A stretch of 64,000 bases of DNA, from NCBI RefSeq assembly GCF_000709085.1, contig NZ_JFBD01000045.1, positions 1-64,000 of the forward strand, in the 5' to 3' direction. Below the pieces are notes generated by a model. It did not search any database. It saw nothing but the letters and a program-made list of their open reading frames with translations, and had not been told where the DNA came from. The stretch comes from Virgibacillus alimentarius. GTDB taxonomy: Bacteria > Bacillota > Bacilli > Bacillales > Amphibacillaceae. Shown here in pieces: positions 1 to 64,000 of this stretch. The first letter of the stretch is position 1. Every line of letters starts with the position of its first letter. The translations under genes were made by a program, and so were the position numbers.

Positions 1-862
1 AGCCAATCAATGTTGCCAGGTTATCAAATAATTCCACAATGGTGAAAGAAAAAATAACAGCGATCACGCCATACCCAACAGCTCCCATAATATCCATCTG
101 CATGAAAGTCTCAGACATACTTGGCAATTTAAACGAAATAATATCTCCAATCCCTTTAGGGACAGCTGCAGCACCACCGATCATCGCAATAATGGTAGTA
201 GTTGCGATCGTAATCAAAAGCCCTCCTTTTATATTTTTTGCCATTAAAAATCCAGCTATGATGACACCGATTATCGCTATTAAAGGACCTGCTTTTGTCA
301 CGTCGCCCAAGCTGACAACGGTTGATTCATCCGTAACAACTAAACCAGCATTCTGAAATCCGATAAATGCAATAAATAAACCGATTCCTACACCAATTGC
401 TGACTTCAATGGGGCAGGAACTCCTTCTACAATTTTTGTCCGGATTCCGGTTACAGTTAAAATAAAGAACACGAGTCCGGATATAAACACAGCACCAAGA
501 GCGGTTTGCCATGTTAGTCCCTCACCGATGACAACGGTATACGTAAAGAATGCGTTCAAGCCCATTCCGGGTGCAATAGCAACAGGATAGTTTACCCAAA
601 GTGCAAACAAGAGCGTACAAAAAACACTCGCATAAATCGTTGCGGCTAGAGCAGCTTCATGTGGAATACCTGCATCAGCTAAAATCATCGGATTTACAAT
701 AATAATATAACTCATTGCTAAAAACGAAGTAATGCCGGCTATAATTTCCGTTCTGGCGTTTGTTCCTCTTTCGGATAGCTTAAATACCTTCTCTAATAAC
801 CCCTTTTGATTAGGACCTACAGTATTACTTTTTTCCTGGATATCTTCCGCTTGTTTTGACAC
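1..862 (-). CDS. NCS2/AzgA-type purine permease (partial, runs off left edge)
   Basis: Membrane permease for purine bases (guanine/hypoxanthine/adenine type), proton-coupled by family. The 287 codons visible hold the N-terminal segments, including the AzgA-type motif SYIIIVNPMILADAG and, at the window edge, ELFDNLATLIG, which aligns with ELFDNTGTLIG in the neighbouring copy. The start is GTG at 862: the frame has no ATG there, and the RBS AGGGGG lies 8 bases upstream. The C-terminal third is outside the window. It is preceded by a 27-codon upstream ORF ending 4 bases before the GTG. Substrate is inferred from the family and from the xanthine dehydrogenase genes nearby. Confidence 0.88.
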   Translation of the reverse strand, partial: MSKQAEDIQEKSNTVGPNQKGLLEKVFKLSERGTNARTEIIAGITSFLAMSYIIIVNPMILADAGIPHEAALAATIYASVFCTLLFALWVNYPVAIAPGMGLNAFFTYTVVIGEGLTWQTALGAVFISGLVFFILTVTGIRTKIVEGVPAPLKSAIGVGIGLFIAFIGFQNAGLVVTDESTVVSLGDVTKAGPLIAIIGVIIAGFLMAKNIKGGLLITIATTTIIAMIGGAAAVPKGIGDIISFKLPSMSETFMQMDIMGAVGYGVIAVIFSFTIVELFDNLATLIG

Positions 863-866
863 ATCA

Positions 867-950
867 TCATCCCCCTATCTTCGTATTGAATCCATCCTTT
901 GCTAACGCAACATATACATATAACAGTAAGTTGTATATTTCGGTCTGCAT
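867..950 (-). CDS. 27-codon upstream ORF coupled to the permease
   Basis: A short ORF starts at ATG 950 behind an excellent ribosome binding site (AAGGAGGTGA) and stops at TGA 867-869, four bases before the GTG start of the permease, so its stop overlaps the permease ribosome binding region. The peptide begins MQTEIYNLLLYVYVALAK and ends NTKIGG; the middle is hydrophobic. I recognise no family. The layout suggests translational coupling or a leader peptide controlling the permease. That is inference from position and SD strength only. Confidence 0.5.
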   Translation of the reverse strand: MQTEIYNLLLYVYVALAKDGFNTKIGG

Positions 951-1155
951 TCACCTCCTTAGATAATTATTTAAGAGAACTGCATAAATCCATATCCTTG
1001 AAATGATTAAAAAGTGATCGCTAAAGAAGAAATATTAAACAAGAAATAAATTTACGCTGATTGTTTACATGAAGAGAAGTTTTTGTACAAATTAAGCGTT
1101 GAAGAGCTTGTATCATAATGCAATCTATATATTTTAAAGAAAAGGAGAATGTTTA

Positions 1156-1193
1156 ATAATAAAGATGCTCTGATGTAAAAGCATCTTTATTAT
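1156..1193 (-). terminator. Hairpin terminator after second permease
   Basis: A perfect 14-bp inverted repeat (arms 1156-1169 and 1180-1193, 10-base loop) ends 12 bases beyond the stop of the NCS2 gene at 1205. The stem is A-rich on one side and U-rich on the other, as in intrinsic terminators, but the trailing U run is short. Between this hairpin and the small ORF at 950 I see no other feature. Confidence 0.65.
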
Positions 1194-1204
1194 CAACAAG
1201 GCTT

Positions 1205-2611
1205 TTAAATGATGAAATGGAGGATAAACGCTGCTGTAACAAAATACATAACGGGATGGATCTGTTTCATTTGTCCGGTACCTAGTTTCAATAACGTATA
1301 AGAGATGAACCCAAATGCAAGACCTTCGGCTATACTAAATGTAAGCGGCATCATAATAATCGTGAGCATAACAGGTATGACAATGGTAAAGTCATCAAAT
1401 GCAATATTTTTAATTTCCGGAAGCATAAATGCCCCAACAAGAATTAAAGCAGGTGCAATAGCTTCAGTTGGAATATAAGAAATCAAAGGAGCGATAAACA
1501 ACGTACATCCAAATAACGCTGCTACTACAAGCGCTTTTAAACCGGTTCTTCCACCTTCAGCAATACCAGTCGCATTCTCTGCATAGGCATTTAAAGCTGT
1601 CCCACCCAAAGAAGCACTTAAAAGAGTCCCGGCGGCATCGGCCTGCAACGCACGATCAATCCCATCAATTTTTCCGTCCTTACGAACAAGTTTTGCTTTT
1701 TTAGCAAATCCAATGAGTGTTCCTGTATTATCAAATAATTCAACAAGCGTAAAAGAAAGAATAATGGAAACAATGCCAAATCCAACAGCTGCTCCTAAAT
1801 CCATTGCTAAGAAGGTTTCACTGAAACTAGGAATATTTAATGAAAATACTTCTCCAATACTGCTTGGAGAATCTGTATAACCTACAATCATCGAAACGGC
1901 AGACGTCAGGAGTATGGCAAGTAACAAACCTCCTTTTACATTTCTGGCAGTTAATATCCCTGCTATAATAAGGCCAAATAATGAAAGTAAAGGTCCCGTA
2001 GCTGTTATATCCCCTATTGCTACGATATTCGATTCATCAGAAATAACTAATCCAGCATTCTGAAGACCGAGAAAGGTAATAAACAAACCAATTCCTACCG
2101 TTATCGCGGATTTTAAAGAATCTGGAATGCCGTAGATAATCATTGTTCGTATCCCTGTAATTGTAAGGATAAGAAAGACAATCCCCGATATAAATACAGC
2201 ACCTAACCCTGCCTGCCAAGTCAATCCCTCACCAATTACAACGGTATATGTAAAGAATGCGACCAGTCCGATCCCCGGTGCCACAGCAGCAGGGAAATTG
2301 GACCACAAGGCAAATACAATGGTAGCAAATAAAGCAACAAAAATGGTTGCTGCAAGTGTAGCATCTCGTGGCATCCCTGCGTCCGCAAGCATCATTGGAA
2401 TGACAAAGATAATATAACTCATCGAAACAAAGGTAGTTATACCTGCGAGAATTTCAGTTTTCACATCTGTTGCCCGCTCGGTTAGTTTAAAAAACTGATC
2501 CAAGCCTGATTGTTGTTTATTTTTACCGATTTTCACTTCAATTTCTGGCTGCCTCTTTTCTTCAGGGTGTCTGTCATATTTTATTTCTTGTTCCTGTCCT
2601 AGATTTGACAT
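1205..2611 (-). CDS. NCS2/AzgA-type purine permease (468 aa)
   Basis: Second, complete copy of the purine permease, about 12-14 membrane segments. It has the same ELFDN-TLIGFAKKAKLV block as the copy at 1-862 and the AzgA N-terminal motif, but the usual VNP is VIP here (SYIIFVIPMMLADAG). The start at 2611 is chosen because GGGAGG lies 9 bases upstream; a longer frame to 2659 has no ribosome site. The N-terminus is a charged, hydrophilic 45-residue tail. It is expressed from a promoter near 3050 through a roughly 420-base leader with a terminator. Likely takes up xanthine, guanine or hypoxanthine for the adjacent oxidation operon. Confidence 0.88.
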   Translation of the reverse strand: MSNLGQEQEIKYDRHPEEKRQPEIEVKIGKNKQQSGLDQFFKLTERATDVKTEILAGITTFVSMSYIIFVIPMMLADAGMPRDATLAATIFVALFATIVFALWSNFPAAVAPGIGLVAFFTYTVVIGEGLTWQAGLGAVFISGIVFLILTITGIRTMIIYGIPDSLKSAITVGIGLFITFLGLQNAGLVISDESNIVAIGDITATGPLLSLFGLIIAGILTARNVKGGLLLAILLTSAVSMIVGYTDSPSSIGEVFSLNIPSFSETFLAMDLGAAVGFGIVSIILSFTLVELFDNTGTLIGFAKKAKLVRKDGKIDGIDRALQADAAGTLLSASLGGTALNAYAENATGIAEGGRTGLKALVVAALFGCTLFIAPLISYIPTEAIAPALILVGAFMLPEIKNIAFDDFTIVIPVMLTIIMMPLTFSIAEGLAFGFISYTLLKLGTGQMKQIHPVMYFVTAAFILHFII

Positions 2612-2881
2612 ACTATTTTCCCTCCCAAAATCTTTGGCTACAGTAGATGGACGAAACATGGATTGGTGAAAATACGATTTATTCCTTTATCACTTCCTTT
2701 ATCATCTCAGCGATAACGCTAGTTAAAATATATTCTCCATTTTTCATTTCCAGATGAATACCTTGTTAAAAACGGACGCATAATAAAGTGACTATTCTGA
2801 AAATTACATGTAAGCACATACATCACCTGCGAAATGTAAACGACATATCGTCTATTACTTTCTTTGGTTGAATCAAGAAAG

Positions 2882-2928
2882 CAAAAAAACCACAGCAATC
2901 CCTGCATTAACAGGAATTTGCTGCGGTT
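2882..2928 (-). terminator. Attenuator terminator in permease leader
   Basis: On the minus strand a long hairpin (5' arm AACCGCAGCAA from 2928, 3' arm TTGCTGTGGTT to 2888, inner pairing CCTG/CAGG) is followed directly by seven T. It lies about 150 bases after a strong promoter and about 270 bases before the permease start at 2611, with no gene between. The segment ACCGCAGCAAA (2927-2917) can pair instead with TTTGTGGCGGT (2970-2960) upstream, 10 of 11 positions, an antiterminator. This is the architecture of a leader switch; the signal it senses is unknown. Confidence 0.75.
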
Positions 2929-3035
2929 CATTCTTTTCCGATAAACAGAAATGCACGATACCGCCACAAAATATTTAGAAATAAATGCGTATGAACACTT
3001 TTACTTCGTTGGAAATATTTTATTTACTATCTATT

Positions 3036-3064
3036 AATGTAAACGTTTTATTTTTGTTTGTCAA
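3036..3064 (-). promoter_or_regulatory. Sigma-A promoter with cre-like operator, permease leader
   Basis: TTGACA (3064-3059), 17-base spacer, TACATT (3041-3036) on the minus strand. The spacer holds TGTAAACGTTTTA (plus strand 3038-3050), which matches the Bacillus cre consensus for CcpA apart from one base near its end, so carbon catabolite control is plausible. The 519-base gap 2612-3130 holds this promoter, its leader and terminator; the rest shows no recognised gene. Confidence 0.75.
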
Positions 3065-3130
3065 GTTGGAATTTTTATAATTTTTTGGTTATACATGGAT
3101 ACTGCTGATATAATAAGAAAAGCTCACCTT

Positions 3131-3448
3131 TTATTGTATCGGTTCAATGAACACATCCATAATTCCGCCGCAAATTCCACCATCTTCATAAAATAAACCT
3201 TGGGTTAAGTCCACTTGATGCTGCATGGGAATACCTCTCTCTATGACCGCAAAAGACTTTTCAATTACTTCTCCCTCACCACAGCCTCCACCGATGGTAC
3301 CGTCGATGTCTCCATCTGAATAAATGATCATTTTTGCACCGGTTTCCCTCGGTATGGACCCTTTCGTTCTAATAATGGTGGCAACTGCGGCGCGCTTACT
3401 TTCTTTGCGAGCAGACATCACCTTCTCATAAAAATCAATCTTATTCAT
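3131..3448 (-). CDS. Stand-alone XdhC/CoxI N-domain protein (105 aa)
   Basis: Accessory protein of molybdenum hydroxylases. The whole protein corresponds to the XdhC_CoxI domain alone, with the typical TKGSIPRETGAKMIIY and GTIGGGCGEGEV segments and the C-terminal GGICGG. Classical XdhC proteins carry this domain plus a Rossmann-like XdhC_C domain; here the latter is in the preceding gene, and this gene overlaps it by 4 bases. XdhC family proteins bind molybdenum cofactor, protect it during sulfuration and insert it in the dehydrogenase. Last gene of the operon. Confidence 0.85.
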   Translation of the reverse strand: MNKIDFYEKVMSARKESKRAAVATIIRTKGSIPRETGAKMIIYSDGDIDGTIGGGCGEGEVIEKSFAVIERGIPMQHQVDLTQGLFYEDGGICGGIMDVFIEPIQ

Positions 3449-4278
3449 TTTCTCGATCTCTCCCGAAAAATTAATTTTGAATAACTCGATATTTTTTCTT
3501 TTAAAGAACTCCCACTGGCCTGATTTTTCACCTTTAAAATTTCTGCTAAAATACTAATTGCAATTTCTACAGGGGTCTGTGCACCAACATCAAGACCTAC
3601 AGGGGAATAAATATTAATAAAGTTATGGTCTGTAAATTCATCTTTCAGTTGTTCAAACACACCAGAAATTCTTCTTCTGCTGCCTATCATTCCGATATAT
3701 ACGGTACGTTCTTCTACATCCAGCATTTCTTCACGTTTTAATAACTCTTGTAAACTGACAACATCAAATTTATGCCCCCGTGTTAATAATAGTATATAAG
3801 TTTCTGATGTAATGGGAACATTTCTGAAAAAATCAATATACGATGAACAGACAACTTCATCTGCATATGGAAACTTTTTAGTATTCGCAAATTCCTTGCG
3901 GTCATCAATAACCGTTACATAAAAACCGAGCATTTTGCCTACTTCGGCGACAGGTTCTGATACATGCCCAGCTCCTGCCACAATTAAATGTGGAGGAACT
4001 GGAAAAATTTCTACGTAACATTCTATATGTGTGTTGCGATAAACAACATCAATTGTTTTTGTTTTCTTTTGTTCTAATAATGGCAGACAATTCTCTATTA
4101 TTTTCTGCTGGAAGTCTTGCGGCATTTTACTTTCATCGTATAAAGTTCCATCCTTATAAAGAATAATTTTTGCGCCGATGAAAGATATTTCTGGAAGATT
4201 CGTAATTGTAATGAGAACGGCATCGTTATGCTCATTAACTGCTTTTGTAAGCCTTTTAAATAACTCCTCGCTCATCAT
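3445..4278 (-). CDS. pucA: XdhC family molybdenum cofactor insertion factor
   Basis: 277 aa. Residues ~1-90 resemble a degenerate XdhC_CoxI domain lacking the GGGC motif; residues ~95-260 are the XdhC C-terminal Rossmann domain, with LIVAGAGHVSEPVAEVGKML, ILLLTRGHKFD and the signature IGMIGSRRR. In Bacillus the equivalent PucA is needed to mature xanthine dehydrogenase. The frame extends to a GTG at 4287 overlapping the previous stop, but GAGGTGA sits 5 bases before ATG 4278, so I start there (ATG 4275 is also possible). Confidence 0.88.
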   Translation of the reverse strand: MMSEELFKRLTKAVNEHNDAVLITITNLPEISFIGAKIILYKDGTLYDESKMPQDFQQKIIENCLPLLEQKKTKTIDVVYRNTHIECYVEIFPVPPHLIVAGAGHVSEPVAEVGKMLGFYVTVIDDRKEFANTKKFPYADEVVCSSYIDFFRNVPITSETYILLLTRGHKFDVVSLQELLKREEMLDVEERTVYIGMIGSRRRISGVFEQLKDEFTDHNFINIYSPVGLDVGAQTPVEIAISILAEILKVKNQASGSSLKEKISSYSKLIFRERSRK

Positions 4279-4283
4279 TGGGA

Positions 4284-6620
4284 TCACCTCGAAATAAGCG
4301 ATGGCTTTTTCGTTGCCTGCATAGCATGATAAATACGTTCTGGAGTGGCTGGCAGACGGTTAATTCGTGCTCCTGTCGCGTCATGAATTGCTGCCATGAT
4401 TGCTGGAATGATTGGTATCATGACAACCTCAGCAATTCCCTTTGCCCCAAACGGTCCGGTTTCCTCATTAGACTCTACTGGTATTGTTACAATCTCAGGC
4501 GTTTCCCGAATAGTCGGTATAATGTAATCTGTAAAATTTTTCGTTTTATGCATCCCATCTTCGATCAGCACATCTTCATACAAGGTGTAGCCAATTCCCA
4601 TAACGGCACCACCCTCCGATTGTCCTTCAAGACCTTGTGGATTTAAGACTTTTCCCGCATCTGGAATCGCTACGACTTTCAGGACATCTGTTTGTCCTGT
4701 GAGTGTATCCACTTCTACCATTACAACGTGTGTCATATAGCCGTATAAGTGATGGGGAGCACCGCCAGAGTTTCGAAGTTCTTCTTTTTCTTTTGGCAAA
4801 TAAAAGTGACCTTCTACTCGTGTTGATTTACGTTTATCTAATAAAATTTCACAAATTTGCTTATATGTTACAAACTGGCTTTCATCCCCTGCGACCATTA
4901 ATTTATTGTTGGCCAGCTCTATTTCAGATTTGGGTACATCTAAGATTTCTGCGGCAGTTTCTGAAAGCAAATTAATCATGTTGGGCGCGGCTGTTGCGAT
5001 TGCTCGACCACCAGTGTATGTTGACCTAGAAGCGGAAATAGTGCCGCTATCGAGTGTTTTTGTTGTATCACCCTGGACAACGATGATATGATCAAGACTG
5101 CATTTGAGACACTCCGCAGCAACTTGTGCGTAAACCGTTCCATTTCCAGTACCAATTTCTTCAATGGCTACTCCGACTTTAAATCGACCATCCTCAAGCA
5201 GTTCCATGGTAGCCGCTCCATAATCAGGGCTGCCAAGACCCATCCCCACACCATGAAACGAAGTAGCTATTGCAACACCTCTCTTCTTCCATGGTTCACT
5301 AACTTGGGATTTATATAAATCTCTATTTTTCCACAGGTCACATTGTTCAGCTTTCTCTAATGTTTCGATTGTACCAACGCTCGATTTGACAACATGACCT
5401 AAGCTTGAAACATCGCCCTGGCGGTATGCATTTTTCTTTCTAATCTCAACGGGATCAAGACCTGTTTTTTCTGCCAGCATATCGATATGTGTTTCAATCC
5501 CTGTGCAAACTTGATTTACTCCAAAACCACGAAAAGCACCTGCAATTCCATTATTTGTATAGACGCAAAAACCTTCCATATCAACATTCGGAATTTTATA
5601 AGGTCCTGATGCGTGTTCGATAGCCAGTGCAGTTACTGCACCTCCAAGTGAAGCATATGCACCTGTATCTGCAATAGCACATACTTTATTTGCTACTAGG
5701 CTTCCATCCTTGGTTGCACCTGTTTTAACAGTAACTTTAAAAGGATGGCGTTTGATTCCGGCAAGTACAGATTCTTCACGACTTAAGTGAATTTTGACTG
5801 GTCTGCCGCTAATGTTATGTGCTAATAATGCAAGGTGAATCTGTACCGTAATCTCATCTTTTCCTCCAAAGCCACCACCATTTGGACTGGAGTAAACATG
5901 AATTCTTTCCGGATTTAATGCAAGCGCCCGCGCGATTTGCAATTTGTCTCTGTGGCCATATTGTGCAGGGCATTGTATCATGAGTGAACCATCAGGCTTA
6001 AGCATTCCCCAGCCGCCCTCTGTTTCAATAAAAGCATGCATTTGTCTTGGTGAATAAAAAGTGTTCTCGAATATATAGTCTGCCTCTTCAAAACCTTTAT
6101 CAATATCTCCATTACGAATAGACACATGGCTGTGGATATTTCCATCTGGATGGAGCTTGGGAGCGCCTTGAACCATTGCCTTTTCAGCGTCAGTAACAGG
6201 GTCAAGCACTTCATAGTCCACCTCAATTAATTCAAGAGCCGATTCGGCTGCTTCAAGTGTTTCTGCCCCTACAAGAGCCACAGCGTCTCCTGTACACCGA
6301 ACAACATTTTCGCATAAAACAGGCTGATCTGGTGTTACAATTCCAAAACCATTAAAACCTGGGATATCCTTATGTGTAAGCACACAAACCACATCCGGAT
6401 GAGCTTCCGCCTTTGTTGTATCAATTGATTTGATCTTAGCAAAGGGATACTTTGCGCGCAATACTTTTCCCCACACCATATTTGGATAGTTATAATCCGT
6501 TTTATATTTCTGTTCCCCTGTCACTTTTTCAGATCCATCGATTCTTTTTACAGGTTTACCGACCCATTGTAAATTTTGCTTATCTTTGTATGCTTGTGTT
6601 TCTTCCACTTGTTTACTCAT
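4284..6620 (-). CDS. pucD: Xanthine dehydrogenase molybdopterin-binding subunit
   Basis: 778 aa large subunit of a xanthine dehydrogenase/aldehyde oxidase-type molybdenum hydroxylase. Visible signatures are the N-terminal RIDGSEKVTGEQKY segment, the cofactor-binding GGGFGGKDE and GAFRGFGVNQ loops, and the C-terminal GPFGAKGIAE, whose glutamate is the expected catalytic base. It oxidises hypoxanthine/xanthine to urate, with electrons passing through the iron-sulfur and FAD subunits encoded just upstream. The start overlaps the FAD subunit stop by 4 bases (ATGA). Length is normal for the family. Exact purine specificity is inferred from operon content and the riboswitch. Confidence 0.93.
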   Translation of the reverse strand: MSKQVEETQAYKDKQNLQWVGKPVKRIDGSEKVTGEQKYKTDYNYPNMVWGKVLRAKYPFAKIKSIDTTKAEAHPDVVCVLTHKDIPGFNGFGIVTPDQPVLCENVVRCTGDAVALVGAETLEAAESALELIEVDYEVLDPVTDAEKAMVQGAPKLHPDGNIHSHVSIRNGDIDKGFEEADYIFENTFYSPRQMHAFIETEGGWGMLKPDGSLMIQCPAQYGHRDKLQIARALALNPERIHVYSSPNGGGFGGKDEITVQIHLALLAHNISGRPVKIHLSREESVLAGIKRHPFKVTVKTGATKDGSLVANKVCAIADTGAYASLGGAVTALAIEHASGPYKIPNVDMEGFCVYTNNGIAGAFRGFGVNQVCTGIETHIDMLAEKTGLDPVEIRKKNAYRQGDVSSLGHVVKSSVGTIETLEKAEQCDLWKNRDLYKSQVSEPWKKRGVAIATSFHGVGMGLGSPDYGAATMELLEDGRFKVGVAIEEIGTGNGTVYAQVAAECLKCSLDHIIVVQGDTTKTLDSGTISASRSTYTGGRAIATAAPNMINLLSETAAEILDVPKSEIELANNKLMVAGDESQFVTYKQICEILLDKRKSTRVEGHFYLPKEKEELRNSGGAPHHLYGYMTHVVMVEVDTLTGQTDVLKVVAIPDAGKVLNPQGLEGQSEGGAVMGIGYTLYEDVLIEDGMHKTKNFTDYIIPTIRETPEIVTIPVESNEETGPFGAKGIAEVVMIPIIPAIMAAIHDATGARINRLPATPERIYHAMQATKKPSLISR

Positions 6621-7495
6621 CTTTCATCCCACCTTTTCATTAAACGGTATAACCCGCGCTCTAACAATGCACTTGCCATGCTCCGTCTATATTTGGCACT
6701 TGCTCTAACATCTGAAATGGGCATCACTTCTTTCCAGGCAGCTCCTGCTATATCCTGAATTGCTTCATCATGGAGCGGATTTATGGTAAGCATCCTTTCA
6801 CATTTTTCAGATCGAACGATTGTTGGCGCGACTGAACCAAATGCGATTTTTCCGCCGAGACATTCTCTGGACTTTTCACCCATTTTTAATGAAATGGCGA
6901 CATTAACAATAGAAATGGATTGCGCCTTACGCGGTCCTAGCTTTTCAAAAATACCAATTTCATTCTCCGTTTGCGGGCGTATGATAATATTTGTAATCAT
7001 TTCCTCTTGTGCTTGCACGGTTCTGCCCGGTCCCACAAAAAATTCATTGATAGGTACAATTCGTTTTTCCATCAATGAGGTTAGTTCAATTTGCGCATCG
7101 AGGACGAAAAGAGTTGGTATGGTATCCCCTGCCGGTGAAGCAGTGGCAATATTTCCCCCAATGGTTCCCATATTTTGCAGTTGTACGGCACCAACTTCTT
7201 TTGAGGCGGCTGTTAATACATCTGCTTTTTTTTGAAGTAATCCTGAATGGACAATATCTGTATGTGTCGTGAGTGGCCCAATGTGGATTCCATTCTCCTC
7301 TTCCTTAATATAACGAAGTGAATCCAGTTGTTTGATATTAATCCACGTATCTGGTAGCCAAGCACCATCTTTCATACGAACAACTGCATCTGTTCCACCT
7401 GCAATAAAACGCGATGTTTTATCCTTTTCGCCAAGATGGTATAGGCATTCTTCAACCGTTTGTGGTGAAATCATTTCTATTTCTGAAACTTTCAT
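6617..7495 (-). CDS. pucC: Xanthine dehydrogenase FAD-binding subunit
   Basis: 292 aa, CoxM/XdhB-like FAD protein. FAD-binding motifs RFIAGGTDAVVRMKDG (about residues 29-44) and TIGGNIATASPAGD (about 110-125) are intact, followed by the CO dehydrogenase flavoprotein C-terminal domain. It passes electrons from the 2Fe-2S subunit to NAD+ or another acceptor. It overlaps both neighbours by 4 bases, so the four core genes are translationally coupled. Confidence 0.92.
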   Translation of the reverse strand: MKVSEIEMISPQTVEECLYHLGEKDKTSRFIAGGTDAVVRMKDGAWLPDTWINIKQLDSLRYIKEEENGIHIGPLTTHTDIVHSGLLQKKADVLTAASKEVGAVQLQNMGTIGGNIATASPAGDTIPTLFVLDAQIELTSLMEKRIVPINEFFVGPGRTVQAQEEMITNIIIRPQTENEIGIFEKLGPRKAQSISIVNVAISLKMGEKSRECLGGKIAFGSVAPTIVRSEKCERMLTINPLHDEAIQDIAGAAWKEVMPISDVRASAKYRRSMASALLERGLYRLMKRWDER

Positions 7496-8094
7496 GGTAA
7501 GCCCCCTTCAGAAAAATTTTTAAGATAATCCTCTGGTTTGTTAAAGTTAAACAGAATGGATGGATCCTGAACTTCTAAATACATGATACGCTCAGCATAA
7601 TCACTGACAATTTGTCTTAATCCTTTTGTATTTTCGCGAACAGCTAATAAGTCATCTTTCAAATTGCCGTGGAATAAAATTGGATGTCCCCGTTTATTTT
7701 CGTAAACAGGTATGATCGCTGCAGATTGAATTAATTTATCTGACATCTTCGTTAAGGTATGACTTGGCACGGGCTGGTCTACGTTACATATGAAAATACC
7801 TTTCGCATTATCAGAAACATTTGATGCTCCAATTCGAATGGATGAGCTCTTTCCTTGCTTGTAATGATCATTTCTTACAATTTTCAAATGATCATACTGC
7901 GTCATCACTGAATGAAGCTGGTCTGCTTGGTAGCCAAGAACAACAACAATTTCACGTACTCTCGCCTGGTGTATTTGTTCGATTTGGTATTCGATCAGTG
8001 TTTTTCCTTGCCACGGAAGTAAAGCCTTTAATTTTCCCATTCGGCTGGAGAAACCTGCCGCAAGCAATATTGCCGACATTCCTTTTTTATTCAA
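7492..8094 (-). CDS. pucB: MocA-type molybdenum cofactor cytidylyltransferase
   Basis: About 200 aa, MobA-like NTP transferase. The N-terminal nucleotide-binding loop LLAAGFSSRMGKLKALLPW and the metal site CNVDQP are present. MocA enzymes convert Mo-molybdopterin to the cytosine dinucleotide form used by xanthine dehydrogenases of this family. I choose TTG 8094, whose TTGA overlaps the stop of the upstream gene and has GGAAGAG 8 bases before it; ATG 8079 is the alternative. A longer frame to 8178 lies wholly within the neighbouring gene and has no support. Confidence 0.86.
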   Translation of the reverse strand: MNKKGMSAILLAAGFSSRMGKLKALLPWQGKTLIEYQIEQIHQARVREIVVVLGYQADQLHSVMTQYDHLKIVRNDHYKQGKSSSIRIGASNVSDNAKGIFICNVDQPVPSHTLTKMSDKLIQSAAIIPVYENKRGHPILFHGNLKDDLLAVRENTKGLRQIVSDYAERIMYLEVQDPSILFNFNKPEDYLKNFSEGGLP

Positions 8095-8579
8095 TTCGTC
8101 GTCTCTTCCATCGTAAGTTGTTTCCTTGCGGCTGTTTGTACTGCTTTCATTATTTTGGTGTATCCGGTGCATCGACAAAGGTTGCCCCCAAGTGCTGTTT
8201 TAACTTCATCATCAGTAGGAACATGGTTTATACCGTCTAAGAATGACCTGGAAGATACAATCAATCCAGGTGTACAATACCCACACTGTGTTGCACCTTC
8301 ATCAACAAATGCTTGCTGTACAACATCCATATTCGACGTTAAACCTATCCCCTCAACAGTGATAACGCTTACATCGTGTATTTGACCTATTAAAACAAGA
8401 CAAGAACAAACAGAAACTCCATCCAGTAACACAGTACAAGATCCACACTCCCCCTTGCCGCAACATTCTTTGCTGCCTGTTAAATCAAATTCATCTCTAA
8501 GTACATCCAATAATGTTTTTGTTGGTGCACAATTCACAGAGACATTTTTTCCATTAACTTTAAAATGAATGTCTTTCAA
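8091..8579 (-). CDS. pucE: Xanthine dehydrogenase 2Fe-2S subunit
   Basis: 162 aa small subunit with two [2Fe-2S] clusters: a plant ferredoxin-like N-terminal motif CCGKGECGSC followed by a cysteine near residue 60, and an alpha-helical C-terminal domain with CGYCTPG and CRCTGY. It carries electrons from the molybdenum centre to FAD. The start is TTG 8579, 7 bases after GGAGG; an ATG at 8594 overlaps that ribosome site. First gene of the operon, about 120 bases after a riboswitch terminator. Confidence 0.92.
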   Translation of the reverse strand: MKDIHFKVNGKNVSVNCAPTKTLLDVLRDEFDLTGSKECCGKGECGSCTVLLDGVSVCSCLVLIGQIHDVSVITVEGIGLTSNMDVVQQAFVDEGATQCGYCTPGLIVSSRSFLDGINHVPTDDEVKTALGGNLCRCTGYTKIMKAVQTAARKQLTMEETTN

Positions 8580-8698
8580 ACGATCAACCTCCATGTATTT
8601 TGTATAGAAGCCATTTTCAATAGTTTTGGATAATGATTTGTTTGAGGATTACAGGGAAGATTCATAGAACACAGAAGTACGTAAAAAAAGGTGCCATT

Positions 8699-8749
8699 AA
8701 AAAGCTACGAAAAGGTGCCTCACACAAAATGAAGGCGCCTTTTCGTAGC
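8699..8749 (-). terminator. Riboswitch-controlled intrinsic terminator
   Basis: On the minus strand the 5' arm AGCTACGAAAAGGCGCC (8749-8733) pairs with the 3' arm ending TTTTCGTAGCT (8712-8702), one C/A mismatch in about 18 bp, 12-base loop, then a T run. A second GGCACCTTTTTTT follows at 8695-8683 and could pair with the inner part of the same arm as a back-up. No gene lies upstream on this strand, so the hairpin can only act on the xdh leader. Its 5' arm includes the 3' strand of aptamer helix P1 (8746-8739). Confidence 0.88.
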
Positions 8750-8806
8750 TAAGGTTTACGGTTCCCTGTAGAAACCCCCAAACGAATATTGAGGTTATAC
8801 GAAAAA
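8739..8806 (-). promoter_or_regulatory. Variant purine riboswitch aptamer (predicted ON switch) for xdh operon
   Basis: Minus strand, purine-riboswitch fold. P1: TTTTCGTA (8804-8797) with TACGAAAA (8746-8739), 8 bp. J1/2 begins TAA as in the family. P2: CCTCAA (8793-8788) with TTGGGG (8780-8775), 7-base L2. J2/3 is the canonical GTTTCTAC (8774-8767). L3 contains canonical CCGTAAA (8760-8754). The base before the closing TACG is C (8747), the position that selects guanine-like ligands over adenine. P3 is short and J3/1 reads AGC, not GAC. P1 formation excludes the terminator, so ligand should turn transcription on. Confidence 0.88.
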
Positions 8807-8849
8807 CGGCTCTTTACAAATGAAAATGACATATTTTTGTAATTGTTTA

Positions 8850-8878
8850 AATTATATCCGGCGTATACTTTTTTGTCA
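8850..8878 (-). promoter_or_regulatory. Consensus sigma-A promoter of the xdh operon
   Basis: TTGACA (8878-8873), exactly 17 bases, TATAAT (8855-8850): a perfect consensus on the minus strand. Transcription should begin near 8843, about 37 bases before the aptamer P1. A constitutive-looking promoter fits control by the downstream riboswitch rather than by an activator. The stretch 8580-9015 contains only this promoter, the aptamer, the terminator and the short 5' region of ykuE. Confidence 0.9.
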
Positions 8879-9015
8879 ATATACAATTTTCTAAAAATTA
8901 CAGGAATTAGCTTGATTATGTTTACAAAATTCTTTAAGAAATCATTCTCTTTCCTTTTATTTTTCATGCTATAATTGCTTAGTAGCTTTATCTATTAGTA
9001 GAAAGGTTGGCATCA

Positions 9016-9870
9016 ATGAACAGAAGAACTTTTTTAAAAAAGGCATTTGGGAGCTTTTTAGCTTTCATTGGGCTTAGCGGTGGAACTTACTATTATGCAC
9101 GCGAAATAGAACCTTCTTTACTTGACGTTCATAAAAAAACAATTACTTCATCCAATCTATCAAAAAGTTTTAATGACTTTAAAATCGTTCAATTTTCAGA
9201 TACCCATATCGGTTTTCACTATACACTCGAGCAATTTAATGAGTTGGTAGAGAAAATAAATAAATTAAACCCAAATTTAATTGTTTTCACCGGCGATTTG
9301 GTCGATGAGCCAAACAATTTTCATAATAAGGGAGAGCTGACTGAAGCTTTAAAAAAACTAACATGTACACACGGTAAATATTGGATTTATGGCAATCATG
9401 ATCATGGCGGTTATGGCACAAACAAGATGAAGAAGATCATGGATCAAGCCGACTTTCATCTGCTAAAAAATGAACATGCACGGATCGAAGAAAGTAACGA
9501 TCAATTTATTTTAGGCGGTATTGATGATGTTATGCTTGGAAGTCCAAATTTAAAACAAACTTTAAGAAAGGCAAACCCCGACTTATTTACGGTTATTCTG
9601 GCCCATGAACCTGATTATGCAGATACAACCCGCAAATTCCCTGTAGATATTCAGTTATCAGGTCATAGTCACGGAGGTCAAGTTCGCTTTCCATTTTTGG
9701 GACATTTATATACCCCCCTCTATGCAGAGAAGTATGTACAGGGCGAATATCAGTTTACCAACGAAAGATTAACACTTTACGTCAATAGAGGAATCGGCAC
9801 AACGAGATTGCCATACCGCTTTTTATGCAAACCCGAAATACATGAATATACATTACAATCAAGCAAATAA
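9016..9870 (+). CDS. ykuE: YkuE-like metallophosphoesterase with Tat-type signal
   Basis: 284 aa. The N-terminus MNRRTFLKKAFGSFLAF is a twin-arginine-type signal with a hydrophobic stretch, so the protein is probably exported or anchored. The calcineurin-like phosphoesterase metal ligands are visible: FSDTHIGF, FTGDLVDEP, YGNHDHGG, LAHEPDY and LSGHSHGGQ. Start ATG 9016 follows GAAAGG by 9 bases; a TTG at 9007 has no ribosome site. In Bacillus, ykuE lies close to ykyB, and ykyB is the next gene here. Confidence 0.88.
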   Translation: MNRRTFLKKAFGSFLAFIGLSGGTYYYAREIEPSLLDVHKKTITSSNLSKSFNDFKIVQFSDTHIGFHYTLEQFNELVEKINKLNPNLIVFTGDLVDEPNNFHNKGELTEALKKLTCTHGKYWIYGNHDHGGYGTNKMKKIMDQADFHLLKNEHARIEESNDQFILGGIDDVMLGSPNLKQTLRKANPDLFTVILAHEPDYADTTRKFPVDIQLSGHSHGGQVRFPFLGHLYTPLYAEKYVQGEYQFTNERLTLYVNRGIGTTRLPYRFLCKPEIHEYTLQSSK

Positions 9871-9872
9871 GG

Positions 9873-9916
9873 AAAAATGCATTCCGTTGGCAACATCCAA
9901 CCAAATGCATTTTTTT
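9873..9916 (+). terminator. Terminator after ykuE
   Basis: Inverted repeat AAAATGCATTCCGTTGG / CCAACCAAATGCATTTT with a 6-base loop and a T run, starting 3 bases after the ykuE stop. Confidence 0.85.
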
Positions 9917-10000
9917 GTGTCAAATAAATAATTATATTGCAAGTAGACGAGCTTTACGTTAAGCTTAATTTATGACAAATGAAGAAAGGAGAATTTTCCC

Positions 10001-10459
10001 ATGGGTGAACAAATTCCTTTACATGAACTCGCTAAAGCTATCTATACCATTAATAGACATGCTAAAACTGCCCCAGAACCTAAGCATTTATACTATATAA
10101 AAAAGAAAACCATTCAGCGATTACTCCAGGAAAAACGTGCAACAAAGATTGGCCTTCACTTTTCAGACCATCCAAAACGGAGTAACCAACACTCCACTTC
10201 ACTTGTTAAAGTGGATAATTATTATTTTCATGTCCCTCCAACCAAAACAGATTTTAAGGAACTTAAGCATCTAGGTACACTCGATCAAAGTTATCGAAAC
10301 CCAAAAACGAGAATGTCGCTTTCACAGGCTAAAAGGATCATCTACCGCTATATCGATTGGAAGCCTAAGAAGCACCGCCATCAGAAAAAGCAATATACAT
10401 CTCCTTATTACACCCCTTCATCCTTAGGTAAAATGGAGTGGCCTCCTAGAAGAACATAA
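10001..10459 (+). CDS. ykyB: YkyB family protein
   Basis: 152 aa, basic and hydrophilic, matching the Bacillus YkyB family in length and in the N-terminal LAKAIYTINRHAKTAPEP and central KIGLHFSDHP blocks. Function is not known to me. The C-terminal 40 residues are rich in Lys/Arg/His and Pro. AGAAAGGAG precedes the ATG by 11 bases. Placed alone between two terminators, downstream of ykuE. Confidence 0.85.
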   Translation: MGEQIPLHELAKAIYTINRHAKTAPEPKHLYYIKKKTIQRLLQEKRATKIGLHFSDHPKRSNQHSTSLVKVDNYYFHVPPTKTDFKELKHLGTLDQSYRNPKTRMSLSQAKRIIYRYIDWKPKKHRHQKKQYTSPYYTPSSLGKMEWPPRRT

Positions 10460-10561
10460 TCCTGTACTTCCTGTATATACTCCCATGTTTTAATATTTCC
10501 TTTTAAAGGTATATGTAATAAAGGAAGGGTATCATTTTGATTAAATGAAAGGACTTCACTT

Positions 10562-10732
10562 ATGAAATATGCAAAACAAATACATATTTTAAAGGATCAT
10601 TATGGCAAACTTTCAGCGGATGAAAAAGAATTGGTAATACATTTAGTACCGCCCGAACATGAAACACCGGAGGACATGGATAGAAGAAGTACAAGTTCAA
10701 TTCAAGTGACGAATACGAAAATGAATCAATGA
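10562..10732 (+). CDS. Small hypothetical protein (56 aa)
   Basis: ATG 10562 follows GAAAGGA by 8 bases; the frame encodes MKYAKQIHILKDHYGKLSAD followed by an acidic KELVIHLVPPEHETPEDMD segment and a Ser/Thr-rich tail ending at 10732. The ribosome site and the terminator starting at its stop support it as a real gene. No recognised domain. Its function cannot be told from the sequence. Confidence 0.65.
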   Translation: MKYAKQIHILKDHYGKLSADEKELVIHLVPPEHETPEDMDRRSTSSIQVTNTKMNQ

Positions 10733-10773
10733 GGCTGTTCCTTAAAGGTGCTTACTTTTTTTCAGCCTCTTTT
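10731..10773 (+). terminator. Terminator after small ORF
   Basis: GAGGCTG (10731-10737) pairs with CAGCCTC (10763-10769), followed by TTTT. The first arm overlaps the stop codon of the 56-aa gene. Confidence 0.75.
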
Positions 10774-10778
10774 ATGGT

Positions 10779-11120
10779 TTAATTATTTCTTTTTAAAACC
10801 CGTTGAAGACTGTGATATAAGATCATAATACCTCCCCAAATAGCGAGGCACTGCAATGTTATTTTTAACAAATTCAATAAGCTATCAGAAAGATCACCCA
10901 AGAATAACACGACGGTAAAAAAAATGGCAACAACGAATAAGCTGCTTGTCAAGTAGCTTAAGAATCGAATAGACCGAAGCATGACAAACCATGACATGAT
11001 AGGTTTTATCATGAGATAGCTTATGCAGACCCCTAAAAAAACCAATATAAAATAGATGTACTCCGCTTGAATAGTAACGAAGGAATAAAGCAGTACATAA
11101 AGCCAATCCGAATGGGTCAT
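10779..11120 (-). CDS. Small membrane protein, unknown (113 aa)
   Basis: Four likely membrane segments (about residues 8-36, 42-55, 63-83 and 93-110 by hydrophobicity) joined by short loops; C-terminus LKRNN is basic. ATG 11120 is chosen since AAGAAGTGA lies about 6 bases before it; a GTG at 11138 in the same frame lacks a site. I do not recognise the family. It converges on the preceding plus-strand gene across the terminator at 10731-10773. Confidence 0.7.
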   Translation of the reverse strand: MTHSDWLYVLLYSFVTIQAEYIYFILVFLGVCISYLMIKPIMSWFVMLRSIRFLSYLTSSLFVVAIFFTVVLFLGDLSDSLLNLLKITLQCLAIWGGIMILYHSLQRVLKRNN

Positions 11121-11229
11121 AGAATTCACTTCTTTCACAATGGTAATGCAAAACGTTAGAATGATAAGATTGTTATGATCCAGTTTAAACTTTCATAGCG
11201 CTTGTTATACATGATGTACAAAAAAGAAA

Positions 11230-11272
11230 CTAAAAAACCAGAAACGGCATCCCATGCTTTCTGGCTTTTTTA
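11230..11272. terminator. Bidirectional hairpin
   Basis: CCAGAAA (11238-11244) and TTTCTGG (11258-11264) with inner GGCAT/ATGC pairing, A run before and T run after, so it can terminate on either strand. On the minus strand it lies 25 bases after the FbpB-like gene. Confidence 0.75.
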
Positions 11273-11296
11273 ATTCAAGAATTTATTTATGTTCGA

Positions 11297-11452
11297 CTAC
11301 GATAGTTCAAGATTTTTTCGTTTATGATCAACTAAATCTGTTTGCTTCTTTTCCAACTTCATTTCAATTTGACTAATCTTTTTTTCATCAGCCAATAATG
11401 CTTTTTTATTTTCTTGAACAAGTTGTTCAAATGAATACATTTTTGATCGCAT
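11297..11452 (-). CDS. FbpB family small basic protein (51 aa)
   Basis: Too short for usual ORF calling. ATG 11452 follows AAGGAG by about 10 bases. The protein contains SFEQLVQENKKALLADEKKI followed by a Lys-rich helix, the FbpB family pattern; in Bacillus subtilis FbpB is a Fur-controlled small protein acting with the sRNA FsrA in iron sparing. No convincing Fur box was found upstream. Family assignment is by pattern, so the iron role is inferred. Confidence 0.72.
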   Translation of the reverse strand: MRSKMYSFEQLVQENKKALLADEKKISQIEMKLEKKQTDLVDHKRKNLELS

Positions 11453-11644
11453 ATTTTATACACTCCTTTTCTTTCCCTTCATTTTAATTATAACCAATTT
11501 CTCCGGAAATAAATCATAATTTTGTGAACAATTTAGTAAAATTTAAAAAATTTGATATTTCTTTATATATTTTTAACGTATATTTTGAAATAGTAAAGAA
11601 TGAAAATGATATAATAGGAATACATTAAAAAAGAAGATGCTTAG

Positions 11645-11812
11645 CTATTTCTCTGTCACATTCTTCTTTCGGCTATATCGATTTAACATTCTATCTAGTT
11701 CCTGGCTTAATTTAATTGATTCTTTACTCGTAAATCCTTTTTCTATAGCTACCGTCATCATCTTGTTGCGTAAAACCTCGATATGTTCAAGTAATTTTTC
11801 AGATGTACACAT
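11645..11812 (-). CDS. Spo0E-like aspartyl-phosphate phosphatase (55 aa)
   Basis: Small helical protein with the Spo0E signature SQELDRMLNRYSR preceded by HIEVLRNKMMTVAIEKGF, the two helices of Spo0E-type phosphatases. These remove phosphate from Spo0A~P and delay sporulation; in the motif SQELD the Ser, Glu and Asp are the conserved residues and all are present. GAGGAG lies 14 bases before ATG 11812, rather far, and an in-frame TAA directly precedes the ATG, so this start is fixed. A hairpin overlapping its 3' end and followed by six T (minus strand) may be its terminator. Confidence 0.85.
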   Translation of the reverse strand: MCTSEKLLEHIEVLRNKMMTVAIEKGFTSKESIKLSQELDRMLNRYSRKKNVTEK

Positions 11813-12090
11813 TTAATTAAGATAGTCTCCTCTTTATGTATTATTGTATTGTCAGCAAAAATATACTTTCCGATGCTTTTTCTTTTCGTTTTCATCAACG
11901 AATTAAAAAATATTATTTTCCAATGTAGGAATAGATTTCGGTTCTTCCTCACACAAATGTACCTTTGACAGTTTAACATATAAAGAGGAAAAATAGAATT
12001 TGGATCATGATATAAAAAATGTATTCATTATACCGATTATAGAACAATCGTTCTTATATGTAAAGTTAGATAACTAAAGTGTTTTGAAAA

Positions 12091-12119
12091 ATATATTAAA
12101 TATATATAATTTAATATAT
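12091..12119. repeat. AT-rich palindrome upstream of signal peptidase
   Basis: ATATATTAAAT (12091-12101), 7-base spacer, ATTTAATATAT (12109-12119): perfect 11-bp arms, all A/T. It lies in the 390-base gap 11813-12204 between the Spo0E-like gene and the signal peptidase, which otherwise shows only very AT-rich DNA and no recognised gene. It may be part of the signal peptidase promoter region or simply AT bias. Confidence 0.4.
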
Positions 12120-12204
12120 ATAACTGTTGTATATAATTCGAAACCTAAGAATCACTGTGCTAATATATTATATGAACTTGTTTTTTTGAGAAAGGATGTC
12201 CTCA

Positions 12205-12729
12205 TTGACTAAGTCAAAAAAGAAAAATGAATGGGTGGAATGGATAAAAGCTATTGTAATCGCTATTGTAATTGCTTTTTTATTAAGAAATTTTGTGTTT
12301 GCAACATCTATTGTCGATGGGGATAGTATGGCCCCTACATTAGAAAACGGGGAAAGGGTTGTTTTTAATAAATTTTCTTATTTAATTGGTGACCCTGAAC
12401 ATGGAGATATTGTTATCATTCAGAGGCCACAAAAAAATTATGTGAAGCGTATTATTGGACTGCCTGGAGAAACAATAGAGATTGTAAATCATGATATATA
12501 TATAAATGGTAAAAAATATGAAGAAAATTTTGTAAATAAAGAAGCTAAAATGCTTACTGGTAATTTTGGCCCCATTAAAATTCCAGAGGGAAGCTATTTT
12601 GTAATGGGTGATAATCGGGCCATCAGTAAGGATAGCCGAAATGGGTTGGGTTTTATTTCCAGAGATGATATTATTGGAAGGTCAGAATTTATTATTTTTC
12701 CATTTAATGAATGGGCGTTAACAAGATAA
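12205..12729 (+). CDS. lepB: Type I signal peptidase
   Basis: 174 aa, one N-terminal membrane anchor (about residues 12-32) followed by an extracytoplasmic S26 peptidase domain. Catalytic serine in GDSMAPT, catalytic lysine in NYVKRIIGLPG, and the closing box GDNRAISKDSR are intact. It cuts signal peptides from secreted preproteins. The TTG at 12205 is 8 bases after GAAAGGA; the ATG at 12196 directly abuts that site and is less likely. Length is typical of Bacillus SipS/SipT. Confidence 0.93.
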   Translation: MTKSKKKNEWVEWIKAIVIAIVIAFLLRNFVFATSIVDGDSMAPTLENGERVVFNKFSYLIGDPEHGDIVIIQRPQKNYVKRIIGLPGETIEIVNHDIYINGKKYEENFVNKEAKMLTGNFGPIKIPEGSYFVMGDNRAISKDSRNGLGFISRDDIIGRSEFIIFPFNEWALTR

Positions 12730-12744
12730 AATTAAACACATCAT

Positions 12745-12787
12745 AAAAAGCGGAAAACGCAGGTAACATGCGAATCCGCTTTTTTAC
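12745..12787 (+). terminator. Terminator after signal peptidase
   Basis: AAAAAGCGGA (12745-12754) pairs with TCCGCTTTTT (12775-12784), with further inner pairing, ending in a T run. Confidence 0.88.
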
Positions 12788-12789
12788 TA

Positions 12790-12870
12790 TTATCCTTTGT
12801 CAAAAATACAATATCCAAGATTTAGCAGAATGATACCAAAGCAAGCAATACCAAAAATTGTCTCCCACAT
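12790..12870 (-). CDS. Predicted 26-aa hydrophobic peptide
   Basis: ATG 12870 lies 6 bases after AGGGGGGTG. The product starts MWETIFGIACFGIILLNLGY and ends CIFDKG: a single membrane helix with a short charged tail. No family recognised. Kept because of the strong ribosome site and the typical small-membrane-protein composition; it could be chance. Confidence 0.45.
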   Translation of the reverse strand: MWETIFGIACFGIILLNLGYCIFDKG

Positions 12871-13012
12871 AGCTGGCACCCCCCTTGTAGCATGTATGTA
12901 CACAAAATTTATTTTTTGATGAACATTGATATAAATCCTACCTTCTTATCATACCAATAAACATAACCTAAATAAAGCAAAATTTCGCTCAATCAACCGT
13001 GACAAACGTCCA

Positions 13013-13047
13013 TACACTACATTATAGGTGTCATACAATGTAGTGTA
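13013..13047. promoter_or_regulatory. Perfect 11-bp inverted repeat upstream of yjcZ-like gene
   Basis: TACACTACATT (13013-13023), 13-base spacer, AATGTAGTGTA (13037-13047). The right arm overlaps CATACAAT (13032-13039), a good match to the -10 of mother-cell sporulation sigma factors E/K. It ends 20 bases before the small spore gene. It could be an operator or a 5' RNA hairpin; the sequence alone does not decide. Confidence 0.55.
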
Positions 13048-13066
13048 AGTTTTATGGAGGTGAATC

Positions 13067-13201
13067 ATGATGAGTTACGGTTATGATGGTGGTTATCACG
13101 AAGGATATTATGGATACGGATATGGTTCAAGAAACAATTTTGCGTTAATTGTAGTACTCTTTATCCTTTTAATTATTGTCGGCACAGCGTTTTATTGCTA
13201 A
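13067..13201 (+). CDS. YjcZ/SscA-family small sporulation protein (44 aa)
   Basis: Gly/Tyr-rich head (repeats of GYG/GYY) followed by [20 protein letters not shown], the hallmark of the YjcZ family of tiny spore-associated proteins. GGAGGTG precedes ATG 13067 by 5 bases (a second ATG follows at once). Expected to be made in sporulation and located in the spore coat or membrane; that is family knowledge. Confidence 0.85.
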
Positions 13202-13217
13202 ATTGTTACTGTATTTC

Positions 13218-13265
13218 AAGGCTGTTTCAATCTGAGGGCTTCTCGCTTGAAACAGCCTTTTTTAT
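13218..13265. terminator. Bidirectional terminator, yjcZ / K+ transporter
   Basis: Perfect 13-bp stem AAGGCTGTTTCAA / TTGAAACAGCCTT (13218-13230, 13247-13259) with a T run on the plus strand. It separates convergent genes. Confidence 0.88.
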
Positions 13266-13277
13266 TTCCTAAATGCT

Positions 13278-14636
13278 TTAACCAATAATTAATTTTTCTT
13301 TTGGATAACGGTAGTTTCCTCTTTTTTTATTCTTTTTAAACATAAATAAAAAGGTTATGATGCCTACCCGTCCAATAAACATTAAGATCATTAGGATTAT
13401 TTTAGAGATGCTCGTTAATTCGCTTGTAATGCCTAAGGATAGACCAACCGTCCCAAAAGCAGAAGTAACTTCAAATAATAGTTGTGTGATCGTAAAAGGT
13501 TCTATAATGGAAATAAGAAAAACGGAACTAAAAACAGTTATAACTGCCATAAGTGTAACGGTCACTGCTTTTAGCAGATCTTCCTCATAAACTTCACGTC
13601 GAAAGATACGAATTCTTTCCCCACCTCTAGCGTACGTAAGAATGAAAATCACTACCAGAGCAAATGTGGTTGTACGAATACCGCCACCAGCACTGCTTGG
13701 TGAAGCTCCTATAAACATCAATATAGACATAAAGAGATGATTTTGTTCCGTTAACAAACTGACATCCATGGTTGATAATCCACCACTTCTCGTCGTAACC
13801 GATTGAAACAAGGAATAAAATAGATTTTCATGCCACGCTTTATCAGCAAAGAAATTTCCGCTATCTAATAAATAAATAAATAACGTTCCTATCATAATCA
13901 AAATAAAAAACGTACTTGTCGTTACTTTTGTAAAAAGACTAAATCGGAAATGTTCCCTTTCAGCCGATTTTGCGAATATAAATTTCTTTACTTCTATCAG
14001 TACAGGAAAACCGATTGCTCCAAAAATAATCAATAACATGTTTACAAATTGGACAAAGTAATCATGTTTAAAGACCATTAAGGATTGACCTGTTATATCA
14101 AATCCACCATTAGATATTGCGCTGATTGTTCCAAAAAAACCATGCAAATAGGCTTCTTTTGCAGTTGGAAAGTATTGCAAGAAATATGTCCCAAGGACAA
14201 TAAAACCAATAAATTCAATAGTAAAAAGAACATAAATAATTTGCTTAATTAAATGAACCATGCCTTCAAACGTTGTTTGGTTTTGATCAGTCATAATTAA
14301 ACGGCGTTCTTTTAATCCGATCTTTTTACCTAAAAGAAGCCAGATAAAGGTACCGATCGCCATTACACCCACAGCACCAAGTTGCAGTATGACAGCAAGC
14401 AAAATAATGCCTGTTGTACTTAATGAATTTGCAATCGTAATCGTGCTCAAACCTGTCACACTAAGTGCACTGACTGCAGTAAAAAGGATGTCAATAAATG
14501 GGATATCTACACCATCCTGATGTGCAATCGGTAAAGCTAATACAATTGTGGATACAATCACAGCTATAAAATAAAATAATAATAAGATTTGTACTGGTGA
14601 TAGTCTGTTTATCCAGTGAATTCGGCGAAAGTTCAT
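13278..14636 (-). CDS. Ktr/Trk-type potassium channel subunit
   Basis: 452 aa membrane subunit of a TrkH/KtrB-type K+ uptake system, four M1-P-M2 repeats. Selectivity-filter segments with the conserved glycine can be seen (ALSVTGLST, AISNGGFDIT, TTRSGGLST, TSAFGTVGLS). ATG 14636 follows AAGGAG by 8 bases; the frame runs further to 14681 without a site. It needs a cytosolic KtrA/KtrC partner, which is not in the window. K+ uptake fits an osmoadapting organism with ectoine genes. Confidence 0.9.
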   Translation of the reverse strand: MNFRRIHWINRLSPVQILLLFYFIAVIVSTIVLALPIAHQDGVDIPFIDILFTAVSALSVTGLSTITIANSLSTTGIILLAVILQLGAVGVMAIGTFIWLLLGKKIGLKERRLIMTDQNQTTFEGMVHLIKQIIYVLFTIEFIGFIVLGTYFLQYFPTAKEAYLHGFFGTISAISNGGFDITGQSLMVFKHDYFVQFVNMLLIIFGAIGFPVLIEVKKFIFAKSAEREHFRFSLFTKVTTSTFFILIMIGTLFIYLLDSGNFFADKAWHENLFYSLFQSVTTRSGGLSTMDVSLLTEQNHLFMSILMFIGASPSSAGGGIRTTTFALVVIFILTYARGGERIRIFRREVYEEDLLKAVTVTLMAVITVFSSVFLISIIEPFTITQLLFEVTSAFGTVGLSLGITSELTSISKIILMILMFIGRVGIITFLFMFKKNKKRGNYRYPKEKLIIG

Positions 14637-14758
14637 CTTGCTACTCCTTCTTCGCTGATATAAAAATTTAAAAACATACATTCATTATAGCAGTCGTAAT
14701 GCATGAATGCTTGTGTTTTCCTTATTTTATTTTATAGATCATAAAGGTATCGTCTTCT

Positions 14759-15169
14759 TTATAATAACTCCTTAAATTTCTCAAGAAGTTCCTCTCCCTG
14801 ATACCCTTCTTCAACTAATGCGGTAAGCATTTCTTGAATTTTGTCCTTTTGCTTATCCACAATAGAACCTTTGAATAATACGTTCATTTTTGAACCAATT
14901 TCATTAACACCAATGATGGACGTAAGGAAGGTTGCAGGACTATTGCTCTCTTTCGTTATTTTTACTTGGATCAATACTTCATCTTTTTCTTCCTGTAAAT
15001 TTTTAAAGAACTCCAAATACGCTTGTTCAATATATGCTTCGATGAGCCACGTATTTTCTTCGTCCTCACGATTAATCGTTAATCCATCGATTAGTGGTAT
15101 ATCTGTTAAATGGATATCTTCTTCTTTTTCCTCAATGATTTCCAAACGTTTTAGTTTAAATGTTTTCAT
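14759..15169 (-). CDS. YwpF-like protein (136 aa)
   Basis: Acidic protein beginning MKTFKLKRLEIIEEKEEDIH, as in the YwpF family of Bacillus (role unknown). It has a Glu-rich C-terminal helix. It begins 3 bases after the moaA stop, so it is read in the moeA-moaA operon. No catalytic motif is visible. A link to molybdenum cofactor is only positional. Confidence 0.7.
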   Translation of the reverse strand: MKTFKLKRLEIIEEKEEDIHLTDIPLIDGLTINREDEENTWLIEAYIEQAYLEFFKNLQEEKDEVLIQVKITKESNSPATFLTSIIGVNEIGSKMNVLFKGSIVDKQKDKIQEMLTALVEEGYQGEELLEKFKELL

Positions 15170-15172
15170 TTC

Positions 15173-16196
15173 CTATCCACCTATATAAGACATTTCAATT
15201 TTCTTCCGTTTCTTATGTTTTCCTTCTGACCGTTCGTCCGAATAACGATCTTTTCTTTTTCCCCATAAAGATATCAATTCTGTTTCCAATTCTTCATCTG
15301 TTAAGCCTTTTCTCAGTTTTTCTTTTATGTCAAATCCATCTGAAGCAAAAAGGCATGTATAGAATTTCCCGTCGGCGGATAATCGCATGCGTGTGCACGT
15401 TCCGCAGAATGAATCTGTCACAGATGATATGACACCTATTTCTCCTGTTCCGTCCATATAACGGAACCTAGAAGCAACTTCACCATAATAATGCTCTTGG
15501 GCAGATTCAAGAGGCATTTCTTTATGAATGGTATCAATAATTTGCTTTTTAGAAACAACATTGTTTAAGTCCCAGCCATTATAATTCCCAACATCCATAA
15601 ATTCAATGAATCGTAAAATGACATCCGTTCCTTTGAAATGGCGTGCCATTGGCAATATTTGGCTTTCATTCATACCTTTTTTCACAACCATATTTATTTT
15701 CACTTGTAAGCCTGCATCCAGAGCAGCTTCAATTCCTTTAAGTACTGGTAATGCTACGACACCTTTTCCGTTAATCTGTTTAAAAACGGCATCTTCAATT
15801 GCATCCAGACTAACATTCACACGTTTTAATCCTGCTCTCCTGAGTTTTTTTTGCCTTTTTTGGTAAAAAAACAGCATTTGTGGTTAATGCAATATCATCA
15901 ATACCAGGTATGTTTACTAATCTTTGGATTAATTGATCCAAATCTTTTCGCATCAATGGTTCCCCGCCTGTGATACGAATCTTATTAACACCAAGCTCAG
16001 AAAACTTTTCTGCCAATCGGACAATTTCATCAAAATGAAGTAATTCGCTTTCAGGTAGAAAGGGGTAGTCGTCGCCGAAAATTTCCTTTGGCATACAATA
16101 CGTGCAGCGAAAATTACATTGATCAATAACTGAAATCCTCAAATCCTTCAATGGGCGGCCAAAATGATCTTTTATTGGTTCTATATCTTTACTCAT
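15173..16196 (-). pseudogene. moaA: moaA, GTP 3',8-cyclase, interrupted by a frameshift
   Basis: First step of molybdenum cofactor synthesis. The 5' frame (16196-15810) carries the radical-SAM cluster CNFRCTYC and the GGEPLMRKD motif; the 3' frame (to 15173) has the second cluster, CGTCTRMRLSADGKFYTCLF, and ends in the functional GG pair. The frames part at a run of eight A (minus strand, 15852-15845): with seven A the protein would read on as [18 protein letters not shown], the usual MoaA sequence. So one extra A is present. It could be a real mutation, a sequencing error, or be rescued by polymerase slippage on the run. Everything else looks under selection. Confidence 0.9.
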
Positions 16197-16216
16197 CGAG
16201 ATCTCTCCTTTACAAC

Positions 16217-17479
16217 CTAAAATGCTTCTTGACCTTCCATATCATCAAGCAATAAAACATCGACCTCTGAGCCAGCTTCAAATCCTCTTGTTCCTCCAGG
16301 TAGCATCATTAAACAAGTGGCATTTGCAAGTGAAGAGACAACGTTGGATTTATCAATCCCAGACGGATGTACATAGATGGAACTTTTATTAAAAGTAAGA
16401 TAACTGCGAACAAATCTTGTAAATGGATTCGGTTTTGGAAAATCAACACCTAAATTTGCGGTAATATGCTTTAAAAATGGCTTCTTATTAAATAATTTCG
16501 ATTGCAAAACCGGTCTTACAAATAGCTCAAATCCAACGTAACAAGCAGACGGATTACCGGACAAACCAAAGAGCAATTGATTCCCTCTTGTTGCAACCGT
16601 TGTTACACTGCCAGGACGCATTCCTACTTTATTAAATAGTACATCTGCTCCTAATTTATCGTAGATGGCTGGCATTAAATCAAAATCACCTACGGAAACA
16701 CCGCCTGTTGTAATTAATATATCTACCTTATTTAATGCATTGTTAATTGTCTGATAGCTTGTTTCCAATTCATCGGCCAATTTACCAAAATAAAGGCATT
16801 CTCCGCCGACTTTTAAAATTTGCGATTCGATCATATATGCATTCGAGTCGCGGATTTTACCTGGCTCGAGTGGCTGGTCTGCGTCTAATAATTCTGTGCC
16901 TGTAGCAATTACACCGATTAATGGCTTTTTAGCTACACAAACTTTGCTATATCCGAACGTAGCAAGCAATGCTTTTACCCCTGGATTGATTAGCGTTCCT
17001 TGTTCAATAAGTACATCCCCTTTTGATACTTCCGAACCTTCTTTTATAATATTTTGATCTTTTTCCATTTTCCGTTTGATGGACATGTAAGGCAGATTAT
17101 TCTTCTCATATGTCTGGCAAACTTCGAACATCGCTACACAATCTGCACCTTCTGGAATCATTGCACCTGTCATGATGCGTGTTGCTTGTCCTTTTTGTAA
17201 TGAAATTTTTGGCACGTTACCTGCACCAATATGTTCAACAACTTCAAATTCAACAGGATTATTGAAAGAAGCATCAGCGGTATCGATCGAACGTAATGCA
17301 AAACCATCGTAAGGTGACTTATCGAATGATGGAACATGATTTGTAGCGATAATGGGTTCCGCCAACCTTCTTTGATCACAATCATGTAAAGAAATTGTTT
17401 CTTTTTTACCGTATTTTTGATATTGCATTACTTTATGAACAGCTTCTTCAACTGGAATCGGCTTACGTATTTCAACCAT
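16217..17479 (-). CDS. moeA: Molybdopterin molybdenumtransferase MoeA
   Basis: 420 aa, inserts molybdate into adenylated molybdopterin. Domain order is that of MoeA: N-terminal domains with PVEEAVHKV and [10 protein letters not shown], the MoCF-fold domain with [11 protein letters not shown] and [12 protein letters not shown], the [14 protein letters not shown] segment, then a C-terminal beta domain. ATG 17479 follows GGGGGGAGAG by 6 bases; the frame's longer extension to 17515 covers that site. First gene of moeA-moaA-ywpF. Its product is needed by the xanthine and formate dehydrogenases in this window. Confidence 0.93.
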
Positions 17480-17617
17480 TAAATTCTCTCCCCCCCAAGT
17501 AATCGCAAGTAGCATTTTTGTCTATCTTTAGTTTATCAAAAATAAGCTGCATTTGGTATGTTTTGCTTTCATACGTCCATTTGTCATCAAGCTCTTTTAA
17601 AAGGTAAAAAGTAGAAA

Positions 17618-17646
17618 GTATATTTATATTAATAAATCGAATTCTA
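17618..17646 (+). promoter_or_regulatory. Sigma-G-like promoter of the spoVA operon
   Basis: GTATA (17618-17622), 17 bases, AATTCTA (17640-17646), compared with the sigma-G pattern GHATR-17/18-CATNHTA: one mismatch. It lies about 33 bases before the first DUF1657 gene. Forespore expression is expected for spoVA genes. Confidence 0.6.
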
Positions 17647-17678
17647 AATAGTGAAGCTTATAAAGGAGGATGATTCAT

Positions 17679-17885
17679 TTGACAGTAGGAACTCAGGTGA
17701 AACAAACAATTGCAGGTTTAAAAAGTGCCCAAGCGAGTCTTGAGCAATTTGCGCTAGAGACTGAAAATAAACAAGCAAAACAAATGTATCAAAACGCTGC
17801 ACAACAAACACAAGCAATTGTACAAAGCGTTGAGCCAAGAATGCAACAAATTGAACAGGAAGAACCTCAATATAAGCAACAGTAG
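17679..17885 (+). CDS. DUF1657 protein (68 aa), first gene of spoVA-2Duf operon
   Basis: Small helical protein with the DUF1657 pattern TVGTQVKQTIAGLKSAQASL and ALETENKQAKQMYQNAAQQ. The start is TTG 17679, 9 bases after AAAGGAGG, matching the N-terminus of the second copy at 20301 (TVGSHVKG). A hairpin follows, so part of transcription may stop here. DUF1657 genes occur with spoVA clusters; their own job is unknown. Confidence 0.85.
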   Translation: MTVGTQVKQTIAGLKSAQASLEQFALETENKQAKQMYQNAAQQTQAIVQSVEPRMQQIEQEEPQYKQQ

Positions 17886-17922
17886 GCTTTTTTGAGGGGG
17901 TTATCCCCCCTCAAGCCTTTAT
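17884..17922 (+). terminator. Hairpin between DUF1657 and lipoprotein genes
   Basis: AGGCTTTTTTGAGGGGG pairs with CCCCCTCAAGCCT around a TTAT loop, followed by TTTATTTAT. Inside an operon it may set the level of downstream genes. Confidence 0.65.
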
Positions 17923-17938
17923 TTATCTTGAGTAGGAA

Positions 17939-18418
17939 ATGAGTGAGAGAATCATGTACAGAATCATTTTAATGATTGGATTTATTTTTTTATTTGTTGG
18001 TTGTAATGCGAATTCCAATACAGATACATCACAACAAGGTGAGAAAAATAATGATATTGAATTAACCGAAATTTCCAATACGAAAACGGTAGATCAACAA
18101 CCTTCCAATCAAGCGAAACAAGTTCTCCAAAAGTATACAAATATAACGAAAGTAAAAGCTGCAAATACATCAAAATTACTCTTAATCGCGATTGATATTA
18201 AACATAGTAAACGCTTCAGTTTGAAAAAAACGGAGCAATACCTTGCTAAAAAAATGAAAAAAGATTTTCCTGATATGAAAGTGGAATTTTCTACCGACCA
18301 AAAAATTGTGCTAGAGCTTGATCAACTGGAGAAAGATTTACAAGCAAATAAGGTATCAAATAAAGAACTTAAAAAACGACTAAAAAAGCTTGCTAAATTG
18401 AAAAACGAAAAAACGTAA
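17939..18418 (+). CDS. YhcN/YlaJ-like sporulation lipoprotein
   Basis: 159 aa. Lipoprotein signal with lipobox LFVGCNA (Cys about residue 22), an Asn/Gln/Ser-rich linker, then a Lys-rich domain resembling YhcN/YlaJ spore lipoproteins. YhcN/YlaJ genes sit at this place in known 2Duf-type spoVA operons. Start: ATG 17939 has GAGTAGG very close; ATG 17954 after GAGTGAGAG is the other candidate and leaves the lipobox intact. Likely anchored on the forespore inner membrane. Confidence 0.75.
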   Translation: MSERIMYRIILMIGFIFLFVGCNANSNTDTSQQGEKNNDIELTEISNTKTVDQQPSNQAKQVLQKYTNITKVKAANTSKLLLIAIDIKHSKRFSLKKTEQYLAKKMKKDFPDMKVEFSTDQKIVLELDQLEKDLQANKVSNKELKKRLKKLAKLKNEKT

Positions 18419-18432
18419 AGGAGAAAAGAAAA

Positions 18433-18912
18433 ATGGCAGATAAAAAGAAGAAAAACTTGCCACCGGAAGCACAACAATATCAAGCGTTTCAACAGAAGAG
18501 GGAAACAAAGCGACCCCTTTTTAAAAATTGCCTCAAAGCATTCTTTGTAGGTGGGTTTATTTGTTTTATCGGCCAGCTTATTACTACATTTTATATTTAT
18601 TTCTTCAATTTTACTGAACAGACTGCAGGCAACCCGACTACAGCGACGTTAATTTTTCTTACCATGTTGGCGACTGGTTTTGGGATTTATGATCGAATTG
18701 GACAATTTGCAGGTGCCGGTACAACTGTTCCGGTAACCGGCTTTGGAAATGCGGTAATAGCTTCAGCCATTGAACATCGAACGGAGGGATTCATCATGGG
18801 CGTTGGGAGTAGTATGCTCAAATTAGCCGGACCTGTCATTGTATATGGCGTTTTCTCAGCGTTTATTGTTGCACTTATAAAAACATTTTTAACGAAGTGG
18901 AGTGGGTTTTAA
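18433..18912 (+). CDS. spoVAC: Stage V sporulation protein AC
   Basis: 159 aa inner-spore-membrane protein, part of the channel that moves dipicolinic acid into the forespore and out at germination. A charged N-terminus (about 45 residues) is followed by about four membrane segments, with the family motif FAGAGTTVPVTGFGNAVIASAIEH. GGAG precedes the ATG by 9 bases (AAAGGAGAAAAGAAAA spacer). SpoVAC is the mechanosensitive subunit in Bacillus subtilis. The next gene starts at the base after the stop. Confidence 0.95.
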   Translation: MADKKKKNLPPEAQQYQAFQQKRETKRPLFKNCLKAFFVGGFICFIGQLITTFYIYFFNFTEQTAGNPTTATLIFLTMLATGFGIYDRIGQFAGAGTTVPVTGFGNAVIASAIEHRTEGFIMGVGSSMLKLAGPVIVYGVFSAFIVALIKTFLTKWSGF

Positions 18913-19929
18913 ATGCTAATTGGGCATCGAACATGGTTATTTACCAACAAACCTGTCATCGCTTCTACTGGTGTCGTAGGTGGCCCTTTTGAAGCGCGTG
19001 GAAACATTCCAAATGATTTTGATATTCTACACGATGACACATGGCTAAAACAAGATTCATTTGAAAAAGCACAACAAATATTGATGGAAGAAGCTTGTCA
19101 AGTTGCGGTTAAGAAACTTTCAATGGATAAAGAACAAGTGCAATTCTTTATCAGCGGGGATTTAATTAATCAAATCACCCCAACTAATTTTGCCGCAAAA
19201 ACAATTGGAATACCGTATTTTGGCTTATTCAGTGCCTGTGCAACATCAATGGAAAGCCTAGCTCTATCTGCTTTCATAATCAATAATAATGGTGCAAATT
19301 ATATTTTAAGCGGAACGGCTAGTCATAATTCAGCAGCAGAAAGGCAATTTCGCTACCCTACTGAATATGGAGGCCAAAAACCTCCAACGGCTCAATGGAC
19401 AGCGACAGGTGCAGGATGTGCACTTATAGCAAAAGAAGGAAAAGGTCCAGTAATAACGTCAGCAACGATAGGAAAGGTCGTAGATATGGGGATTACAGAC
19501 CCATTTAATATGGGCGGAGCGATGGCACCAGCTGCAGTGGATACAATTACAACCCATTTAAAAGAGAAAAATGTTGATCCTTCTTATTATGATTATATTA
19601 TTACAGGTGATCTAGCCCATATCGGTAGAGAAATATCCTTGGACCTCCTACAGAAAAATGGCATTAATGTAACGGCAGAACAATATGTTGATTGCGGACT
19701 CATCCTTTACAGAGAAGGACAGCCTGTTTTAGCCGGAGGAAGTGGTCCTGCCAGTTCTGCTATTGTTACGTATGGACATTTTATCAATTTACTGAAAAAA
19801 GGTGAAATTAATCGTATTCTCGTCGTAGCTACAGGCGCGCTTCATTCACCATTAAGTGTGAATCAAGGTGACTCAATCCCATGCATTGCACACGCCGTTT
19901 CCATTGAGTCGGGAAGTGGTAGCTCATGA
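18913..19929 (+). CDS. spoVAD: Stage V sporulation protein AD
   Basis: 338 aa, thiolase-fold protein that binds dipicolinic acid on the spore inner membrane. It shows [11 protein letters not shown] (nucleophile-like Cys region), [12 protein letters not shown]-like TGAGCAL, and [17 protein letters not shown]. Starts directly after the spoVAC stop and overlaps spoVAE by 4 bases, so the three are coupled. Confidence 0.95.
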
Positions 19930-20276
19930 TCTTTTTTTGGGCATTTGTCGTAGGTGGACTTTTTTGTGTGATCGGACAAATTATGTTTGATGTTTTTAAA
20001 CTTTCTCCGGCTCATACACTGACCATCTTAGTTGTTTCAGGTGCTGTTTTAAATGGCCTCGGTTTATATGAACCATTGATTGATTTTGCGGGTGCAGGTG
20101 CTACCGTTCCAATTACAAGTTTCGGTAATTCACTTGTTCACGGCGCGATGGCTGAAGCAGAGGCTCATGGATTGATCGGTGTTATAACTGGAATGTTTGA
20201 AGTAACAAGCTCAGGTATCTCTGCTGCAATTATTTTTGGTGTCATCGGAGCACTTATTTTTAAAGCCAAGGGATAA
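19926..20276 (+). CDS. spoVAE: Stage V sporulation protein AE (AEb type)
   Basis: 116 aa, about four membrane segments. It shares the [21 protein letters not shown] motif with SpoVAC. With SpoVAC and SpoVAD it forms the dipicolinic acid channel. Start overlaps the spoVAD stop (ATGA). Confidence 0.93.
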
Positions 20277-20300
20277 AGTTTTTAAAAGGAGTTGATTAAT

Positions 20301-20501
20301 ATGACAGTTGGATCCCATGTTAAAGGGTGTTTTTCGTCTATTAAGAGTGCTGAAGCATCACTTGAGATACTAGCTAATAAGACGCAAAGTATAGAAGCAC
20401 AACAAGCCTTTAAACAGGCTGAACAATTGATGACTGAAATTAAGGATGACTTACAGAAACAGGTAGTCTTTCTTACACAAGAAGAGCCAACCTATAAATA
20501 A
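20301..20501 (+). CDS. DUF1657 protein, second copy (66 aa)
   Basis: TVGSHVKGCFSSIKSAEASL start, same fold as the copy at 17679 but with a divergent C-terminus. ATG 20301 follows AAAAGGAG by about 9 bases; an in-frame TTG nine bases earlier is too close to that site. Both copies end in a similar EEPxYK motif, suggesting duplication within the operon. Confidence 0.85.
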   Translation: MTVGSHVKGCFSSIKSAEASLEILANKTQSIEAQQAFKQAEQLMTEIKDDLQKQVVFLTQEEPTYK

Positions 20502-20521
20502 GCGAAAGAAAGGAGATTTCT

Positions 20522-21379
20522 ATGCCAGGATGGGTTGAAATTCTCATTCGAACTATTAGCCTCGTAGTTATTCTGTTTTTAATGACAAAATGGCTGGGGA
20601 AAAAGCAATTAGCACAACTTAATATTTTTGAGTTTATATCCGGTATTGTCTTAGGTGGGGTTGTGGCTATTCACACCAGTAACACAGATACCCGGATGAT
20701 TTATGGGATCCTTGCTATGGCAATCTGGTTTGCCATTCCATATGCAGTGAATTTTATTTCTTTAAAAAGCAAAGCCTTCCGCAATTTTACGCAAGGAAGA
20801 AGTACGGTTGTTATTCAAGATGGCAAAATTATGGAAGACAACCTGAAGAAAGAAGGATATACCACAGACGATTTGCTTGAGAACCTTCGCAGTAAAAATA
20901 TGTTTAAAACCGCAGACGTAGAATTTGCTGTACTTGAACCATCAGGTACGTTAAATGTTTTACCAAAAACAGAAAATAAACCTTTGACTCCTAAAGATTT
21001 TGGGCTTAAACCTTCCCCCAAAAAAGAACCTCAAACCGTTGTCATGGATGGAAGAATGATGCTTGAACCATTAGCCAATTTAAACTTAAATCCGAATTGG
21101 CTAGAGACGGAATTAGATAAGCTAAACGTGAGCATTGAAAATGTTTTTCTTGCACAAGCGGATAGTGATGGACAGGTAACCGTTGATTTATATGACGATC
21201 AAATCGCTGTTCCTGATCCTACAGAAAAGCCACTCCTCCTTGCAACGATAAAAAAATGTCAGGCTGATCTAGAGTTATTTGCCTTAGAAACAGAAAATAA
21301 AGAAACAGAACAAATGTATCAAAAAAACAGCCAAAAAGCACAACAGGCTATCGATCTCATCACTCCGTATTTAAAATAA
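20522..21379 (+). CDS. 2Duf protein: DUF421 (YetF-like) with C-terminal DUF1657-like domain
   Basis: 285 aa. Three N-terminal membrane segments, then the YetF/DUF421 cytoplasmic domain (about residues 80-225), then a DUF1657-like tail (about 238-285) whose ELFALETENKETEQMYQ aligns with QFALETENKQAKQMYQ in the operon's first gene. Such a DUF421-DUF1657 fusion is the '2Duf' gene of the mobile spoVA2mob operon, linked in Bacillus to high spore heat resistance. AAAGGAG lies 7 bases before the ATG. Last gene of the operon. Confidence 0.9.
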   Translation: MPGWVEILIRTISLVVILFLMTKWLGKKQLAQLNIFEFISGIVLGGVVAIHTSNTDTRMIYGILAMAIWFAIPYAVNFISLKSKAFRNFTQGRSTVVIQDGKIMEDNLKKEGYTTDDLLENLRSKNMFKTADVEFAVLEPSGTLNVLPKTENKPLTPKDFGLKPSPKKEPQTVVMDGRMMLEPLANLNLNPNWLETELDKLNVSIENVFLAQADSDGQVTVDLYDDQIAVPDPTEKPLLLATIKKCQADLELFALETENKETEQMYQKNSQKAQQAIDLITPYLK

Positions 21380-21403
21380 GCCTATAAAAAGGTCCCCGTT
21401 TCG

Positions 21404-21435
21404 TGTAAGATTGGTGTAGGTACTTCTATCTTACA
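21404..21435 (+). promoter_or_regulatory. Hairpin just before symporter start
   Basis: TGTAAGAT (21404-21411) pairs with ATCTTACA (21428-21435). It ends 10 bases before the ATG at 21446, next to the weak ribosome site GGGAAAAGAG. No T run follows, so it is more likely a translation-affecting or end-of-operon hairpin than a clean terminator. Confidence 0.45.
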
Positions 21436-21445
21436 GGGAAAAGAG

Positions 21446-22684
21446 ATGAATGTTTTGAAAGAGAAGTTAAAAGCCTACCGATTTCCATTAATTCTTCTTT
21501 CTTCTATTTTCATCGGATCAATCGTTGGATTCATTTTTGGCGAAAAGGCGAATGTGATCAAACCATTAGGTGATATTTTTATCAACCTATTGTTTATGGT
21601 TGTCATTCCCCTTGTTTTCTTTTCCATTTCGTCTGCCATTGCAAACATGAATAGTATGCGACGACTTGGAAAAATTATGGGGTCGATGATTTCCATTTTT
21701 GTGCTTACTGGACTTATTGCATCTATCGTTATGCTTGCTGCAACAGTCATGTTTCCACCTGGGTCTGGTACAGATATTCCATTAGAGACACCAGATGATG
21801 TCGAACAATTAACCGTATCTGAGCAAATCGTAAATACATTTACGGTTCCGGAATTTGTTGATTTATTTTCTCGTGACAGTATGCTGGCATTAATTATTTT
21901 TTCCGTACTTATCGGGGTAGCTACAGGGCTTTCTGGTGATCCCGGACGCCCTTTTGCTAAATTTCTAGTCAGTGGATCAGAAGTTTTTATGAAGCTTGTT
22001 CAACTAATTATGTACTACGCACCTATTGGGTTAGGAGCCTATTTTGCTTCCCTGATCGGTGAATTCGGGGCAGATTTAATTGGAGACTACGCAAAAGCAG
22101 TTATTATTTATTATCCGGTCGCTGTCTTATATTTTGCCATTGGTTTTACACTATATGCTTTTTTAGCGGGAGGGACCAAGGGAGTTACCCATTTTTGGAA
22201 GAACATCCTCGCTCCTGCAGCAACTTCGCTTGGAACTGGAAGCAGTATTGCTGCACTCCCAGTGAATCTGCAGGCAGCCAAAAAGATAGGTGTTCCAAAG
22301 GATATCCGTGAAACAGTTCTACCACTAGGCGCTACGATTCACATGGATGGATCCTGTCTTGCTGCGATGTTGAAAATAGCTTTTATTTTCGGGGTACTAA
22401 ATAAGGATTTTACAGGAATTGATACATTTTTAACCGCGATTGGAATTTGTTTATTAGCAGGGGTTGTAATGAGCGGAATACCCGGCGGCGGATTTATTGG
22501 AGAAATGATGATCATTACATTATATGGCCTGCCAATCCAAGCACTGCCAATTATATCTGCAGTTGGTGTTGTCGTTGATCCTCCAGCAACAATGGTTAAC
22601 GTGACGGGAGATACCGTATCAAGCATGCTTGTTTCAAGACAATTGGAAGGAAAAGACTGGATGGAAAAAGAGGAAATCGAGTAG
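21446..22684 (+). CDS. DAACS family dicarboxylate/amino acid:cation symporter
   Basis: 412 aa sodium- or proton-coupled symporter of the GltP/SstT family. Conserved regions include VIPLVFFSISSAI, the first hairpin GTGSSIAALPVNLQAA, HMDGSCLAAMLKIAF (TM7-like) and the second hairpin GIPGGGFIGEMM, with the substrate-site end VVDPPATMVNVTGDTV. About eight membrane segments plus two re-entrant loops. Substrate (glutamate, aspartate, C4-dicarboxylate or serine) cannot be settled. Transcription probably ends in the hairpin of the repeat that follows. Confidence 0.9.
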   Translation: MNVLKEKLKAYRFPLILLSSIFIGSIVGFIFGEKANVIKPLGDIFINLLFMVVIPLVFFSISSAIANMNSMRRLGKIMGSMISIFVLTGLIASIVMLAATVMFPPGSGTDIPLETPDDVEQLTVSEQIVNTFTVPEFVDLFSRDSMLALIIFSVLIGVATGLSGDPGRPFAKFLVSGSEVFMKLVQLIMYYAPIGLGAYFASLIGEFGADLIGDYAKAVIIYYPVAVLYFAIGFTLYAFLAGGTKGVTHFWKNILAPAATSLGTGSSIAALPVNLQAAKKIGVPKDIRETVLPLGATIHMDGSCLAAMLKIAFIFGVLNKDFTGIDTFLTAIGICLLAGVVMSGIPGGGFIGEMMIITLYGLPIQALPIISAVGVVVDPPATMVNVTGDTVSSMLVSRQLEGKDWMEKEEIE

Positions 22685-22686
22685 AA

Positions 22687-22930
22687 GGGGCTGGGACATA
22701 ACTAGCCAAAATATCTTAAAAAAGGTTCCAACCATCAAAAATTGATGGTTGGAACCTTTTGAGTTTGAGTTATTTTCATCATCTATGGTTGGATTTGTGT
22801 CCCAGCGAGAAAAGCACGTGTCTGATGACCCCACGTGAAGTGGTTTTCTTCCGAGGAGGGTGAAGTCGTGCCCGCGGAAAGCAGCCACCTGTAGTGGAAG
22901 TCAACGGGATTAGTCCCACCCCCTTTTTTA
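22687..22930. repeat. Dispersed repeat copy 1 (with 18-bp hairpin)
   Basis: Starts GCTGGGACATAACTAGCC, then a perfect 18-bp hairpin (arms 22721-22738 and 22742-22759), then a GC-richer core containing AAGCACGTGTCTGATGACCC, CCACGTGAAGTGGTTTTCTT and CCCGCGGAAAGCAGCCACCT. The core matches, in reverse complement, the core of the copy at 60352-60692 at roughly nine positions in ten. The hairpin ends in TTTT and probably terminates the symporter transcript. The rest of 22931-23018 shows nothing recognisable. Confidence 0.8.
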
Positions 22931-23018
22931 TAAGTTGATTCTGGGTTTTACTGATAAAGTAGGCCAACCGGTCGATAAGAGACTTGCTCCGAACCGTTAA
23001 AGTGCACATCCTGCACTA

Positions 23019-24002
23019 TTACTCACTAATTTTTATCGCAACTTTACCAAATTGTTTTCCCTGATTTAAGTATTCCATCGCATCACTCGTTAAATCAAAT
23101 TCAAATGTGCGATCTACTACGGGATGAATATTATGTGTATCAATCAATTTGAGCATGTCCCGCAGTTCTTCTCTGCTTCCCATCGTTGTTCCAAATAATT
23201 TATATTGCCCATAGAAAAATTCGCGCAAATTAAAATCAACGACATCTTCCGTGGTAGCACCAAAGACAACGATTTTTCCGCCTTTTTTCAACACTTCCAA
23301 TGAACGATTAAAGGTTGCCTTTCCTACACTTTCAATGACCAAGTCAATGCGTTCCTCTTTTAATTCTTCAGGCCAATCGCTATTTGTATCAAGGGCGATG
23401 TCAGCACCTAATTCTTTTGCCTGCTCTCGTTTTGTTTCACTTCTTGAAGTAACAATTACTTTTGCTCCTGCACTTTTTGCAAAAGATATCAGATAAGTAG
23501 CTACGCCACTTCCTGCTCCAGGAATAAATACGGTTTCACCTTCTTTCACCTGACCTTTTGTAAATAATGCACGGTACCCTGTTAAAGCTGCTAAAGCCAA
23601 TACCCCCGCTTCTTCCCAAGACAAATGTGCTGGCTTTTTCTCCACCTGTTCTTTCGAGATCACTATTTTTTCTGCTAATGTTCCGTGATCCGGCATTCCC
23701 AGGATGTCAAATTCTTTCGGCGGAGCGTCACTATTATCGTACCAGCGAAGAGCAGGATTAATAATCACTTCGTCCCCTGGCTTGATATTTGTCACGTTTT
23801 CTCCAACGGAATCAATCACACCAGCCCCGTCCGATCCTAGGATTAACGCGTCAGCTTGATTCCCGCGGCGGTTTGGTATCCCTACATCGCGACGATTTAA
23901 TCCGGCAACACGCAATGCGACAACTACCTCATCTCTTCCTGCAGTTGGCTCGTCCATGTTTTTGATTGCTAATTTTCCATGTTCATGAATAAATCCCTTC
24001 AT
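23019..24002 (-). CDS. Zinc-independent medium-chain dehydrogenase/quinone oxidoreductase-like protein
   Basis: 327 aa MDR-family oxidoreductase. N-terminal GroES-like domain (LGSDGAGVIDSVGENV), then a Rossmann domain with VFIPGAGSGVATYLI and the NADP-type VIVTSRSETKREQAKELGADIALD. The structural-zinc cysteine cluster of true alcohol dehydrogenases is absent, so reduction of quinones or enoyl-type substrates is more likely. Resembles Bacillus YogA. AAGGAAGG precedes the ATG by 6 bases. Single gene; it ends before the repeat at 22930. Confidence 0.87.
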   Translation of the reverse strand: MKGFIHEHGKLAIKNMDEPTAGRDEVVVALRVAGLNRRDVGIPNRRGNQADALILGSDGAGVIDSVGENVTNIKPGDEVIINPALRWYDNSDAPPKEFDILGMPDHGTLAEKIVISKEQVEKKPAHLSWEEAGVLALAALTGYRALFTKGQVKEGETVFIPGAGSGVATYLISFAKSAGAKVIVTSRSETKREQAKELGADIALDTNSDWPEELKEERIDLVIESVGKATFNRSLEVLKKGGKIVVFGATTEDVVDFNLREFFYGQYKLFGTTMGSREELRDMLKLIDTHNIHPVVDRTFEFDLTSDAMEYLNQGKQFGKVAIKISE

Positions 24003-24025
24003 TCTAACCTTCCTTTCTAAATCAT

Positions 24026-24949
24026 TCAGAAATATTTGCTTACTCTAACTAGTTGGTGTTTATTCATTATATCATGAGAAAACATTGGTATATAAATTAA
24101 CTGCTGATCGGTAAACAACGATGTGATTTTTTCGATATATTTTTGTTCATGCTCTTTCCTTTTCTTAAAAAAGTTTCCGTCCACATCATCTGGGAGCACT
24201 TTATTGACAATAAGTGTTCTTACATGCAAATGGTACTTATCTAATAATTCAATTGCTTTTTCAGTCTCTAAAATGGGCAGGCGCTCAGGGTTTAAGACGA
24301 AAATAAAACCAGTCTGTTTCAAGTCCAGCAATATTTTCCTAACTTCAATGAAACGTTCTTGACGCTTTTTTAACACATCATAGATGGGATCCTCAACCGG
24401 TTCACCGTCGTTTAGCAGCTGGGAGTAATTTTCATTTGTCTTCTGTCGCTTTTGCAACAAACCGTCGATCCAAACGCCCATTAACTCAGGTAAGGAAAGC
24501 AGCCTGATTGTGTGCCCTGTTGGTGCAGTATCAAAAATTAATTGATCAAACTGATTACCTTCCTCTAAAATGATTGTAATCAACTTATCAAAAAGCGCAG
24601 CTTCGCCTGCCCCTGGAGAGGCTTTAGCGGTATCTAGCTGACGATTCACCTCCTCGACCATCGTTGACTGAACCATTCCTTTCATATTTTGTTTTACCCC
24701 TTGGATATAATTTTCTGTTTCCTTTTCTGGATCTATTTCAAGTGCGTATAATTGTTCGGTAACTTTTCTAATATCCCCGCCAATTTTTTTATCGAAAATA
24801 TCACCTAGATTATGAGCGGGATCTGTTGAAATCAGTAATGTTTTATAGCCATTTGCGGCTGATTTCCACGCAATTGCCGCAGCAGATGTTGACTTTCCTA
24901 CACCGCCTTTGCCACCGATAAATATGATTTTCTTTTCCATCTCAGTCAT
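24026..24949 (-). CDS. ArsA/Get3 family ATPase
   Basis: 307 aa with the deviant Walker A GGKGGVGKSTSAAAIAW, switch I STDPAHNLGDIF and the A-loop/Walker-type FDTAPTGHTIRLL. One ATPase domain, so a homodimer is expected as in Get3. ATG 24949 follows GAGGGA by 6 bases; the longer frame to 25021 overlaps the preceding gene. No arsenite genes are near. It lies 14 bases after a small gene whose product ends in Cys-Cys, itself downstream of cstA; it may serve that transporter rather than arsenic. Confidence 0.9.
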   Translation of the reverse strand: MTEMEKKIIFIGGKGGVGKSTSAAAIAWKSAANGYKTLLISTDPAHNLGDIFDKKIGGDIRKVTEQLYALEIDPEKETENYIQGVKQNMKGMVQSTMVEEVNRQLDTAKASPGAGEAALFDKLITIILEEGNQFDQLIFDTAPTGHTIRLLSLPELMGVWIDGLLQKRQKTNENYSQLLNDGEPVEDPIYDVLKKRQERFIEVRKILLDLKQTGFIFVLNPERLPILETEKAIELLDKYHLHVRTLIVNKVLPDDVDGNFFKKRKEHEQKYIEKITSLFTDQQLIYIPMFSHDIMNKHQLVRVSKYF

Positions 24950-24963
24950 TTTACATCCCTCAT

Positions 24964-25221
24964 TTAACAACACCGGATTCCCGAAATTGGTGATTTTTCC
25001 ATCCCCATGCGCAGATGCCAATCATGAAATTTTTCAATTATATATGGATATAGCTCCAATGTATAATAATAGGCCGGGTTTGGAATACCGAGCATCTCCG
25101 AATAGATCAATAATAGAAATATATCGTCTTCATCTCGCAGTTCACGAGCTACTTCCTGACGATGTGGCATACTTAGTATTTCTTCATAAAGTTCGATTAG
25201 TTTTTTTATTTTATCCAACAC
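24964..25221 (-). CDS. Small protein ending in Cys-Cys ('cory-CC-star'/YbdD-like)
   Basis: 85 aa, helical, with the C-terminus MGMEKSPISGIRCC directly before the stop. A terminal Cys-Cys also ends the YbdD/YjiX proteins encoded next to cstA genes in enterobacteria (ending ARCC there), and the cory-CC-star family. Start is GTG 25221, 6 bases after GGAGGTGA. It sits between cstA and an ArsA-type ATPase. The vicinal thiols could bind a metal or a lipid/thiol partner; function is inferred only from neighbours. Confidence 0.75.
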   Translation of the reverse strand: MLDKIKKLIELYEEILSMPHRQEVARELRDEDDIFLLLIYSEMLGIPNPAYYYTLELYPYIIEKFHDWHLRMGMEKSPISGIRCC

Positions 25222-25244
25222 TGAATGTCACCTCCAACTTATTG

Positions 25245-25275
25245 GAAAAAGGGATCCTTTATTGATCCCTTTTTC
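25245..25275 (-). terminator. Terminator after cstA
   Basis: Perfect AAAAAGGGATC/GATCCCTTTTT arms (25246-25256, 25264-25274) with a T run, between the cstA stop and the CC-protein gene. Expression of the two downstream genes would need read-through or their own promoter. Confidence 0.85.
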
Positions 25276-25294
25276 CCATTGCATGTACATTAAA

Positions 25295-27028
25295 TTAACC
25301 CTTATCGATTGGGTTATCTATTTTTCCGCTTAAAGCTGAAAATGCAGTAAGTACGATCCACACGGCAAAGACAAAGATGATCGCTCCTAGGACGAATAAT
25401 AATGTGTTGGAATCATCCCCAATCCAGGACCATTCGAAAACGACCTGCTGGAACATAGCATACAGTGTCATGAACATAACGAAGATCATCGGAATTAAAA
25501 CAACTGCATAATTTCTCCCTAACCGCTTCAGCCAGATGGCAATAAGCAGTAAGCTGATTCCAGCTAGCAATTGATTTGCCGTACCGAATAACGGCCACAA
25601 TAAGTAGCCACCGGATCCAAACCCTTTTGGCCCTTCTGGCAATAAAACCAGTGCAGCACTAGAAATAACAGCGATCGATGTCGCAACATGTGGCTTGGAT
25701 AAAGAAGGAACATGGTATTCGATACCCAGTTCACCAATAATATAGCGCATTAATCTGACGGAGGTATCTAAACTTGTCGCTGCAAAGCTAACGACAATGA
25801 TTGAAACAATTGTAGTTGCGATATCGGTAGGAATTGCTAGACCAGAAAATAATTGTGCGGCACCTTCAACAAAGATACCTAACCCCATTTGATTCGCATC
25901 TGTAAAACTGCTATAGGTAGCTAAAAATTCCTCCGAACTGCTGAAAAATGTAATAACAGCAATAATTGCAATTAATGCTAAAACACCTTCACCTACTGCT
26001 CCAAAATATCCAACAAATCGTGCTTCCGTTTCATTATTAAGTTGTTTGGAAGATGTCCCTGATGAAACAAGTCCATGGAATCCCGAAATTGCTCCACAAG
26101 CGATGGTGATGAATAGCAGCGGAAACCAGGAAATATCCGCATCCGGATTTGTAGCCGGAGCAGTAACAGAAGGATTTAAGAAAACCATTCCCAAGTATAA
26201 AAGTGCAAGTCCAAGCACAAGTTGATGGGAATTAATAAAATCCCGTGGTTGCAACAGTTTCCAAACCGGTAATGTGGAGGCGATATAAACATAGATCATT
26301 AAAATAATAATCCAGATGAAAAATGCAGATGATACTGCTCCGAGTCCAAATATTCCAGTAGCTCCTTCACCACCCATATACTGTACTAAATCAATTTGCA
26401 AGAAACTTACTTTACTTGCAATCATCGCCGTCACATACATCACAGCGAGTGCCAGAATAGATGGGAGCAACATTTTTTTGTTTCGTTTATAAACGGCATT
26501 ACCGATCCAAATAGCTAGTGGAATTTGAATAAATACAGGCAAAACACTTGCCGGGTAAGAAATAAATAGATTTGTAACTACCCAAGCGAATACCGCGTTT
26601 ACCATTAATACGAGAATGAGAATGATAAATAGAAATAAAATTTTTGCCCTTTGACCAACTAGTTTATTCGCTAGTGTTCCAACAGATTGTCCTTTATGGC
26701 GAACAGATAGTACTAATGTACCAAAATCATGCACACCAGCAGCAAAAACAGTTCCTAAAAGAACCCACAGGAGCGCCGGTACCCATCCCCAATATACAGC
26801 AATAGCCGGACCAACGATCGGTGCGGCTCCTGCTACAGAACTAAAGTGATGTCCCCATAGCACAAATTTGTTGGTTGGTACAAAATCGACCCCATCTTTA
26901 TATCGGTGTGCCGGTGTGACATAATTTGGATCGATTTGAAAGATTTTCTCTGCAATAAATTTTGAATAATAGCGATACCCTAAAATGAAAATAAGTATTC
27001 CTATAACAGCCAGTAAAATACCACTCAA
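25295..27028 (-). CDS. cstA: Carbon starvation protein CstA-type transporter
   Basis: 577 aa, about 16 membrane segments. Family signatures include YYSKFIAEKIFQIDP, FVPTNKFVLWGHHFSSVAGAAPIVGPAIA, AGVHDF and SGFHGLVSSGTSSKQL. CstA/BtsT proteins take up pyruvate or peptides. Start TTG 27028 is 6 bases after AGGAGG. It ends at a strong terminator and is followed by the Cys-Cys protein, which in enterobacterial relatives is needed for transport. Confidence 0.93.
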   Translation of the reverse strand: MSGILLAVIGILIFILGYRYYSKFIAEKIFQIDPNYVTPAHRYKDGVDFVPTNKFVLWGHHFSSVAGAAPIVGPAIAVYWGWVPALLWVLLGTVFAAGVHDFGTLVLSVRHKGQSVGTLANKLVGQRAKILFLFIILILVLMVNAVFAWVVTNLFISYPASVLPVFIQIPLAIWIGNAVYKRNKKMLLPSILALAVMYVTAMIASKVSFLQIDLVQYMGGEGATGIFGLGAVSSAFFIWIIILMIYVYIASTLPVWKLLQPRDFINSHQLVLGLALLYLGMVFLNPSVTAPATNPDADISWFPLLFITIACGAISGFHGLVSSGTSSKQLNNETEARFVGYFGAVGEGVLALIAIIAVITFFSSSEEFLATYSSFTDANQMGLGIFVEGAAQLFSGLAIPTDIATTIVSIIVVSFAATSLDTSVRLMRYIIGELGIEYHVPSLSKPHVATSIAVISSAALVLLPEGPKGFGSGGYLLWPLFGTANQLLAGISLLLIAIWLKRLGRNYAVVLIPMIFVMFMTLYAMFQQVVFEWSWIGDDSNTLLFVLGAIIFVFAVWIVLTAFSALSGKIDNPIDKG

Positions 27029-27152
27029 TTTTTTACCTCCTTTGTTTTTTTACTATTCAGATAATCATAGGAATAGGTCGTCTAATAAACCTTATGTAAA
27101 CAGACGAACTTCTAGTACAAATAAATGGAATAGTTTGTTTATTATTAATATT

Positions 27153-27188
27153 AAAACAAAAGGGCTGTCCTTTTGCAAGAAACAGCCC
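27153..27188 (-). terminator. Terminator of formate dehydrogenase operon
   Basis: GGGCTGT/ACAGCCC stem (27162-27168, 27182-27188) followed on the minus strand by TTTTGTTTT, 9 bases after the DUF1641 stop. Confidence 0.88.
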
Positions 27189-27196
27189 CTCGTTCA

Positions 27197-27664
27197 TCAC
27201 TCTTTTCCCATTCCACGTAAAAATGTCAAGAGCATTGTGACGCTTCGGTTTATTTCCGGATCCTTTAACGCTTTAAATAAATCCATATACGATGTGGATT
27301 TATCTGTTTCCATTGTATTTACATCTTGTAAACCTTGTGTTACCTTTTTGCTGAAGTCATTTAATTCCTCTACTGGCAATTCACCGGTCATTAGGAAAAG
27401 ATCACTCAGATTTTCTAAAATAGTAGCATACTCCGGCTTATTTGCTTGTTTTACGACATTTGCAATCGCTTCATCTTTTTGTTTTGTCAGCGCATTTAAT
27501 ATTTCTAATACCCCACTCTCATGGAGTGTTGCTAAAAATTCGATACTTTTTAATATGGCCTCTTTATTTTCACTTATACGATCGATCACTTCAGAAATAT
27601 TATTATCTTTGACTTCTTGCTCAGATAATTCCATTTTTTTAATTTTCGTAATTGGATTAGCCAT
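27197..27664 (-). CDS. DUF1641 protein (YrhD-like) of formate dehydrogenase operon
   Basis: 155 aa, mostly helical, with the DUF1641 pattern [25 protein letters not shown] and the Arg/Gly C-terminus [12 protein letters not shown]. In Bacillus subtilis yrhD follows the formate dehydrogenase gene yrhE in the same way. It overlaps the upstream gene by 8 bases. Role: probably assembly or membrane association of the dehydrogenase, unproven. Confidence 0.85.
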
Positions 27665-30601
27665 TTTGTTTCACCTTACCTTTTGGGAAAGCATAATCAG
27701 CACGATTCCATTTTTGCTCCACTTGCACACCGATTTGTGGCTGGCGGTTGCCGCGCCTGAAATTATGATCTGGGAGCGGGCTTTTCCCTTTTTTCTTTAA
27801 AACTTCCATACGAACAGCAATTTCTTTATATGCAGGTGTGTTCGTATCTTTATCAACACGATTATCGGATAAAAAGTTCACTGCAGATTCGCCGCTAGAG
27901 TTAAGTGGTAAATACAGTTCATTATTTCTTACCCGATCTGTCACATGCACAACACAAGTAGCTTCACCAGTATGTGAAATTAATTTCACTTCGGCTCCTT
28001 CTTCTATCCCGCGCTCTTTAGCTAATTCCGGAGATACTTCCACATAACACATCGGCATTTCTCTGGCGATTGCTGGTGATTTGTAAGTCATATTTCCTTC
28101 ATGGAAATGCTCAAGCACTCTTCCGTTATTTACATGGAGGTCATATGTTTCGTTTGTCTCATAATCATAATTAAACTCAAGCGGGAAGAGTCTTGCCTTT
28201 TTGTCTTCAAATGGAAACCCATCTAAAAATAGCACAGGAGAGTCCGTTCCATCTTTTTCTACAGGCCATTGCAGACTGTTATAGCCTTCTAAAAGCTCAT
28301 AGCTTACACCTGCAAAAAGAGGTGTGAGCGATGCAGCTTCATCCATGATTTCGGATGGATGCTGATATCCCCAATCATACCCCATTTCCTTTGCCAATTC
28401 TGTCAAAATAACCCAATCTGGCTTGGAATCACCAACAGGTTCAAGTGCTTGATATAATCGTTGAATTCGTCTTTCTGTGTTTGTAAACGTACCGTCCTTC
28501 TCTAGGCTTGGTGAGGCAGGTAAAATAACATCCGCAAATTCTGCTGTACGGGATAAAAATAAGTCCTGCACAACGAAAAAGTCTAATTTTTCAAATGCGT
28601 TTGTAACATAATTGATGTTTGCATCCACGATACCGGTTTCTTCTCCTTTGATATACAGAGAACTGAGACTGCTTCATGGCTCGCAGCAATCATTTCATGG
28701 TTATCTTTTCCTGGTTCCGCCTGAATTTTCGTGTTCCATGCCTTTTCATATCGTTTTCTGACCACATCATTTGCAACTTTTTCATATCCCGGAAAGAAAT
28801 CTGGCATACTCCCAAAATCACTGCAGCCTTGCACATTATTATGGCCTCTTAATGGATATGCTCCTACACCTTTACGCATATAGTTCCCTGTAATAAGCAG
28901 CAAATTCGATATAGCAGTACTTGTATCACTTCCGAGTTGATGCTGTGTGACACCCATTGCCCAACAGATTGCCAGTTTATCCACACTCGCTATTTCCCGG
29001 GCAATTTCCTTTAAATCTTGCTGGGATATACCCGTTAATTTTTCTGCATATGCTAATGTAAATTTACCTAAGCTTTCCTTATATTCGTCAAAGTTATTGA
29101 CCCACTTGTCAATAAACGTACGATCTTCCCATCCTTGGTCAATAATATACTTTGTAACTGCTGATAACCATACTAAATCTGTACCACTGTTAGGTGAGAA
29201 AAACTTGTCGGCACGTTGCCCCATTTCATGCTTACGTAAGTCAAATACATATAACTTTTGTCCGAACAACTTTTGCGAGCGTTTAATGCGTGAAGCGATA
29301 ACCGGATGGGATTCTGCTGTATTGGTTCCAATACCAATAACCATGTCCGCTTCCGCTATATCATCAATCGAACCGGAGTCACCCCCATGACCTACCGTGC
29401 GAAATAGTCCTTTTGTTGCTGGTGACTGACAATAACGCGAGCAATTATCCACATTATTCGTTCCAATTACCTGGCGGGCGAATTTTTGCATTAAATAAGA
29501 TTCTTCATTTGTTGCTTTTGATGATGAAATAAATCCTAAAGCGTTTGATCCTTTTTCTTCTTTAATATCCTTAAAACGTTTTGCAACATAGCTTAGAGCT
29601 ACGTCCCACTCTACTTCTTCAAAGTGGTCCCCTTTACGAATTAATGGTTTTGTAAGCCTCTCTTTGGAGTTAACATAATCCCAGCCAAACTTTCCTTTAA
29701 TACAAGTAGATATCCCATTTGCAGGTGATTCGTGCTGTGGCTCAACACGTAGTACTTTCCGGTCCTTTGTCCAAACATGAAATGAACAACCAACACCACA
29801 ATATGTACAGACCGTCTTTGTTTTTTCAATTCGTTCTTCACGCATTGCAGCTTCCGTATCTGAAATGGCGAACAACGGCCCGTACCCTGTTTCAACATGC
29901 TTGGTAACATCAATCATAGATCTTAATAAGCCTGGTTCTGTATCGGTCATAAAGCCCGCTTCGCCAAGCATATCTTTTTCCATTAATGCATTACATGGAC
30001 ACACCGTCACACATTGCCCGCAGCTGACACAAGAAGATTGATCAATCGGTACATCATTATCCCAAATGACACGTGGCTGGTCCCGCTTCCAGTCAATTAA
30101 TAACGTTTCATTAACCTGAACATCCTGACATACTTCTACACACCGCCCACAAAGGATACACTGGTCTGGATCATATCTATAAAACGATCCGGAATTATCC
30201 ACTTCATAAGGTTTTTCTTTAAACGGTCTTGATTGGTGTTCAAGTCCGAATTCCGCCACCGTATTATGAATTTCGCATGAGCCATTATTATAATCACAAA
30301 CCGTACAATACAACTCATGGTTTTCCAAAATTCGATCCAATGCCTCTTTTTGCGCGCGATGAGCTATCTCAATTGTCGTATTTACTTCCATCGCAGCTTC
30401 AACCGTTGTACCACATGCTCGTTTTATTTCCCCGTTCACTTCCACCATACACGTATCACATGTCTGGATAGGACCAAGGGATTCGTTATAACAAATTTGC
30501 GGAACAAATTCATCGGTTGTATTAATTAACTCTAGTAAATTCTGACCAGGATCGGCTAAGAATTCCGTTCCATTTATAGTTACGATGATATGATCTTGCA
30601 C
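27657..30601 (-). pseudogene. Formate dehydrogenase alpha subunit (YrhE/FdhF-like), frameshifted
   Basis: Molybdopterin oxidoreductase of about 980 aa oxidising formate to CO2. N-terminus: 2Fe-2S domain ([21 protein letters not shown]), ferredoxin clusters [14 protein letters not shown] and [16 protein letters not shown], then CTYCGVGC for the 4Fe-4S of the catalytic domain; the active residue is Cys ([12 protein letters not shown]), not selenocysteine. The reading frame breaks near 28656-28663: the first part ends out of frame at 28583, and the rest continues in another frame from [12 protein letters not shown] two-base CT duplication (or one-base loss) explains it. Start GTG 30601, 7 bases after AAGGAGG. 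Both halves are otherwise normal. Confidence 0.9.
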
Positions 30602-30711
30602 TATCCTTCCTCCTTAAGTGATTTTTTTCCACGTAAAACGCTTGCAAAAGATCTATATGCGCTTATCCCCTATTTTAACTCAATTCAAACAATTCTCAAT
30701 AGATTTAACCA

Positions 30712-30757
30712 AAATAAAAAGGTCTCACGAGAGAACCTCCCCCTCCTTGAGACCTTA
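30712..30757 (-). terminator. Terminator after permease gene
   Basis: AAGGTCTCA (30719-30727) pairs with TGAGACCTT (30748-30756), then TTTTTATTTTGG on the minus strand. The 5' arm overlaps the TAA stop of the permease at 30755. Confidence 0.85.
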
Positions 30758-32173
30758 AAACAGGTAAACTGCTACAACGGTTGTTACAAATAATCCGGTG
30801 AGTACTGGTATAAAATTTTTGCGCACAAGGTCCATCACGGAAATACCGCAAAAGCCTGCAATAGCTATGAGAGATGACCAGGCAACAATGGTGCCTCCAC
30901 CAGTCCAAATAGAACCTAGCTGGCCGATCGCTGCGAGTGTTTCCGTATCTATTGCCCCATTTTCTAAAGAAGCTGCGAGTGCACCAGTTAGCGGTAAACC
31001 GGAAAATCCTGATCCATCCAGCCCAGTAATAATTCCTATGATTAGAATGCTAAGCGCTGCCAGCAATGCACTTTGAGGCAAATATCCTTGAATTGCTTGA
31101 ACCAGATCAAATAAGAATGCTGGTGGCTCCTCCATTGTCAAAATTTGACCTGAGAAATCCGCACTTCCTAAAAAGAAAAACCCAGCTATCGGAATAACCG
31201 GACCCATTGCTTTAAATGCAAAGACAAATCCGTCTGTTATATGGTTTGTTATATAATCAAGGGCATGCTGCTTTCCAAATGCCACGGTGGATAATAATAA
31301 GAGTATTACAGCAACACCGCCGATAAATGCTGCACCATCGCCTCCTTCAAGGCCACCCGATCTTCCACCTTCAAATTTTGTATAAATCATGTATACAACA
31401 ACAAGGAATAATGATAATGGTACCAAAATAGAAAATACTTTACTCCAAGCCGTTAAATGTTTCGTATAAGCTTTTTTATCATTTGTACTTGTCGTGTCTA
31501 AAGCAACAAGATCGGATTCATTTAAAGGGTCATGTTTAGAGCGGATTGTTTTACGGTAAAATAAATAAGCTAAAGCGATCGCTGTCGCCCCGGCAATTAA
31601 AGACAATATCAATGCTTTATCGGCTACTAAACTCGTATCAATCCCAGCGGATTTAGCCGATAAACTAGGCGCTACTTGAACAATAAAATCGGAAGAAAGC
31701 GCCATTCCCTGGCCTGCTATTGCAACAGCCATTGCTGCCAGCATAATTGGCAAACCTGACCTGACAGCTGCGGGTACTAATAAAGCACAAATAAGCGGAA
31801 CAGCAGGTGTTGGCCAAAAAAATAAAGAAATAACGTACGTCACAATAACCAGGACGAAATAGGAGATGTGACCATTAATCATCACTTTTTGGATCGGTCT
31901 TATCATGCGTCGATCTGCACCAAGATCCCGCAAAGAATGAAGTAATGCTAACATAAATGTAATGATCAAAAATATATTAAAAAGCTCTGTAGCTGCAACT
32001 AAATTGGCGTTAAAAATGGCTGTAAAACCTTCGATTACACTGCCTTTATATACCCAGGCAATCACAAATGTTCCTAGCAGCGATGGAAGTACAACGCCTT
32101 TCCTGAAAATCATGGTAAAGATAATCAAAAGTGTAAATAAACCATATAACAAATGGGACGTTGTTAATACCAC
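30755..32173 (-). CDS. Integral membrane transporter, ion-transporter superfamily-like
   Basis: 472 aa, about 12 membrane segments in two halves. It shows a WPTPAVPLICALLVPAA segment and a mirrored GLDGSGFSGLPLTGAL segment, the two-hairpin pattern of the ion-transporter superfamily (DcuC/GntP/CitMHS-like). I cannot name a substrate. Start GTG 32173 after GGAAGAAGG. Single gene ending at a terminator overlapping its stop. It lies upstream of the formate dehydrogenase; whether it moves an organic acid related to that pathway is open. Confidence 0.75.
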   Translation of the reverse strand: MVLTTSHLLYGLFTLLIIFTMIFRKGVVLPSLLGTFVIAWVYKGSVIEGFTAIFNANLVAATELFNIFLIITFMLALLHSLRDLGADRRMIRPIQKVMINGHISYFVLVIVTYVISLFFWPTPAVPLICALLVPAAVRSGLPIMLAAMAVAIAGQGMALSSDFIVQVAPSLSAKSAGIDTSLVADKALILSLIAGATAIALAYLFYRKTIRSKHDPLNESDLVALDTTSTNDKKAYTKHLTAWSKVFSILVPLSLFLVVVYMIYTKFEGGRSGGLEGGDGAAFIGGVAVILLLLSTVAFGKQHALDYITNHITDGFVFAFKAMGPVIPIAGFFFLGSADFSGQILTMEEPPAFLFDLVQAIQGYLPQSALLAALSILIIGIITGLDGSGFSGLPLTGALAASLENGAIDTETLAAIGQLGSIWTGGGTIVAWSSLIAIAGFCGISVMDLVRKNFIPVLTGLFVTTVVAVYLF

Positions 32174-32290
32174 ATTACCTTCTTCCTTTCATTCTTGACT
32201 TGTGTGATTAGCCTATGCGCAATCAAAGAAAGAGGTGATGGAAATAGGGTAATAAATAATAACGAACATACAACGTGAAAACAACGATTA

Positions 32291-32428
32291 TTAGTTCAAG
32301 CTCTTTTCTTGTTCTTCTGCGCAATAGTTACATAAAAGTGCACCATCTTTTTGATCCCCATCAAAAAATCCGTTTTCACAGTACACATTTTTTCCGCAAT
32401 GCTGGCATGTTCCGATCAATTCTCGCAT
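32291..32428 (-). CDS. 45-aa zinc-ribbon-like protein
   Basis: Starts at ATG 32428, 6 bases after CGGAGTG, not at the longer frame upstream. Two cysteine pairs, CQHC and CNYC, about 25 residues apart, form a likely zinc ribbon (an additional Cys sits in NVYCENGF). Function unknown. Confidence 0.65.
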   Translation of the reverse strand: MRELIGTCQHCGKNVYCENGFFDGDQKDGALLCNYCAEEQEKSLN

Positions 32429-32936
32429 GTTATACACTCCGTTTTTACAATTTTCTTTATTATAGAAGGAATAGTTTTTAAGAAAAAGAGATATGCTTTT
32501 ATTTTCATTAGTGATTAATAAAAGGCATAAATGGGAATGGATCAACATAGCTATTTATTTGGAGGGTTTTTCTGATGACAAAAACGAAATGATCGTTGAC
32601 TGGCATAGTTCGATTGAATTTGTTGTGAAACATATGAAGCAAAGGGCACATTTAATTCGTATGATGCGGATATAATGTTTATGGTAAATGTCATAAGTAT
32701 TGATACCAGGCAGAAGGATCGGGATGAACATGGAATACTACTTTGGAGACGGGTGGCATTCTTATTGACAAGGAGGTAAGTATGAATATTGAAATCAAAA
32801 TGCATAAACAAGAACCAAGTAAATAAAAAGTGTATATCAGGGCAATACTAGCGTCTAGTATTGTCTTATTTTCGTTGAACTCTTTTGCGTTCTGTTGGAG
32901 GGTAAAAAAAATCAATATTAAAGGAGGAAAAATAGA
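32429..32936 (+). other. 508-base stretch with chained short ORFs and a hairpin, upstream of aconitase
   Basis: No gene of normal size. Short plus-strand frames follow one another: one ends at 32675 (after EGFSDDKNEMIVDW), a 32-codon frame from ATG 32680 ends in the TAA inside AAGGAGGTAA, and that SD serves a 14-codon frame MNIEIKMHKQEPSK (32782-32826). Then CAATACTA (32843-32850) pairs with TAGTATTG (32856-32863), followed by TCTTATTTT, a possible weak terminator before aconitase. Either leftovers of a decayed gene or a leader peptide-hairpin arrangement; I cannot tell. Confidence 0.4.
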
Positions 32937-34892
32937 ATGGCTTTGAATGTTGCAAAGAAGTTAATAAAGGATCATCTTGTATCAGGAAAGATGGAAAAAG
33001 GGGAAGAAATAGGTCTAAAGGTTGATCAGACTTTAACACAAGATGCAACTGGAACAATGGTAATGTTAGAGCTTGAAGCGATGGGACTAGACTACGCGAA
33101 AACAGAGGCCTCTGCACAATATGTCGACCACAACCTTATTCAGGTGGATAGCAAAAACCCGGATGACCACTTATTTCTAGAAAGTGCGGCAAAGAAATTT
33201 GGGCTTTATTATAGCAGACCGGGAAACGGCGTTAGTCATCCTGTACATATGCAGCGACTGGCTAAGCCCGGTAAGACATTGCTTGGTTCAGACAGTCATA
33301 CATGTGCAAACGGATGTATGGGGATGCTTGCAATGGGTGCTGGTGGAATTGACGTTGCGATGGCTATTACAGGCGAACCCATTTATATTAAAATGCCGGA
33401 AATTTTTGGGGTAAAACTAACTGGCGAACTGCCGGATTGGGTAAGTGCGAAAGACGTTATTTTTGAATTGCTCAGGAGATACGATGTAAAAGGCGGTGTC
33501 GGTAAAATTATTGAATATTACGGTCCTGGTCTTGATAACTTATCAGCAATGGACCGCCATGTCATCGCTAATATGGGCGCTGAACTGGGCGCAACTGCCA
33601 CTGTTTTTCCTTCTGATCAAGAAGTGAAACGCTTCTTGAAGCAGCAAAATCGTGTTGATGATTGGATTGAATTAGTAGCGGATAAAGATGCTACCTATGA
33701 CAAAAATGATGAAATTAATTTATCTGAATTAGAACCGCTTATTGCAAAACCATCAAGTCCTGGAAATGTAGTGCCTGTTAGAGAAATAGCTGGTACACCT
33801 ATTTACCAATCCTATATTGGATCATCTGCAAATCCAGGATACCGCGATTTTGCTATCGCTGCAGAAACCGTAAAAGATAAAACGATCGCATCAGGCATGT
33901 CTTTTGATATTAATCCGACTTCCAGACAAATGCTCACTAGCTTGGTCGAAAACTTTCATATAGCGAGCCTTCTTCAATCCGGAGCAAGATTGCATCAAGC
34001 TGGTTGTAATGGCTGTATTGGGATGGGGCAGGCACCTGCTTCAGGAAGAAATAGTCTGCGAACCACTCCAAGGAATTTCCCGGGACGCTCAGGTACGAAG
34101 GAAGATAGTGTTTATCTATCCAGTCCCGAAACTGCAGCCGCATCTGCATTAACTGGAAAAATTACAGATCCGCGGGATTTAAATATGCCATATCCAAAAG
34201 TGAAAGAACCAACAAAAGTAAATGCGAAAGATGACCTTCTGGATCAACCGCTGTCTCACGAAGAAGCAAAAAAGGTTGATCTAGTAAAAGGTCCTAATAT
34301 CGTTTCCATACCAGCAATGGATAAGCTGCCGGATGAGTTGGAAATTCCGGTTTTATTAAAGGTAGGAGATAATATCTCAACGGACGAAATCCTAGCAGGT
34401 GGAGCAAGGGTTCTCCCATACCGGAGTAATTTGCCGGAAATTAGTAAATTCACCTATGAAGCTGTCGATCCAACCTATGTAAAACGCGCCATGGACACGA
34501 AAGAAAAAGGTGGTCACGCAATTGTTGGTGGGTACAATTACGGACAAGGATCAAGCAGGGAACACGCAGCGTTAGCACCACGATATTTAGGTCTACGAGC
34601 GGTACTTGTCAAAGATTATGCCCGAATCCATTGGCAAAATCTTGTTAACTTTGGTATATTGCCACTTACATTTGTAAATGAAAAAGATTATGATGAGCTA
34701 GATGCAGGTGAAGTCATCAAGTTAACCAATCTAAAAGATACATTTATGAAAGAAAATAAATTAACTGCCACACTAGCTAACCAAAATAAAGAAATTGAAC
34801 TAGCGTATAGTTTATCCGATAGACAAAAAGAAATTATTCTGCAAGGCGGGTTAATCAACTGGATTGCGGAAAAGAATAAAGCATCCAAATAA
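32937..34892 (+). CDS. Aconitate hydratase (Aquifex-type, 651 aa)
   Basis: Isomerises citrate to isocitrate. Shorter than AcnA (about 900 aa) and built like LeuC plus LeuD fused. N-terminal half: GSDSHTCANGCMGMLAMGAGG and AGCNGCIGMGQAPASG carry the three cysteines binding the 4Fe-4S cluster. C-terminal swivel: VGDNISTDEILAGGARVLPYR and YGQGSSREHAALAPRYLG hold the substrate-binding Ser/Arg residues. AAAGGAGG precedes the ATG by 10 bases. It might also be a homoaconitase-like hydratase; no lysine genes are near. Confidence 0.88.
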   Translation: MALNVAKKLIKDHLVSGKMEKGEEIGLKVDQTLTQDATGTMVMLELEAMGLDYAKTEASAQYVDHNLIQVDSKNPDDHLFLESAAKKFGLYYSRPGNGVSHPVHMQRLAKPGKTLLGSDSHTCANGCMGMLAMGAGGIDVAMAITGEPIYIKMPEIFGVKLTGELPDWVSAKDVIFELLRRYDVKGGVGKIIEYYGPGLDNLSAMDRHVIANMGAELGATATVFPSDQEVKRFLKQQNRVDDWIELVADKDATYDKNDEINLSELEPLIAKPSSPGNVVPVREIAGTPIYQSYIGSSANPGYRDFAIAAETVKDKTIASGMSFDINPTSRQMLTSLVENFHIASLLQSGARLHQAGCNGCIGMGQAPASGRNSLRTTPRNFPGRSGTKEDSVYLSSPETAAASALTGKITDPRDLNMPYPKVKEPTKVNAKDDLLDQPLSHEEAKKVDLVKGPNIVSIPAMDKLPDELEIPVLLKVGDNISTDEILAGGARVLPYRSNLPEISKFTYEAVDPTYVKRAMDTKEKGGHAIVGGYNYGQGSSREHAALAPRYLGLRAVLVKDYARIHWQNLVNFGILPLTFVNEKDYDELDAGEVIKLTNLKDTFMKENKLTATLANQNKEIELAYSLSDRQKEIILQGGLINWIAEKNKASK

Positions 34893-34900
34893 AATAAAAA

Positions 34901-35098
34901 GGAATGGGACAAAACCCTAGCACATGTAAAAAAGTCAGTTAGTTCATCTTTCGATGGACTAACTGACTTCTTTTATGAATGAGATAATTCTCGGTAACTT
35001 CGTTAGCTTCATAGAGGGCCAACCTTTTTACATGTATCGATTTGCATTTTATCGATTCAGAAATTGCCTTTCATTAGTTAATAATAGTAAACAAAAAG
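34901..35098. repeat. Dispersed repeat copy 2 (short form)
   Basis: Begins GGAATGGGACAAAACCCTAG, with ATGTAAAAAAGTCAG, a 16-bp hairpin (AGTCAGTTAGT.../...ACTAACTGACT), GAGATAATTCT, and ends AATAGTAAACAAAAAG. The same ends occur in copy 4 (60352-60692), which has an extra roughly 150-base GC-rich core missing here. Starts 8 bases after the aconitase stop; the hairpin likely terminates that gene. The remaining 35099-35174 contains CAATAACTATCGGAGGT, also found (CAATAACAATTATCGGAGGT) after copy 4. Confidence 0.8.
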
Positions 35099-35174
35099 GA
35101 CACCATCTGATAAAATTAAAATCCCATACAATAACTATCGGAGGTTGTACAATAGAAATAAAGGAGGAGATGTC

Positions 35175-35534
35175 GTGATTGTTTATTATGATGGAAATTG
35201 CATGATGTGTACAAATACGTCGAAGTTATTAAATAAAATGGACATACGAAATAAGCTGACATTTACTTCGTTTCGTAAGATAGAGGACTATCCAAAAGCA
35301 ATGAAAGAAAGTCTTCATGTTTATTACAAACACAAAATCTTTCAAGGATATGATGCATTTATCCAAATTGCAAAGATGTTGCCTATTATGTGGATTTTTT
35401 TGCCTCTCATGTATATTTTTAAGTGGCTTGGCCTCGGTGAATTTATTTATAAAAAAGTCGCTGCGAGCAGAAAGATCATCCCTGTAAATCAATGTGAAAC
35501 AAACTGCAGCCTCTCAGACCGAACAAAACAATAA
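35175..35534 (+). CDS. DCC-family thiol-disulfide oxidoreductase-like protein
   Basis: 119 aa, DUF393/DCC family, thioredoxin-like. The motif YYDGNCMMC at the N-terminus gives the redox cysteine pair; a Trp/Leu-rich segment near residues 80-95 may touch the membrane. GTG 35175 lies 5 bases after AAAGGAGGAG. Convergent with the VanW-like gene, 3 bases apart. Partner unknown. Confidence 0.85.
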   Translation: MIVYYDGNCMMCTNTSKLLNKMDIRNKLTFTSFRKIEDYPKAMKESLHVYYKHKIFQGYDAFIQIAKMLPIMWIFLPLMYIFKWLGLGEFIYKKVAASRKIIPVNQCETNCSLSDRTKQ

Positions 35535-35537
35535 GCA

Positions 35538-36395
35538 TTAATTTTCTGGTTCCCCGGTATGGACAGAAGAATATATTTTAATTCGCATTTCACCATCGTC
35601 TGCTTTGGCACGGATTAAAATTGGCTGGGAAAGCTTATTTTTAAATGAAAAATCAGGCCCCCACCAACTAACTGTCGCATCGCGTCCAGGTGGTACATAC
35701 GGGACACTCCTGCTATGTGAATACCGTTCGACAATTTCAATTCCTTTAACGTCGACTGCATTATAAAGTGTGGAAGAAAGCTGACAAATTCCTCCGCCTA
35801 TATCCTCCGTAAGCTCCCCTTCTTCAATAACCGGAGCACGTTTATAGCCTTTTTCTTCTGTTCGCTCACCGACTGTTTTATTAAATGAAAAGGTTTCCCC
35901 GGGAAAAACGACTTGATTATTGATAGCATCGGTAGCAAGTTTAATATTCGTTACGCGTTCTTTATTATCTTTTTTAAAATGCGTCACATAATCGCCAATT
36001 TCTTTTTCCCGGATTTCGGATAATAATTCACTATCAACCCGTGGATAAACACGCCTCATCGGCAGTTCCATTTCCGAAGGTTTTCCCTGATAAACGAATT
36101 TGCGAAAGGCGAGCTCAAAGGCTCGTTTATCCAGCGCTGTTCCGGGTTTACCAGAAACAATATTACCCTCATCATCCAACGATGCATCCACAGGCTTTTG
36201 ATATACTTGATCATTTAATTGATCAAGCAAGACTTCTAGCTTACTTTCGTTGATGATAAACGAAAAAGCATATTCCCCAGGATCAATGGTTTGAACAACC
36301 TCACCATCCTTTTTTACCAATAGAGGATCGGATTCAGCTGCAGCAGATACCAGGGGGGTCATTACTAAAAAGAAAGACATCAAAAGAATTTTCAT
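35538..36395 (-). CDS. VanW family protein (secreted)
   Basis: 285 aa. N-terminal signal peptide (MKILLMSFFLVMTPLVSAAA), a linker domain, then the VanW domain with PGETFSFNKTVGERTEEKGYKRAPVI and GGGICQLSSTLYNAV. Similar to Bacillus YoaR. GGAGG precedes the ATG by 8 bases. VanW proteins occur in some glycopeptide resistance clusters but the broad family is common in Firmicutes, role unknown; no van genes lie near. Confidence 0.88.
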   Translation of the reverse strand: MKILLMSFFLVMTPLVSAAAESDPLLVKKDGEVVQTIDPGEYAFSFIINESKLEVLLDQLNDQVYQKPVDASLDDEGNIVSGKPGTALDKRAFELAFRKFVYQGKPSEMELPMRRVYPRVDSELLSEIREKEIGDYVTHFKKDNKERVTNIKLATDAINNQVVFPGETFSFNKTVGERTEEKGYKRAPVIEEGELTEDIGGGICQLSSTLYNAVDVKGIEIVERYSHSRSVPYVPPGRDATVSWWGPDFSFKNKLSQPILIRAKADDGEMRIKIYSSVHTGEPEN

Positions 36396-36447
36396 ACACG
36401 ATACCTCCTAATGATAGTATTCGGTATAATGCGAAAATCATGTAAAA

Positions 36448-36475
36448 TAAAAAAACCAGGAATTCTCCCGGATTT
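36448..36475 (-). terminator. Terminator after small membrane gene
   Basis: CCGGGAGAATTCCTGG hairpin followed by seven T on the minus strand, overlapping the end of the 86-aa gene. Confidence 0.75.
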
Positions 36476-36736
36476 TTAATAAAAGTAAAGATAAATTCCA
36501 AAAGCAGCGAGGGACAGCACAATCGTAATGGAGTAAATCCATATTTGCAGAGGCACGTTCGATTTTAATGAGCTTTTTTCATAATCAAGGGACCGCTTCA
36601 TTTCATTTTCGATCGTATCCCCTTCTTTTTCATATTTCTTTAATTTATTCTCTTCTTGTTTAAAAATATAAAGTGTCCATACTGTAGCAATCATAAATAA
36701 AAGGATAATAACGATAATTAGTCCAAGACTCATCAT
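36476..36736 (-). CDS. Small two-helix membrane protein (86 aa)
   Basis: Membrane helix at about residues 3-25, a charged Lys/Glu middle (KQEENKLKKYEKEGD), second helix near the C-terminus. ATG 36736 follows AGGAGGGG by 5 bases (a second ATG is adjacent). No family recognised. Confidence 0.7.
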   Translation of the reverse strand: MMSLGLIIVIILLFMIATVWTLYIFKQEENKLKKYEKEGDTIENEMKRSLDYEKSSLKSNVPLQIWIYSITIVLSLAAFGIYLYFY

Positions 36737-36821
36737 GAGAACCCCTCCTATTCCTATTATATCCAATTTCTATTATAATATATTTATTATATAATGTCTG
36801 TGACTTAGAACATTTCACTAT

Positions 36822-36868
36822 AAAAAAAGCCGCCTTGCCCTATATTATTCCTGGCAAAACGGCTTTTA
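36822..36868 (-). terminator. Terminator after 33-aa gene
   Basis: AAAAGCCG (36825-36832) pairs with CGGCTTTT (36860-36867), with inner TTGCC/GGCAA, and seven T on the minus strand. Confidence 0.85.
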
Positions 36869-36879
36869 TGAACGCATCA

Positions 36880-36981
36880 TTAACGAAAATCTCTTGTTTC
36901 TTCCATGCAGCGACCTGCAACTGCATAACCTACAACCGCTGCAATCGCAATTAAAAGACTATATAAAATCCCATTCTTCAT
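36880..36981 (-). CDS. 33-aa single-helix membrane protein
   Basis: ATG 36981 lies 9 bases after AGGGGG. Product begins MKNGILYSLLIAIAAVVGYA and ends with a charged tail containing GRCMEETRD. A terminator follows 12 bases later, which supports a real transcript. Unknown function. Confidence 0.6.
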   Translation of the reverse strand: MKNGILYSLLIAIAAVVGYAVAGRCMEETRDFR

Positions 36982-37038
36982 TCAAAATTTCCCCCTTCTA
37001 TTTGGAGCTTCATTGATTTAACATATTTTAATGGAAAA

Positions 37039-38253
37039 TTAGAAAGGACGATATTTTCCTTTTTTAAGTAGCGTTCTTGTACCGCCCATTAAAAGTAAAG
37101 AACGGTTATCAACTACTTTTTTCATTGTTGCAGCTGGCTTTCCTCTTAGTTTTGTTCCAGAGAAAACGGTTCCGATTCCATCTGTTACACCAAGGGAAGC
37201 GACTGTTCCTTTATCATCAAATACAAAGTTTTCAAGTGGCTGATTGTGCATTAATGCTTTAATATTATTTGCACAAACTGATGCATGTTGCATTGCTGCT
37301 TGTGCTGTCGGAGGGAATGGACGGCCTTCCTTCTCATTCATTACCCATGCACAGTCGCCTAGTACAAAAATGTTTTCTTCTCCAGGTGCACGCAGGTCAC
37401 CATTTACAGTTACTTTACCTTTTGTAATTTCAAATCCGGATTTGCTAAGAACTGAGCTTCCTGTTACACCACCGGTCCATACAATTGTACCTGCTTTAAT
37501 CTCTTCCTTGTCTTCCCCAACTACAAAGCAATCTTCTTTACATTCTTGGATTTTTGCTCCCAAGCGGAATTCTACACCGCGATCTTCGAGTGATTTTTTC
37601 GCATATTCTACAAGATCTTTATCAAACATCGGTAAGATAGATGGCATAGCTTCCACATTGATGATTCTTACTTTACTGCGGTCAATGTCGTATTTTTTGC
37701 AAAGCTCTGGAACCTTTTCAGCAAGTTCACCAACAAATTCAATACCAGTAAAACCTGCTCCTCCAACAAGAATCGTAAGACTATCTTCGTCTTTTTCTTC
37801 TTCGTTGTTATATTTAGCAAATTGATATTCGATATGATCACGAATAAGGCGGCTTGAATCAATATCTACAATAGAGAAAGCGTTTTCTGCCATACCTTTA
37901 ATTCCAAATGTATTTGTTTCAAATCCTAGGGCAATAACTAGGTAATCATATGTAATATCACTGTTTTCAAGTACAACGGTTTGGTCGTCCTTTTTCACTT
38001 CAACAACCGTATCATAAATCAGGCGAACGCGATTAGGATTAACAACATCACTGAGCATATAACGTGCTTGGTTTGGGTTAATCGTTCCGGCTGCCACTTC
38101 ATGAAGCCATGTCGTTTCATAGTGGTAATTGTGTTTATTTACAAGTACAATTTCCGCTTCTTCTGGCAGTAAATTTTGTGTTAATTTTTTTGTTGTCATC
38201 AATCCTGCATAACCTGCTCCAAGGACAACAATTTTTGGTTTATTCATAGTCAT
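37039..38253 (-). CDS. ndh: Type II NADH dehydrogenase (NDH-2)
   Basis: 404 aa membrane-associated flavoprotein passing electrons from NADH to menaquinone. FAD site VVLGAGYAGLMTTKKL at the N-terminus, NADH site ILVGGAGFTGIEFVGEL, second FAD region ENIFVLGDCAWV followed by PPTAQAAMQHA (quinone-site AQxAxQ pattern). ATG 38253 is 6 bases after AAGGAAGGTGG; an upstream ATG (38259) abuts that site. Resembles Bacillus YumB/YjlD. A near-palindrome is at 38294-38322 upstream. Confidence 0.92.
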   Translation of the reverse strand: MTMNKPKIVVLGAGYAGLMTTKKLTQNLLPEEAEIVLVNKHNYHYETTWLHEVAAGTINPNQARYMLSDVVNPNRVRLIYDTVVEVKKDDQTVVLENSDITYDYLVIALGFETNTFGIKGMAENAFSIVDIDSSRLIRDHIEYQFAKYNNEEEKDEDSLTILVGGAGFTGIEFVGELAEKVPELCKKYDIDRSKVRIINVEAMPSILPMFDKDLVEYAKKSLEDRGVEFRLGAKIQECKEDCFVVGEDKEEIKAGTIVWTGGVTGSSVLSKSGFEITKGKVTVNGDLRAPGEENIFVLGDCAWVMNEKEGRPFPPTAQAAMQHASVCANNIKALMHNQPLENFVFDDKGTVASLGVTDGIGTVFSGTKLRGKPAATMKKVVDNRSLLLMGGTRTLLKKGKYRPF

Positions 38254-38293
38254 GAACATCCACCTTCCTTGTTCTAAATAATAAATAAAATGA

Positions 38294-38322
38294 TGTGTTG
38301 AGAAAATCGTTTTCTACACACA
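38294..38322. promoter_or_regulatory. Palindrome upstream of ndh
   Basis: TGTGTTGAGAAAA-TCG-TTTTCTACACACA: 11 of 13 positions pair around the centre. It lies 41 bases before the ndh start. It does not fit the Rex half-sites (TTGTGA) well. Possible operator of unknown regulator; no clear promoter found. Confidence 0.4.
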
Positions 38323-38507
38323 AATTAAGCCCATTGCAAAAAATAGTATCATACGATAAATACCTTTAAATAACATATCAATAATACCAAATTTTTTCTA
38401 TTTAGGCTAATAAACCTATTTCTATTTGTCATATTTATTTATAACATATCTTGATAAATCTGTGAAATCTATTATATGATTTAGTTAGCATTTATATGAG
38501 GTGGATT

Positions 38508-39164
38508 ATGGATAAACGAATCATTCATAAAGAAGACGAAGCAGTGAAAACATTATGTGCGAATGACCCCATCATGCGCAAATTAGTAAATGCTGTGGGG
38601 AGCATAGAGATCACATTGCGAAGTGATTATTTTAAATCATTAGTACGCTCCATTATTGGACAGCAAATTTCTGTAGCAGCTGCAAGCGCGATTTATGGCC
38701 GGCTTGATGCGATGTTAGATCATGAAATCACGGTCTCGTCCATCTATCATTTATCCGAAGCAAAATTGCGCGAGGCTGGATTAACCTTCAGGAAAATAGA
38801 ATATATCAAAGATCTAGCAAATAAGGTTTACCATGCAGAGATAGACTTACAAGCATTAGCATCATTTGATAATCAAACAATTATAAAGCAATTGACAAGT
38901 ATCAAAGGGATTGGAAAATGGACGGCTGAAATGTTCCTCATTCTATCTTTAGGCAGAATGGATATTCTGGCAATCGACGATATCGGTATTCAACGAGCTG
39001 CTAGATGGCTATACGAGACTGAAAAATCCGAGCGACGCAATATTTTAAAGGAAAAAGCCAAGCTATGGAAGCCTCATTATTCCATCGCCTCCTTTTATTT
39101 ATGGGAAGCAATTCATCTTGACTTTGTCAAAAATTATGCATCGATTGATGATATAGAGGCCTGA
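38508..39164 (+). CDS. DNA-3-methyladenine glycosylase II (AlkA/HhH-GPD family)
   Basis: 218 aa base-excision repair enzyme removing alkylated purines. The helix-hairpin-helix and catalytic Asp are in LTSIKGIGKWTAEMFLI...DILAIDDIGIQRAAR; the N-terminal FKSLVRSIIGQQIS box is typical. ATG 38508 follows GAGGTGG by 3 bases (the upstream ATG 38496 overlaps this site); spacing is short, so the start is not certain. Single gene. Confidence 0.9.
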   Translation: MDKRIIHKEDEAVKTLCANDPIMRKLVNAVGSIEITLRSDYFKSLVRSIIGQQISVAAASAIYGRLDAMLDHEITVSSIYHLSEAKLREAGLTFRKIEYIKDLANKVYHAEIDLQALASFDNQTIIKQLTSIKGIGKWTAEMFLILSLGRMDILAIDDIGIQRAARWLYETEKSERRNILKEKAKLWKPHYSIASFYLWEAIHLDFVKNYASIDDIEA

Positions 39165-39197
39165 CTCACCGTTGGAGACAGACCTCCTTTTTATGGT

Positions 39198-39908
39198 TTA
39201 TACCGGTCTTACGGTTATTTCATTCACATTTACATAGTCGGGCTGTGTAACGGCGTAAACAATTGCCCGGGCAATATCGTCTGTATCAAGTGGCCTACGA
39301 TCACTATTGCTGCGCCCGCGTGACCGAGCAAGATCTGTGTCTACCATTCCTGGAGATATATTGGTAACCCTAACCCCAGTGCGTGCCAATTCTTTTTCCA
39401 TTCCCATGGATAGCGCACGCACCGCAAACTTGGTTGCACTGTAAACAGAGCTGATCTTTGTTACTTCCTGTCCAGAGACAGAGGCAATGTTAATAATATG
39501 GCCGGTTGAGCGCTCGATCATTGTTGGAGTTACAGCATTTATACCATAAAGTGCGCCTTTGATGTTCACATCAATCATTTGTTCCCACTCTTCTACTTTC
39601 CCTTCCCGAACTCTCGCATCTAGCATTAACCCTGCATTATTAACATAAATATCGATATCACCAAAGGTTTCAGCAGCTTTTTTCACCATTGCCTCTACTT
39701 CGCTTCGATTTGCTACATTCGTAGGAACAGCCAATGCTTGTCCTTCCCCTGCTGTATTAATCTCTTCTGCTATTGTCCCCAGTTTTTCTTTTCTTCTCGC
39801 TGCCAGTACGACATTTGCCCCTTCATGTGCGAGATGCTTAGCAATAGTAGCACCTATCCCGCTGCTTGCTCCTGTTATAATCGCATTCTTTCCTGTTAAC
39901 TGTCCCAT
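39198..39908 (-). CDS. Short-chain dehydrogenase/reductase
   Basis: 236 aa classical SDR. Cofactor loop TGASSGIG, NNAG at the Rossmann core, catalytic Ser in NIASVSGQ and YSATK for the Tyr-Lys pair; AARRKEK suggests NADP preference. AAGGAGG is 8 bases before ATG 39908; the longer frame runs through the neighbouring gene. Similar to the YdfG-type serine/3-hydroxy acid dehydrogenases; substrate unknown. Starts 13 bases after the low-complexity gene, probably one operon. Confidence 0.9.
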   Translation of the reverse strand: MGQLTGKNAIITGASSGIGATIAKHLAHEGANVVLAARRKEKLGTIAEEINTAGEGQALAVPTNVANRSEVEAMVKKAAETFGDIDIYVNNAGLMLDARVREGKVEEWEQMIDVNIKGALYGINAVTPTMIERSTGHIINIASVSGQEVTKISSVYSATKFAVRALSMGMEKELARTGVRVTNISPGMVDTDLARSRGRSNSDRRPLDTDDIARAIVYAVTQPDYVNVNEITVRPV

Positions 39909-39921
39909 TAGAAAATCCTCC

Positions 39922-40665
39922 TTATGATTGCTCATCCTCTTGTTCTTGTTTTTCATTATTAGGGTTATGGTTGGTCTGTTCGTTACCAGAACTAGCTTCT
40001 TTGTTTTCTTCATCTGATTCTTTATTAGATTCTTCTTCATTATTCTGGTTTTTATCCTCTTCCCCCATACCCTCATCATTTTCTACATTATCAGATTCTA
40101 TTTTATTATTCGAATCAGCCGAAGAATTGGGTTCTGTACCTGGGCCTGACTTTGTTGGTGATGGGTTTGAAGGAGAACTTGAAGAATGTGAGTTAGTTGC
40201 TGGGTTCCCTGGTTCGTCATAACTGGAAGTTGTATGGCCAGAATCGTTCGATACAGATGAAGAATTTGGATCGGTTGCTGCTGGTTCTTGTACTGCATCT
40301 ACTTCTTGTACATTTTCAACTTCTTTTTCCTTTACAACAACATTTTCCTCTTCTAAAGTTGGCTCCTCTTGAATTTCTTCCGTTTCTTCATTTTCTAATG
40401 TATCTTCTAATACCTCTGTATCCTTCTTTGCTACTTGGGACTGGGAGTTTATGTCTATTTCCTCCAGCTTTCCACCAACAGACATTTCATTCTTTAAGTC
40501 ATAATAGTCTTGGATCAGGAAAGAAAAAAAGGTTGGTTTTTCCTCTTGTCTTTTATCTGCTAATTGGGTTTTTGGCGTTTCTATGTTTCTGAGTCCAGTA
40601 CTTACAACAATAATAAAAGCAATAAACAGGACCAGATTAATGATGAGTAGCTTCTTATTGGCCAT
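39922..40665 (-). CDS. Membrane-anchored low-complexity acidic protein
   Basis: 247 aa. N-terminal signal anchor (NKKLLIINLVLFIAFIIVV), about 60 ordered residues, then roughly 160 residues rich in Glu, Asn, Ser, Pro and Asp with no fold signature (for example EENKEASSGNEQTNHNPN at the end). Likely an extracytoplasmic disordered protein. AAAGGAGAG precedes the ATG by about 8 bases. Strong acidity is common in salt-adapted surface proteins. Confidence 0.75.
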   Translation of the reverse strand: MANKKLLIINLVLFIAFIIVVSTGLRNIETPKTQLADKRQEEKPTFFSFLIQDYYDLKNEMSVGGKLEEIDINSQSQVAKKDTEVLEDTLENEETEEIQEEPTLEEENVVVKEKEVENVQEVDAVQEPAATDPNSSSVSNDSGHTTSSYDEPGNPATNSHSSSSPSNPSPTKSGPGTEPNSSADSNNKIESDNVENDEGMGEEDKNQNNEEESNKESDEENKEASSGNEQTNHNPNNEKQEQEDEQS

Positions 40666-40767
40666 GTGATAATCTCTCCTTAAAAAAGGAACTTTTTTCC
40701 TAAATCTTTATACCCATTGTATATAAAACTCGACTTAAATTTCAAATTTTCTAAGAAATAAAACCAA

Positions 40768-40812
40768 AAAAAGAGATGACTAAATTTAGGGTAGTAATCT
40801 CTTCTTTTTGAG
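40768..40812 (-). terminator. Terminator after methyltransferase
   Basis: AAGAGATGACTA / TAGTAATCTCTT (40771-40803) with one mismatch and a T run on the minus strand. Confidence 0.75.
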
Positions 40813-40818
40813 TTAAAT

Positions 40819-41418
40819 TTATTTTTTGATTACGACTTGAATAACATGTCCAAGGCCTATATGTCTTTTTCCTTCATGGCGCTCCGCTTCACCGTAATAA
40901 AAATGAATACATTTATAGTCGTTAATCCAATTTAGAATGTCTGTTGGATCGTATAGCATATCAATCGACTTAGGGCCACCTGTTTGATAGGCGAGCTGAT
41001 CTTTTGAATATACTTCAAAGATAACATGGCCGCCAGGTTTTACTGAATCTATCATGCTTTCCATTAAAAATTGCTGATCAGCTTTTGGAACATGACCAAA
41101 AACCATAATGGCAGCATCAAATTGATTTGACTCTACTTTTTCTTTTGTTAAATCGATCTCTGCGGTTTTTACGTTGACATTATGCTGACTTGCTAATTTA
41201 TTCGTTTTCTCTAAACCGACAGCAGATTGATCATAGGCTGTTACGTCATGACCTAGCGTTGCTAAGTAAACTGCATTTCTTCCCTCACCTTCCGCAAAGC
41301 AGCCAATTTTGGAATGCTGGCGAATGATATTGCTTTTATGGTTTATAAATTCGTTTTCCGTCTCCCCATAAACAAAATCTTTATCTGAAAAGCTATTATC
41401 CCAATGTTCTTTTGACAT
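40819..41418 (-). CDS. Class I SAM-dependent methyltransferase
   Basis: 199 aa, TehB/UbiE-like. SAM motif region CFAEGEGRNAVYLATLGHDV, acidic loop YDQSAVGLEK, and PGGHVIFEVYSKDQ. Substrate unknown. AAAGGAG lies 7 bases before ATG 41418; the frame continues upstream to 41463 without a site. Single gene. Confidence 0.87.
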   Translation of the reverse strand: MSKEHWDNSFSDKDFVYGETENEFINHKSNIIRQHSKIGCFAEGEGRNAVYLATLGHDVTAYDQSAVGLEKTNKLASQHNVNVKTAEIDLTKEKVESNQFDAAIMVFGHVPKADQQFLMESMIDSVKPGGHVIFEVYSKDQLAYQTGGPKSIDMLYDPTDILNWINDYKCIHFYYGEAERHEGKRHIGLGHVIQVVIKK

Positions 41419-41524
41419 ATTGATTCTCCTTTTACTATCATACATTCTCTTACAATGTATCACAGGCTCATCAAATAAATGTAAGAATACGCTTATACTA
41501 ATTTTTCAAATAATGAAAGCATCC

Positions 41525-41650
41525 TGGCTCGTGCCCGCGGAAAGCAGCCATCTGTAGTGAAAGGCAACGAAGTTACCAAAAAGTCAGGAACTCCATCGAA
41601 AGATGAAATATCTGACTTTTTTACATTTACTAGGGTTTTGCCCCAACCCC
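41525..41650. repeat. Dispersed repeat copy 3 (inverted)
   Basis: Read on the minus strand: GGGGCAAAACCCTAGTAAAT, GTAAAAAAGTCAG, a hairpin closed by GATG...CATC with GAAA loop, then TTTCACTACAGATGGCTGC and TTTCCGCGGGCACGAGCC. These match copies 1, 2 and 4 in the same order. It lies between the start of the methyltransferase gene and the end of the resolvase-like gene, so it is at the 3' end of the latter. Confidence 0.8.
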
Positions 41651-41707
41651 AAGGTTTAAATTCGGTTCTCCTATTAATCAAAACATAATTTTTTCATTCG
41701 AAATTGC

Positions 41708-42250
41708 TTAATTTTCCAAATAACGATATAATGTTGATTTACTAATGCCTGTCTTATTTTTAATATCGGCCAAGCTGTATTTTTTACTCTCATACATAAC
41801 GATAGCACGCTGGACATTTTCATCAGGCTTTCTTGGTCGTCCTGTTGAAATACCTTTCTGTTTTGCTTTATTCAATCCCTTTTTTGTTTTTTCACTGATC
41901 ACATCACTTTGGAATCCTGCAAGACACGTTACAACATAACGAAAAGAGTAACCATTTTTATTGCTCGTATCTATTCCTTCCTTTAATGATTGAAAATATA
42001 CTTCTTTAACTTCCATTATATCTAATAACTCCATCAAATGGCGTGTTGAATCTGCTAGTGTATATAATTTATGGACAACAATTTCATCCCCTTGCTGAAG
42101 ATGTTTCATCATATTCTCAAGTTGGATTCTTTTTTTAGCTGAAGCATGCGCTTCAGAGATAATTTGAGCGCAGTTTTGTTCTGTTAATTTTTTCACCTGT
42201 ACTTCACAGTCTGGGTCATCTTGATCAGGTCTCATATATCCTATTCGCAT
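41708..42250 (-). CDS. Resolvase-like protein without catalytic serine
   Basis: 180 aa in the serine recombinase/resolvase fold: N-terminal domain, KTKKGLNKAKQKGISTGRPRKP linker, and C-terminal helix-turn-helix (KYSLADIKNKTGISKSTLYRYL). The motif that normally reads GYARVSTxxQ is GYMRPDQDDPDCEVQ: the nucleophilic serine is absent, though Arg residues near 70 (DSTRHL) remain. It is unlikely to recombine DNA and may instead bind DNA as a regulator. ATG 42250 follows GAGGAG by 7 bases. A 56-bp palindrome lies 44 bases upstream. Confidence 0.85.
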   Translation of the reverse strand: MRIGYMRPDQDDPDCEVQVKKLTEQNCAQIISEAHASAKKRIQLENMMKHLQQGDEIVVHKLYTLADSTRHLMELLDIMEVKEVYFQSLKEGIDTSNKNGYSFRYVVTCLAGFQSDVISEKTKKGLNKAKQKGISTGRPRKPDENVQRAIVMYESKKYSLADIKNKTGISKSTLYRYLEN

Positions 42251-42293
42251 CGATATTCTCCTCACTGAATTGATCACTTTAATAATAACATAG

Positions 42294-42349
42294 AGTTTAA
42301 CATTATTTTTCCCATAATGGTTCCATTTTGGGAAAAATAATGTTAAACT
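42294..42349. promoter_or_regulatory. 56-bp near-perfect palindrome between divergent genes
   Basis: Outer arms of 21 bp (42294-42314 and 42329-42349, beginning AGTTTAACATTATTTTTCCC) match perfectly, then one T/T mismatch, then AATGG-TT-CCATT at the centre. It lies between the resolvase-like gene (minus) and the SulP gene (plus), with no T run on either side, so a terminator is unlikely. Candidate operator, recombination-like site or cruciform. Confidence 0.75.
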
Positions 42350-42425
42350 GTTGCTATTCCCTTTCAGCACCGACTTTTATGCCACTTTAAAAGTCTGAAT
42401 ATAAATAAAGAGGAGTAGGATTAGA

Positions 42426-43865
42426 TTGATTGAAAAAATAAAAAGAGATTGGTTTTCCAATATTAGAGGAGATATTCTGGCCGGAATTGTCGTCGCATTG
42501 GCTTTAATACCAGAAGCAATTGCTTTCTCCATTATTGCTGGCGTTGATCCAATGGTCGGATTATATGCATCCTTTTGTATTGCTGTCATTATTTCCTTTA
42601 CGGGTGGAAGGCCGGGCATGATTTCAGCAGCAACTGGTGCAATGGCTTTATTAATGGTTCCTCTGGTGAAAGAGTATGGCCTCAATTATTTATTGGCGGC
42701 AACGATATTAACAGGAGTCATTCAAATTCTTTTTGGTGTTTTTAAAATTGCTAAATTCATGAAGTTTATCCCAAATGCGGTGATGATTGGCTTTGTTAAT
42801 GCTTTAGCTATTTTAATATTTATGGCTCAAGTACCACATTTTCTTGGAATATCCAATATGACGTATGTGTTTGTCGCTGTTACACTTGTGATTGTCTATG
42901 TTGTACCGAGATTTATTAAATCAATCCCTGCACCTTTAATAGCTATTATTCTATTAACGAGTGTTGCACTTTATACTAACATAGATTTGCGAACCGTTGG
43001 CGATTTAGGATCAATTTCAAGTTCACTCCCTGTATTTTTAATACCTGATGTCCCATTTACTTTAGAAACACTTGCAATTATCTTCCCGTATTCTCTATCA
43101 TTAGCTATTGTTGGTTTACTCGAATCTTTACTGACTTCATCCATTGTAGATGATATGACAGGAACAGAGAGTAATAAGAACAAAGAAGCAAGAGGACAAG
43201 GAATCGCCAACACGATCACAGGCTTTTTCGGTGGAATGGCGGGGTGTGCAATGATAGGCCAATCTGTCATTAATGTAAAATCAGGTGGCCGTGGCAGACT
43301 TTCGACACTTGTTGCAGGTTTATTCTTAATGTTTTTAATTATCGTATTAGGTAATTTAGTTGTACAAATTCCGATGCCCGTCCTTGCAGGGATTATGATT
43401 ATGGTATCCATTGGCACGTTTGACTGGTCATCATTCTCCTATATCGTAAAAGCACCAAAAAGTGATGCAACCGTGATGCTAGCAACCGTAATCATTGTCG
43501 TCATGACAAATGATTTATCCAAGGGTGTTATTGCAGGGGTCATCTTAAGTGCAATCTTTTTTGTTGCTAAAATTTCAAAGATACAAGTGACGAAACAGTT
43601 AAAAGGGGACAATATCCTATTTCAAGTGAAAGGACAATTATTTTTTGCGTCTGTGGAAAGTTTCGTAAACGCATTTGATCTTGATAGGAAAGACGAAAAC
43701 ATTATCATTGATTTTTCTAATGCGCATGTTTGGGATGAATCAGCGGTTGGAGCCGTGGACAAAGTGATATTAAAATTCCGCGAAAGAAATAATACAGTAA
43801 CCATACAAGGATTAAATGCCTCAAGTAAAAAGATGATTGATAAGCTTGCTATGCATCACATATAA
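42426..43865 (+). CDS. SulP family anion transporter with STAS domain
   Basis: 479 aa. About 10-12 membrane segments starting with [27 protein letters not shown] and containing [27 protein letters not shown], then a STAS domain (about residues 385-475; [18 protein letters not shown]-like helix). SulP proteins carry bicarbonate, sulfate or other anions. Start TTG 42426, 10 bases after AGGAG. A universal stress protein gene follows 32 bases later, a common pairing in Bacillaceae; bicarbonate is the likeliest substrate but unproven. Confidence 0.9.
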
Positions 43866-43897
43866 TTCATTACTAATTTATGTAAGGAGTGTTGGAA

Positions 43898-44317
43898 TTG
43901 TATCAAAGAATACTCTTAGCAGTGGACGGGTCTGAACATTCGCTTCGAGCAGCCCAAGAAGCAATCAAAATCGCTTCCCTATCTACAAATTGTGTCATTG
44001 AAGTCGTACTGGTAGCTGAATTTTCTAAAGCGAAGGATGAGGTTCTTCATTCTCAAGGAAAAGAAGAATTAGAAATCTCCCGCAGGAAAAGAATTTCCCC
44101 TGTGGAAAAAAAGTTACAGGCGAAAGACTTGTCATATGAAGTCAAAATATTACACGGGGTACCTGGTCCAACGATTGTTGATTACGCTAATAAAGGAACG
44201 TTCGATATCGTTATCATCGGAAGCAGGGGACTAAATACCTTACAAGAAATGGTTTTAGGAAGTGTAAGCCATAAAGTCGCAAAAAGGGTAAATTGCCCTG
44301 TAATGATCGTTAAGTAA
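43898..44317 (+). CDS. Universal stress protein UspA family
   Basis: 139 aa. ATP-binding type motif IGSRGLNTLQEMVLGSVSHKV (G-2x-G-9x-G[S/T]) and N-terminal ILLAVDGSEHSLRAA. Start TTG 43898, 8 bases after AAGGAG; a GTG at 43889 directly abuts the site. Cotranscribed with the SulP gene. May regulate or sense for the transporter. Confidence 0.88.
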   Translation: MYQRILLAVDGSEHSLRAAQEAIKIASLSTNCVIEVVLVAEFSKAKDEVLHSQGKEELEISRRKRISPVEKKLQAKDLSYEVKILHGVPGPTIVDYANKGTFDIVIIGSRGLNTLQEMVLGSVSHKVAKRVNCPVMIVK

Positions 44318-44343
44318 ATAGAATAGATGAAACACAAACAAAT

Positions 44344-44380
44344 GATGCTCCTTGCAATATGCAAAGAGCATCGTTTGCTT
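44344..44380. terminator. Convergent terminator, usp / multicopper oxidase
   Basis: GATGCTC (44344-44350) pairs with GAGCATC (44366-44372), inner TTGCA/TGCAA, then GTTTGCTTACTTTT. Confidence 0.65.
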
Positions 44381-45926
44381 ACTTTTCTTCATCAGGATCA
44401 ATGACATCAAACGGACGCATCATGTCATATTCTTCATGCTCTAGAATATGGCAATGCCATACATAACGGCCGGTATGCGGAGCAAATTTTACAATAACAC
44501 GGGTAAATTCACCAGATGGTGCAGTCACAGTATCTTTCCATCCACGTTCATTAGGTTCTGGTGCAGCCGCTGGTGCAGTGAATTTGATTTGACCGGTTTC
44601 ATTATACCAATCTAAATCAAATGGACGGCGATCTAATACTTGAAACTGAATTAAATGAATGTGCATCGGATGGGGAAAATCAGTAATATTCATAAAGGAC
44701 CAAATTTCTGTCGATCCGAGCATCGGTTTTTCGGATACTGGATCCACCCATCTTTTATTATCAAGCAGAAGTATTGGTCTCCCGTATTGATCCGTTGTGC
44801 TTGTAAGCTTTAAGTTTCGGATTGTCGTAATGTTATTATTTTTTAAAGATGGGATTGGAGATAGATTTCTAGGAATCCTACTTTTGTCCTCACTTGATAG
44901 CGGCAGGGTAACCCGAAACTGCATCACATCATGTGTTTCATCCTCTGGATCTGCATTTTCGCCAAGGTCATTTTTCAAATGAATGGTTTCTCCTTCGAAT
45001 TTGGAAAAATCAATGATCACGTCAACGCGTTCCGCCGGATCAATGGCTAACGTCCCCATTTTTTCTGTTTTTTGCATCAGACCGCCATCTGATCCAATTT
45101 GATAGAAAGACTCTCCTGAATCAAGATAGAGTTGATAGGCTCTTGAATTGGCAGCATTTAAGATGCGAAAACGATATTTTCTTGGTTCCACCTCTAGATA
45201 CGGCCATACCTTCCCATTCACTAGATTTGTATCTCCATTAAAAAAAGGCTGAATAGATGGATCAGGTAATTCAGGCATATTCGGATCTTGCTCCGGCTGC
45301 CTTGGATAAGAAAGAGACCCATCGCCATTAAATGATCGATCGACAATCATTAAAGGAATCTCGTATTTTCCTTCAGGCAAATGTAACGCCTTTTCTTCTT
45401 TCCCGCGAATAATATACATGCCTGCGAGCCCTGCATATACATTTAATCTTGTTAACCCCATCGCATGATCATGGTACCATAATGTCATTGGCCGCTGCTT
45501 ATTGGAGTATTCATAAACTTCTCTTTCAAAAAACGGTCCTACTTCTTTAAAACCATTGGTATACCATGCCTCAGGATACCCATCACTGGAGGACTTCGTT
45601 TCGCCGCCATGTAAATGGGTAACGGTTCGTACTTCCGGTTGCCTTCCTACATCATGTATGGATCGATCTACGGGGAGAATGTGTCTTGGCGGTAGATCAT
45701 TTGCCCATTTTACTTGGATTGCTTCCCCTTGCTCCACATCAATCAAAGGTCCGGGAAACTGGCTATTATATCCCCATAATCGGGTCGGACGTAGATCTTT
45801 GTGCAATTTTGCCCGGAACTCCCTCATACGCATTTCATAATAACTCCCATTTTTATTCTTTTGAAACGGTTTAGCTGCTTCTATCATTGGGAGCTGATCT
45901 ACAAATTTTCTGAGTTTTGGACTCAA
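44379..45926 (-). CDS. cotA: CotA-like multicopper oxidase (laccase/bilirubin oxidase type)
   Basis: 515 aa, three cupredoxin domains. Copper ligands are intact: THLHGG and WYHDHAMG in the N-terminal domain, HPMHIHLIQF and HCHILEHEEYDMM in the C-terminal domain, the Met giving a type-1 copper of the CotA kind. In Bacillus CotA is an outer coat laccase that makes the brown spore pigment. No signal peptide, as expected for a coat protein. I prefer TTG 45926 (9 bases after GGAG); ATG 45935 abuts that site. Confidence 0.9.
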   Translation of the reverse strand: MSPKLRKFVDQLPMIEAAKPFQKNKNGSYYEMRMREFRAKLHKDLRPTRLWGYNSQFPGPLIDVEQGEAIQVKWANDLPPRHILPVDRSIHDVGRQPEVRTVTHLHGGETKSSSDGYPEAWYTNGFKEVGPFFEREVYEYSNKQRPMTLWYHDHAMGLTRLNVYAGLAGMYIIRGKEEKALHLPEGKYEIPLMIVDRSFNGDGSLSYPRQPEQDPNMPELPDPSIQPFFNGDTNLVNGKVWPYLEVEPRKYRFRILNAANSRAYQLYLDSGESFYQIGSDGGLMQKTEKMGTLAIDPAERVDVIIDFSKFEGETIHLKNDLGENADPEDETHDVMQFRVTLPLSSEDKSRIPRNLSPIPSLKNNNITTIRNLKLTSTTDQYGRPILLLDNKRWVDPVSEKPMLGSTEIWSFMNITDFPHPMHIHLIQFQVLDRRPFDLDWYNETGQIKFTAPAAAPEPNERGWKDTVTAPSGEFTRVIVKFAPHTGRYVWHCHILEHEEYDMMRPFDVIDPDEEK

Positions 45927-46049
45927 GGTTTTCATCTCCTATAGTTTAGTTTTACTACAGTAGATGTTTATCCCAGCGAAAAGGTTCGTTTCAGTAAAAA
46001 GGATTCAGATAAGATAAAACTCGCCCGAATGTTTTGGAATACGTAACAA

Positions 46050-46915
<866 letters not shown>

Positions 46916-46971
46916 TCAACCTTGTATATATGTGGCGTAAGAGATGTTTTTCGCTGTTTTAGATTTGCTAT

Positions 46972-47088
46972 TTAATTGCTAAATGAGGACATACGTATCC
47001 CGTCAGCAACAAAAACAGCAAATTTTGCACGGACAAAATATAGGAACTCGGTCCAACATCCATGCACAAAAACAGCTTGATCGAACAT
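46972..47088 (-). CDS. 38-codon leader ORF
   Basis: ATG 47088 follows GGAGGTG by 7 bases. The product starts MFDQAVFVHGCWTEFLYFVR and ends MSSFSN, no family recognised. Within it TTTGCTGTTTT can pair with AAAACAGC just after its stop (about 46952-46959), giving a hairpin whose formation would depend on ribosome position. Confidence 0.55.
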   Translation of the reverse strand: MFDQAVFVHGCWTEFLYFVRAKFAVFVADGIRMSSFSN

Positions 47089-47122
47089 CCTTATCCACCT
47101 CCGTTCATAATTAGTACCTTTT

Positions 47123-47151
47123 ATTTTATTCTTTCTGGAATTATTTTTCAA
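47123..47151 (-). promoter_or_regulatory. Promoter of the broken ABC-F leader
   Basis: TTGAAA (47151-47146), 17 bases, TAAAAT (47128-47123) on the minus strand, about 35 bases before the first leader ORF. Confidence 0.75.
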
Positions 47152-47184
47152 GGATTTATAAGCTAAAATCTAAAAAAGCTAAAC

Positions 47185-47232
47185 AAAAAGAGTACATATA
47201 GCCTCTACCTTCAGCGTGCTATAGTACTCTTC
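47185..47232 (-). terminator. Terminator of coat-protein pair
   Basis: AGAGTAC-TATAGC pairing with GCTATAT-GTACTCT (47189-47230), then TTTTTG on the minus strand. Confidence 0.85.
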
Positions 47233-47238
47233 CTGTTA

Positions 47239-47493
47239 TTATTGGTCAGATGTTAACTCAGATTTCACTTGTTGAATTTCTTGTTGGGATGCAGCTTGGG
47301 GTGGCTGATAATGTCCCTTTTGCAATGCATAATCATACACTTTTTTCTGACGCGCTTCATCCCCGTTTCTTAAATTAACTAAGGTTTGTCTAAGTGCTTG
47401 ATTATTTGCATCACTGATGTAGCCTGCATAACCTTTCATACTAGCATTTAATCCATTTAGATAATCGTTCGTAATATCTTTATCTGTAATCAT
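47239..47493 (-). CDS. CotF-like spore coat protein (84 aa)
   Basis: Helical Coat_F-type protein: DYLNGLNASMKGYAGYISDA and QTLVNLRNGDEARQKKVYDYALQKGHY, the latter being the typical end of CotF/YhcQ-family proteins. AAGGAGG is 7 bases before the ATG. Follows a 62-aa partner with a 12-base gap. Probably a spore coat or spore-associated protein. Confidence 0.8.
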   Translation of the reverse strand: MITDKDITNDYLNGLNASMKGYAGYISDANNQALRQTLVNLRNGDEARQKKVYDYALQKGHYQPPQAASQQEIQQVKSELTSDQ

Positions 47494-47505
47494 ACATTTT
47501 CCTCC

Positions 47506-47694
47506 TTACTGTAAATAAGTTAATAGTTGTTGCTGAGCCTGCCTGGCAGATTGGGCATCCTGCTGCAACATTGATTTTAGTTCCGGGCACATTGCTGAAT
47601 GTGCATACGTTTCTAATTTATTTGCGATCATCCCATGTTCACCAATGATTTGGCGCAAATTTTCCAGTTCAGTCTGTGTTAATGATTCAGCCAT
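47506..47694 (-). CDS. CotF-like short coat protein (62 aa)
   Basis: Shares the Coat_F helical pattern with its neighbour: LENLRQIIGEHGMIANKLETYAHSA, then CPELKSMLQQDAQSARQ. AAAGGAGC lies about 8 bases before the ATG. The two may act as one complex. Confidence 0.78.
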   Translation of the reverse strand: MAESLTQTELENLRQIIGEHGMIANKLETYAHSAMCPELKSMLQQDAQSARQAQQQLLTYLQ

Positions 47695-47780
47695 ACAAAA
47701 AGCTCCTTTCCAAAGAATTTCAAGTATTAGTGTTCCCAGTCAAACAAGAGGTATTCTAGGAACAACATCAATTTTTCAAA

Positions 47781-47809
47781 TTGACTTTTTCAGCATGTAA
47801 TTGTAAAAT
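47781..47809 (+). promoter_or_regulatory. Promoter of Msr-type ABC-F leader
   Basis: TTGACT (47781-47786), 17 bases, TAAAAT (47804-47809), about 39 bases before the leader peptide start. Confidence 0.82.
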
Positions 47810-47847
47810 AAATATCCAAACTTAGATCGAAGGAGGATTATTAAAAA

Positions 47848-47892
47848 ATGACACACGCGATGAGACTTCGCTTCCCAACTTTGAACCAGTAA
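47848..47892 (+). CDS. ErmDL-like macrolide-sensing leader peptide (MTHAMRLRFPTLNQ)
   Basis: ATG 47848 follows AAGGAGG by about 10 bases; 14 codons, MTHAMRLRFPTLNQ. As I recall it, the leader of Bacillus ermD is MTHSMRLRFPTLNQ, one residue different. Its MRLR segment is a +x+ (Arg-x-Arg) motif at which macrolide-bound ribosomes stall. Here the leader precedes an ABC-F gene, not an erm gene. Stalling would alter the folding of the leader RNA and let transcription pass the terminators ahead. Confidence 0.85.
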   Translation: MTHAMRLRFPTLNQ

Positions 47893-47994
47893 TTAAATAC
47901 GTTCAAAGGCTCTGCTTGTGGATGCAGGGTAAACGGGAGTAGTCTGTCCTTTTTTAATAATCTTCATGTAGCATATATCATCATGTCATATGTA

Positions 47995-48024
47995 GAAAGG
48001 TGGACTCGTCTGCCTTTCTTTTTT
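47995..48024 (+). terminator. Leader terminator 1 (ABC-F)
   Basis: AGAAAGG / CCTTTCT (within 47995-48019) followed by TTTTTG. First of three hairpins between leader peptide and ABC-F gene. Confidence 0.7.
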
Positions 48025-48055
48025 GTATCTATATGGATATTTTTCCTTCGTCTTC

Positions 48056-48084
48056 ATGGTAAAGATGGGATTTACCATTTTTTT
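48056..48084 (+). terminator. Leader terminator 2 (ABC-F)
   Basis: ATGGTAAA (48056-48063) pairs with TTTACCAT (48071-48078), followed by seven T. Confidence 0.85.
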
Positions 48085-48164
48085 AGGATGCAGGTTTCTT
48101 TGGTATATCCATTCCATTTTAAACATTTTTCATCAGGATAGGTTTTCCTTCCGTTTACACTGAT

Positions 48165-48190
48165 CACAGGCAGAAACCTGTGATTTTTTG
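48165..48190 (+). terminator. Leader terminator 3 (ABC-F)
   Basis: CACAGG (48165-48170) pairs with CCTGTG (48177-48182), then ATTTTTTG, 24 bases before the ABC-F start. The gap 47695-48213 thus holds a promoter, a leader peptide and three terminators. Confidence 0.8.
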
Positions 48191-48213
48191 TTTGACCAAA
48201 CAGGAGGGAATAA

Positions 48214-49683
48214 ATGATGGAATTATTAAGTGTAGAACTCTCAAATATCGAAGTAACGTTTTTAGATCAAATGATAGTTGACATCCCCCACTTAGCTATT
48301 CATCAGTTTGATCGAATTGGATTAGTTGGAAAAAACGGAGAAGGTAAAAGTACCTTATTGAAGGTGATCAATGGCCAAGTCATTCCAAGTAAAGGAAAAG
48401 TTAACCGACTTGTCGATTTTGGATACTTTGAACAAACAACGAAACCTGTAGAGAGTGAAGTCGATTATGAATTACTCGGAAAGTTATCGATTCCTAAAAC
48501 AGAAATAAGCCAGCTAAGCGGCGGAGAGCAGACAAAGATGAAATTAGCGCAGCTGTTTTCCACTTATCATGAAGGATTATTAATCGATGAACCGACAACA
48601 CATCTAGACGCCTCCGGTATCGATTTTCTTATTGAAGAATTAAAATATTATTACGGAGCACTCGTTCTCGTAAGTCATGATCGTTATGTGCTAGATCAAC
48701 TCGTAACAAAAATATGGGAAATTGATGAAGGGAAAATAACAGTGTATCCAGGCAATTATTCTGATTATGAAGAACAGAAAGCATTAGAAAAAAATCAGCA
48801 ACAGGAACAATATGATAAATATGTAAAAGATAAACATCGCTTGTTAAAAGCTGCAGATGAGAAAATGAAAAAGGCTGAAAAAGTAACAAAAGCAAATAAT
48901 AAAATGTCGAAAAAAGAAACAAAAGCAAAAGCTAATAAAATGTTTATGACGAAATCAAAAGATACCAGCCAAAAGTCCATACAACGAGCAGCTAAAGCGC
49001 TTGAACAACGGGTGAATCAGCTTGAGGAGGTCGAAGCTCCAAAAGAAGAGAAAGATCTTTATTTTCCTCAACCTAAAGCACTCCAAATGCATAATAAGTT
49101 TCCTATTATGGCAGACCGACTGACACTAGATGCTGGTGGGAAAACGCTTTTTAAAGAAATCAGTTTTCAATTTGCTTTAGGCAAAACCATTGCAATTACA
49201 GGAAATAATGGTTCCGGCAAAACAACACTGCTGCAACACATTGTCAACAATGGAGAGGGCATTATGCTTTCACCTAAAGTTATTTTTGGTAAATATAAAC
49301 AGATGGATTATCATTTCGAACAAGCAGAAACTGTGCTTTCGTATATGAAAGAACGAACTGATTGTAATGAAGGCAGCATACGTGCAGCTCTTCATGCGAT
49401 GAATTTTACTGGCAATGATATTAAGAAAGATGTACGTGATTTAAGCGGTGGAGAAGCTATTCGCCTTATCTTATGTCAGCTTTTTATGGGAAAATACAAT
49501 GTACTTGTATTAGATGAACCGACAAACTTTCTTGATCTGCATTGTATGAAAGCATTGGAAAAATTCCTCAAGGCTTATCAAGGCACGGTACTTCTCGTAT
49601 CCCATGATCGCACATTTATTGAACGTACAGCTGAGCAGGTTTATAAAATCGAAAATCAAAAACTTTTTTTAAAAAGAGAATGA
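48214..49683 (+). CDS. Msr-type ABC-F ribosomal protection protein
   Basis: 489 aa soluble protein with two ATPase domains and no membrane part, the size of Msr proteins (about 488). Domain 1: GLVGKNGEGKSTLLKVI, LSGGEQTKMKLAQLF, LLIDEPTTHLD. A Lys/Gln-rich linker at about 190-280 is the arm that reaches the ribosomal exit tunnel. Domain 2: [46 protein letters not shown] proteins of this type displace macrolides/streptogramins from the ribosome. AGGAGGG lies 5 bases before ATG 48214. Spectrum is inferred from resemblance to MsrD/MsrA and the leader. Confidence 0.9.
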   Translation: MMELLSVELSNIEVTFLDQMIVDIPHLAIHQFDRIGLVGKNGEGKSTLLKVINGQVIPSKGKVNRLVDFGYFEQTTKPVESEVDYELLGKLSIPKTEISQLSGGEQTKMKLAQLFSTYHEGLLIDEPTTHLDASGIDFLIEELKYYYGALVLVSHDRYVLDQLVTKIWEIDEGKITVYPGNYSDYEEQKALEKNQQQEQYDKYVKDKHRLLKAADEKMKKAEKVTKANNKMSKKETKAKANKMFMTKSKDTSQKSIQRAAKALEQRVNQLEEVEAPKEEKDLYFPQPKALQMHNKFPIMADRLTLDAGGKTLFKEISFQFALGKTIAITGNNGSGKTTLLQHIVNNGEGIMLSPKVIFGKYKQMDYHFEQAETVLSYMKERTDCNEGSIRAALHAMNFTGNDIKKDVRDLSGGEAIRLILCQLFMGKYNVLVLDEPTNFLDLHCMKALEKFLKAYQGTVLLVSHDRTFIERTAEQVYKIENQKLFLKRE

Positions 49684-49790
49684 ATAAACATTAGAGGGAG
49701 CTGAATTTGGGTTTAAAAGAAGGAGAACCGGTGCCTAAAAATGCGTTAGGTGTTTCTTGCGTCCACCTGAGCTTAAATCCAATGTTTAAA

Positions 49791-49846
49791 GAAACGAAAC
49801 CCTCGATGATTCGAAGAGAAATTATCGAGGGTTTCGTTTCTTTTGG
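49791..49846 (+). terminator. Terminator after ABC-F gene
   Basis: Perfect 17-bp stem GAAACGAAACCCTCGAT / ATCGAGGGTTTCGTTTC (49791-49807, 49824-49840), then TTTT. The preceding 49690-49790 holds no recognisable gene. Confidence 0.9.
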
Positions 49847-49935
49847 TTAATATGCGATATGCGACATTCTAGTTTTTGCAGTAAACAGGTAACAACAGGA
49901 TTTTTTCTATTTAAATATACGAATAACGTCCCTTA

Positions 49936-50157
49936 TCATTGTGAAAACCCATTTACAAATGAACGATCAAGCCTTACTGACTTCTCAAAATGATACGCAC
50001 AAGCCCCAGTCGCCTCGTGTATATCCTGAATATTATTAGATGTCAAACCTGAACCGGGCATGATGATCGGACCGTCCAGCTTTCTGGATAATCCGACAAG
50101 TTTTGCGAGTTGCTCCTTTCCTGCTCCTCCTCCATACAAAAAGTCCGGATTTACCAT
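49936..50157 (-). pseudogene. C-terminal remnant of copper homeostasis protein CutC
   Basis: 73 codons resembling only the end of CutC: LDGPIIMPGSGLTSNNIQDI and HEATGACAYHFEKSVR. The N-terminal two thirds of the TIM barrel are missing, since the sequence upstream is the tail of the GltS-like gene and a 41-base gap. No ribosome site before the first ATG. A deletion remnant. Confidence 0.7.
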
Positions 50158-50198
50158 GTTTAAAACACGATAAATACGGACTTTTGTTCGTTAAGAAA

Positions 50199-51629
50199 CT
50201 ATCCTCTTTTTCCTGTTCTGCCTTTTTTTCCAAAGTACAAGAGTCCCGCTAATAAGCCAAGCAAACACATAGCGACGGAAAAAATGAAAAATGGAAGTGC
50301 TCCAAATTTAAAGATCAACGGCACAGATAGTGCTGTAACAATTCCACCGCCTAATAAAGGCTCATAGACAAGCTGCTTGTATCCAAAACTTTCAAGTGCT
50401 GGGGATTTATTATCTGGGTCAACAACACGCATTAATAATAACCCTGTTGCCGTAACTCCCATGGATTGTCCGAAATCTCCTATTGCACGCTCAAACCAGT
50501 AAGAAGGAATGATGCGCGGTGCTAGAATAAGTATACCAAATACATTCCATGCAATACCTGCCGCTGCAAGCAATAAGAAAGGGACAATATATTCTCCTAT
50601 GATATCAAGTGAAATCGTTCCCATTGCTGATACGATTAGAACATCAAGCGCAAACCCTTGAATACGATTTACCATTTTTCGGTCCATAATTTCCGTTTTG
50701 TCTATTTTTTTAAAGATAAGCTGAATAATGATACCGCCAATCATCGCAAGTGGAAAGAGCGGAATGTATGTCATAAACGCTGAATCGGTGAAAGCTCCCC
50801 AGGTAACATCTTCAATCAAAATTAATAATTGTAAAATGAAGTAACCGACTAGTATAGCCAAACCTACTAAAGCAAAATGCAAAGATAATGGTTCAATAGA
50901 TTCTGGACGAACCGTCATCTTAGCTGCGGGTTCTCTATTTTCAAATTCGATAATTCCCTGCTTTTTAAGTTCTGAAAACCCTTCCACATTATCGACAACT
51001 TTTGTCTTATTTCTTCGGATAGCCCAGTTGATTAAAACGATTCCAACAATGACACCAGAAAGAAGACCAACAGTAGCTAAACCAACAGCCAGATCGTAAC
51101 CTTCAGCGAAACCCATTTTTTCAAACGTTCCTGCCATTCCAGCTGCAGTTCCATGTCCTCCTTCAAATGCTATTTCAATCAGCGCACCTGTCATTGGAGG
51201 TAATCCAAAAACTGGTGATAAGATCAAGAGTGCAATAGCAACACCTACCACGTATTGCCCCCACCCCATTGTCCAGCCAAAGGCTATCTGAGGACCGGCT
51301 AAATTCCATACTTTTGATACATGGGGAATGGTTGATCCAAGAAATAATGTCGCAAATACAACATTGATCATTAAACCAGGCAATGTGCTCCATGTTTCTA
51401 TCACATTTTCACTGACGATGCCGTTTGTCCAAAAAGAATCTTCGCTAACAAACGATCCGAGTATTTTACCAAGCACCTGTGGTCCTAAAAGCAATGCTAA
51501 AAAACCACCAATGACAGACGATGGTAAAAATAGATTTTGCAGCCATTTTACTCTTACCCGAAGCCATTTACCAAGTAGTAAAAAGACTCCTAGATAAAGT
51601 AAGGCAAAGCCTATTTGGTCAGGTGACAT
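50199..51629 (-). CDS. Sodium/glutamate symporter-like protein (GltS family)
   Basis: 476 aa, about 11 membrane segments. Two inverted halves each with a Gly-rich segment: LFLPSSVIGGFLALLLGPQV and GALIEIAFEGGHGTAAGMAG, then VSAMGTISLDIIGE and AIGDFGQSMGVTATGLLL. Longer than E. coli GltS (401 aa) owing to a central loop around residues 205-235. AAGGGAG is 8 bases before the ATG. Substrate probably glutamate or a related acid; glutamate is also the source of the ectoine precursor. Confidence 0.87.
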   Translation of the reverse strand: MSPDQIGFALLYLGVFLLLGKWLRVRVKWLQNLFLPSSVIGGFLALLLGPQVLGKILGSFVSEDSFWTNGIVSENVIETWSTLPGLMINVVFATLFLGSTIPHVSKVWNLAGPQIAFGWTMGWGQYVVGVAIALLILSPVFGLPPMTGALIEIAFEGGHGTAAGMAGTFEKMGFAEGYDLAVGLATVGLLSGVIVGIVLINWAIRRNKTKVVDNVEGFSELKKQGIIEFENREPAAKMTVRPESIEPLSLHFALVGLAILVGYFILQLLILIEDVTWGAFTDSAFMTYIPLFPLAMIGGIIIQLIFKKIDKTEIMDRKMVNRIQGFALDVLIVSAMGTISLDIIGEYIVPFLLLAAAGIAWNVFGILILAPRIIPSYWFERAIGDFGQSMGVTATGLLLMRVVDPDNKSPALESFGYKQLVYEPLLGGGIVTALSVPLIFKFGALPFFIFSVAMCLLGLLAGLLYFGKKGRTGKRG

Positions 51630-51719
51630 ATCAAAAACTCCCTTAAATTAAATCAATTTTCTATCTTTTTTTACATAATTTTCGACCCTTAAATAACTTA
51701 CATGAAAACCGTAACATTT

Positions 51720-52868
51720 TCAAGATAAATCTATATTTAATAGATATTTGAATTTTTGTAATAGAATTGCAGATGGGACATACGGAAACAGCTTATTGCG
51801 GATCGCAATCGCAAAAGGATTTTCCAGCTGGGTACCGATGCCAATATTTCGGGACATTTTTATTATTTTCTTTGTCCGCTTTATACGTTTATTTTCGTAA
51901 CGGTTAAAAGCCTTATGAAGATCTTTCTCTTTATTAAGAGACTTCACAAATACAATAGCATCCTCCAAAGCCTGTCCTGCTCCTTGTCCCATGTTTGGTG
52001 TTGTTGCATGCGCAGCATCGCCCAATAATACAATCCGCCCATAAACAAATTGGTTCAGTGGTTTGAGATCGTATATATCATGATGAAGCAATTCATCCTC
52101 CTTTGTTAAGCGAATTAGCTGTGTGATATGTTCTGGAAAAGAAGAAAAAATTTGCGCGACGTCCATTGGTGTTCTATTTTTATACTTTGGATCGTTTGGT
52201 TTTCCATTAACACAAGCAAACCAATAAACTTGTTTACCCTTTAGTGGGACGATACCTATTCTCCCTGCTCTTCCCCATAGTTCATACGATGTTTGCTTCG
52301 TAAATCGATGATCATCTGTTTCTACTACCCCGCGCCAGCATGTATAACCTGCATAGCGCGTTTTTGCATGCGGAGTTAATTTATTTCGAAAAACAGAGTG
52401 GATCCCGTCCGCAGCGATGATAATATCCCCTTCGACTTTTGTGCTATCGTCAAAATATACTTCAACCCCAGTTTTGGTTTGTTTAAAATCGAAACATCTT
52501 TTATTTAAATGAATCGTATTTGGCTTTATAGACTGATATAAAACGTGATGCAAATCTGCCCGGTGGATGGTGAAACTATTTAAACCAAATTCTTGTGCAA
52601 ATTTGGTAAAATCCATTTTATTTAGCTGTACACCTTGCTCGTTTTGAAAAATCATCTCATGCAAAGGGTTTCCCCTTTGTTCGATTTGCTCTCCAACACC
52701 GGTTTCATAAAGTGCTGCTAGCGCATTTGAGCCAACTCCAATTCCTGCTCCAACAGCCTTTATTTGAGCGGCCGCTTCAAATAATTGGACATCATCGCCA
52801 TTTTTTTGCAACATGAGCGTCGTACAAAGTCCCCCAATACCTCCGCCGATCACGATGATTTTTTTCAT
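51720..52868 (-). CDS. FAD-dependent aromatic-type monooxygenase
   Basis: 382 aa group A flavin monooxygenase. FAD motif VIGGGIGGLCTTLMLQ, the internal DG motif IIAADGIHSVFRNKL, and GD motif GRIVLLGDAAHATTPNMGQGAGQALEDA. The YAGYTCWRGVV segment is also typical of 3-hydroxybenzoate 6-hydroxylase and of FAD urate hydroxylase (HpxO). Because the window has a urate-forming xanthine dehydrogenase, urate is one possible substrate, but it is 43 kb away and I cannot tell these enzymes apart. GAGGGA lies 5 bases before the ATG. Confidence 0.85.
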   Translation of the reverse strand: MKKIIVIGGGIGGLCTTLMLQKNGDDVQLFEAAAQIKAVGAGIGVGSNALAALYETGVGEQIEQRGNPLHEMIFQNEQGVQLNKMDFTKFAQEFGLNSFTIHRADLHHVLYQSIKPNTIHLNKRCFDFKQTKTGVEVYFDDSTKVEGDIIIAADGIHSVFRNKLTPHAKTRYAGYTCWRGVVETDDHRFTKQTSYELWGRAGRIGIVPLKGKQVYWFACVNGKPNDPKYKNRTPMDVAQIFSSFPEHITQLIRLTKEDELLHHDIYDLKPLNQFVYGRIVLLGDAAHATTPNMGQGAGQALEDAIVFVKSLNKEKDLHKAFNRYENKRIKRTKKIIKMSRNIGIGTQLENPFAIAIRNKLFPYVPSAILLQKFKYLLNIDLS

Positions 52869-52948
52869 CTTTATCCCTCATTCACGTATTTTACTTTTAT
52901 ATGTATGGTACTACCTTTTAGGCATTTTCTACAGCATTTGAATGGATC

Positions 52949-52993
52949 CAAAAAAAGCATAGAAAGAGGCATTCGCCGTCTTTTCTATGCTTG
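52949..52993 (-). terminator. Terminator after CBS protein
   Basis: AAGCATAGAAA / TTTTCTATGCTT arms (52955-52965, 52981-52992) with a run of T on the minus strand. Confidence 0.83.
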
Positions 52994-53013
52994 TGATTAA
53001 AAAAGGTAAAATC

Positions 53014-53454
53014 TTACACCAATTTTTGCGGTTCGGAAGGTGTGGATATACTTGATAATGCTTCTTCTGCTTCATTATTCAATTGATTATCAACAGCTAA
53101 ATCACCTAAAGCAACCATTCCAATCACTTGTCCATTTTCAACAACCGGTAACCGGCGTATTTGATGCTGAGCCATTAATTGTGCTGCTTCATGCGCATCC
53201 ATCTCAGGTGTACCCTGTACAACTTGTTGTGCAGTCATTTCCTGGGAAATTGGCGTTTGAGCAGCTTCACCTTGGGCTGTTGTACGCAGTGTAATATCAC
53301 GGTCTGTGATAATCCCTACCATTTGGCCTGCGTTATTTACGACTGGAACAGATCCGATATTATACTGACTCATCAAATTCGCTGCGTCTTGTACAGACTG
53401 TGTTTCATTTACTGTATAAACATTTGAAGTCATGAATTTATTTAATTGGTGCAT
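53014..53454 (-). CDS. CBS-domain pair protein
   Basis: 146 aa, two CBS motifs: first with SQYNIGSVPVVNNAGQMVGIITDRD, second with AQHQIRRLPVVENGQVIGMVALGDL. Such small proteins bind adenine nucleotides and act as energy or redox sensors; similar to Bacillus YhcV. AAAGGAGG is 7 bases before ATG 53454, and the frame extends upstream to 53490 without a site. Confidence 0.9.
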   Translation of the reverse strand: MHQLNKFMTSNVYTVNETQSVQDAANLMSQYNIGSVPVVNNAGQMVGIITDRDITLRTTAQGEAAQTPISQEMTAQQVVQGTPEMDAHEAAQLMAQHQIRRLPVVENGQVIGMVALGDLAVDNQLNNEAEEALSSISTPSEPQKLV

Positions 53455-53586
53455 GAAATTACCTCCTTTACATATCATATTTTGCGTCATTCATCTTTAA
53501 TTATTTCAGGTAATATTTTCTTAAAGATATAACATGATATTTTCGGGATCAATCAGACAAACTAAAAAAGATAGGAGGCGATGTAT

Positions 53587-53772
53587 GTGGATGAAAAGAA
53601 GAAAAAGAAAGTGATCGGGGATAATGTCGTGGCGCCTGGAATCGACGAAGAGGATGCATACGGTGAAAAAGCCACAGAAGCTGAAATTAAAAGTGGTGAA
53701 TCGATTAAAGTAACCCAGTTCGTCTATGATGAATACGATCCAAGTGAAAATGATGAAGAAAATGAAAGGTGA
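53587..53772 (+). CDS. Small acidic hydrophilic protein (61 aa)
   Basis: GTG 53587 lies 8 bases after AGGAGG; an ATG at 53581 is only 2 bases from it. The sequence is highly charged: Lys-rich start (DEKKKKKVIGDNVVAPG) and Asp/Glu-rich end. No family recognised. A hairpin starts at its stop. Confidence 0.6.
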   Translation: MDEKKKKKVIGDNVVAPGIDEEDAYGEKATEAEIKSGESIKVTQFVYDEYDPSENDEENER

Positions 53773-53797
53773 AGAGCATCAGCTAGCTCTTCACCTA
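53767..53797. terminator. Convergent hairpin
   Basis: Perfect 11-bp stem AGGTGAAGAGC / GCTCTTCACCT (53767-53777, 53786-53796) overlapping the stop of the 61-aa gene and next to the end of the carboxypeptidase gene. Confidence 0.65.
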
Positions 53798-53799
53798 CT

Positions 53800-55272
53800 T
53801 TACATATGCTCATGGATGAACTGCACAATTTTATCTTCTATTTCAGGACCATCATCTTCATCCAGTAAGTTATTAACAATGATCGAAAAGATAACTGTCT
53901 CCCCGCTTTTTCCTTCTAAATAACCAGATAAAGAACTTACTGTGCCAAGTGTTCCGGTTTTTGCTCGTACATTCAGCTTACTTAATCGTTTTTTTAATGT
54001 TCCGCTCTCCATTCGTCCATTTTCTCCGGACACTGGAAGAGCATGAACATACGCATCAAACCAATCTTTTTTCTGTACTTCATATAACAGCTTCGAAATT
54101 TCATTAGCAGGAATCATGTTCACATGGGAAATTCCTGACCCGTCCCTAATGACCGATGTATCCGTGTTTATGCCAATTTCATCTGACGCATTTCGCAATA
54201 CATCGAGCCCTTTTTTCCAGCTTCCTTCATCATGGACCACCTTGCCCATTTCTTTAACAAACATTTCTCCGTGTCCATTATTACTTAATTTCATAAAAGG
54301 AACCAGAATTTCTTCCAGCGGCATCGATGGATATGCAAGCACAGCCTTTGCCTCTTTCGGTGTTTTTCCCGGCTTCGTCTCCCCACTCCAGGTAATATGA
54401 TGTTCTTTCAATGCTTGTCCAAGTAAGTCCAACACATAATTCGTAGGCTCCCAGACGGCTATCCATTCTTTCATTACGTTAGATCCTGCCGGGATTTCCC
54501 CTTCGACAGTGATGCTATTTTTCCCGTGCTCGCGTTCTATTTTCAAATTCTCTTTTTCATCAGTAGAAACCGTTTGCGCCTGATTCATCATTTGTATGTA
54601 ATCTGTTTCCGGTTCAACCTGTATAGATGGCTTTTCTCCCTTTTCATTTGGCGTAACTTTTACAAGAACTGTCCCTGTATCATAATCTTTATCCGGGGAG
54701 ATAGTCAGAGCGGAAATTTGAGAACCGTAATGGAAATGCTCATCCCTCCACGTTACATCCTGTGATAAGCGAACAGCATCATACCATGTGTCATCCCCGA
54801 TTATATTTCCTTTAACGGAACGGATTCCTCTTTTTTTAAGGTCTTTAGCTATTTTGTCTAAATCGGACGGGATTAATGTTGGATCACCCTTTCCTTTTAT
54901 ATAAAGATTGCCATCAAGCATCCCGTTCTTCATGGGACCATCTGTATGTATTTCCGTAGAAAATCTGTATTTTTCCCCTAAAACAGAAAGTGCTGCTGCA
55001 GCGGTCAATAATTTCAGATTAGAGGCTGGCTTCAAACGCGTATCTCCTTGATGTTCATACTGTAGTTCGCCTGTGTCTGCCGACCGAATACTTATCCCAA
55101 TTTGTGCACCTTGTAATGCTTTTTCCTGCTGAATAAACTGATCTACTTGTTGCTTTAACTGATGCTTGTTGTTATTACTATCTTTTGCCGACTTCCGATC
55201 GTTTTCAATTGGCAAGATGATGAGAAGGATAAATAAAAAGCCTATTCCAAGCAAACATTTTTTGTGATGTAT
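53800..55272 (-). CDS. D-alanyl-D-alanine carboxypeptidase/endopeptidase (DacC/PBP4 type)
   Basis: Class C penicillin-binding protein, about 490 aa. Active-site motifs: Ser-x-x-Lys in PASNLKLL, Ser-x-Asn in LSNNGHGE, and RAKTGTLGTV. It trims peptidoglycan cross-links outside the membrane. The standard frame starts at TTG 55254 with no ribosome site. The SD AGGGTGA is instead 6 bases before an ATA codon (55272) which would give MHHKKCLLGIGFLFILLI, a proper signal peptide with lysines; an in-frame TGA precedes it. So initiation at ATA, or an ATG lost to a G-to-A change, is likely. Confidence 0.85.
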   Translation of the reverse strand: MHHKKCLLGIGFLFILLIILPIENDRKSAKDSNNNKHQLKQQVDQFIQQEKALQGAQIGISIRSADTGELQYEHQGDTRLKPASNLKLLTAAAALSVLGEKYRFSTEIHTDGPMKNGMLDGNLYIKGKGDPTLIPSDLDKIAKDLKKRGIRSVKGNIIGDDTWYDAVRLSQDVTWRDEHFHYGSQISALTISPDKDYDTGTVLVKVTPNEKGEKPSIQVEPETDYIQMMNQAQTVSTDEKENLKIEREHGKNSITVEGEIPAGSNVMKEWIAVWEPTNYVLDLLGQALKEHHITWSGETKPGKTPKEAKAVLAYPSMPLEEILVPFMKLSNNGHGEMFVKEMGKVVHDEGSWKKGLDVLRNASDEIGINTDTSVIRDGSGISHVNMIPANEISKLLYEVQKKDWFDAYVHALPVSGENGRMESGTLKKRLSKLNVRAKTGTLGTVSSLSGYLEGKSGETVIFSIIVNNLLDEDDGPEIEDKIVQFIHEHM

Positions 55273-55422
55273 GGCTGATCACCCTTTTCTTTTCCTGATG
55301 TACACAAAGATTATTGCCATTATCAAAGCATTTCATTCTTTTTATAAGTAAAGAACCCTTCTGCATACCTTTTGAGATGACGGGTAAAGCTAATACCATC
55401 AAATTCTGTTGGAGGATAAGTT

Positions 55423-56988
55423 ATGACAAAATATCAGTTACCAAAACATCCTGAATCTTACTGGAGAGAGAACATGAACATTCCTGATTTTCCTCCGCTT
55501 GACAAAGACATTGAAGTGGATGTTGTTATTGTTGGTGGCGGAATTACCGGAATCACTTCTGCTTACCTTTTAGCAAACGAAGGAATGAAAGTTGCCCTTT
55601 TAGAGGCGGATAAAGTATTAGGTGGGACAACCGGACATACAACGGCTAAGATCACAGCTCAGCATGGTTTAATTTATGATGAGCTGATAAAAAGTCTTGG
55701 AAAAAATAAGGCAAGATTATATTATGAAGCAAATAGGGATGCATTAAATTTTATAGAAAAAACGATACACCAGCATCAAATCAATTGCGATTTCCGCAGG
55801 CAAGATGCATATCTCTATGCAGAGAATGAGGAATACGCGCGTAAAATCAAACAAGAGGCCAAAGCATACGAAAAACTTGGGATTGACGGAGAAATCGTGG
55901 ATAAGCTTCCTTTAGATATCATCATCAGAAATGCTTTGATCATGCGAAATCAAGCGCAGTTTCATCCATTAGAATATTTATCCCATCTTGTTCAGCATTT
56001 TACGGACAAAGGCGGCCATATCTTTGAGGGGACGACAGCAGTTAATGTGGAATCGGAAAAAGAGAAGCCAGTGGTACAAACGCGTGAAAATAAACGGGTT
56101 ACCGCAAGTTATGTTCTTGCCTGTTCCCATTTCCCTTTTTACGAAGGGATGGGATTTTATTCGACCAGAATGTATGCGAATCGATCGTATATCGTTGCTG
56201 CGAAAACAAAGAAAAGCTTTCCAGGCGGAATGTATATAAGCGCAGGTCAACCAACACGTTCGTTAAGATCCGTTACGATTAACGGGGAGGAAATGGTGCT
56301 TATTGTTGGCGAAAGTCATAAGACCGGTCAAGGCGGGAATACCATGAAACATTACGAGGCGCTCGCGTCCTTTGGGGAATATGTTTTAGGAATGGAAGAG
56401 ATTCCTTACCGGTGGTCAGCCCAAGACCTCACAACGCTTGATAAAGTGCCTTATGTCGGTGAAATAACTTCTCACCAGCCGAAGATCCTCATCGCTACCG
56501 GGTATAGAAAATGGGGGATGTCTAACGGAACAGCAGCTGCACTTCTTCTGCGTGATCAAGTTTTAGATAAAGAGAACCATTACCACGCATTATTTACACC
56601 AGCAAGATTTCATGTTCATCCGAGTCTTAAAAATTTCTTCACGCAAAATGCGGATGTAGCTACCCATTTAATCAAAGGGAAACTCGATATCACGGATACA
56701 AATCCAAAGAATTTAGCAAATGATGAGGGTGCTGTCTTTCGAATGAATGGCGAAAGGAAAGGCGCTTATCGGGATGATAAAGGAGAGCTTCATATCGTGG
56801 ATACCACCTGTACACACGTGGGGTGTGAGGTGGAATGGAATGAAGGTGAAAAAACATGGGATTGTCCGTGCCACGGGTCACGATTTTCTTATACTGGAGA
56901 AGTAATGGAAGGTCCTGCTGAAAAACCGCTTCAAACGTATGATTTTAAAATGTTGGACATTGCTACTTCCGAAGATTCCGGCTACTAA
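55423..56988 (+). CDS. FAD-dependent oxidoreductase with C-terminal Rieske domain (YhfW-like)
   Basis: 521 aa. DAO-family FAD domain from about residue 30 (VVIVGGGITGITSAYLLA, then TTGHTTAKITAQHG) to 410, followed by a Rieske [2Fe-2S] domain at about 430-515 with CTHVGC and CPCHGSRF ligands. Similar to Bacillus YhfW. GGAGG lies 7 bases before the ATG. Cytoplasmic, no signal peptide. Substrate unknown; glycine-betaine-type oxidations have been suggested for related two-domain enzymes, without evidence here. Confidence 0.9.
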   Translation: MTKYQLPKHPESYWRENMNIPDFPPLDKDIEVDVVIVGGGITGITSAYLLANEGMKVALLEADKVLGGTTGHTTAKITAQHGLIYDELIKSLGKNKARLYYEANRDALNFIEKTIHQHQINCDFRRQDAYLYAENEEYARKIKQEAKAYEKLGIDGEIVDKLPLDIIIRNALIMRNQAQFHPLEYLSHLVQHFTDKGGHIFEGTTAVNVESEKEKPVVQTRENKRVTASYVLACSHFPFYEGMGFYSTRMYANRSYIVAAKTKKSFPGGMYISAGQPTRSLRSVTINGEEMVLIVGESHKTGQGGNTMKHYEALASFGEYVLGMEEIPYRWSAQDLTTLDKVPYVGEITSHQPKILIATGYRKWGMSNGTAAALLLRDQVLDKENHYHALFTPARFHVHPSLKNFFTQNADVATHLIKGKLDITDTNPKNLANDEGAVFRMNGERKGAYRDDKGELHIVDTTCTHVGCEVEWNEGEKTWDCPCHGSRFSYTGEVMEGPAEKPLQTYDFKMLDIATSEDSGY

Positions 56989-57094
56989 TGTTTTTCATTC
57001 ATAATGATGCACTTTCCGTAGGCTACTTTCATACATTATAGAAGCACTTCTTCTAGAAAAGGCGTAGCACATCAATCACTTGTTCTCCGAAATG

Positions 57095-57137
57095 AAAAAA
57101 GGAACCAGGCAAGCTTTCATTGCCCGATTCCTTTTTA
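57095..57137. terminator. Bidirectional terminator, oxidoreductase / ectC
   Basis: AAAAAAGGAA...GGGCA / TGCC...TTCCTTTTT hairpin with A and T runs on both sides; on the minus strand it follows the ectC stop by 9 bases. Confidence 0.88.
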
Positions 57138-57145
57138 TTCTTATT

Positions 57146-57532
57146 TTATTCTGTCAAGAGCGGATAAACTCCTTCTTCATCATGTGTTTCTTTACCAACC
57201 AAAGGAGGATTGAATACGCATACCATACGCATCTCTGTTTTTGCTCGCAAGTAATGTTTATCATGATCATTTAGAACATAAATGGTACCGTCTTTAATCG
57301 GGTGAACTTCCCCAGTTGCGATATCTTCAATCTCGCCTTCTCCCCCAACACAATAAACGGCTTCAATATGATTTTTATACCAAAAATAGCTCTCCGTTCC
57401 AGCTTTAATGATAGTATCATTCATACTAAATCCGACGTTATCTTTTTTATACAAAAATCTGCGACTCGACCAGGTTTCACCTGATGTTTCATCTTCTGTT
57501 CCGATAATTTCGTCAAGTGATTTTACGATCAT
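57146..57532 (-). CDS. ectC: L-ectoine synthase
   Basis: 128 aa cupin that closes N-gamma-acetyl-diaminobutyrate to ectoine. MIVKSLDEIIGTEDET start, metal/substrate region WYKNHIEAVYCVGGEGEIED, and HYLRAKTEMRMVCVFNPPL are all typical; length is standard. AGGGGA precedes the ATG by 7 bases. Third gene of ectABC. No ectD (hydroxylase) gene follows, so only ectoine is expected from this locus. Confidence 0.96.
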   Translation of the reverse strand: MIVKSLDEIIGTEDETSGETWSSRRFLYKKDNVGFSMNDTIIKAGTESYFWYKNHIEAVYCVGGEGEIEDIATGEVHPIKDGTIYVLNDHDKHYLRAKTEMRMVCVFNPPLVGKETHDEEGVYPLLTE

Positions 57533-57561
57533 TTCTATATCCCCTTTTTCATTTGTGATTT

Positions 57562-58842
57562 TTATTTTGAAGCAAGTACATGCTGAATACTTTCTTCAAG
57601 CATTTTCATGCCTTTTTCAAGCCCTTCTTCATCAATAATGAGCGGTGGCAAGAATTTAACCACTTCATCATTTGGTCCAGAAGTTTCTACAATTAGACCG
57701 CGTTCAAATGCTGCAGAACAAATTTCATTTGCAAGTCCGTCTACATGCATTGCGATTCCTTGCATTAACCCTCTGCCGCGAGCTTCCGCCTTTAATTCAG
57801 GGTAATTTTTCACCATTGCTTGAATAAATTCTTTTAAAATCGTTGCTTTCTTATTAATCGCTTTACTGAAATCATCATTTTTCCAGTTAGAAAGCGCTTC
57901 TTCTGCTGCGATAAATGCTAAGTTATTTCCGCGGAAAGTACCATTATGCTCACCAGGCGTCCATTTATCATACGCTGGTTTAATCAGCGTGATCGCCATT
58001 GGAAGACCAATGCCGCCAATTGATTTGGAGAGACAAACGATATCCGGATCAATATCAGCTGGTTCGAAGCTGAAGAATGTTCCTGTTCTTCCGCTTCCTG
58101 CCTGGATGTCATCGATGATCAATAGAATTTCCCAGCGTTTACAGATCGCTTCTATCTTTTTAATCCATTCCATACTTGCAGCGTTAATACCGCCTTCACC
58201 CTGAACTGTTTCTAAAATAATGGCTGCCGGAAGAGCTACACCACTTCCTTGGCCTTCTAAGAAACTTTCTAAGTAGGCAATGGAATTTTGATCTTCTGTA
58301 AAATCATCAAATGGCATAAAGACTGAATTGTGTAAAGGTATGCCAGCCCCTTCTCGCTTCATGGAATTGCCGGTTACGGATAGCGAGCCAACTGTCATCC
58401 CGTGAAATGCATTTGTAAAGCTGATTACCGTATCTCTTCCCGTCACTTTACGAGCAATCTTTAATGCACTCTCTACGGCGTTTGTGCCTGTTGGTCCAGG
58501 GAACATAACCTTATAGTCAAGATTTCTAGGTTTCAGAATGATATCTTGAAAACTTTCAAGAAAATTCTTTCTAGGAATGGTTCCCATATCGAGGCTATGA
58601 ATAATTCCGTCTTGTTTTATATAATCGATCAGCTTCTGCTGCATTTTTTCATCATTATGTCCGTAATTTAACGTACCTGCTCCTGCAAAAAAGTCTATAT
58701 ATTCTTTACCATCTATATCCCATAGCTTATAGCCTTTGGATTTCTCAAATACCGTAGGCCATCCTCGGCTATAGCTTCTGACTACTGACTCAAGTTCTTC
58801 AAAAGTTTTCATTTTCGTATCATTTAATACTGCCGTTGTCAA
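57562..58842 (-). CDS. ectB: Diaminobutyrate-2-oxoglutarate transaminase
   Basis: 426 aa class III PLP aminotransferase making L-2,4-diaminobutyrate from aspartate semialdehyde and glutamate. [19 protein letters not shown], the [13 protein letters not shown] segment and the PLP lysine in [14 protein letters not shown] are intact. Start TTG 58842, 8 bases after AAAGGAG. 28 bases after ectA. Confidence 0.96.
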
Positions 58843-58870
58843 TTGAATATCTCCTTTATTCTTTATTATT

Positions 58871-59386
58871 TTACTGCTTTACTGCCTCTTCTTGAATCGG
58901 TCCAATTCTAAACAGTAATTCGTCTTCATGACCATCTTCTGGAAAATCCTCAGAAGAAATATAATCTGATATAACACAATTGCTGTCTAGTTTTCTCGAA
59001 AGCCCCCAAAACAAATTATTTGATGGCGTATTCGATGGTGACACTGTTGCTTCAAGATAATGGACAGCTTCCTGATAATCACGTCGCAGCAATTGGAACA
59101 ACATCTTCGTTCCTAATCCTTGACCTCTCTGTGACTGATTAACAGCTACTTGCCAGATAAACAATGTATTCGGCGTATCCGGATGAATAAACCCGGAAAT
59201 AAAGCCAACTATTTCCCCATCTCTTTCAGCCACGATCGATGTGTCGGAAAAAATTTCACACCACATGACATAGCTGTAAGAAGAATTAAGGTCAAGAACT
59301 CCTGTACCCTTTATTAGCTCCCAAACAGCTGCTCCATCTTCCTTATTTGGTTTACGAAAATGAAATTTTGTTTTTGTTTGCGTCAT
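58871..59386 (-). CDS. ectA: Diaminobutyrate acetyltransferase
   Basis: 171 aa GNAT enzyme acetylating diaminobutyrate. Acetyl-CoA loop [17 protein letters not shown] and the substrate region [16 protein letters not shown] and [14 protein letters not shown] are visible. First gene of ectABC. The nearest strong SD, AGGAGGTGGGAG, is about 20 bases before ATG 59386, with only GGAAC close to the ATG; an out-of-frame GTG/TTG frame in between ends in a TGA that overlaps the ATG (ATGA), so coupling is possible. Expression is expected to rise with salt, but no clear promoter could be fixed. Confidence 0.95.
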
Positions 59387-59797
59387 TTCACTAGTTCCAA
59401 TGGAATAGATGCTCCCACCTCCTAAAATTCTAAAAGCATATTTATAAGCTTAAAGGGAAATGTTGCATGCGTCAAAACGCTTATAGCTTTATTTGCAATG
59501 ATTAAATAGGATCTCATGCGATTAACTATAAATAATTGGCCTAGTCTATAATTAGCTAGCAAATAGTACAGAATAGACGGAATCTTAGAGAATTAACTGA
59601 ATTATTTTTGAGTTATCCCTTGATTTATCGCAGTTTTTCCCCTTTTGAATGAAATTTTTTATTTAAGAAGTCTTTTTCATTCATAACCGCCATTGATTTA
59701 GGTTGGATTTTTCGGGAATCATTTCTTCTTTTGATGACCATTTTTGGCCGGACTTTATTTCCCGGGTATCATAAATTTGATTTATAAACAGATAGAA
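59387..59797. other. Intergenic region between ectA and dinB-like gene
   Basis: Divergent AT-rich region with no gene. It must hold the ectABC promoter. On the minus strand TTGACG (near 59476) has only a poor -10 (TAAGCT) at 17 bases, or TATAAA at a long 23-base spacing, compatible with an activated or alternative-sigma promoter. Nothing else recognised. Confidence 0.5.
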
Positions 59798-59825
59798 TGA
59801 ACAGCAGCTGAAATTATAGTATAAT
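59798..59825 (+). promoter_or_regulatory. Promoter of dinB-like gene
   Basis: TGAACA (59798-59803), 16 bases, TATAAT (59820-59825), about 50 bases before the start. Confidence 0.5.
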
Positions 59826-59875
59826 AATTGAAAACTTCATTTAGAATGGCTTATCAAAATAAGGGGGCTATATAA

Positions 59876-60340
59876 TTGGAATCATTAAATATGTTTGCCT
59901 ATTCGCGTGATGCTTCTTTAATTCTACTTTCGAAATTAGATGAAAGCATGTGGGATATCGAGCCGGATGGTTATCCAAACTCAATTCGTTGGAATGCTGG
60001 ACATGTGTATATTACAGCGGAGGATTACTTGCATAAAGCCGATCACACATATGAAGTCAAGCCACCGGAATGGGTCGACCTTTTTATCGACGGAACACAC
60101 CCATCTCAGTGGAAAGAGGAAGGGCCATCCAAACAGGAAATTATTTCAGCTTTCAAAGAACAAAGAGAGCGCATTTTGAAGCATTTTAAGGGCAAAGAAC
60201 AAAATAAAGCATCTGAAGATCACATTATTCGAACACTCAATCTTAATACGGTAGAAGCTGCCCTGCAATTTGTAACATGGCATGAGGGGATCCACCTTGG
60301 AATCCTTAAATCATTAAATAATGCACTTAAAAGTAAATAG
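59876..60340 (+). CDS. DinB family protein
   Basis: 154 aa four-helix bundle of the DinB/YfiT superfamily. Metal ligands: His in RWNAGHVYITAEDYL and the pair in TWHEGIHLGIL. Members include bacillithiol- or mycothiol-dependent transferases and DNA-damage-inducible proteins of unknown role. Start TTG 59876, 7 bases after AAGGGGGC. A repeat copy follows the stop at once. Confidence 0.85.
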   Translation: MESLNMFAYSRDASLILLSKLDESMWDIEPDGYPNSIRWNAGHVYITAEDYLHKADHTYEVKPPEWVDLFIDGTHPSQWKEEGPSKQEIISAFKEQRERILKHFKGKEQNKASEDHIIRTLNLNTVEAALQFVTWHEGIHLGILKSLNNALKSK

Positions 60341-60351
60341 GCATAAAAAAA

Positions 60352-60692
60352 GAGACTGGGATAAAACCCCAGTAAATGTAAAAAAGTCAGATAACCCATC
60401 GGGCCTATCTGACTTTTTTAGGTGAGATAATTCTATTATATTTTTTACTAATCGATACGGATGGTAGTCCCGTTGACTTCCACTACAGGTGTCTGCTTTC
60501 CGCGAGCACGGCTTCAGTTTCCACGGAAGAAAACCACTTCACGTGGGGTCTTCAGACACGTGCTTTTTCCGCAGAAGTTAGCCACCTTTCGTTCCAGTCA
60601 ACGTAATAGTGGGCTAAATTTTCACATGTATAAATGAAAGTTTCATTGATTTAAAAATTGCCTTTAAATCGATAATACTAGTAAACAAAAAG
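60352..60692. repeat. Dispersed repeat copy 4 (full length)
   Basis: GACTGGGATAAAACCCCAGT, then ATGTAAAAAAGTCAG and a 14-bp hairpin (AAAAAAGTCAGATA/TATCTGACTTTTTT), GAGATAATTCT, a GC-rich core with CCGTTGACTTCCACTACAGG, GCTTTCCGCGAGCACGGCTT and CACGTGGGGTCTTCAGACAC, and the right end AAATTGCCTTT...AGTAAACAAAAAG. Left and right ends match copy 2; the core matches copy 1 inverted and copy 3. Hairpin and T run follow the dinB-like gene. Confidence 0.82.
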
Positions 60693-60808
60693 AAAGTAAC
60701 TACACAATAACAATTATCGGAGGTATCCTTCTGTTTTAAATATTATACCTTGAATCAAGTTATATAAGCCAGCAGCTTTCAAATGAAGCAACTGGTGAAA
60801 TTTATGGT

Positions 60809-60887
60809 AAAAATGGCTCCAATCATCAAAAACGATGATTGGAGCCATTTTTAAGACCTTTCGGCTAGTTATGTTCCAGCCTCTTTT
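60809..60887 (-). repeat. Dispersed repeat copy 5 with 19-bp terminator hairpin
   Basis: Minus strand: GAGGCTGGAACATAACTAGC, then AAGGTCTTAAAAATGG, into a perfect 19-bp stem (60809-60827 with 60834-60852). Same order as copy 1 (GGGGCTGGGACATAACTAGC, ...CTTAAAAAAGG, hairpin). The stem sequences differ between copies but pairing is kept. The TAA inside CATAAC is the stop codon of the fhuF-like gene. Between 60693 and 60808 nothing is recognisable. Confidence 0.82.
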
Positions 60888-61654
60888 CTCTTCTTGTTTC
60901 TTGTCCGATTTACAGGGATGGGACATGTTTTGCACCTGTTAGGAGGATTATCCTTTAACAAATAAGCAAGACAGCACGTTTTCCTGGTTTCGACAATTTT
61001 TTTAACATCCATCCGACCATAGAGCCGTGCAAAAGGATTTCCCCCATCGATTCCAAATAAATAACCGTCCGCTGTTTGAAGAATATAGTGAAAATCCCGA
61101 TCTAATTGATTTTTAATTGTCTCCCTGGATGATGAATTTCGCATTTTATGAAAAATCCAGGAAACATATTGATGTATATTTTCCCACATCACTCTTTTTG
61201 GCAATGTCACTTGTTCAGAAAGTCTTTCGACAATTGGCGTGAGGGTTTCCTTGAAAACATGCCAAATGATTTCATCTATCCACTTACGCCGATCATTGCG
61301 TTCTTCTTCAACCTTCATGTTTCCTAAATAAAAATCAGGAAGCCAAAGATTTGAAGGAGCTTGCTCGGTAAGTAGTACATTTTCTCGGTCAACGAGGAGT
61401 CTTTTATTAAATGCGGACATGGTGTAAAGATGTATCACAGCGTAAAAAGCCATTCGCTTACTCAGCATGGATGCCGCAACTTTATAACTGGGTGCTCCCA
61501 TTTGTTCGCTTATCAATGCAAGCACATTTACTAAACCATCTCGCCGCAACATCCTTTCCAAGCGAATAGGATTACTAGCTTTATGCACTTTTTGTGTAAG
61601 CCGAAATTTGGTAAGGGTCTGTATTTCTTCCGTGCTTAATTTATTGGACAGCAT
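60869..61654 (-). CDS. FhuF-like siderophore-iron reductase
   Basis: 261 aa. C-terminal motif TCCLAYLLKDNPPNRCKTCP gives the Cys-Cys-x10-Cys-x2-Cys [2Fe-2S] site of FhuF, which reduces ferric siderophores inside the cell. The N-terminal region is helical. ATG 61654 overlaps the end of the ATPase gene by 14 bases. The last codons (EAGT) and the stop fall in a dispersed repeat. Last gene of the uptake operon. Confidence 0.87.
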   Translation of the reverse strand: MLSNKLSTEEIQTLTKFRLTQKVHKASNPIRLERMLRRDGLVNVLALISEQMGAPSYKVAASMLSKRMAFYAVIHLYTMSAFNKRLLVDRENVLLTEQAPSNLWLPDFYLGNMKVEEERNDRRKWIDEIIWHVFKETLTPIVERLSEQVTLPKRVMWENIHQYVSWIFHKMRNSSSRETIKNQLDRDFHYILQTADGYLFGIDGGNPFARLYGRMDVKKIVETRKTCCLAYLLKDNPPNRCKTCPIPVNRTRNKKRKEAGT

Positions 61655-62462
61655 TTAATGGACCATCTCTTCGAATGCATCGACCTTTGCCGTGCGGGAT
61701 ACAAAGTGGTGTTCCAAATAATGGATCGGTTAATACTTGACAATGCATGTCAAAAACATCCTGAACCAGTTTACAATTAATTACTTCCTCCGGTTTTCCG
61801 TGCATATATACTTTTTGATCGCGGATTGCGACAATATGATGTGCATAGCGGCAAGCGAGGTTCAGATCATGCAATACCATCACAATGGTTCTGCCTTCTG
61901 TTTCATTCAGCTCAAACAATAGATCAAGTATTTCAATCTGATGGGTCATATCCAAGTAGGTTGTTGGTTCATCAAGTAATATAATATCTGTATCCTGTGC
62001 TAAAGTCATCGCAATCCAGGCACGCTGTCTCTGCCCACCAGAGAGTTCATCAACGGGACGATCCTTCAATTCTACCATTCTCGTTGCTTCTAGTGCCCGG
62101 TTAACAATTTCCTCATCCTCATGAGACCACTGGCTAATCCAAGATTGATATGGGAATCTTCCTTGTTTAACAAGTTGTATGACGGAAAGCCCCTCCGGTG
62201 CAGATGGGGATTGCGGAAGAATCGCCATCTTTTTTGCGACGGCTTTGGTTGACATTTTTGCAATGTTCTTTCCATCCAATAATACGGATCCATTCTGAGG
62301 CTTAAGTAATCGTGCAATGGATCGTAATAGTGTAGACTTTCCACAGCCATTTCCACCAATGAATACTGAGATTTCGCCTTTTGGTATGGTTAAATCTAAT
62401 TCGTCTATAATTATTTTATCGCCATAAGATAATGTCAGCTCATTTGTACGGATCGTATCCAC
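61641..62462 (-). CDS. Iron-siderophore ABC transporter ATP-binding protein
   Basis: 273 aa FecE/FhuC-type ATPase. Walker A FIGGNGCGKSTLLRSI, Q-loop LPQSP, signature LSGGQRQRAWIAM, Walker B ILLDEPTTYLD, switch HDLN. GTG 62462 follows AAAGGAGAGG by 6 bases; a longer frame to 62594 overlaps the permease and has no site. Similar to Bacillus YusV. The C-terminal CIPHGKGRCIRRDGP is typical of siderophore ATPases. Confidence 0.93.
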   Translation of the reverse strand: MDTIRTNELTLSYGDKIIIDELDLTIPKGEISVFIGGNGCGKSTLLRSIARLLKPQNGSVLLDGKNIAKMSTKAVAKKMAILPQSPSAPEGLSVIQLVKQGRFPYQSWISQWSHEDEEIVNRALEATRMVELKDRPVDELSGGQRQRAWIAMTLAQDTDIILLDEPTTYLDMTHQIEILDLLFELNETEGRTIVMVLHDLNLACRYAHHIVAIRDQKVYMHGKPEEVINCKLVQDVFDMHCQVLTDPLFGTPLCIPHGKGRCIRRDGPLNAVQ

Positions 62463-62487
62463 GCTGATCCTCTCCTTTAACTCACAC

Positions 62488-63546
62488 TTATATGTTTCTC
62501 GTTCTAAATAATAAATAAATGAAATATGGTGCACCGATTGCAGCAGTGAACACCCCTGCAGGAATTTCAAGTGGTAAAAATACGGTTCTCCCAATTAAAT
62601 CAGCGAGTAGTACAAGCATTCCGCCAATGAATGCTGATGCCGGAAGCAATGCACCAAAAGCAGATCCCACTAATCTTCTTGCCATATGCGGAGCCATAAG
62701 ACCAACAAATCCAATTCCACCGGCAAACGCCACAGCAATACCTACCAGCCCTGTGCTGACCAATAGTAGAAAAAACCGCTGGAGCTGTACACGGCTTCCG
62801 ATACCTGCTGCAAGATCATCTCCTAGCTCTTGAACATTCACTTTCCTGGCAGACATAAGAGCTACAATCAATAATAATACAGCCCATGGTACAAGTACGG
62901 CAACATCTTCCCAGCTCGATCCATTCACTGTTCCGGTGATCCATATATTAGCCTGACTTGCTCGATAAATCGGCCCTAAAATCATAACCATCGTAGTAAA
63001 GGCTTGCATAAGCGCAGAGATGCCAATCCCGATGAGTACTAGCCTAACCGGAGAAACACCACCGCGCCATGCTAATAGATATACCAAAAATGCAGTGATC
63101 GTCGCTCCGATAAAAGCTGCTACTGGAAGCCATCCGATGCTGACTGTCAGTGTGTTATCTGTTTCCGTACTGAAGATGGCGAGAAATCCAACAACAAAAG
63201 CCCCAGCTCCACCAGTGATGCCAATGATATCGGGAGAAGCTAATGGATTTCGAATAATGCCTTGCAAAATTCCCCCAGCAACAGCAAGGGACATACCGAC
63301 AAATAATGCAACGATGATGCGCGGCATCCGAAAATCTAGCACAACAAGTCGTTCTAACTCCGTTCCCCCGCCAAATAGTACGTGTATAATCGTAAGCGGA
63401 TTGATCTTCATATCCCCTAAAGCAGTGCTACCAACGATCATAGCAACTGTTAAGATCATTAATACTGCTGTTATTGCAACAGCACGACTATCCATTAAAA
63501 ATGAAATTTTTCCTTTAAATAATCGAAAGCTTTTATATTGCCGCAT
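62488..63546 (-). CDS. Iron-siderophore ABC permease (FecCD family)
   Basis: 352 aa, about nine or ten membrane segments, BtuC fold. FRMPRIIVALFVGMSLAVAGGILQGIIRNPLASPDIIGIT and the coupling helix GGIGFVGLMAPHMARRLVG are clear. Start ATG 63546 overlaps the previous stop (TAATG). Pairs with the permease before it and the ATPase after it. Confidence 0.93.
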   Translation of the reverse strand: MRQYKSFRLFKGKISFLMDSRAVAITAVLMILTVAMIVGSTALGDMKINPLTIIHVLFGGGTELERLVVLDFRMPRIIVALFVGMSLAVAGGILQGIIRNPLASPDIIGITGGAGAFVVGFLAIFSTETDNTLTVSIGWLPVAAFIGATITAFLVYLLAWRGGVSPVRLVLIGIGISALMQAFTTMVMILGPIYRASQANIWITGTVNGSSWEDVAVLVPWAVLLLIVALMSARKVNVQELGDDLAAGIGSRVQLQRFFLLLVSTGLVGIAVAFAGGIGFVGLMAPHMARRLVGSAFGALLPASAFIGGMLVLLADLIGRTVFLPLEIPAGVFTAAIGAPYFIYLLFRTRNI

Positions 63547-64000
63547 TATTGGTCAAACCCCCTTCTCGCTATAAAAATAAAGAAAGGTGTTCCAATAACG
63601 GCAGTCATCACACCTACTGGTACTTCTTGAGGCATCATAACGTATCTGGCACCAATATCGGCGGCTACTAGCAGGATCCCGCCAAGCAATCCTGAAAATG
63701 GGATCAACCACCGATGATCCACACCAATTATTTTTCTCGCAATATGCGGAATAATGATACCAATAAAACCAACTGGGCCTGCCACAGCAACAGCGCTGCC
63801 GGCTAGAAAAATAACGACCAAACCTGCGATAAGTTTCAGCAGGCCTGTTTTTAAACCCAAGCCTGTTGCAAGGTCATCCCCCATGGATAATACATTCATT
63901 TTCGGGGCGATGAAAATAGCAATCACCCAACCGACAACCATATATGGCAACACAGATGTCAAAATCTCTAAATCCCTGCCCGCTACTGATCCTGCTAACC
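63546..64000 (-). CDS. Iron-siderophore ABC permease (FecCD family), partial
   Basis: C-terminal ~150 residues of a second FecCD permease; the frame is open to the right edge (LAGSVAGRDLEILTSVLPYM first). Coupling-helix segment AGPVGFIGIIIPHIARKIIGVDHR and the end GVMTAVIGTPFFIFI are visible. It forms the heterodimeric channel with the 352-aa permease. A substrate-binding lipoprotein gene is expected further right, outside the window. Confidence 0.92.
   Translation of the reverse strand, partial: LAGSVAGRDLEILTSVLPYMVVGWVIAIFIAPKMNVLSMGDDLATGLGLKTGLLKLIAGLVVIFLAGSAVAVAGPVGFIGIIIPHIARKIIGVDHRWLIPFSGLLGGILLVAADIGARYVMMPQEVPVGVMTAVIGTPFFIFIARRGFDQ

Follow-up and report, generated by a model that had tools for sequence, protein, structure and literature searches.

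A candidate transcriptional ON riboswitch of the purine class ahead of the xanthine dehydrogenase operon of Virgibacillus alimentarius

Results

The xdh locus

In the window, by which we mean the whole 64,000-nucleotide stretch of Virgibacillus alimentarius DNA that was analysed, a promoter, a purine-riboswitch aptamer and an intrinsic terminator follow one another on the minus strand from 8879 to 8699 and lead into a xanthine dehydrogenase (xdh) operon (Table 1). Family and domain matches agree with the original prediction in assigning the operon to xanthine dehydrogenase; its genes are arranged behind the leader in the order pucE-mobA-pucC-pucD-xdhC, and a gene for a purine permease follows. 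The two halves of XdhC are encoded by separate genes, as they are in Virgibacillus indicus, and inspection of the V. indicus sequence reveals an identical gene order with the permease at the same position and an adenine deaminase-like gene after it. Translation of pucE likely starts at TTG 8579 (8579-8577), after GGAGG, and not at ATG 8594, given that the GGAGG-spacer-TTG pattern is common to the homologs. The upstream ATG at 8594 overlaps the ribosome-binding site.

Also in the window, moaA (15173-16196, minus strand) is split into two overlapping frames at an A-run near 15830-15860, and no second moaA copy above the family cut-off is present in the genome. The split is either a sequencing error or a pseudogene, and it matters if real, since xanthine dehydrogenase needs the molybdenum cofactor. 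A PucR-domain protein, which could regulate xdh additionally, is encoded elsewhere in the genome.

Table 1. Features of the xdh leader and operon, in order of transcription
Feature	Position	Strand	Evidence or remark
Sigma-A type promoter TTGACA-17-TATAAT	8851..8879	(-)	12/12 hexamer match
Purine (guanine-type) riboswitch aptamer, predicted	8740..8805	(-)	RF00167 44.1 bits; R1 79.6 bits (window itself among the sequences from which R1 was built); covariation in relatives
Intrinsic terminator, hairpin 8750-8703 and U-tract 8702-8699	8699..8750	(-)	-30.0 kcal/mol
pucE/xdhC-type [2Fe-2S] subunit of xanthine dehydrogenase	8091..8594	(-)	TIGR03198, PF01799, PF00111
MobA/MocA-like molybdenum cofactor cytidylyltransferase	7492..8178	(-)	TIGR03310 166 bits (curated cut-off 186), PF12804
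FAD-binding subunit of xanthine dehydrogenase (pucC/xdhB type)	6617..7495	(-)	NF043083 209 bits
Molybdopterin-binding subunit of xanthine dehydrogenase (pucD type)	4284..6620	(-)	TIGR03196 692 bits; PF02738, PF20256
XdhC C-terminal (Rossmann) half, own gene	3445..4287	(-)	PF13478
XdhC/CoxI N-terminal half, own gene	3131..3448	(-)	PF02625
Xanthine/uracil-family (NCS2) purine permease	1205..2659	(-)	PF00860; downstream of operon after gap

Leader architecture

The promoter, which had been described as perfect, is so in both hexamers, with TTGACA at 8879-8874, TATAAT at 8856-8851 and a 17-nt spacer between them, and identical perfect hexamers with 17-nt spacing stand upstream of the leaders of V. 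indicus and Ornithinibacillus halophilus. Folding of the full leader gives z = -5.7 relative to shuffled sequence. A search with the Rfam purine model supports the proposed riboswitch fold, yielding a significant match at 8822-8726 (minus strand) that lies above the gathering score of 37, with E = 5e-4 when the window is compared with all Rfam families and 5.7e-6 in a search of the whole genome. The 8-bp P1, canonical J2-3 and CCGTAAA L3 that had been recognized previously are all present: P1 pairs 8805-8798 with 8747-8740, P2 is formed by 8794-8789 and 8781-8776, J2-3 (8775-8768) reads GUUUCUAC without insertion, and L3 (8761-8755) is CCGUAAA in the RNA. Three further features emerge from the present analysis, namely a short P3 of approximately 4 bp (8767-8764/8754-8751), a J3-1 that is 1 nt longer than the canonical AC (AGC, 8750-8748), and G instead of A at position 73 (G73 being 8749, and C74 being 8748). 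Moreover, one G is deleted from L2 when the aptamer is compared to its relatives, this being one of the two loop Gs with which the CC of L3 pairs. The window aptamer scores weakly with the Rfam model (44 bits, where each of the two canonical copies of this genome reaches 83), and looks to be the weakest among its close relatives on account of the L2 deletion and the short P3. Taken together with the changed J3-1, these features suggest that its affinity could be low.

Competition between P1 and the terminator

The 5' arm of the terminator contains J3-1 and the entire 3' strand of P1, the inclusion of the latter having been claimed originally, and the sequence of the P1 5' strand UUUUCGUA recurs in the 3' arm CCUUUUCGUAGC, so that both vie for one strand. 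None of 20 shuffles of the downstream sequence yields an equally good hairpin on P1. The built-in terminator scan of the window did not report this terminator because its long stem, interrupted by an internal loop, does not match the pattern that the scan employs. In simulated elongation the two folds are mutually exclusive: the probability of P1 is near 1 for transcripts ending at 8735 to 8716 and is 0.6 at 8710, and that of the terminator is 1.0 at 8705 and beyond, where P1 is fully replaced. Forcing P1 in the full leader gives -34.8 versus -49.0 kcal/mol, a penalty of approximately 14 kcal/mol, implying that P1 would win only kinetically and with ligand, which is what a strand-displacement switch would be expected to show.

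The weakness of the aptamer raises the question of whether the element is a decaying remnant, in which case the terminator would be a constitutive attenuator and xdh would be controlled by a PucR-type protein. The loss of the L2 G seen in relatives, the low Rfam score, the PucR-domain protein encoded elsewhere and the split moaA in the assembly are all consistent with this reading. We nevertheless consider it improbable, because the promoter, P1, J2-3, L3, C74 and the exact terminator complement are intact, and because decay would be expected to erase the double complementarity, yet the P1 5' strand is still found repeated in the 3' arm; the moaA split, lying in an A-run, may also be a sequencing error.

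Conservation of both folds in relatives

A search of 84,980 named species, using four aligned PucE proteins, identified 73 loci, and those in which PucE is approximately 58% or more identical to the query were taken as related xdh loci (n = 47). Covariance model R1, built from 15 leaders including that of the window, detects an R1-type aptamer upstream of pucE in 32 of these 47 loci, 14 of which were used in building R1 and match by construction. The leaders occur in genera of the Bacillaceae and Thermoactinomycetaceae, including Siminovitchia, Cytobacillus, Neobacillus, Sporosarcina, Pseudalkalibacillus, Geomicrobium, Natribacillus, Virgibacillus, Ornithinibacillus and Thermoflavimicrobium. 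The R1 element is absent from 15 of the 47 related xdh loci, Fictibacillus, Oceanobacillus luteolus and some Cytobacillus among them, and a search of the plasmid collection gave no match. The aptamer helices covary, with 14 of the 17 pairs changed on both sides and 96.3% of cells paired; 14/17 is reached by none of 500 shuffles, and slid controls give 2-6 pairs.

For comparison of the terminators we used a set of 35 xdh leaders (the xdh set), comprising 33 that lie directly before pucE (window included), one from Evansella vedderi, where a leader of this kind sits before an amidohydrolase gene that is followed by xdh, and one from Thermoflavimicrobium dichotomicum. The last is a second xdh-type ON leader in that species (L073, 2110-2178, minus strand), located upstream of xdh, where it precedes a gene for a purine permease that runs on the opposite strand. 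When only hairpins on P1 are scanned and shuffles serve as controls, a terminator-like hairpin of -12 kcal/mol or better that pairs 5 or more nt of the P1 3' strand is found in 31 of the 35 leaders, a count that is descriptive because the leaders are phylogenetically related; 30 of those 31 hairpins are -19 kcal/mol or better, with 0/20 in the shuffle control. The comparison with related xdh leaders thus extends the P1/terminator overlap well beyond the window. Such hairpins are seen in 9 of 30 canonical guanine riboswitches, a best-scoring sample biased towards the consensus, and several of the nine are long antiterminator-like pairings. The same scan finds copies in which the aptamer is kept but no terminator is seen on P1 (Neobacillus notoginsengisoli L054, L084, L057). 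A scan for the strongest hairpin within 230 nt was dropped, since it picked unrelated downstream hairpins in some leaders.

Evidence for both folds is also provided by 53 leaders in which the P1 5' strand, the P1 3' strand and the terminator can be compared base by base. In that order, position 81 is U-A-U in 39, A-U-A in 3 and G-C-G in 3 of the 53, and position 80 is U-A-U in 47 and C-G-C in 3, so that changes in the P1 3' strand are matched by both its P1 partner and its terminator partner. This three-strand pattern argues for selection on both alternative folds and, with it, for an ON switch.

Contrast with the canonical copies in the same genome

Besides the xdh leader, the genome contains just two purine riboswitches, both of them canonical. 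One precedes purE, and the second lies between guaA and a gene for a permease. In the purE leader, a classical antiterminator (-29.0 kcal/mol) is present and the terminator begins 44 nt after P1, and neither copy has a P1/terminator overlap. This non-overlapping layout, together with the fact that guanine-I riboswitches are commonly OFF, is what might be cited for reading the xdh leader as an ordinary OFF guanine riboswitch in which the overlap is incidental and some other pairing acts as antiterminator. Such an arrangement is very improbable in our view, given that the terminator consumes J3-1 and the whole P1 3' strand, that overlap and covariation alike are conserved from one genus to another, and that the leader folds without an alternative pairing that frees the terminator when ligand is absent. 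It would also be physiologically odd for a substrate pool to repress its own catabolic operon.

Related leaders before other genes

Purine riboswitches of ON type carrying G73 also lie before an amidohydrolase gene in many Bacillaceae (L110, L113, L115, L117-L120, L125, L128, L129). The best NCBIfam model for this amidohydrolase is PRK07228 (5'-deoxyadenosine deaminase; 720-726 bits), and the protein belongs with deaminases of guanine, 8-oxoguanine and 5'-deoxyadenosine. Gene context points to guanine as a possible substrate, in which case this enzyme and xdh would together make up a single guanine-to-urate route controlled by one inducer. Three ON leaders of the xdh-leader shape, with terminators that overlap P1, carry the adenine-type U74 (L112, L127 and L131), and the first two lie directly before adenosine deaminase genes, identified by TIGR01430 for L112 and by sequence inspection for L127. 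Purine riboswitches with C74 are found before NCS2 permease genes (L114, L116, L122-L124, L126, L130, L132); these mostly have an ON-type terminator that overlaps P1 together with P3, and several have a changed base 53 (GUCUCUAG). A G73/C74 purine aptamer precedes an adenine deaminase gene (TIGR01178) in L189 (1440-1580, plus strand), where a guanine-type base 74 is unexpectedly combined with an enzyme that consumes adenine.

Ligand and position 73

The contact bases of the window aptamer are of the guanine type, U22, U47, U51 and C74 corresponding to positions 8797, 8774, 8770 and 8748. U22 and C74 are present in all 35 leaders of the xdh set, and U47 and U51 are likewise retained, L054 being the one exception, with a base changed or lost around U47. 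The occurrence of C74 throughout the xdh set, and of U74 before adenosine deaminases, leads us to expect a 6-oxopurine as ligand; from the four contact bases and the gene context, this would most likely be guanine, or hypoxanthine or xanthine at higher concentration. The two latter compounds would bind approximately tenfold more weakly than guanine if discrimination is guanine-I-like (PMC9295807). The altered J3-1 and position 73 leave room for shifted specificity.

In the window's group, J3-1 is AGC, UGC or GGC and is extended by 1-2 nt. Position 73, which in guanine-I structures is an A engaged, adjacent to the ligand, in a base triple with A52-U22, is G in 14, A in 10, U in 10 and C in 1 of the 35 xdh-set leaders, and G in 10 and A in 1 of 11 associated deaminase leaders. 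It is A in 30/30 canonical relatives and also in 12 ON-type or related leaders that belong with neither xdh nor this deaminase. The difference in G73 (24/46 versus 0/30) gives a value of 3e-7 in Fisher's exact test, which for related sequences excludes only sampling noise. A change at position 73 may tune affinity or specificity and leaves the contacts untouched. U48C was rejected as a mark of the variant, being present in 11 of the 30 canonical relatives. Searching 397 genomes with the G73 pattern CCGTAAA N3-9 GCTACGA yielded matches that were for the most part due to chance, about as many as with the reversed pattern as control; 6 of 30 loci that were fetched are real aptamers, located before genes for xdh, the amidohydrolase-type deaminase (3), a permease and an adenine deaminase.

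The distribution of bases at position 73 and the extended J3-1, together with the published xanthine-II variants, which have a changed J3-1 and xdh/allB associations and sense xanthine, would fit an alternative in which ON action is kept but the J3-1 insertion and the A73G change have shifted the ligand to xanthine, hypoxanthine or another oxidised purine. We regard this as possible, if on the whole unlikely. All known direct contacts are kept, and guanine-II, which combines most xanthine-II variations with U51, binds guanine and rejects xanthine (PMC9295807). Moreover, A73 is found in 10 of the 35 xdh-set leaders with the same genes, so that the change is not needed for the association. Still broader is the idea that G73 leaders with an extended J3-1, found before xdh and deaminase genes in Bacillaceae, constitute a distinct ligand-specificity class on the guanine-riboswitch scaffold, a proposal that we find doubtful and put forward only tentatively. 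Were it true, such a class (for xanthine or hypoxanthine, for example) would have stayed hidden in RF00167 because the published contact bases are unchanged, and the base triple under the ligand, not the contacts, would determine its specificity. The change in G73 and J3-1, linked as it is to catabolic genes, offers a concrete and easily accessible test case for whether specificity or affinity can be retuned from outside the contact positions on which searches for variants have been based.

Discussion

The aptamer, the terminator, their overlap, the conservation of that overlap and the three-strand covariation were all computed here, and the element they define is probably a cis-acting transcriptional ON riboswitch with a purine (guanine-I-like) fold. 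The original reading, in which ligand prevents termination, draws support from the mutually exclusive folds and from the overlap kept in relatives, and none of the computational outcomes that had been named as counting against it was encountered. With respect to the ligand, the kinetics and the actual regulation in the cell, what we infer is as follows. Without ligand, the terminator 3' arm would displace the P1 5' strand from the P1 3' strand, the terminator would form, and RNA polymerase would halt near 8699. A 6-oxopurine bound in the three-way junction would stabilise P1 and block strand invasion, and RNA polymerase would then read through into the operon, so that xanthine dehydrogenase is made when purine bases are in excess.

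If this is correct, a single RNA fold would give opposite outputs in one cell, OFF on synthesis and uptake (purE, guaA/permease) and ON on oxidation (xdh). The xdh operon of B. subtilis is controlled by the protein PucR. An ON switch on xdh would need no protein regulator, and in the lineage of V. alimentarius and its relatives control of xdh by RNA may take the place of PucR or act in addition to it.

The closest mechanistic parallel is the pbuE adenine riboswitch of B. subtilis, an ON transcriptional switch whose terminator uses the P1 3' strand and competes with P1. The element described here resembles it in this P1-versus-terminator mechanism, with both folds conserved, and differs in having C74 and a predicted 6-oxopurine ligand instead of U74 and adenine (the adenine-type U74 is replaced by C at 8748), and in preceding xdh instead of a gene for a purine efflux pump. 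With guanine-I (RF00167, e.g. B. subtilis xpt-pbuX) it shares the three-way junction of three covarying helices (P3 being short in the window), J2-3 GUUUCUAC, L3 CCGUAAA and the contact bases. It departs from the A73-C74 J3-1 of guanine-I, however, having AGC with G at base 73, and also from the common OFF layout; P3 is approximately 4 bp, L2 is shortened, and the genes controlled serve catabolism, not synthesis or uptake.

Among guanine-scaffold variants, xanthine-II from Paenibacillus has U51G, a two-nucleotide J2-3 insertion and a J3-1 insertion, and is associated with genes for allantoinase (allB), dioxygenase and xanthine dehydrogenase (PMC9295807). The scaffold, the predicted ON action and the xdh association are common to both elements, as is a J3-1 insertion, of one base here and taken for xanthine-II from the published description; U51 (8770) and the uninterrupted GUUUCUAC, however, stand against U51G and the J2-3 insertion. 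Guanine-II, also from Paenibacillus, keeps U51, has one extra J2-3 base and most xanthine-II variations, binds guanine, rejects xanthine, and mostly controls phosphoribosyltransferase genes (PMC9295807). It is similar to the xdh leader in U51 and in its predicted ON action, but differs in the one-nucleotide J2-3 insertion, absent here, and in the genes controlled. The 8-oxoguanine riboswitch is an ON switch with changed contact bases, located before a deaminase gene, and is not known outside Paenibacillaceae or before genes other than those for 8-oxoguanine deaminase. It has the guanine scaffold in common with the xdh leader, and is mentioned among the variants in PMC9295807. The xanthine-I (NMT1) riboswitch (PMC7373994) has associations with purine-oxidation genes in common with the element, although its fold is entirely different.

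An ON guanine-type switch near purine-catabolic genes therefore has precedent, in that xanthine-II, guanine-II and 2'-dG-III are predicted to be ON (PMC9295807). In the open-access literature that was searched, no purine riboswitch located ahead of xdh in Bacillaceae came to light, the only link between a purine riboswitch and xanthine dehydrogenase being that made in PMC9295807, and the altered binding junction of these leaders is not described in the literature so searched. On the features compared, the element combines a predicted pbuE-like action with the RF00167 scaffold and guanine-I contacts, and falls outside guanine-I in its J3-1 and outside both xanthine-II and guanine-II.
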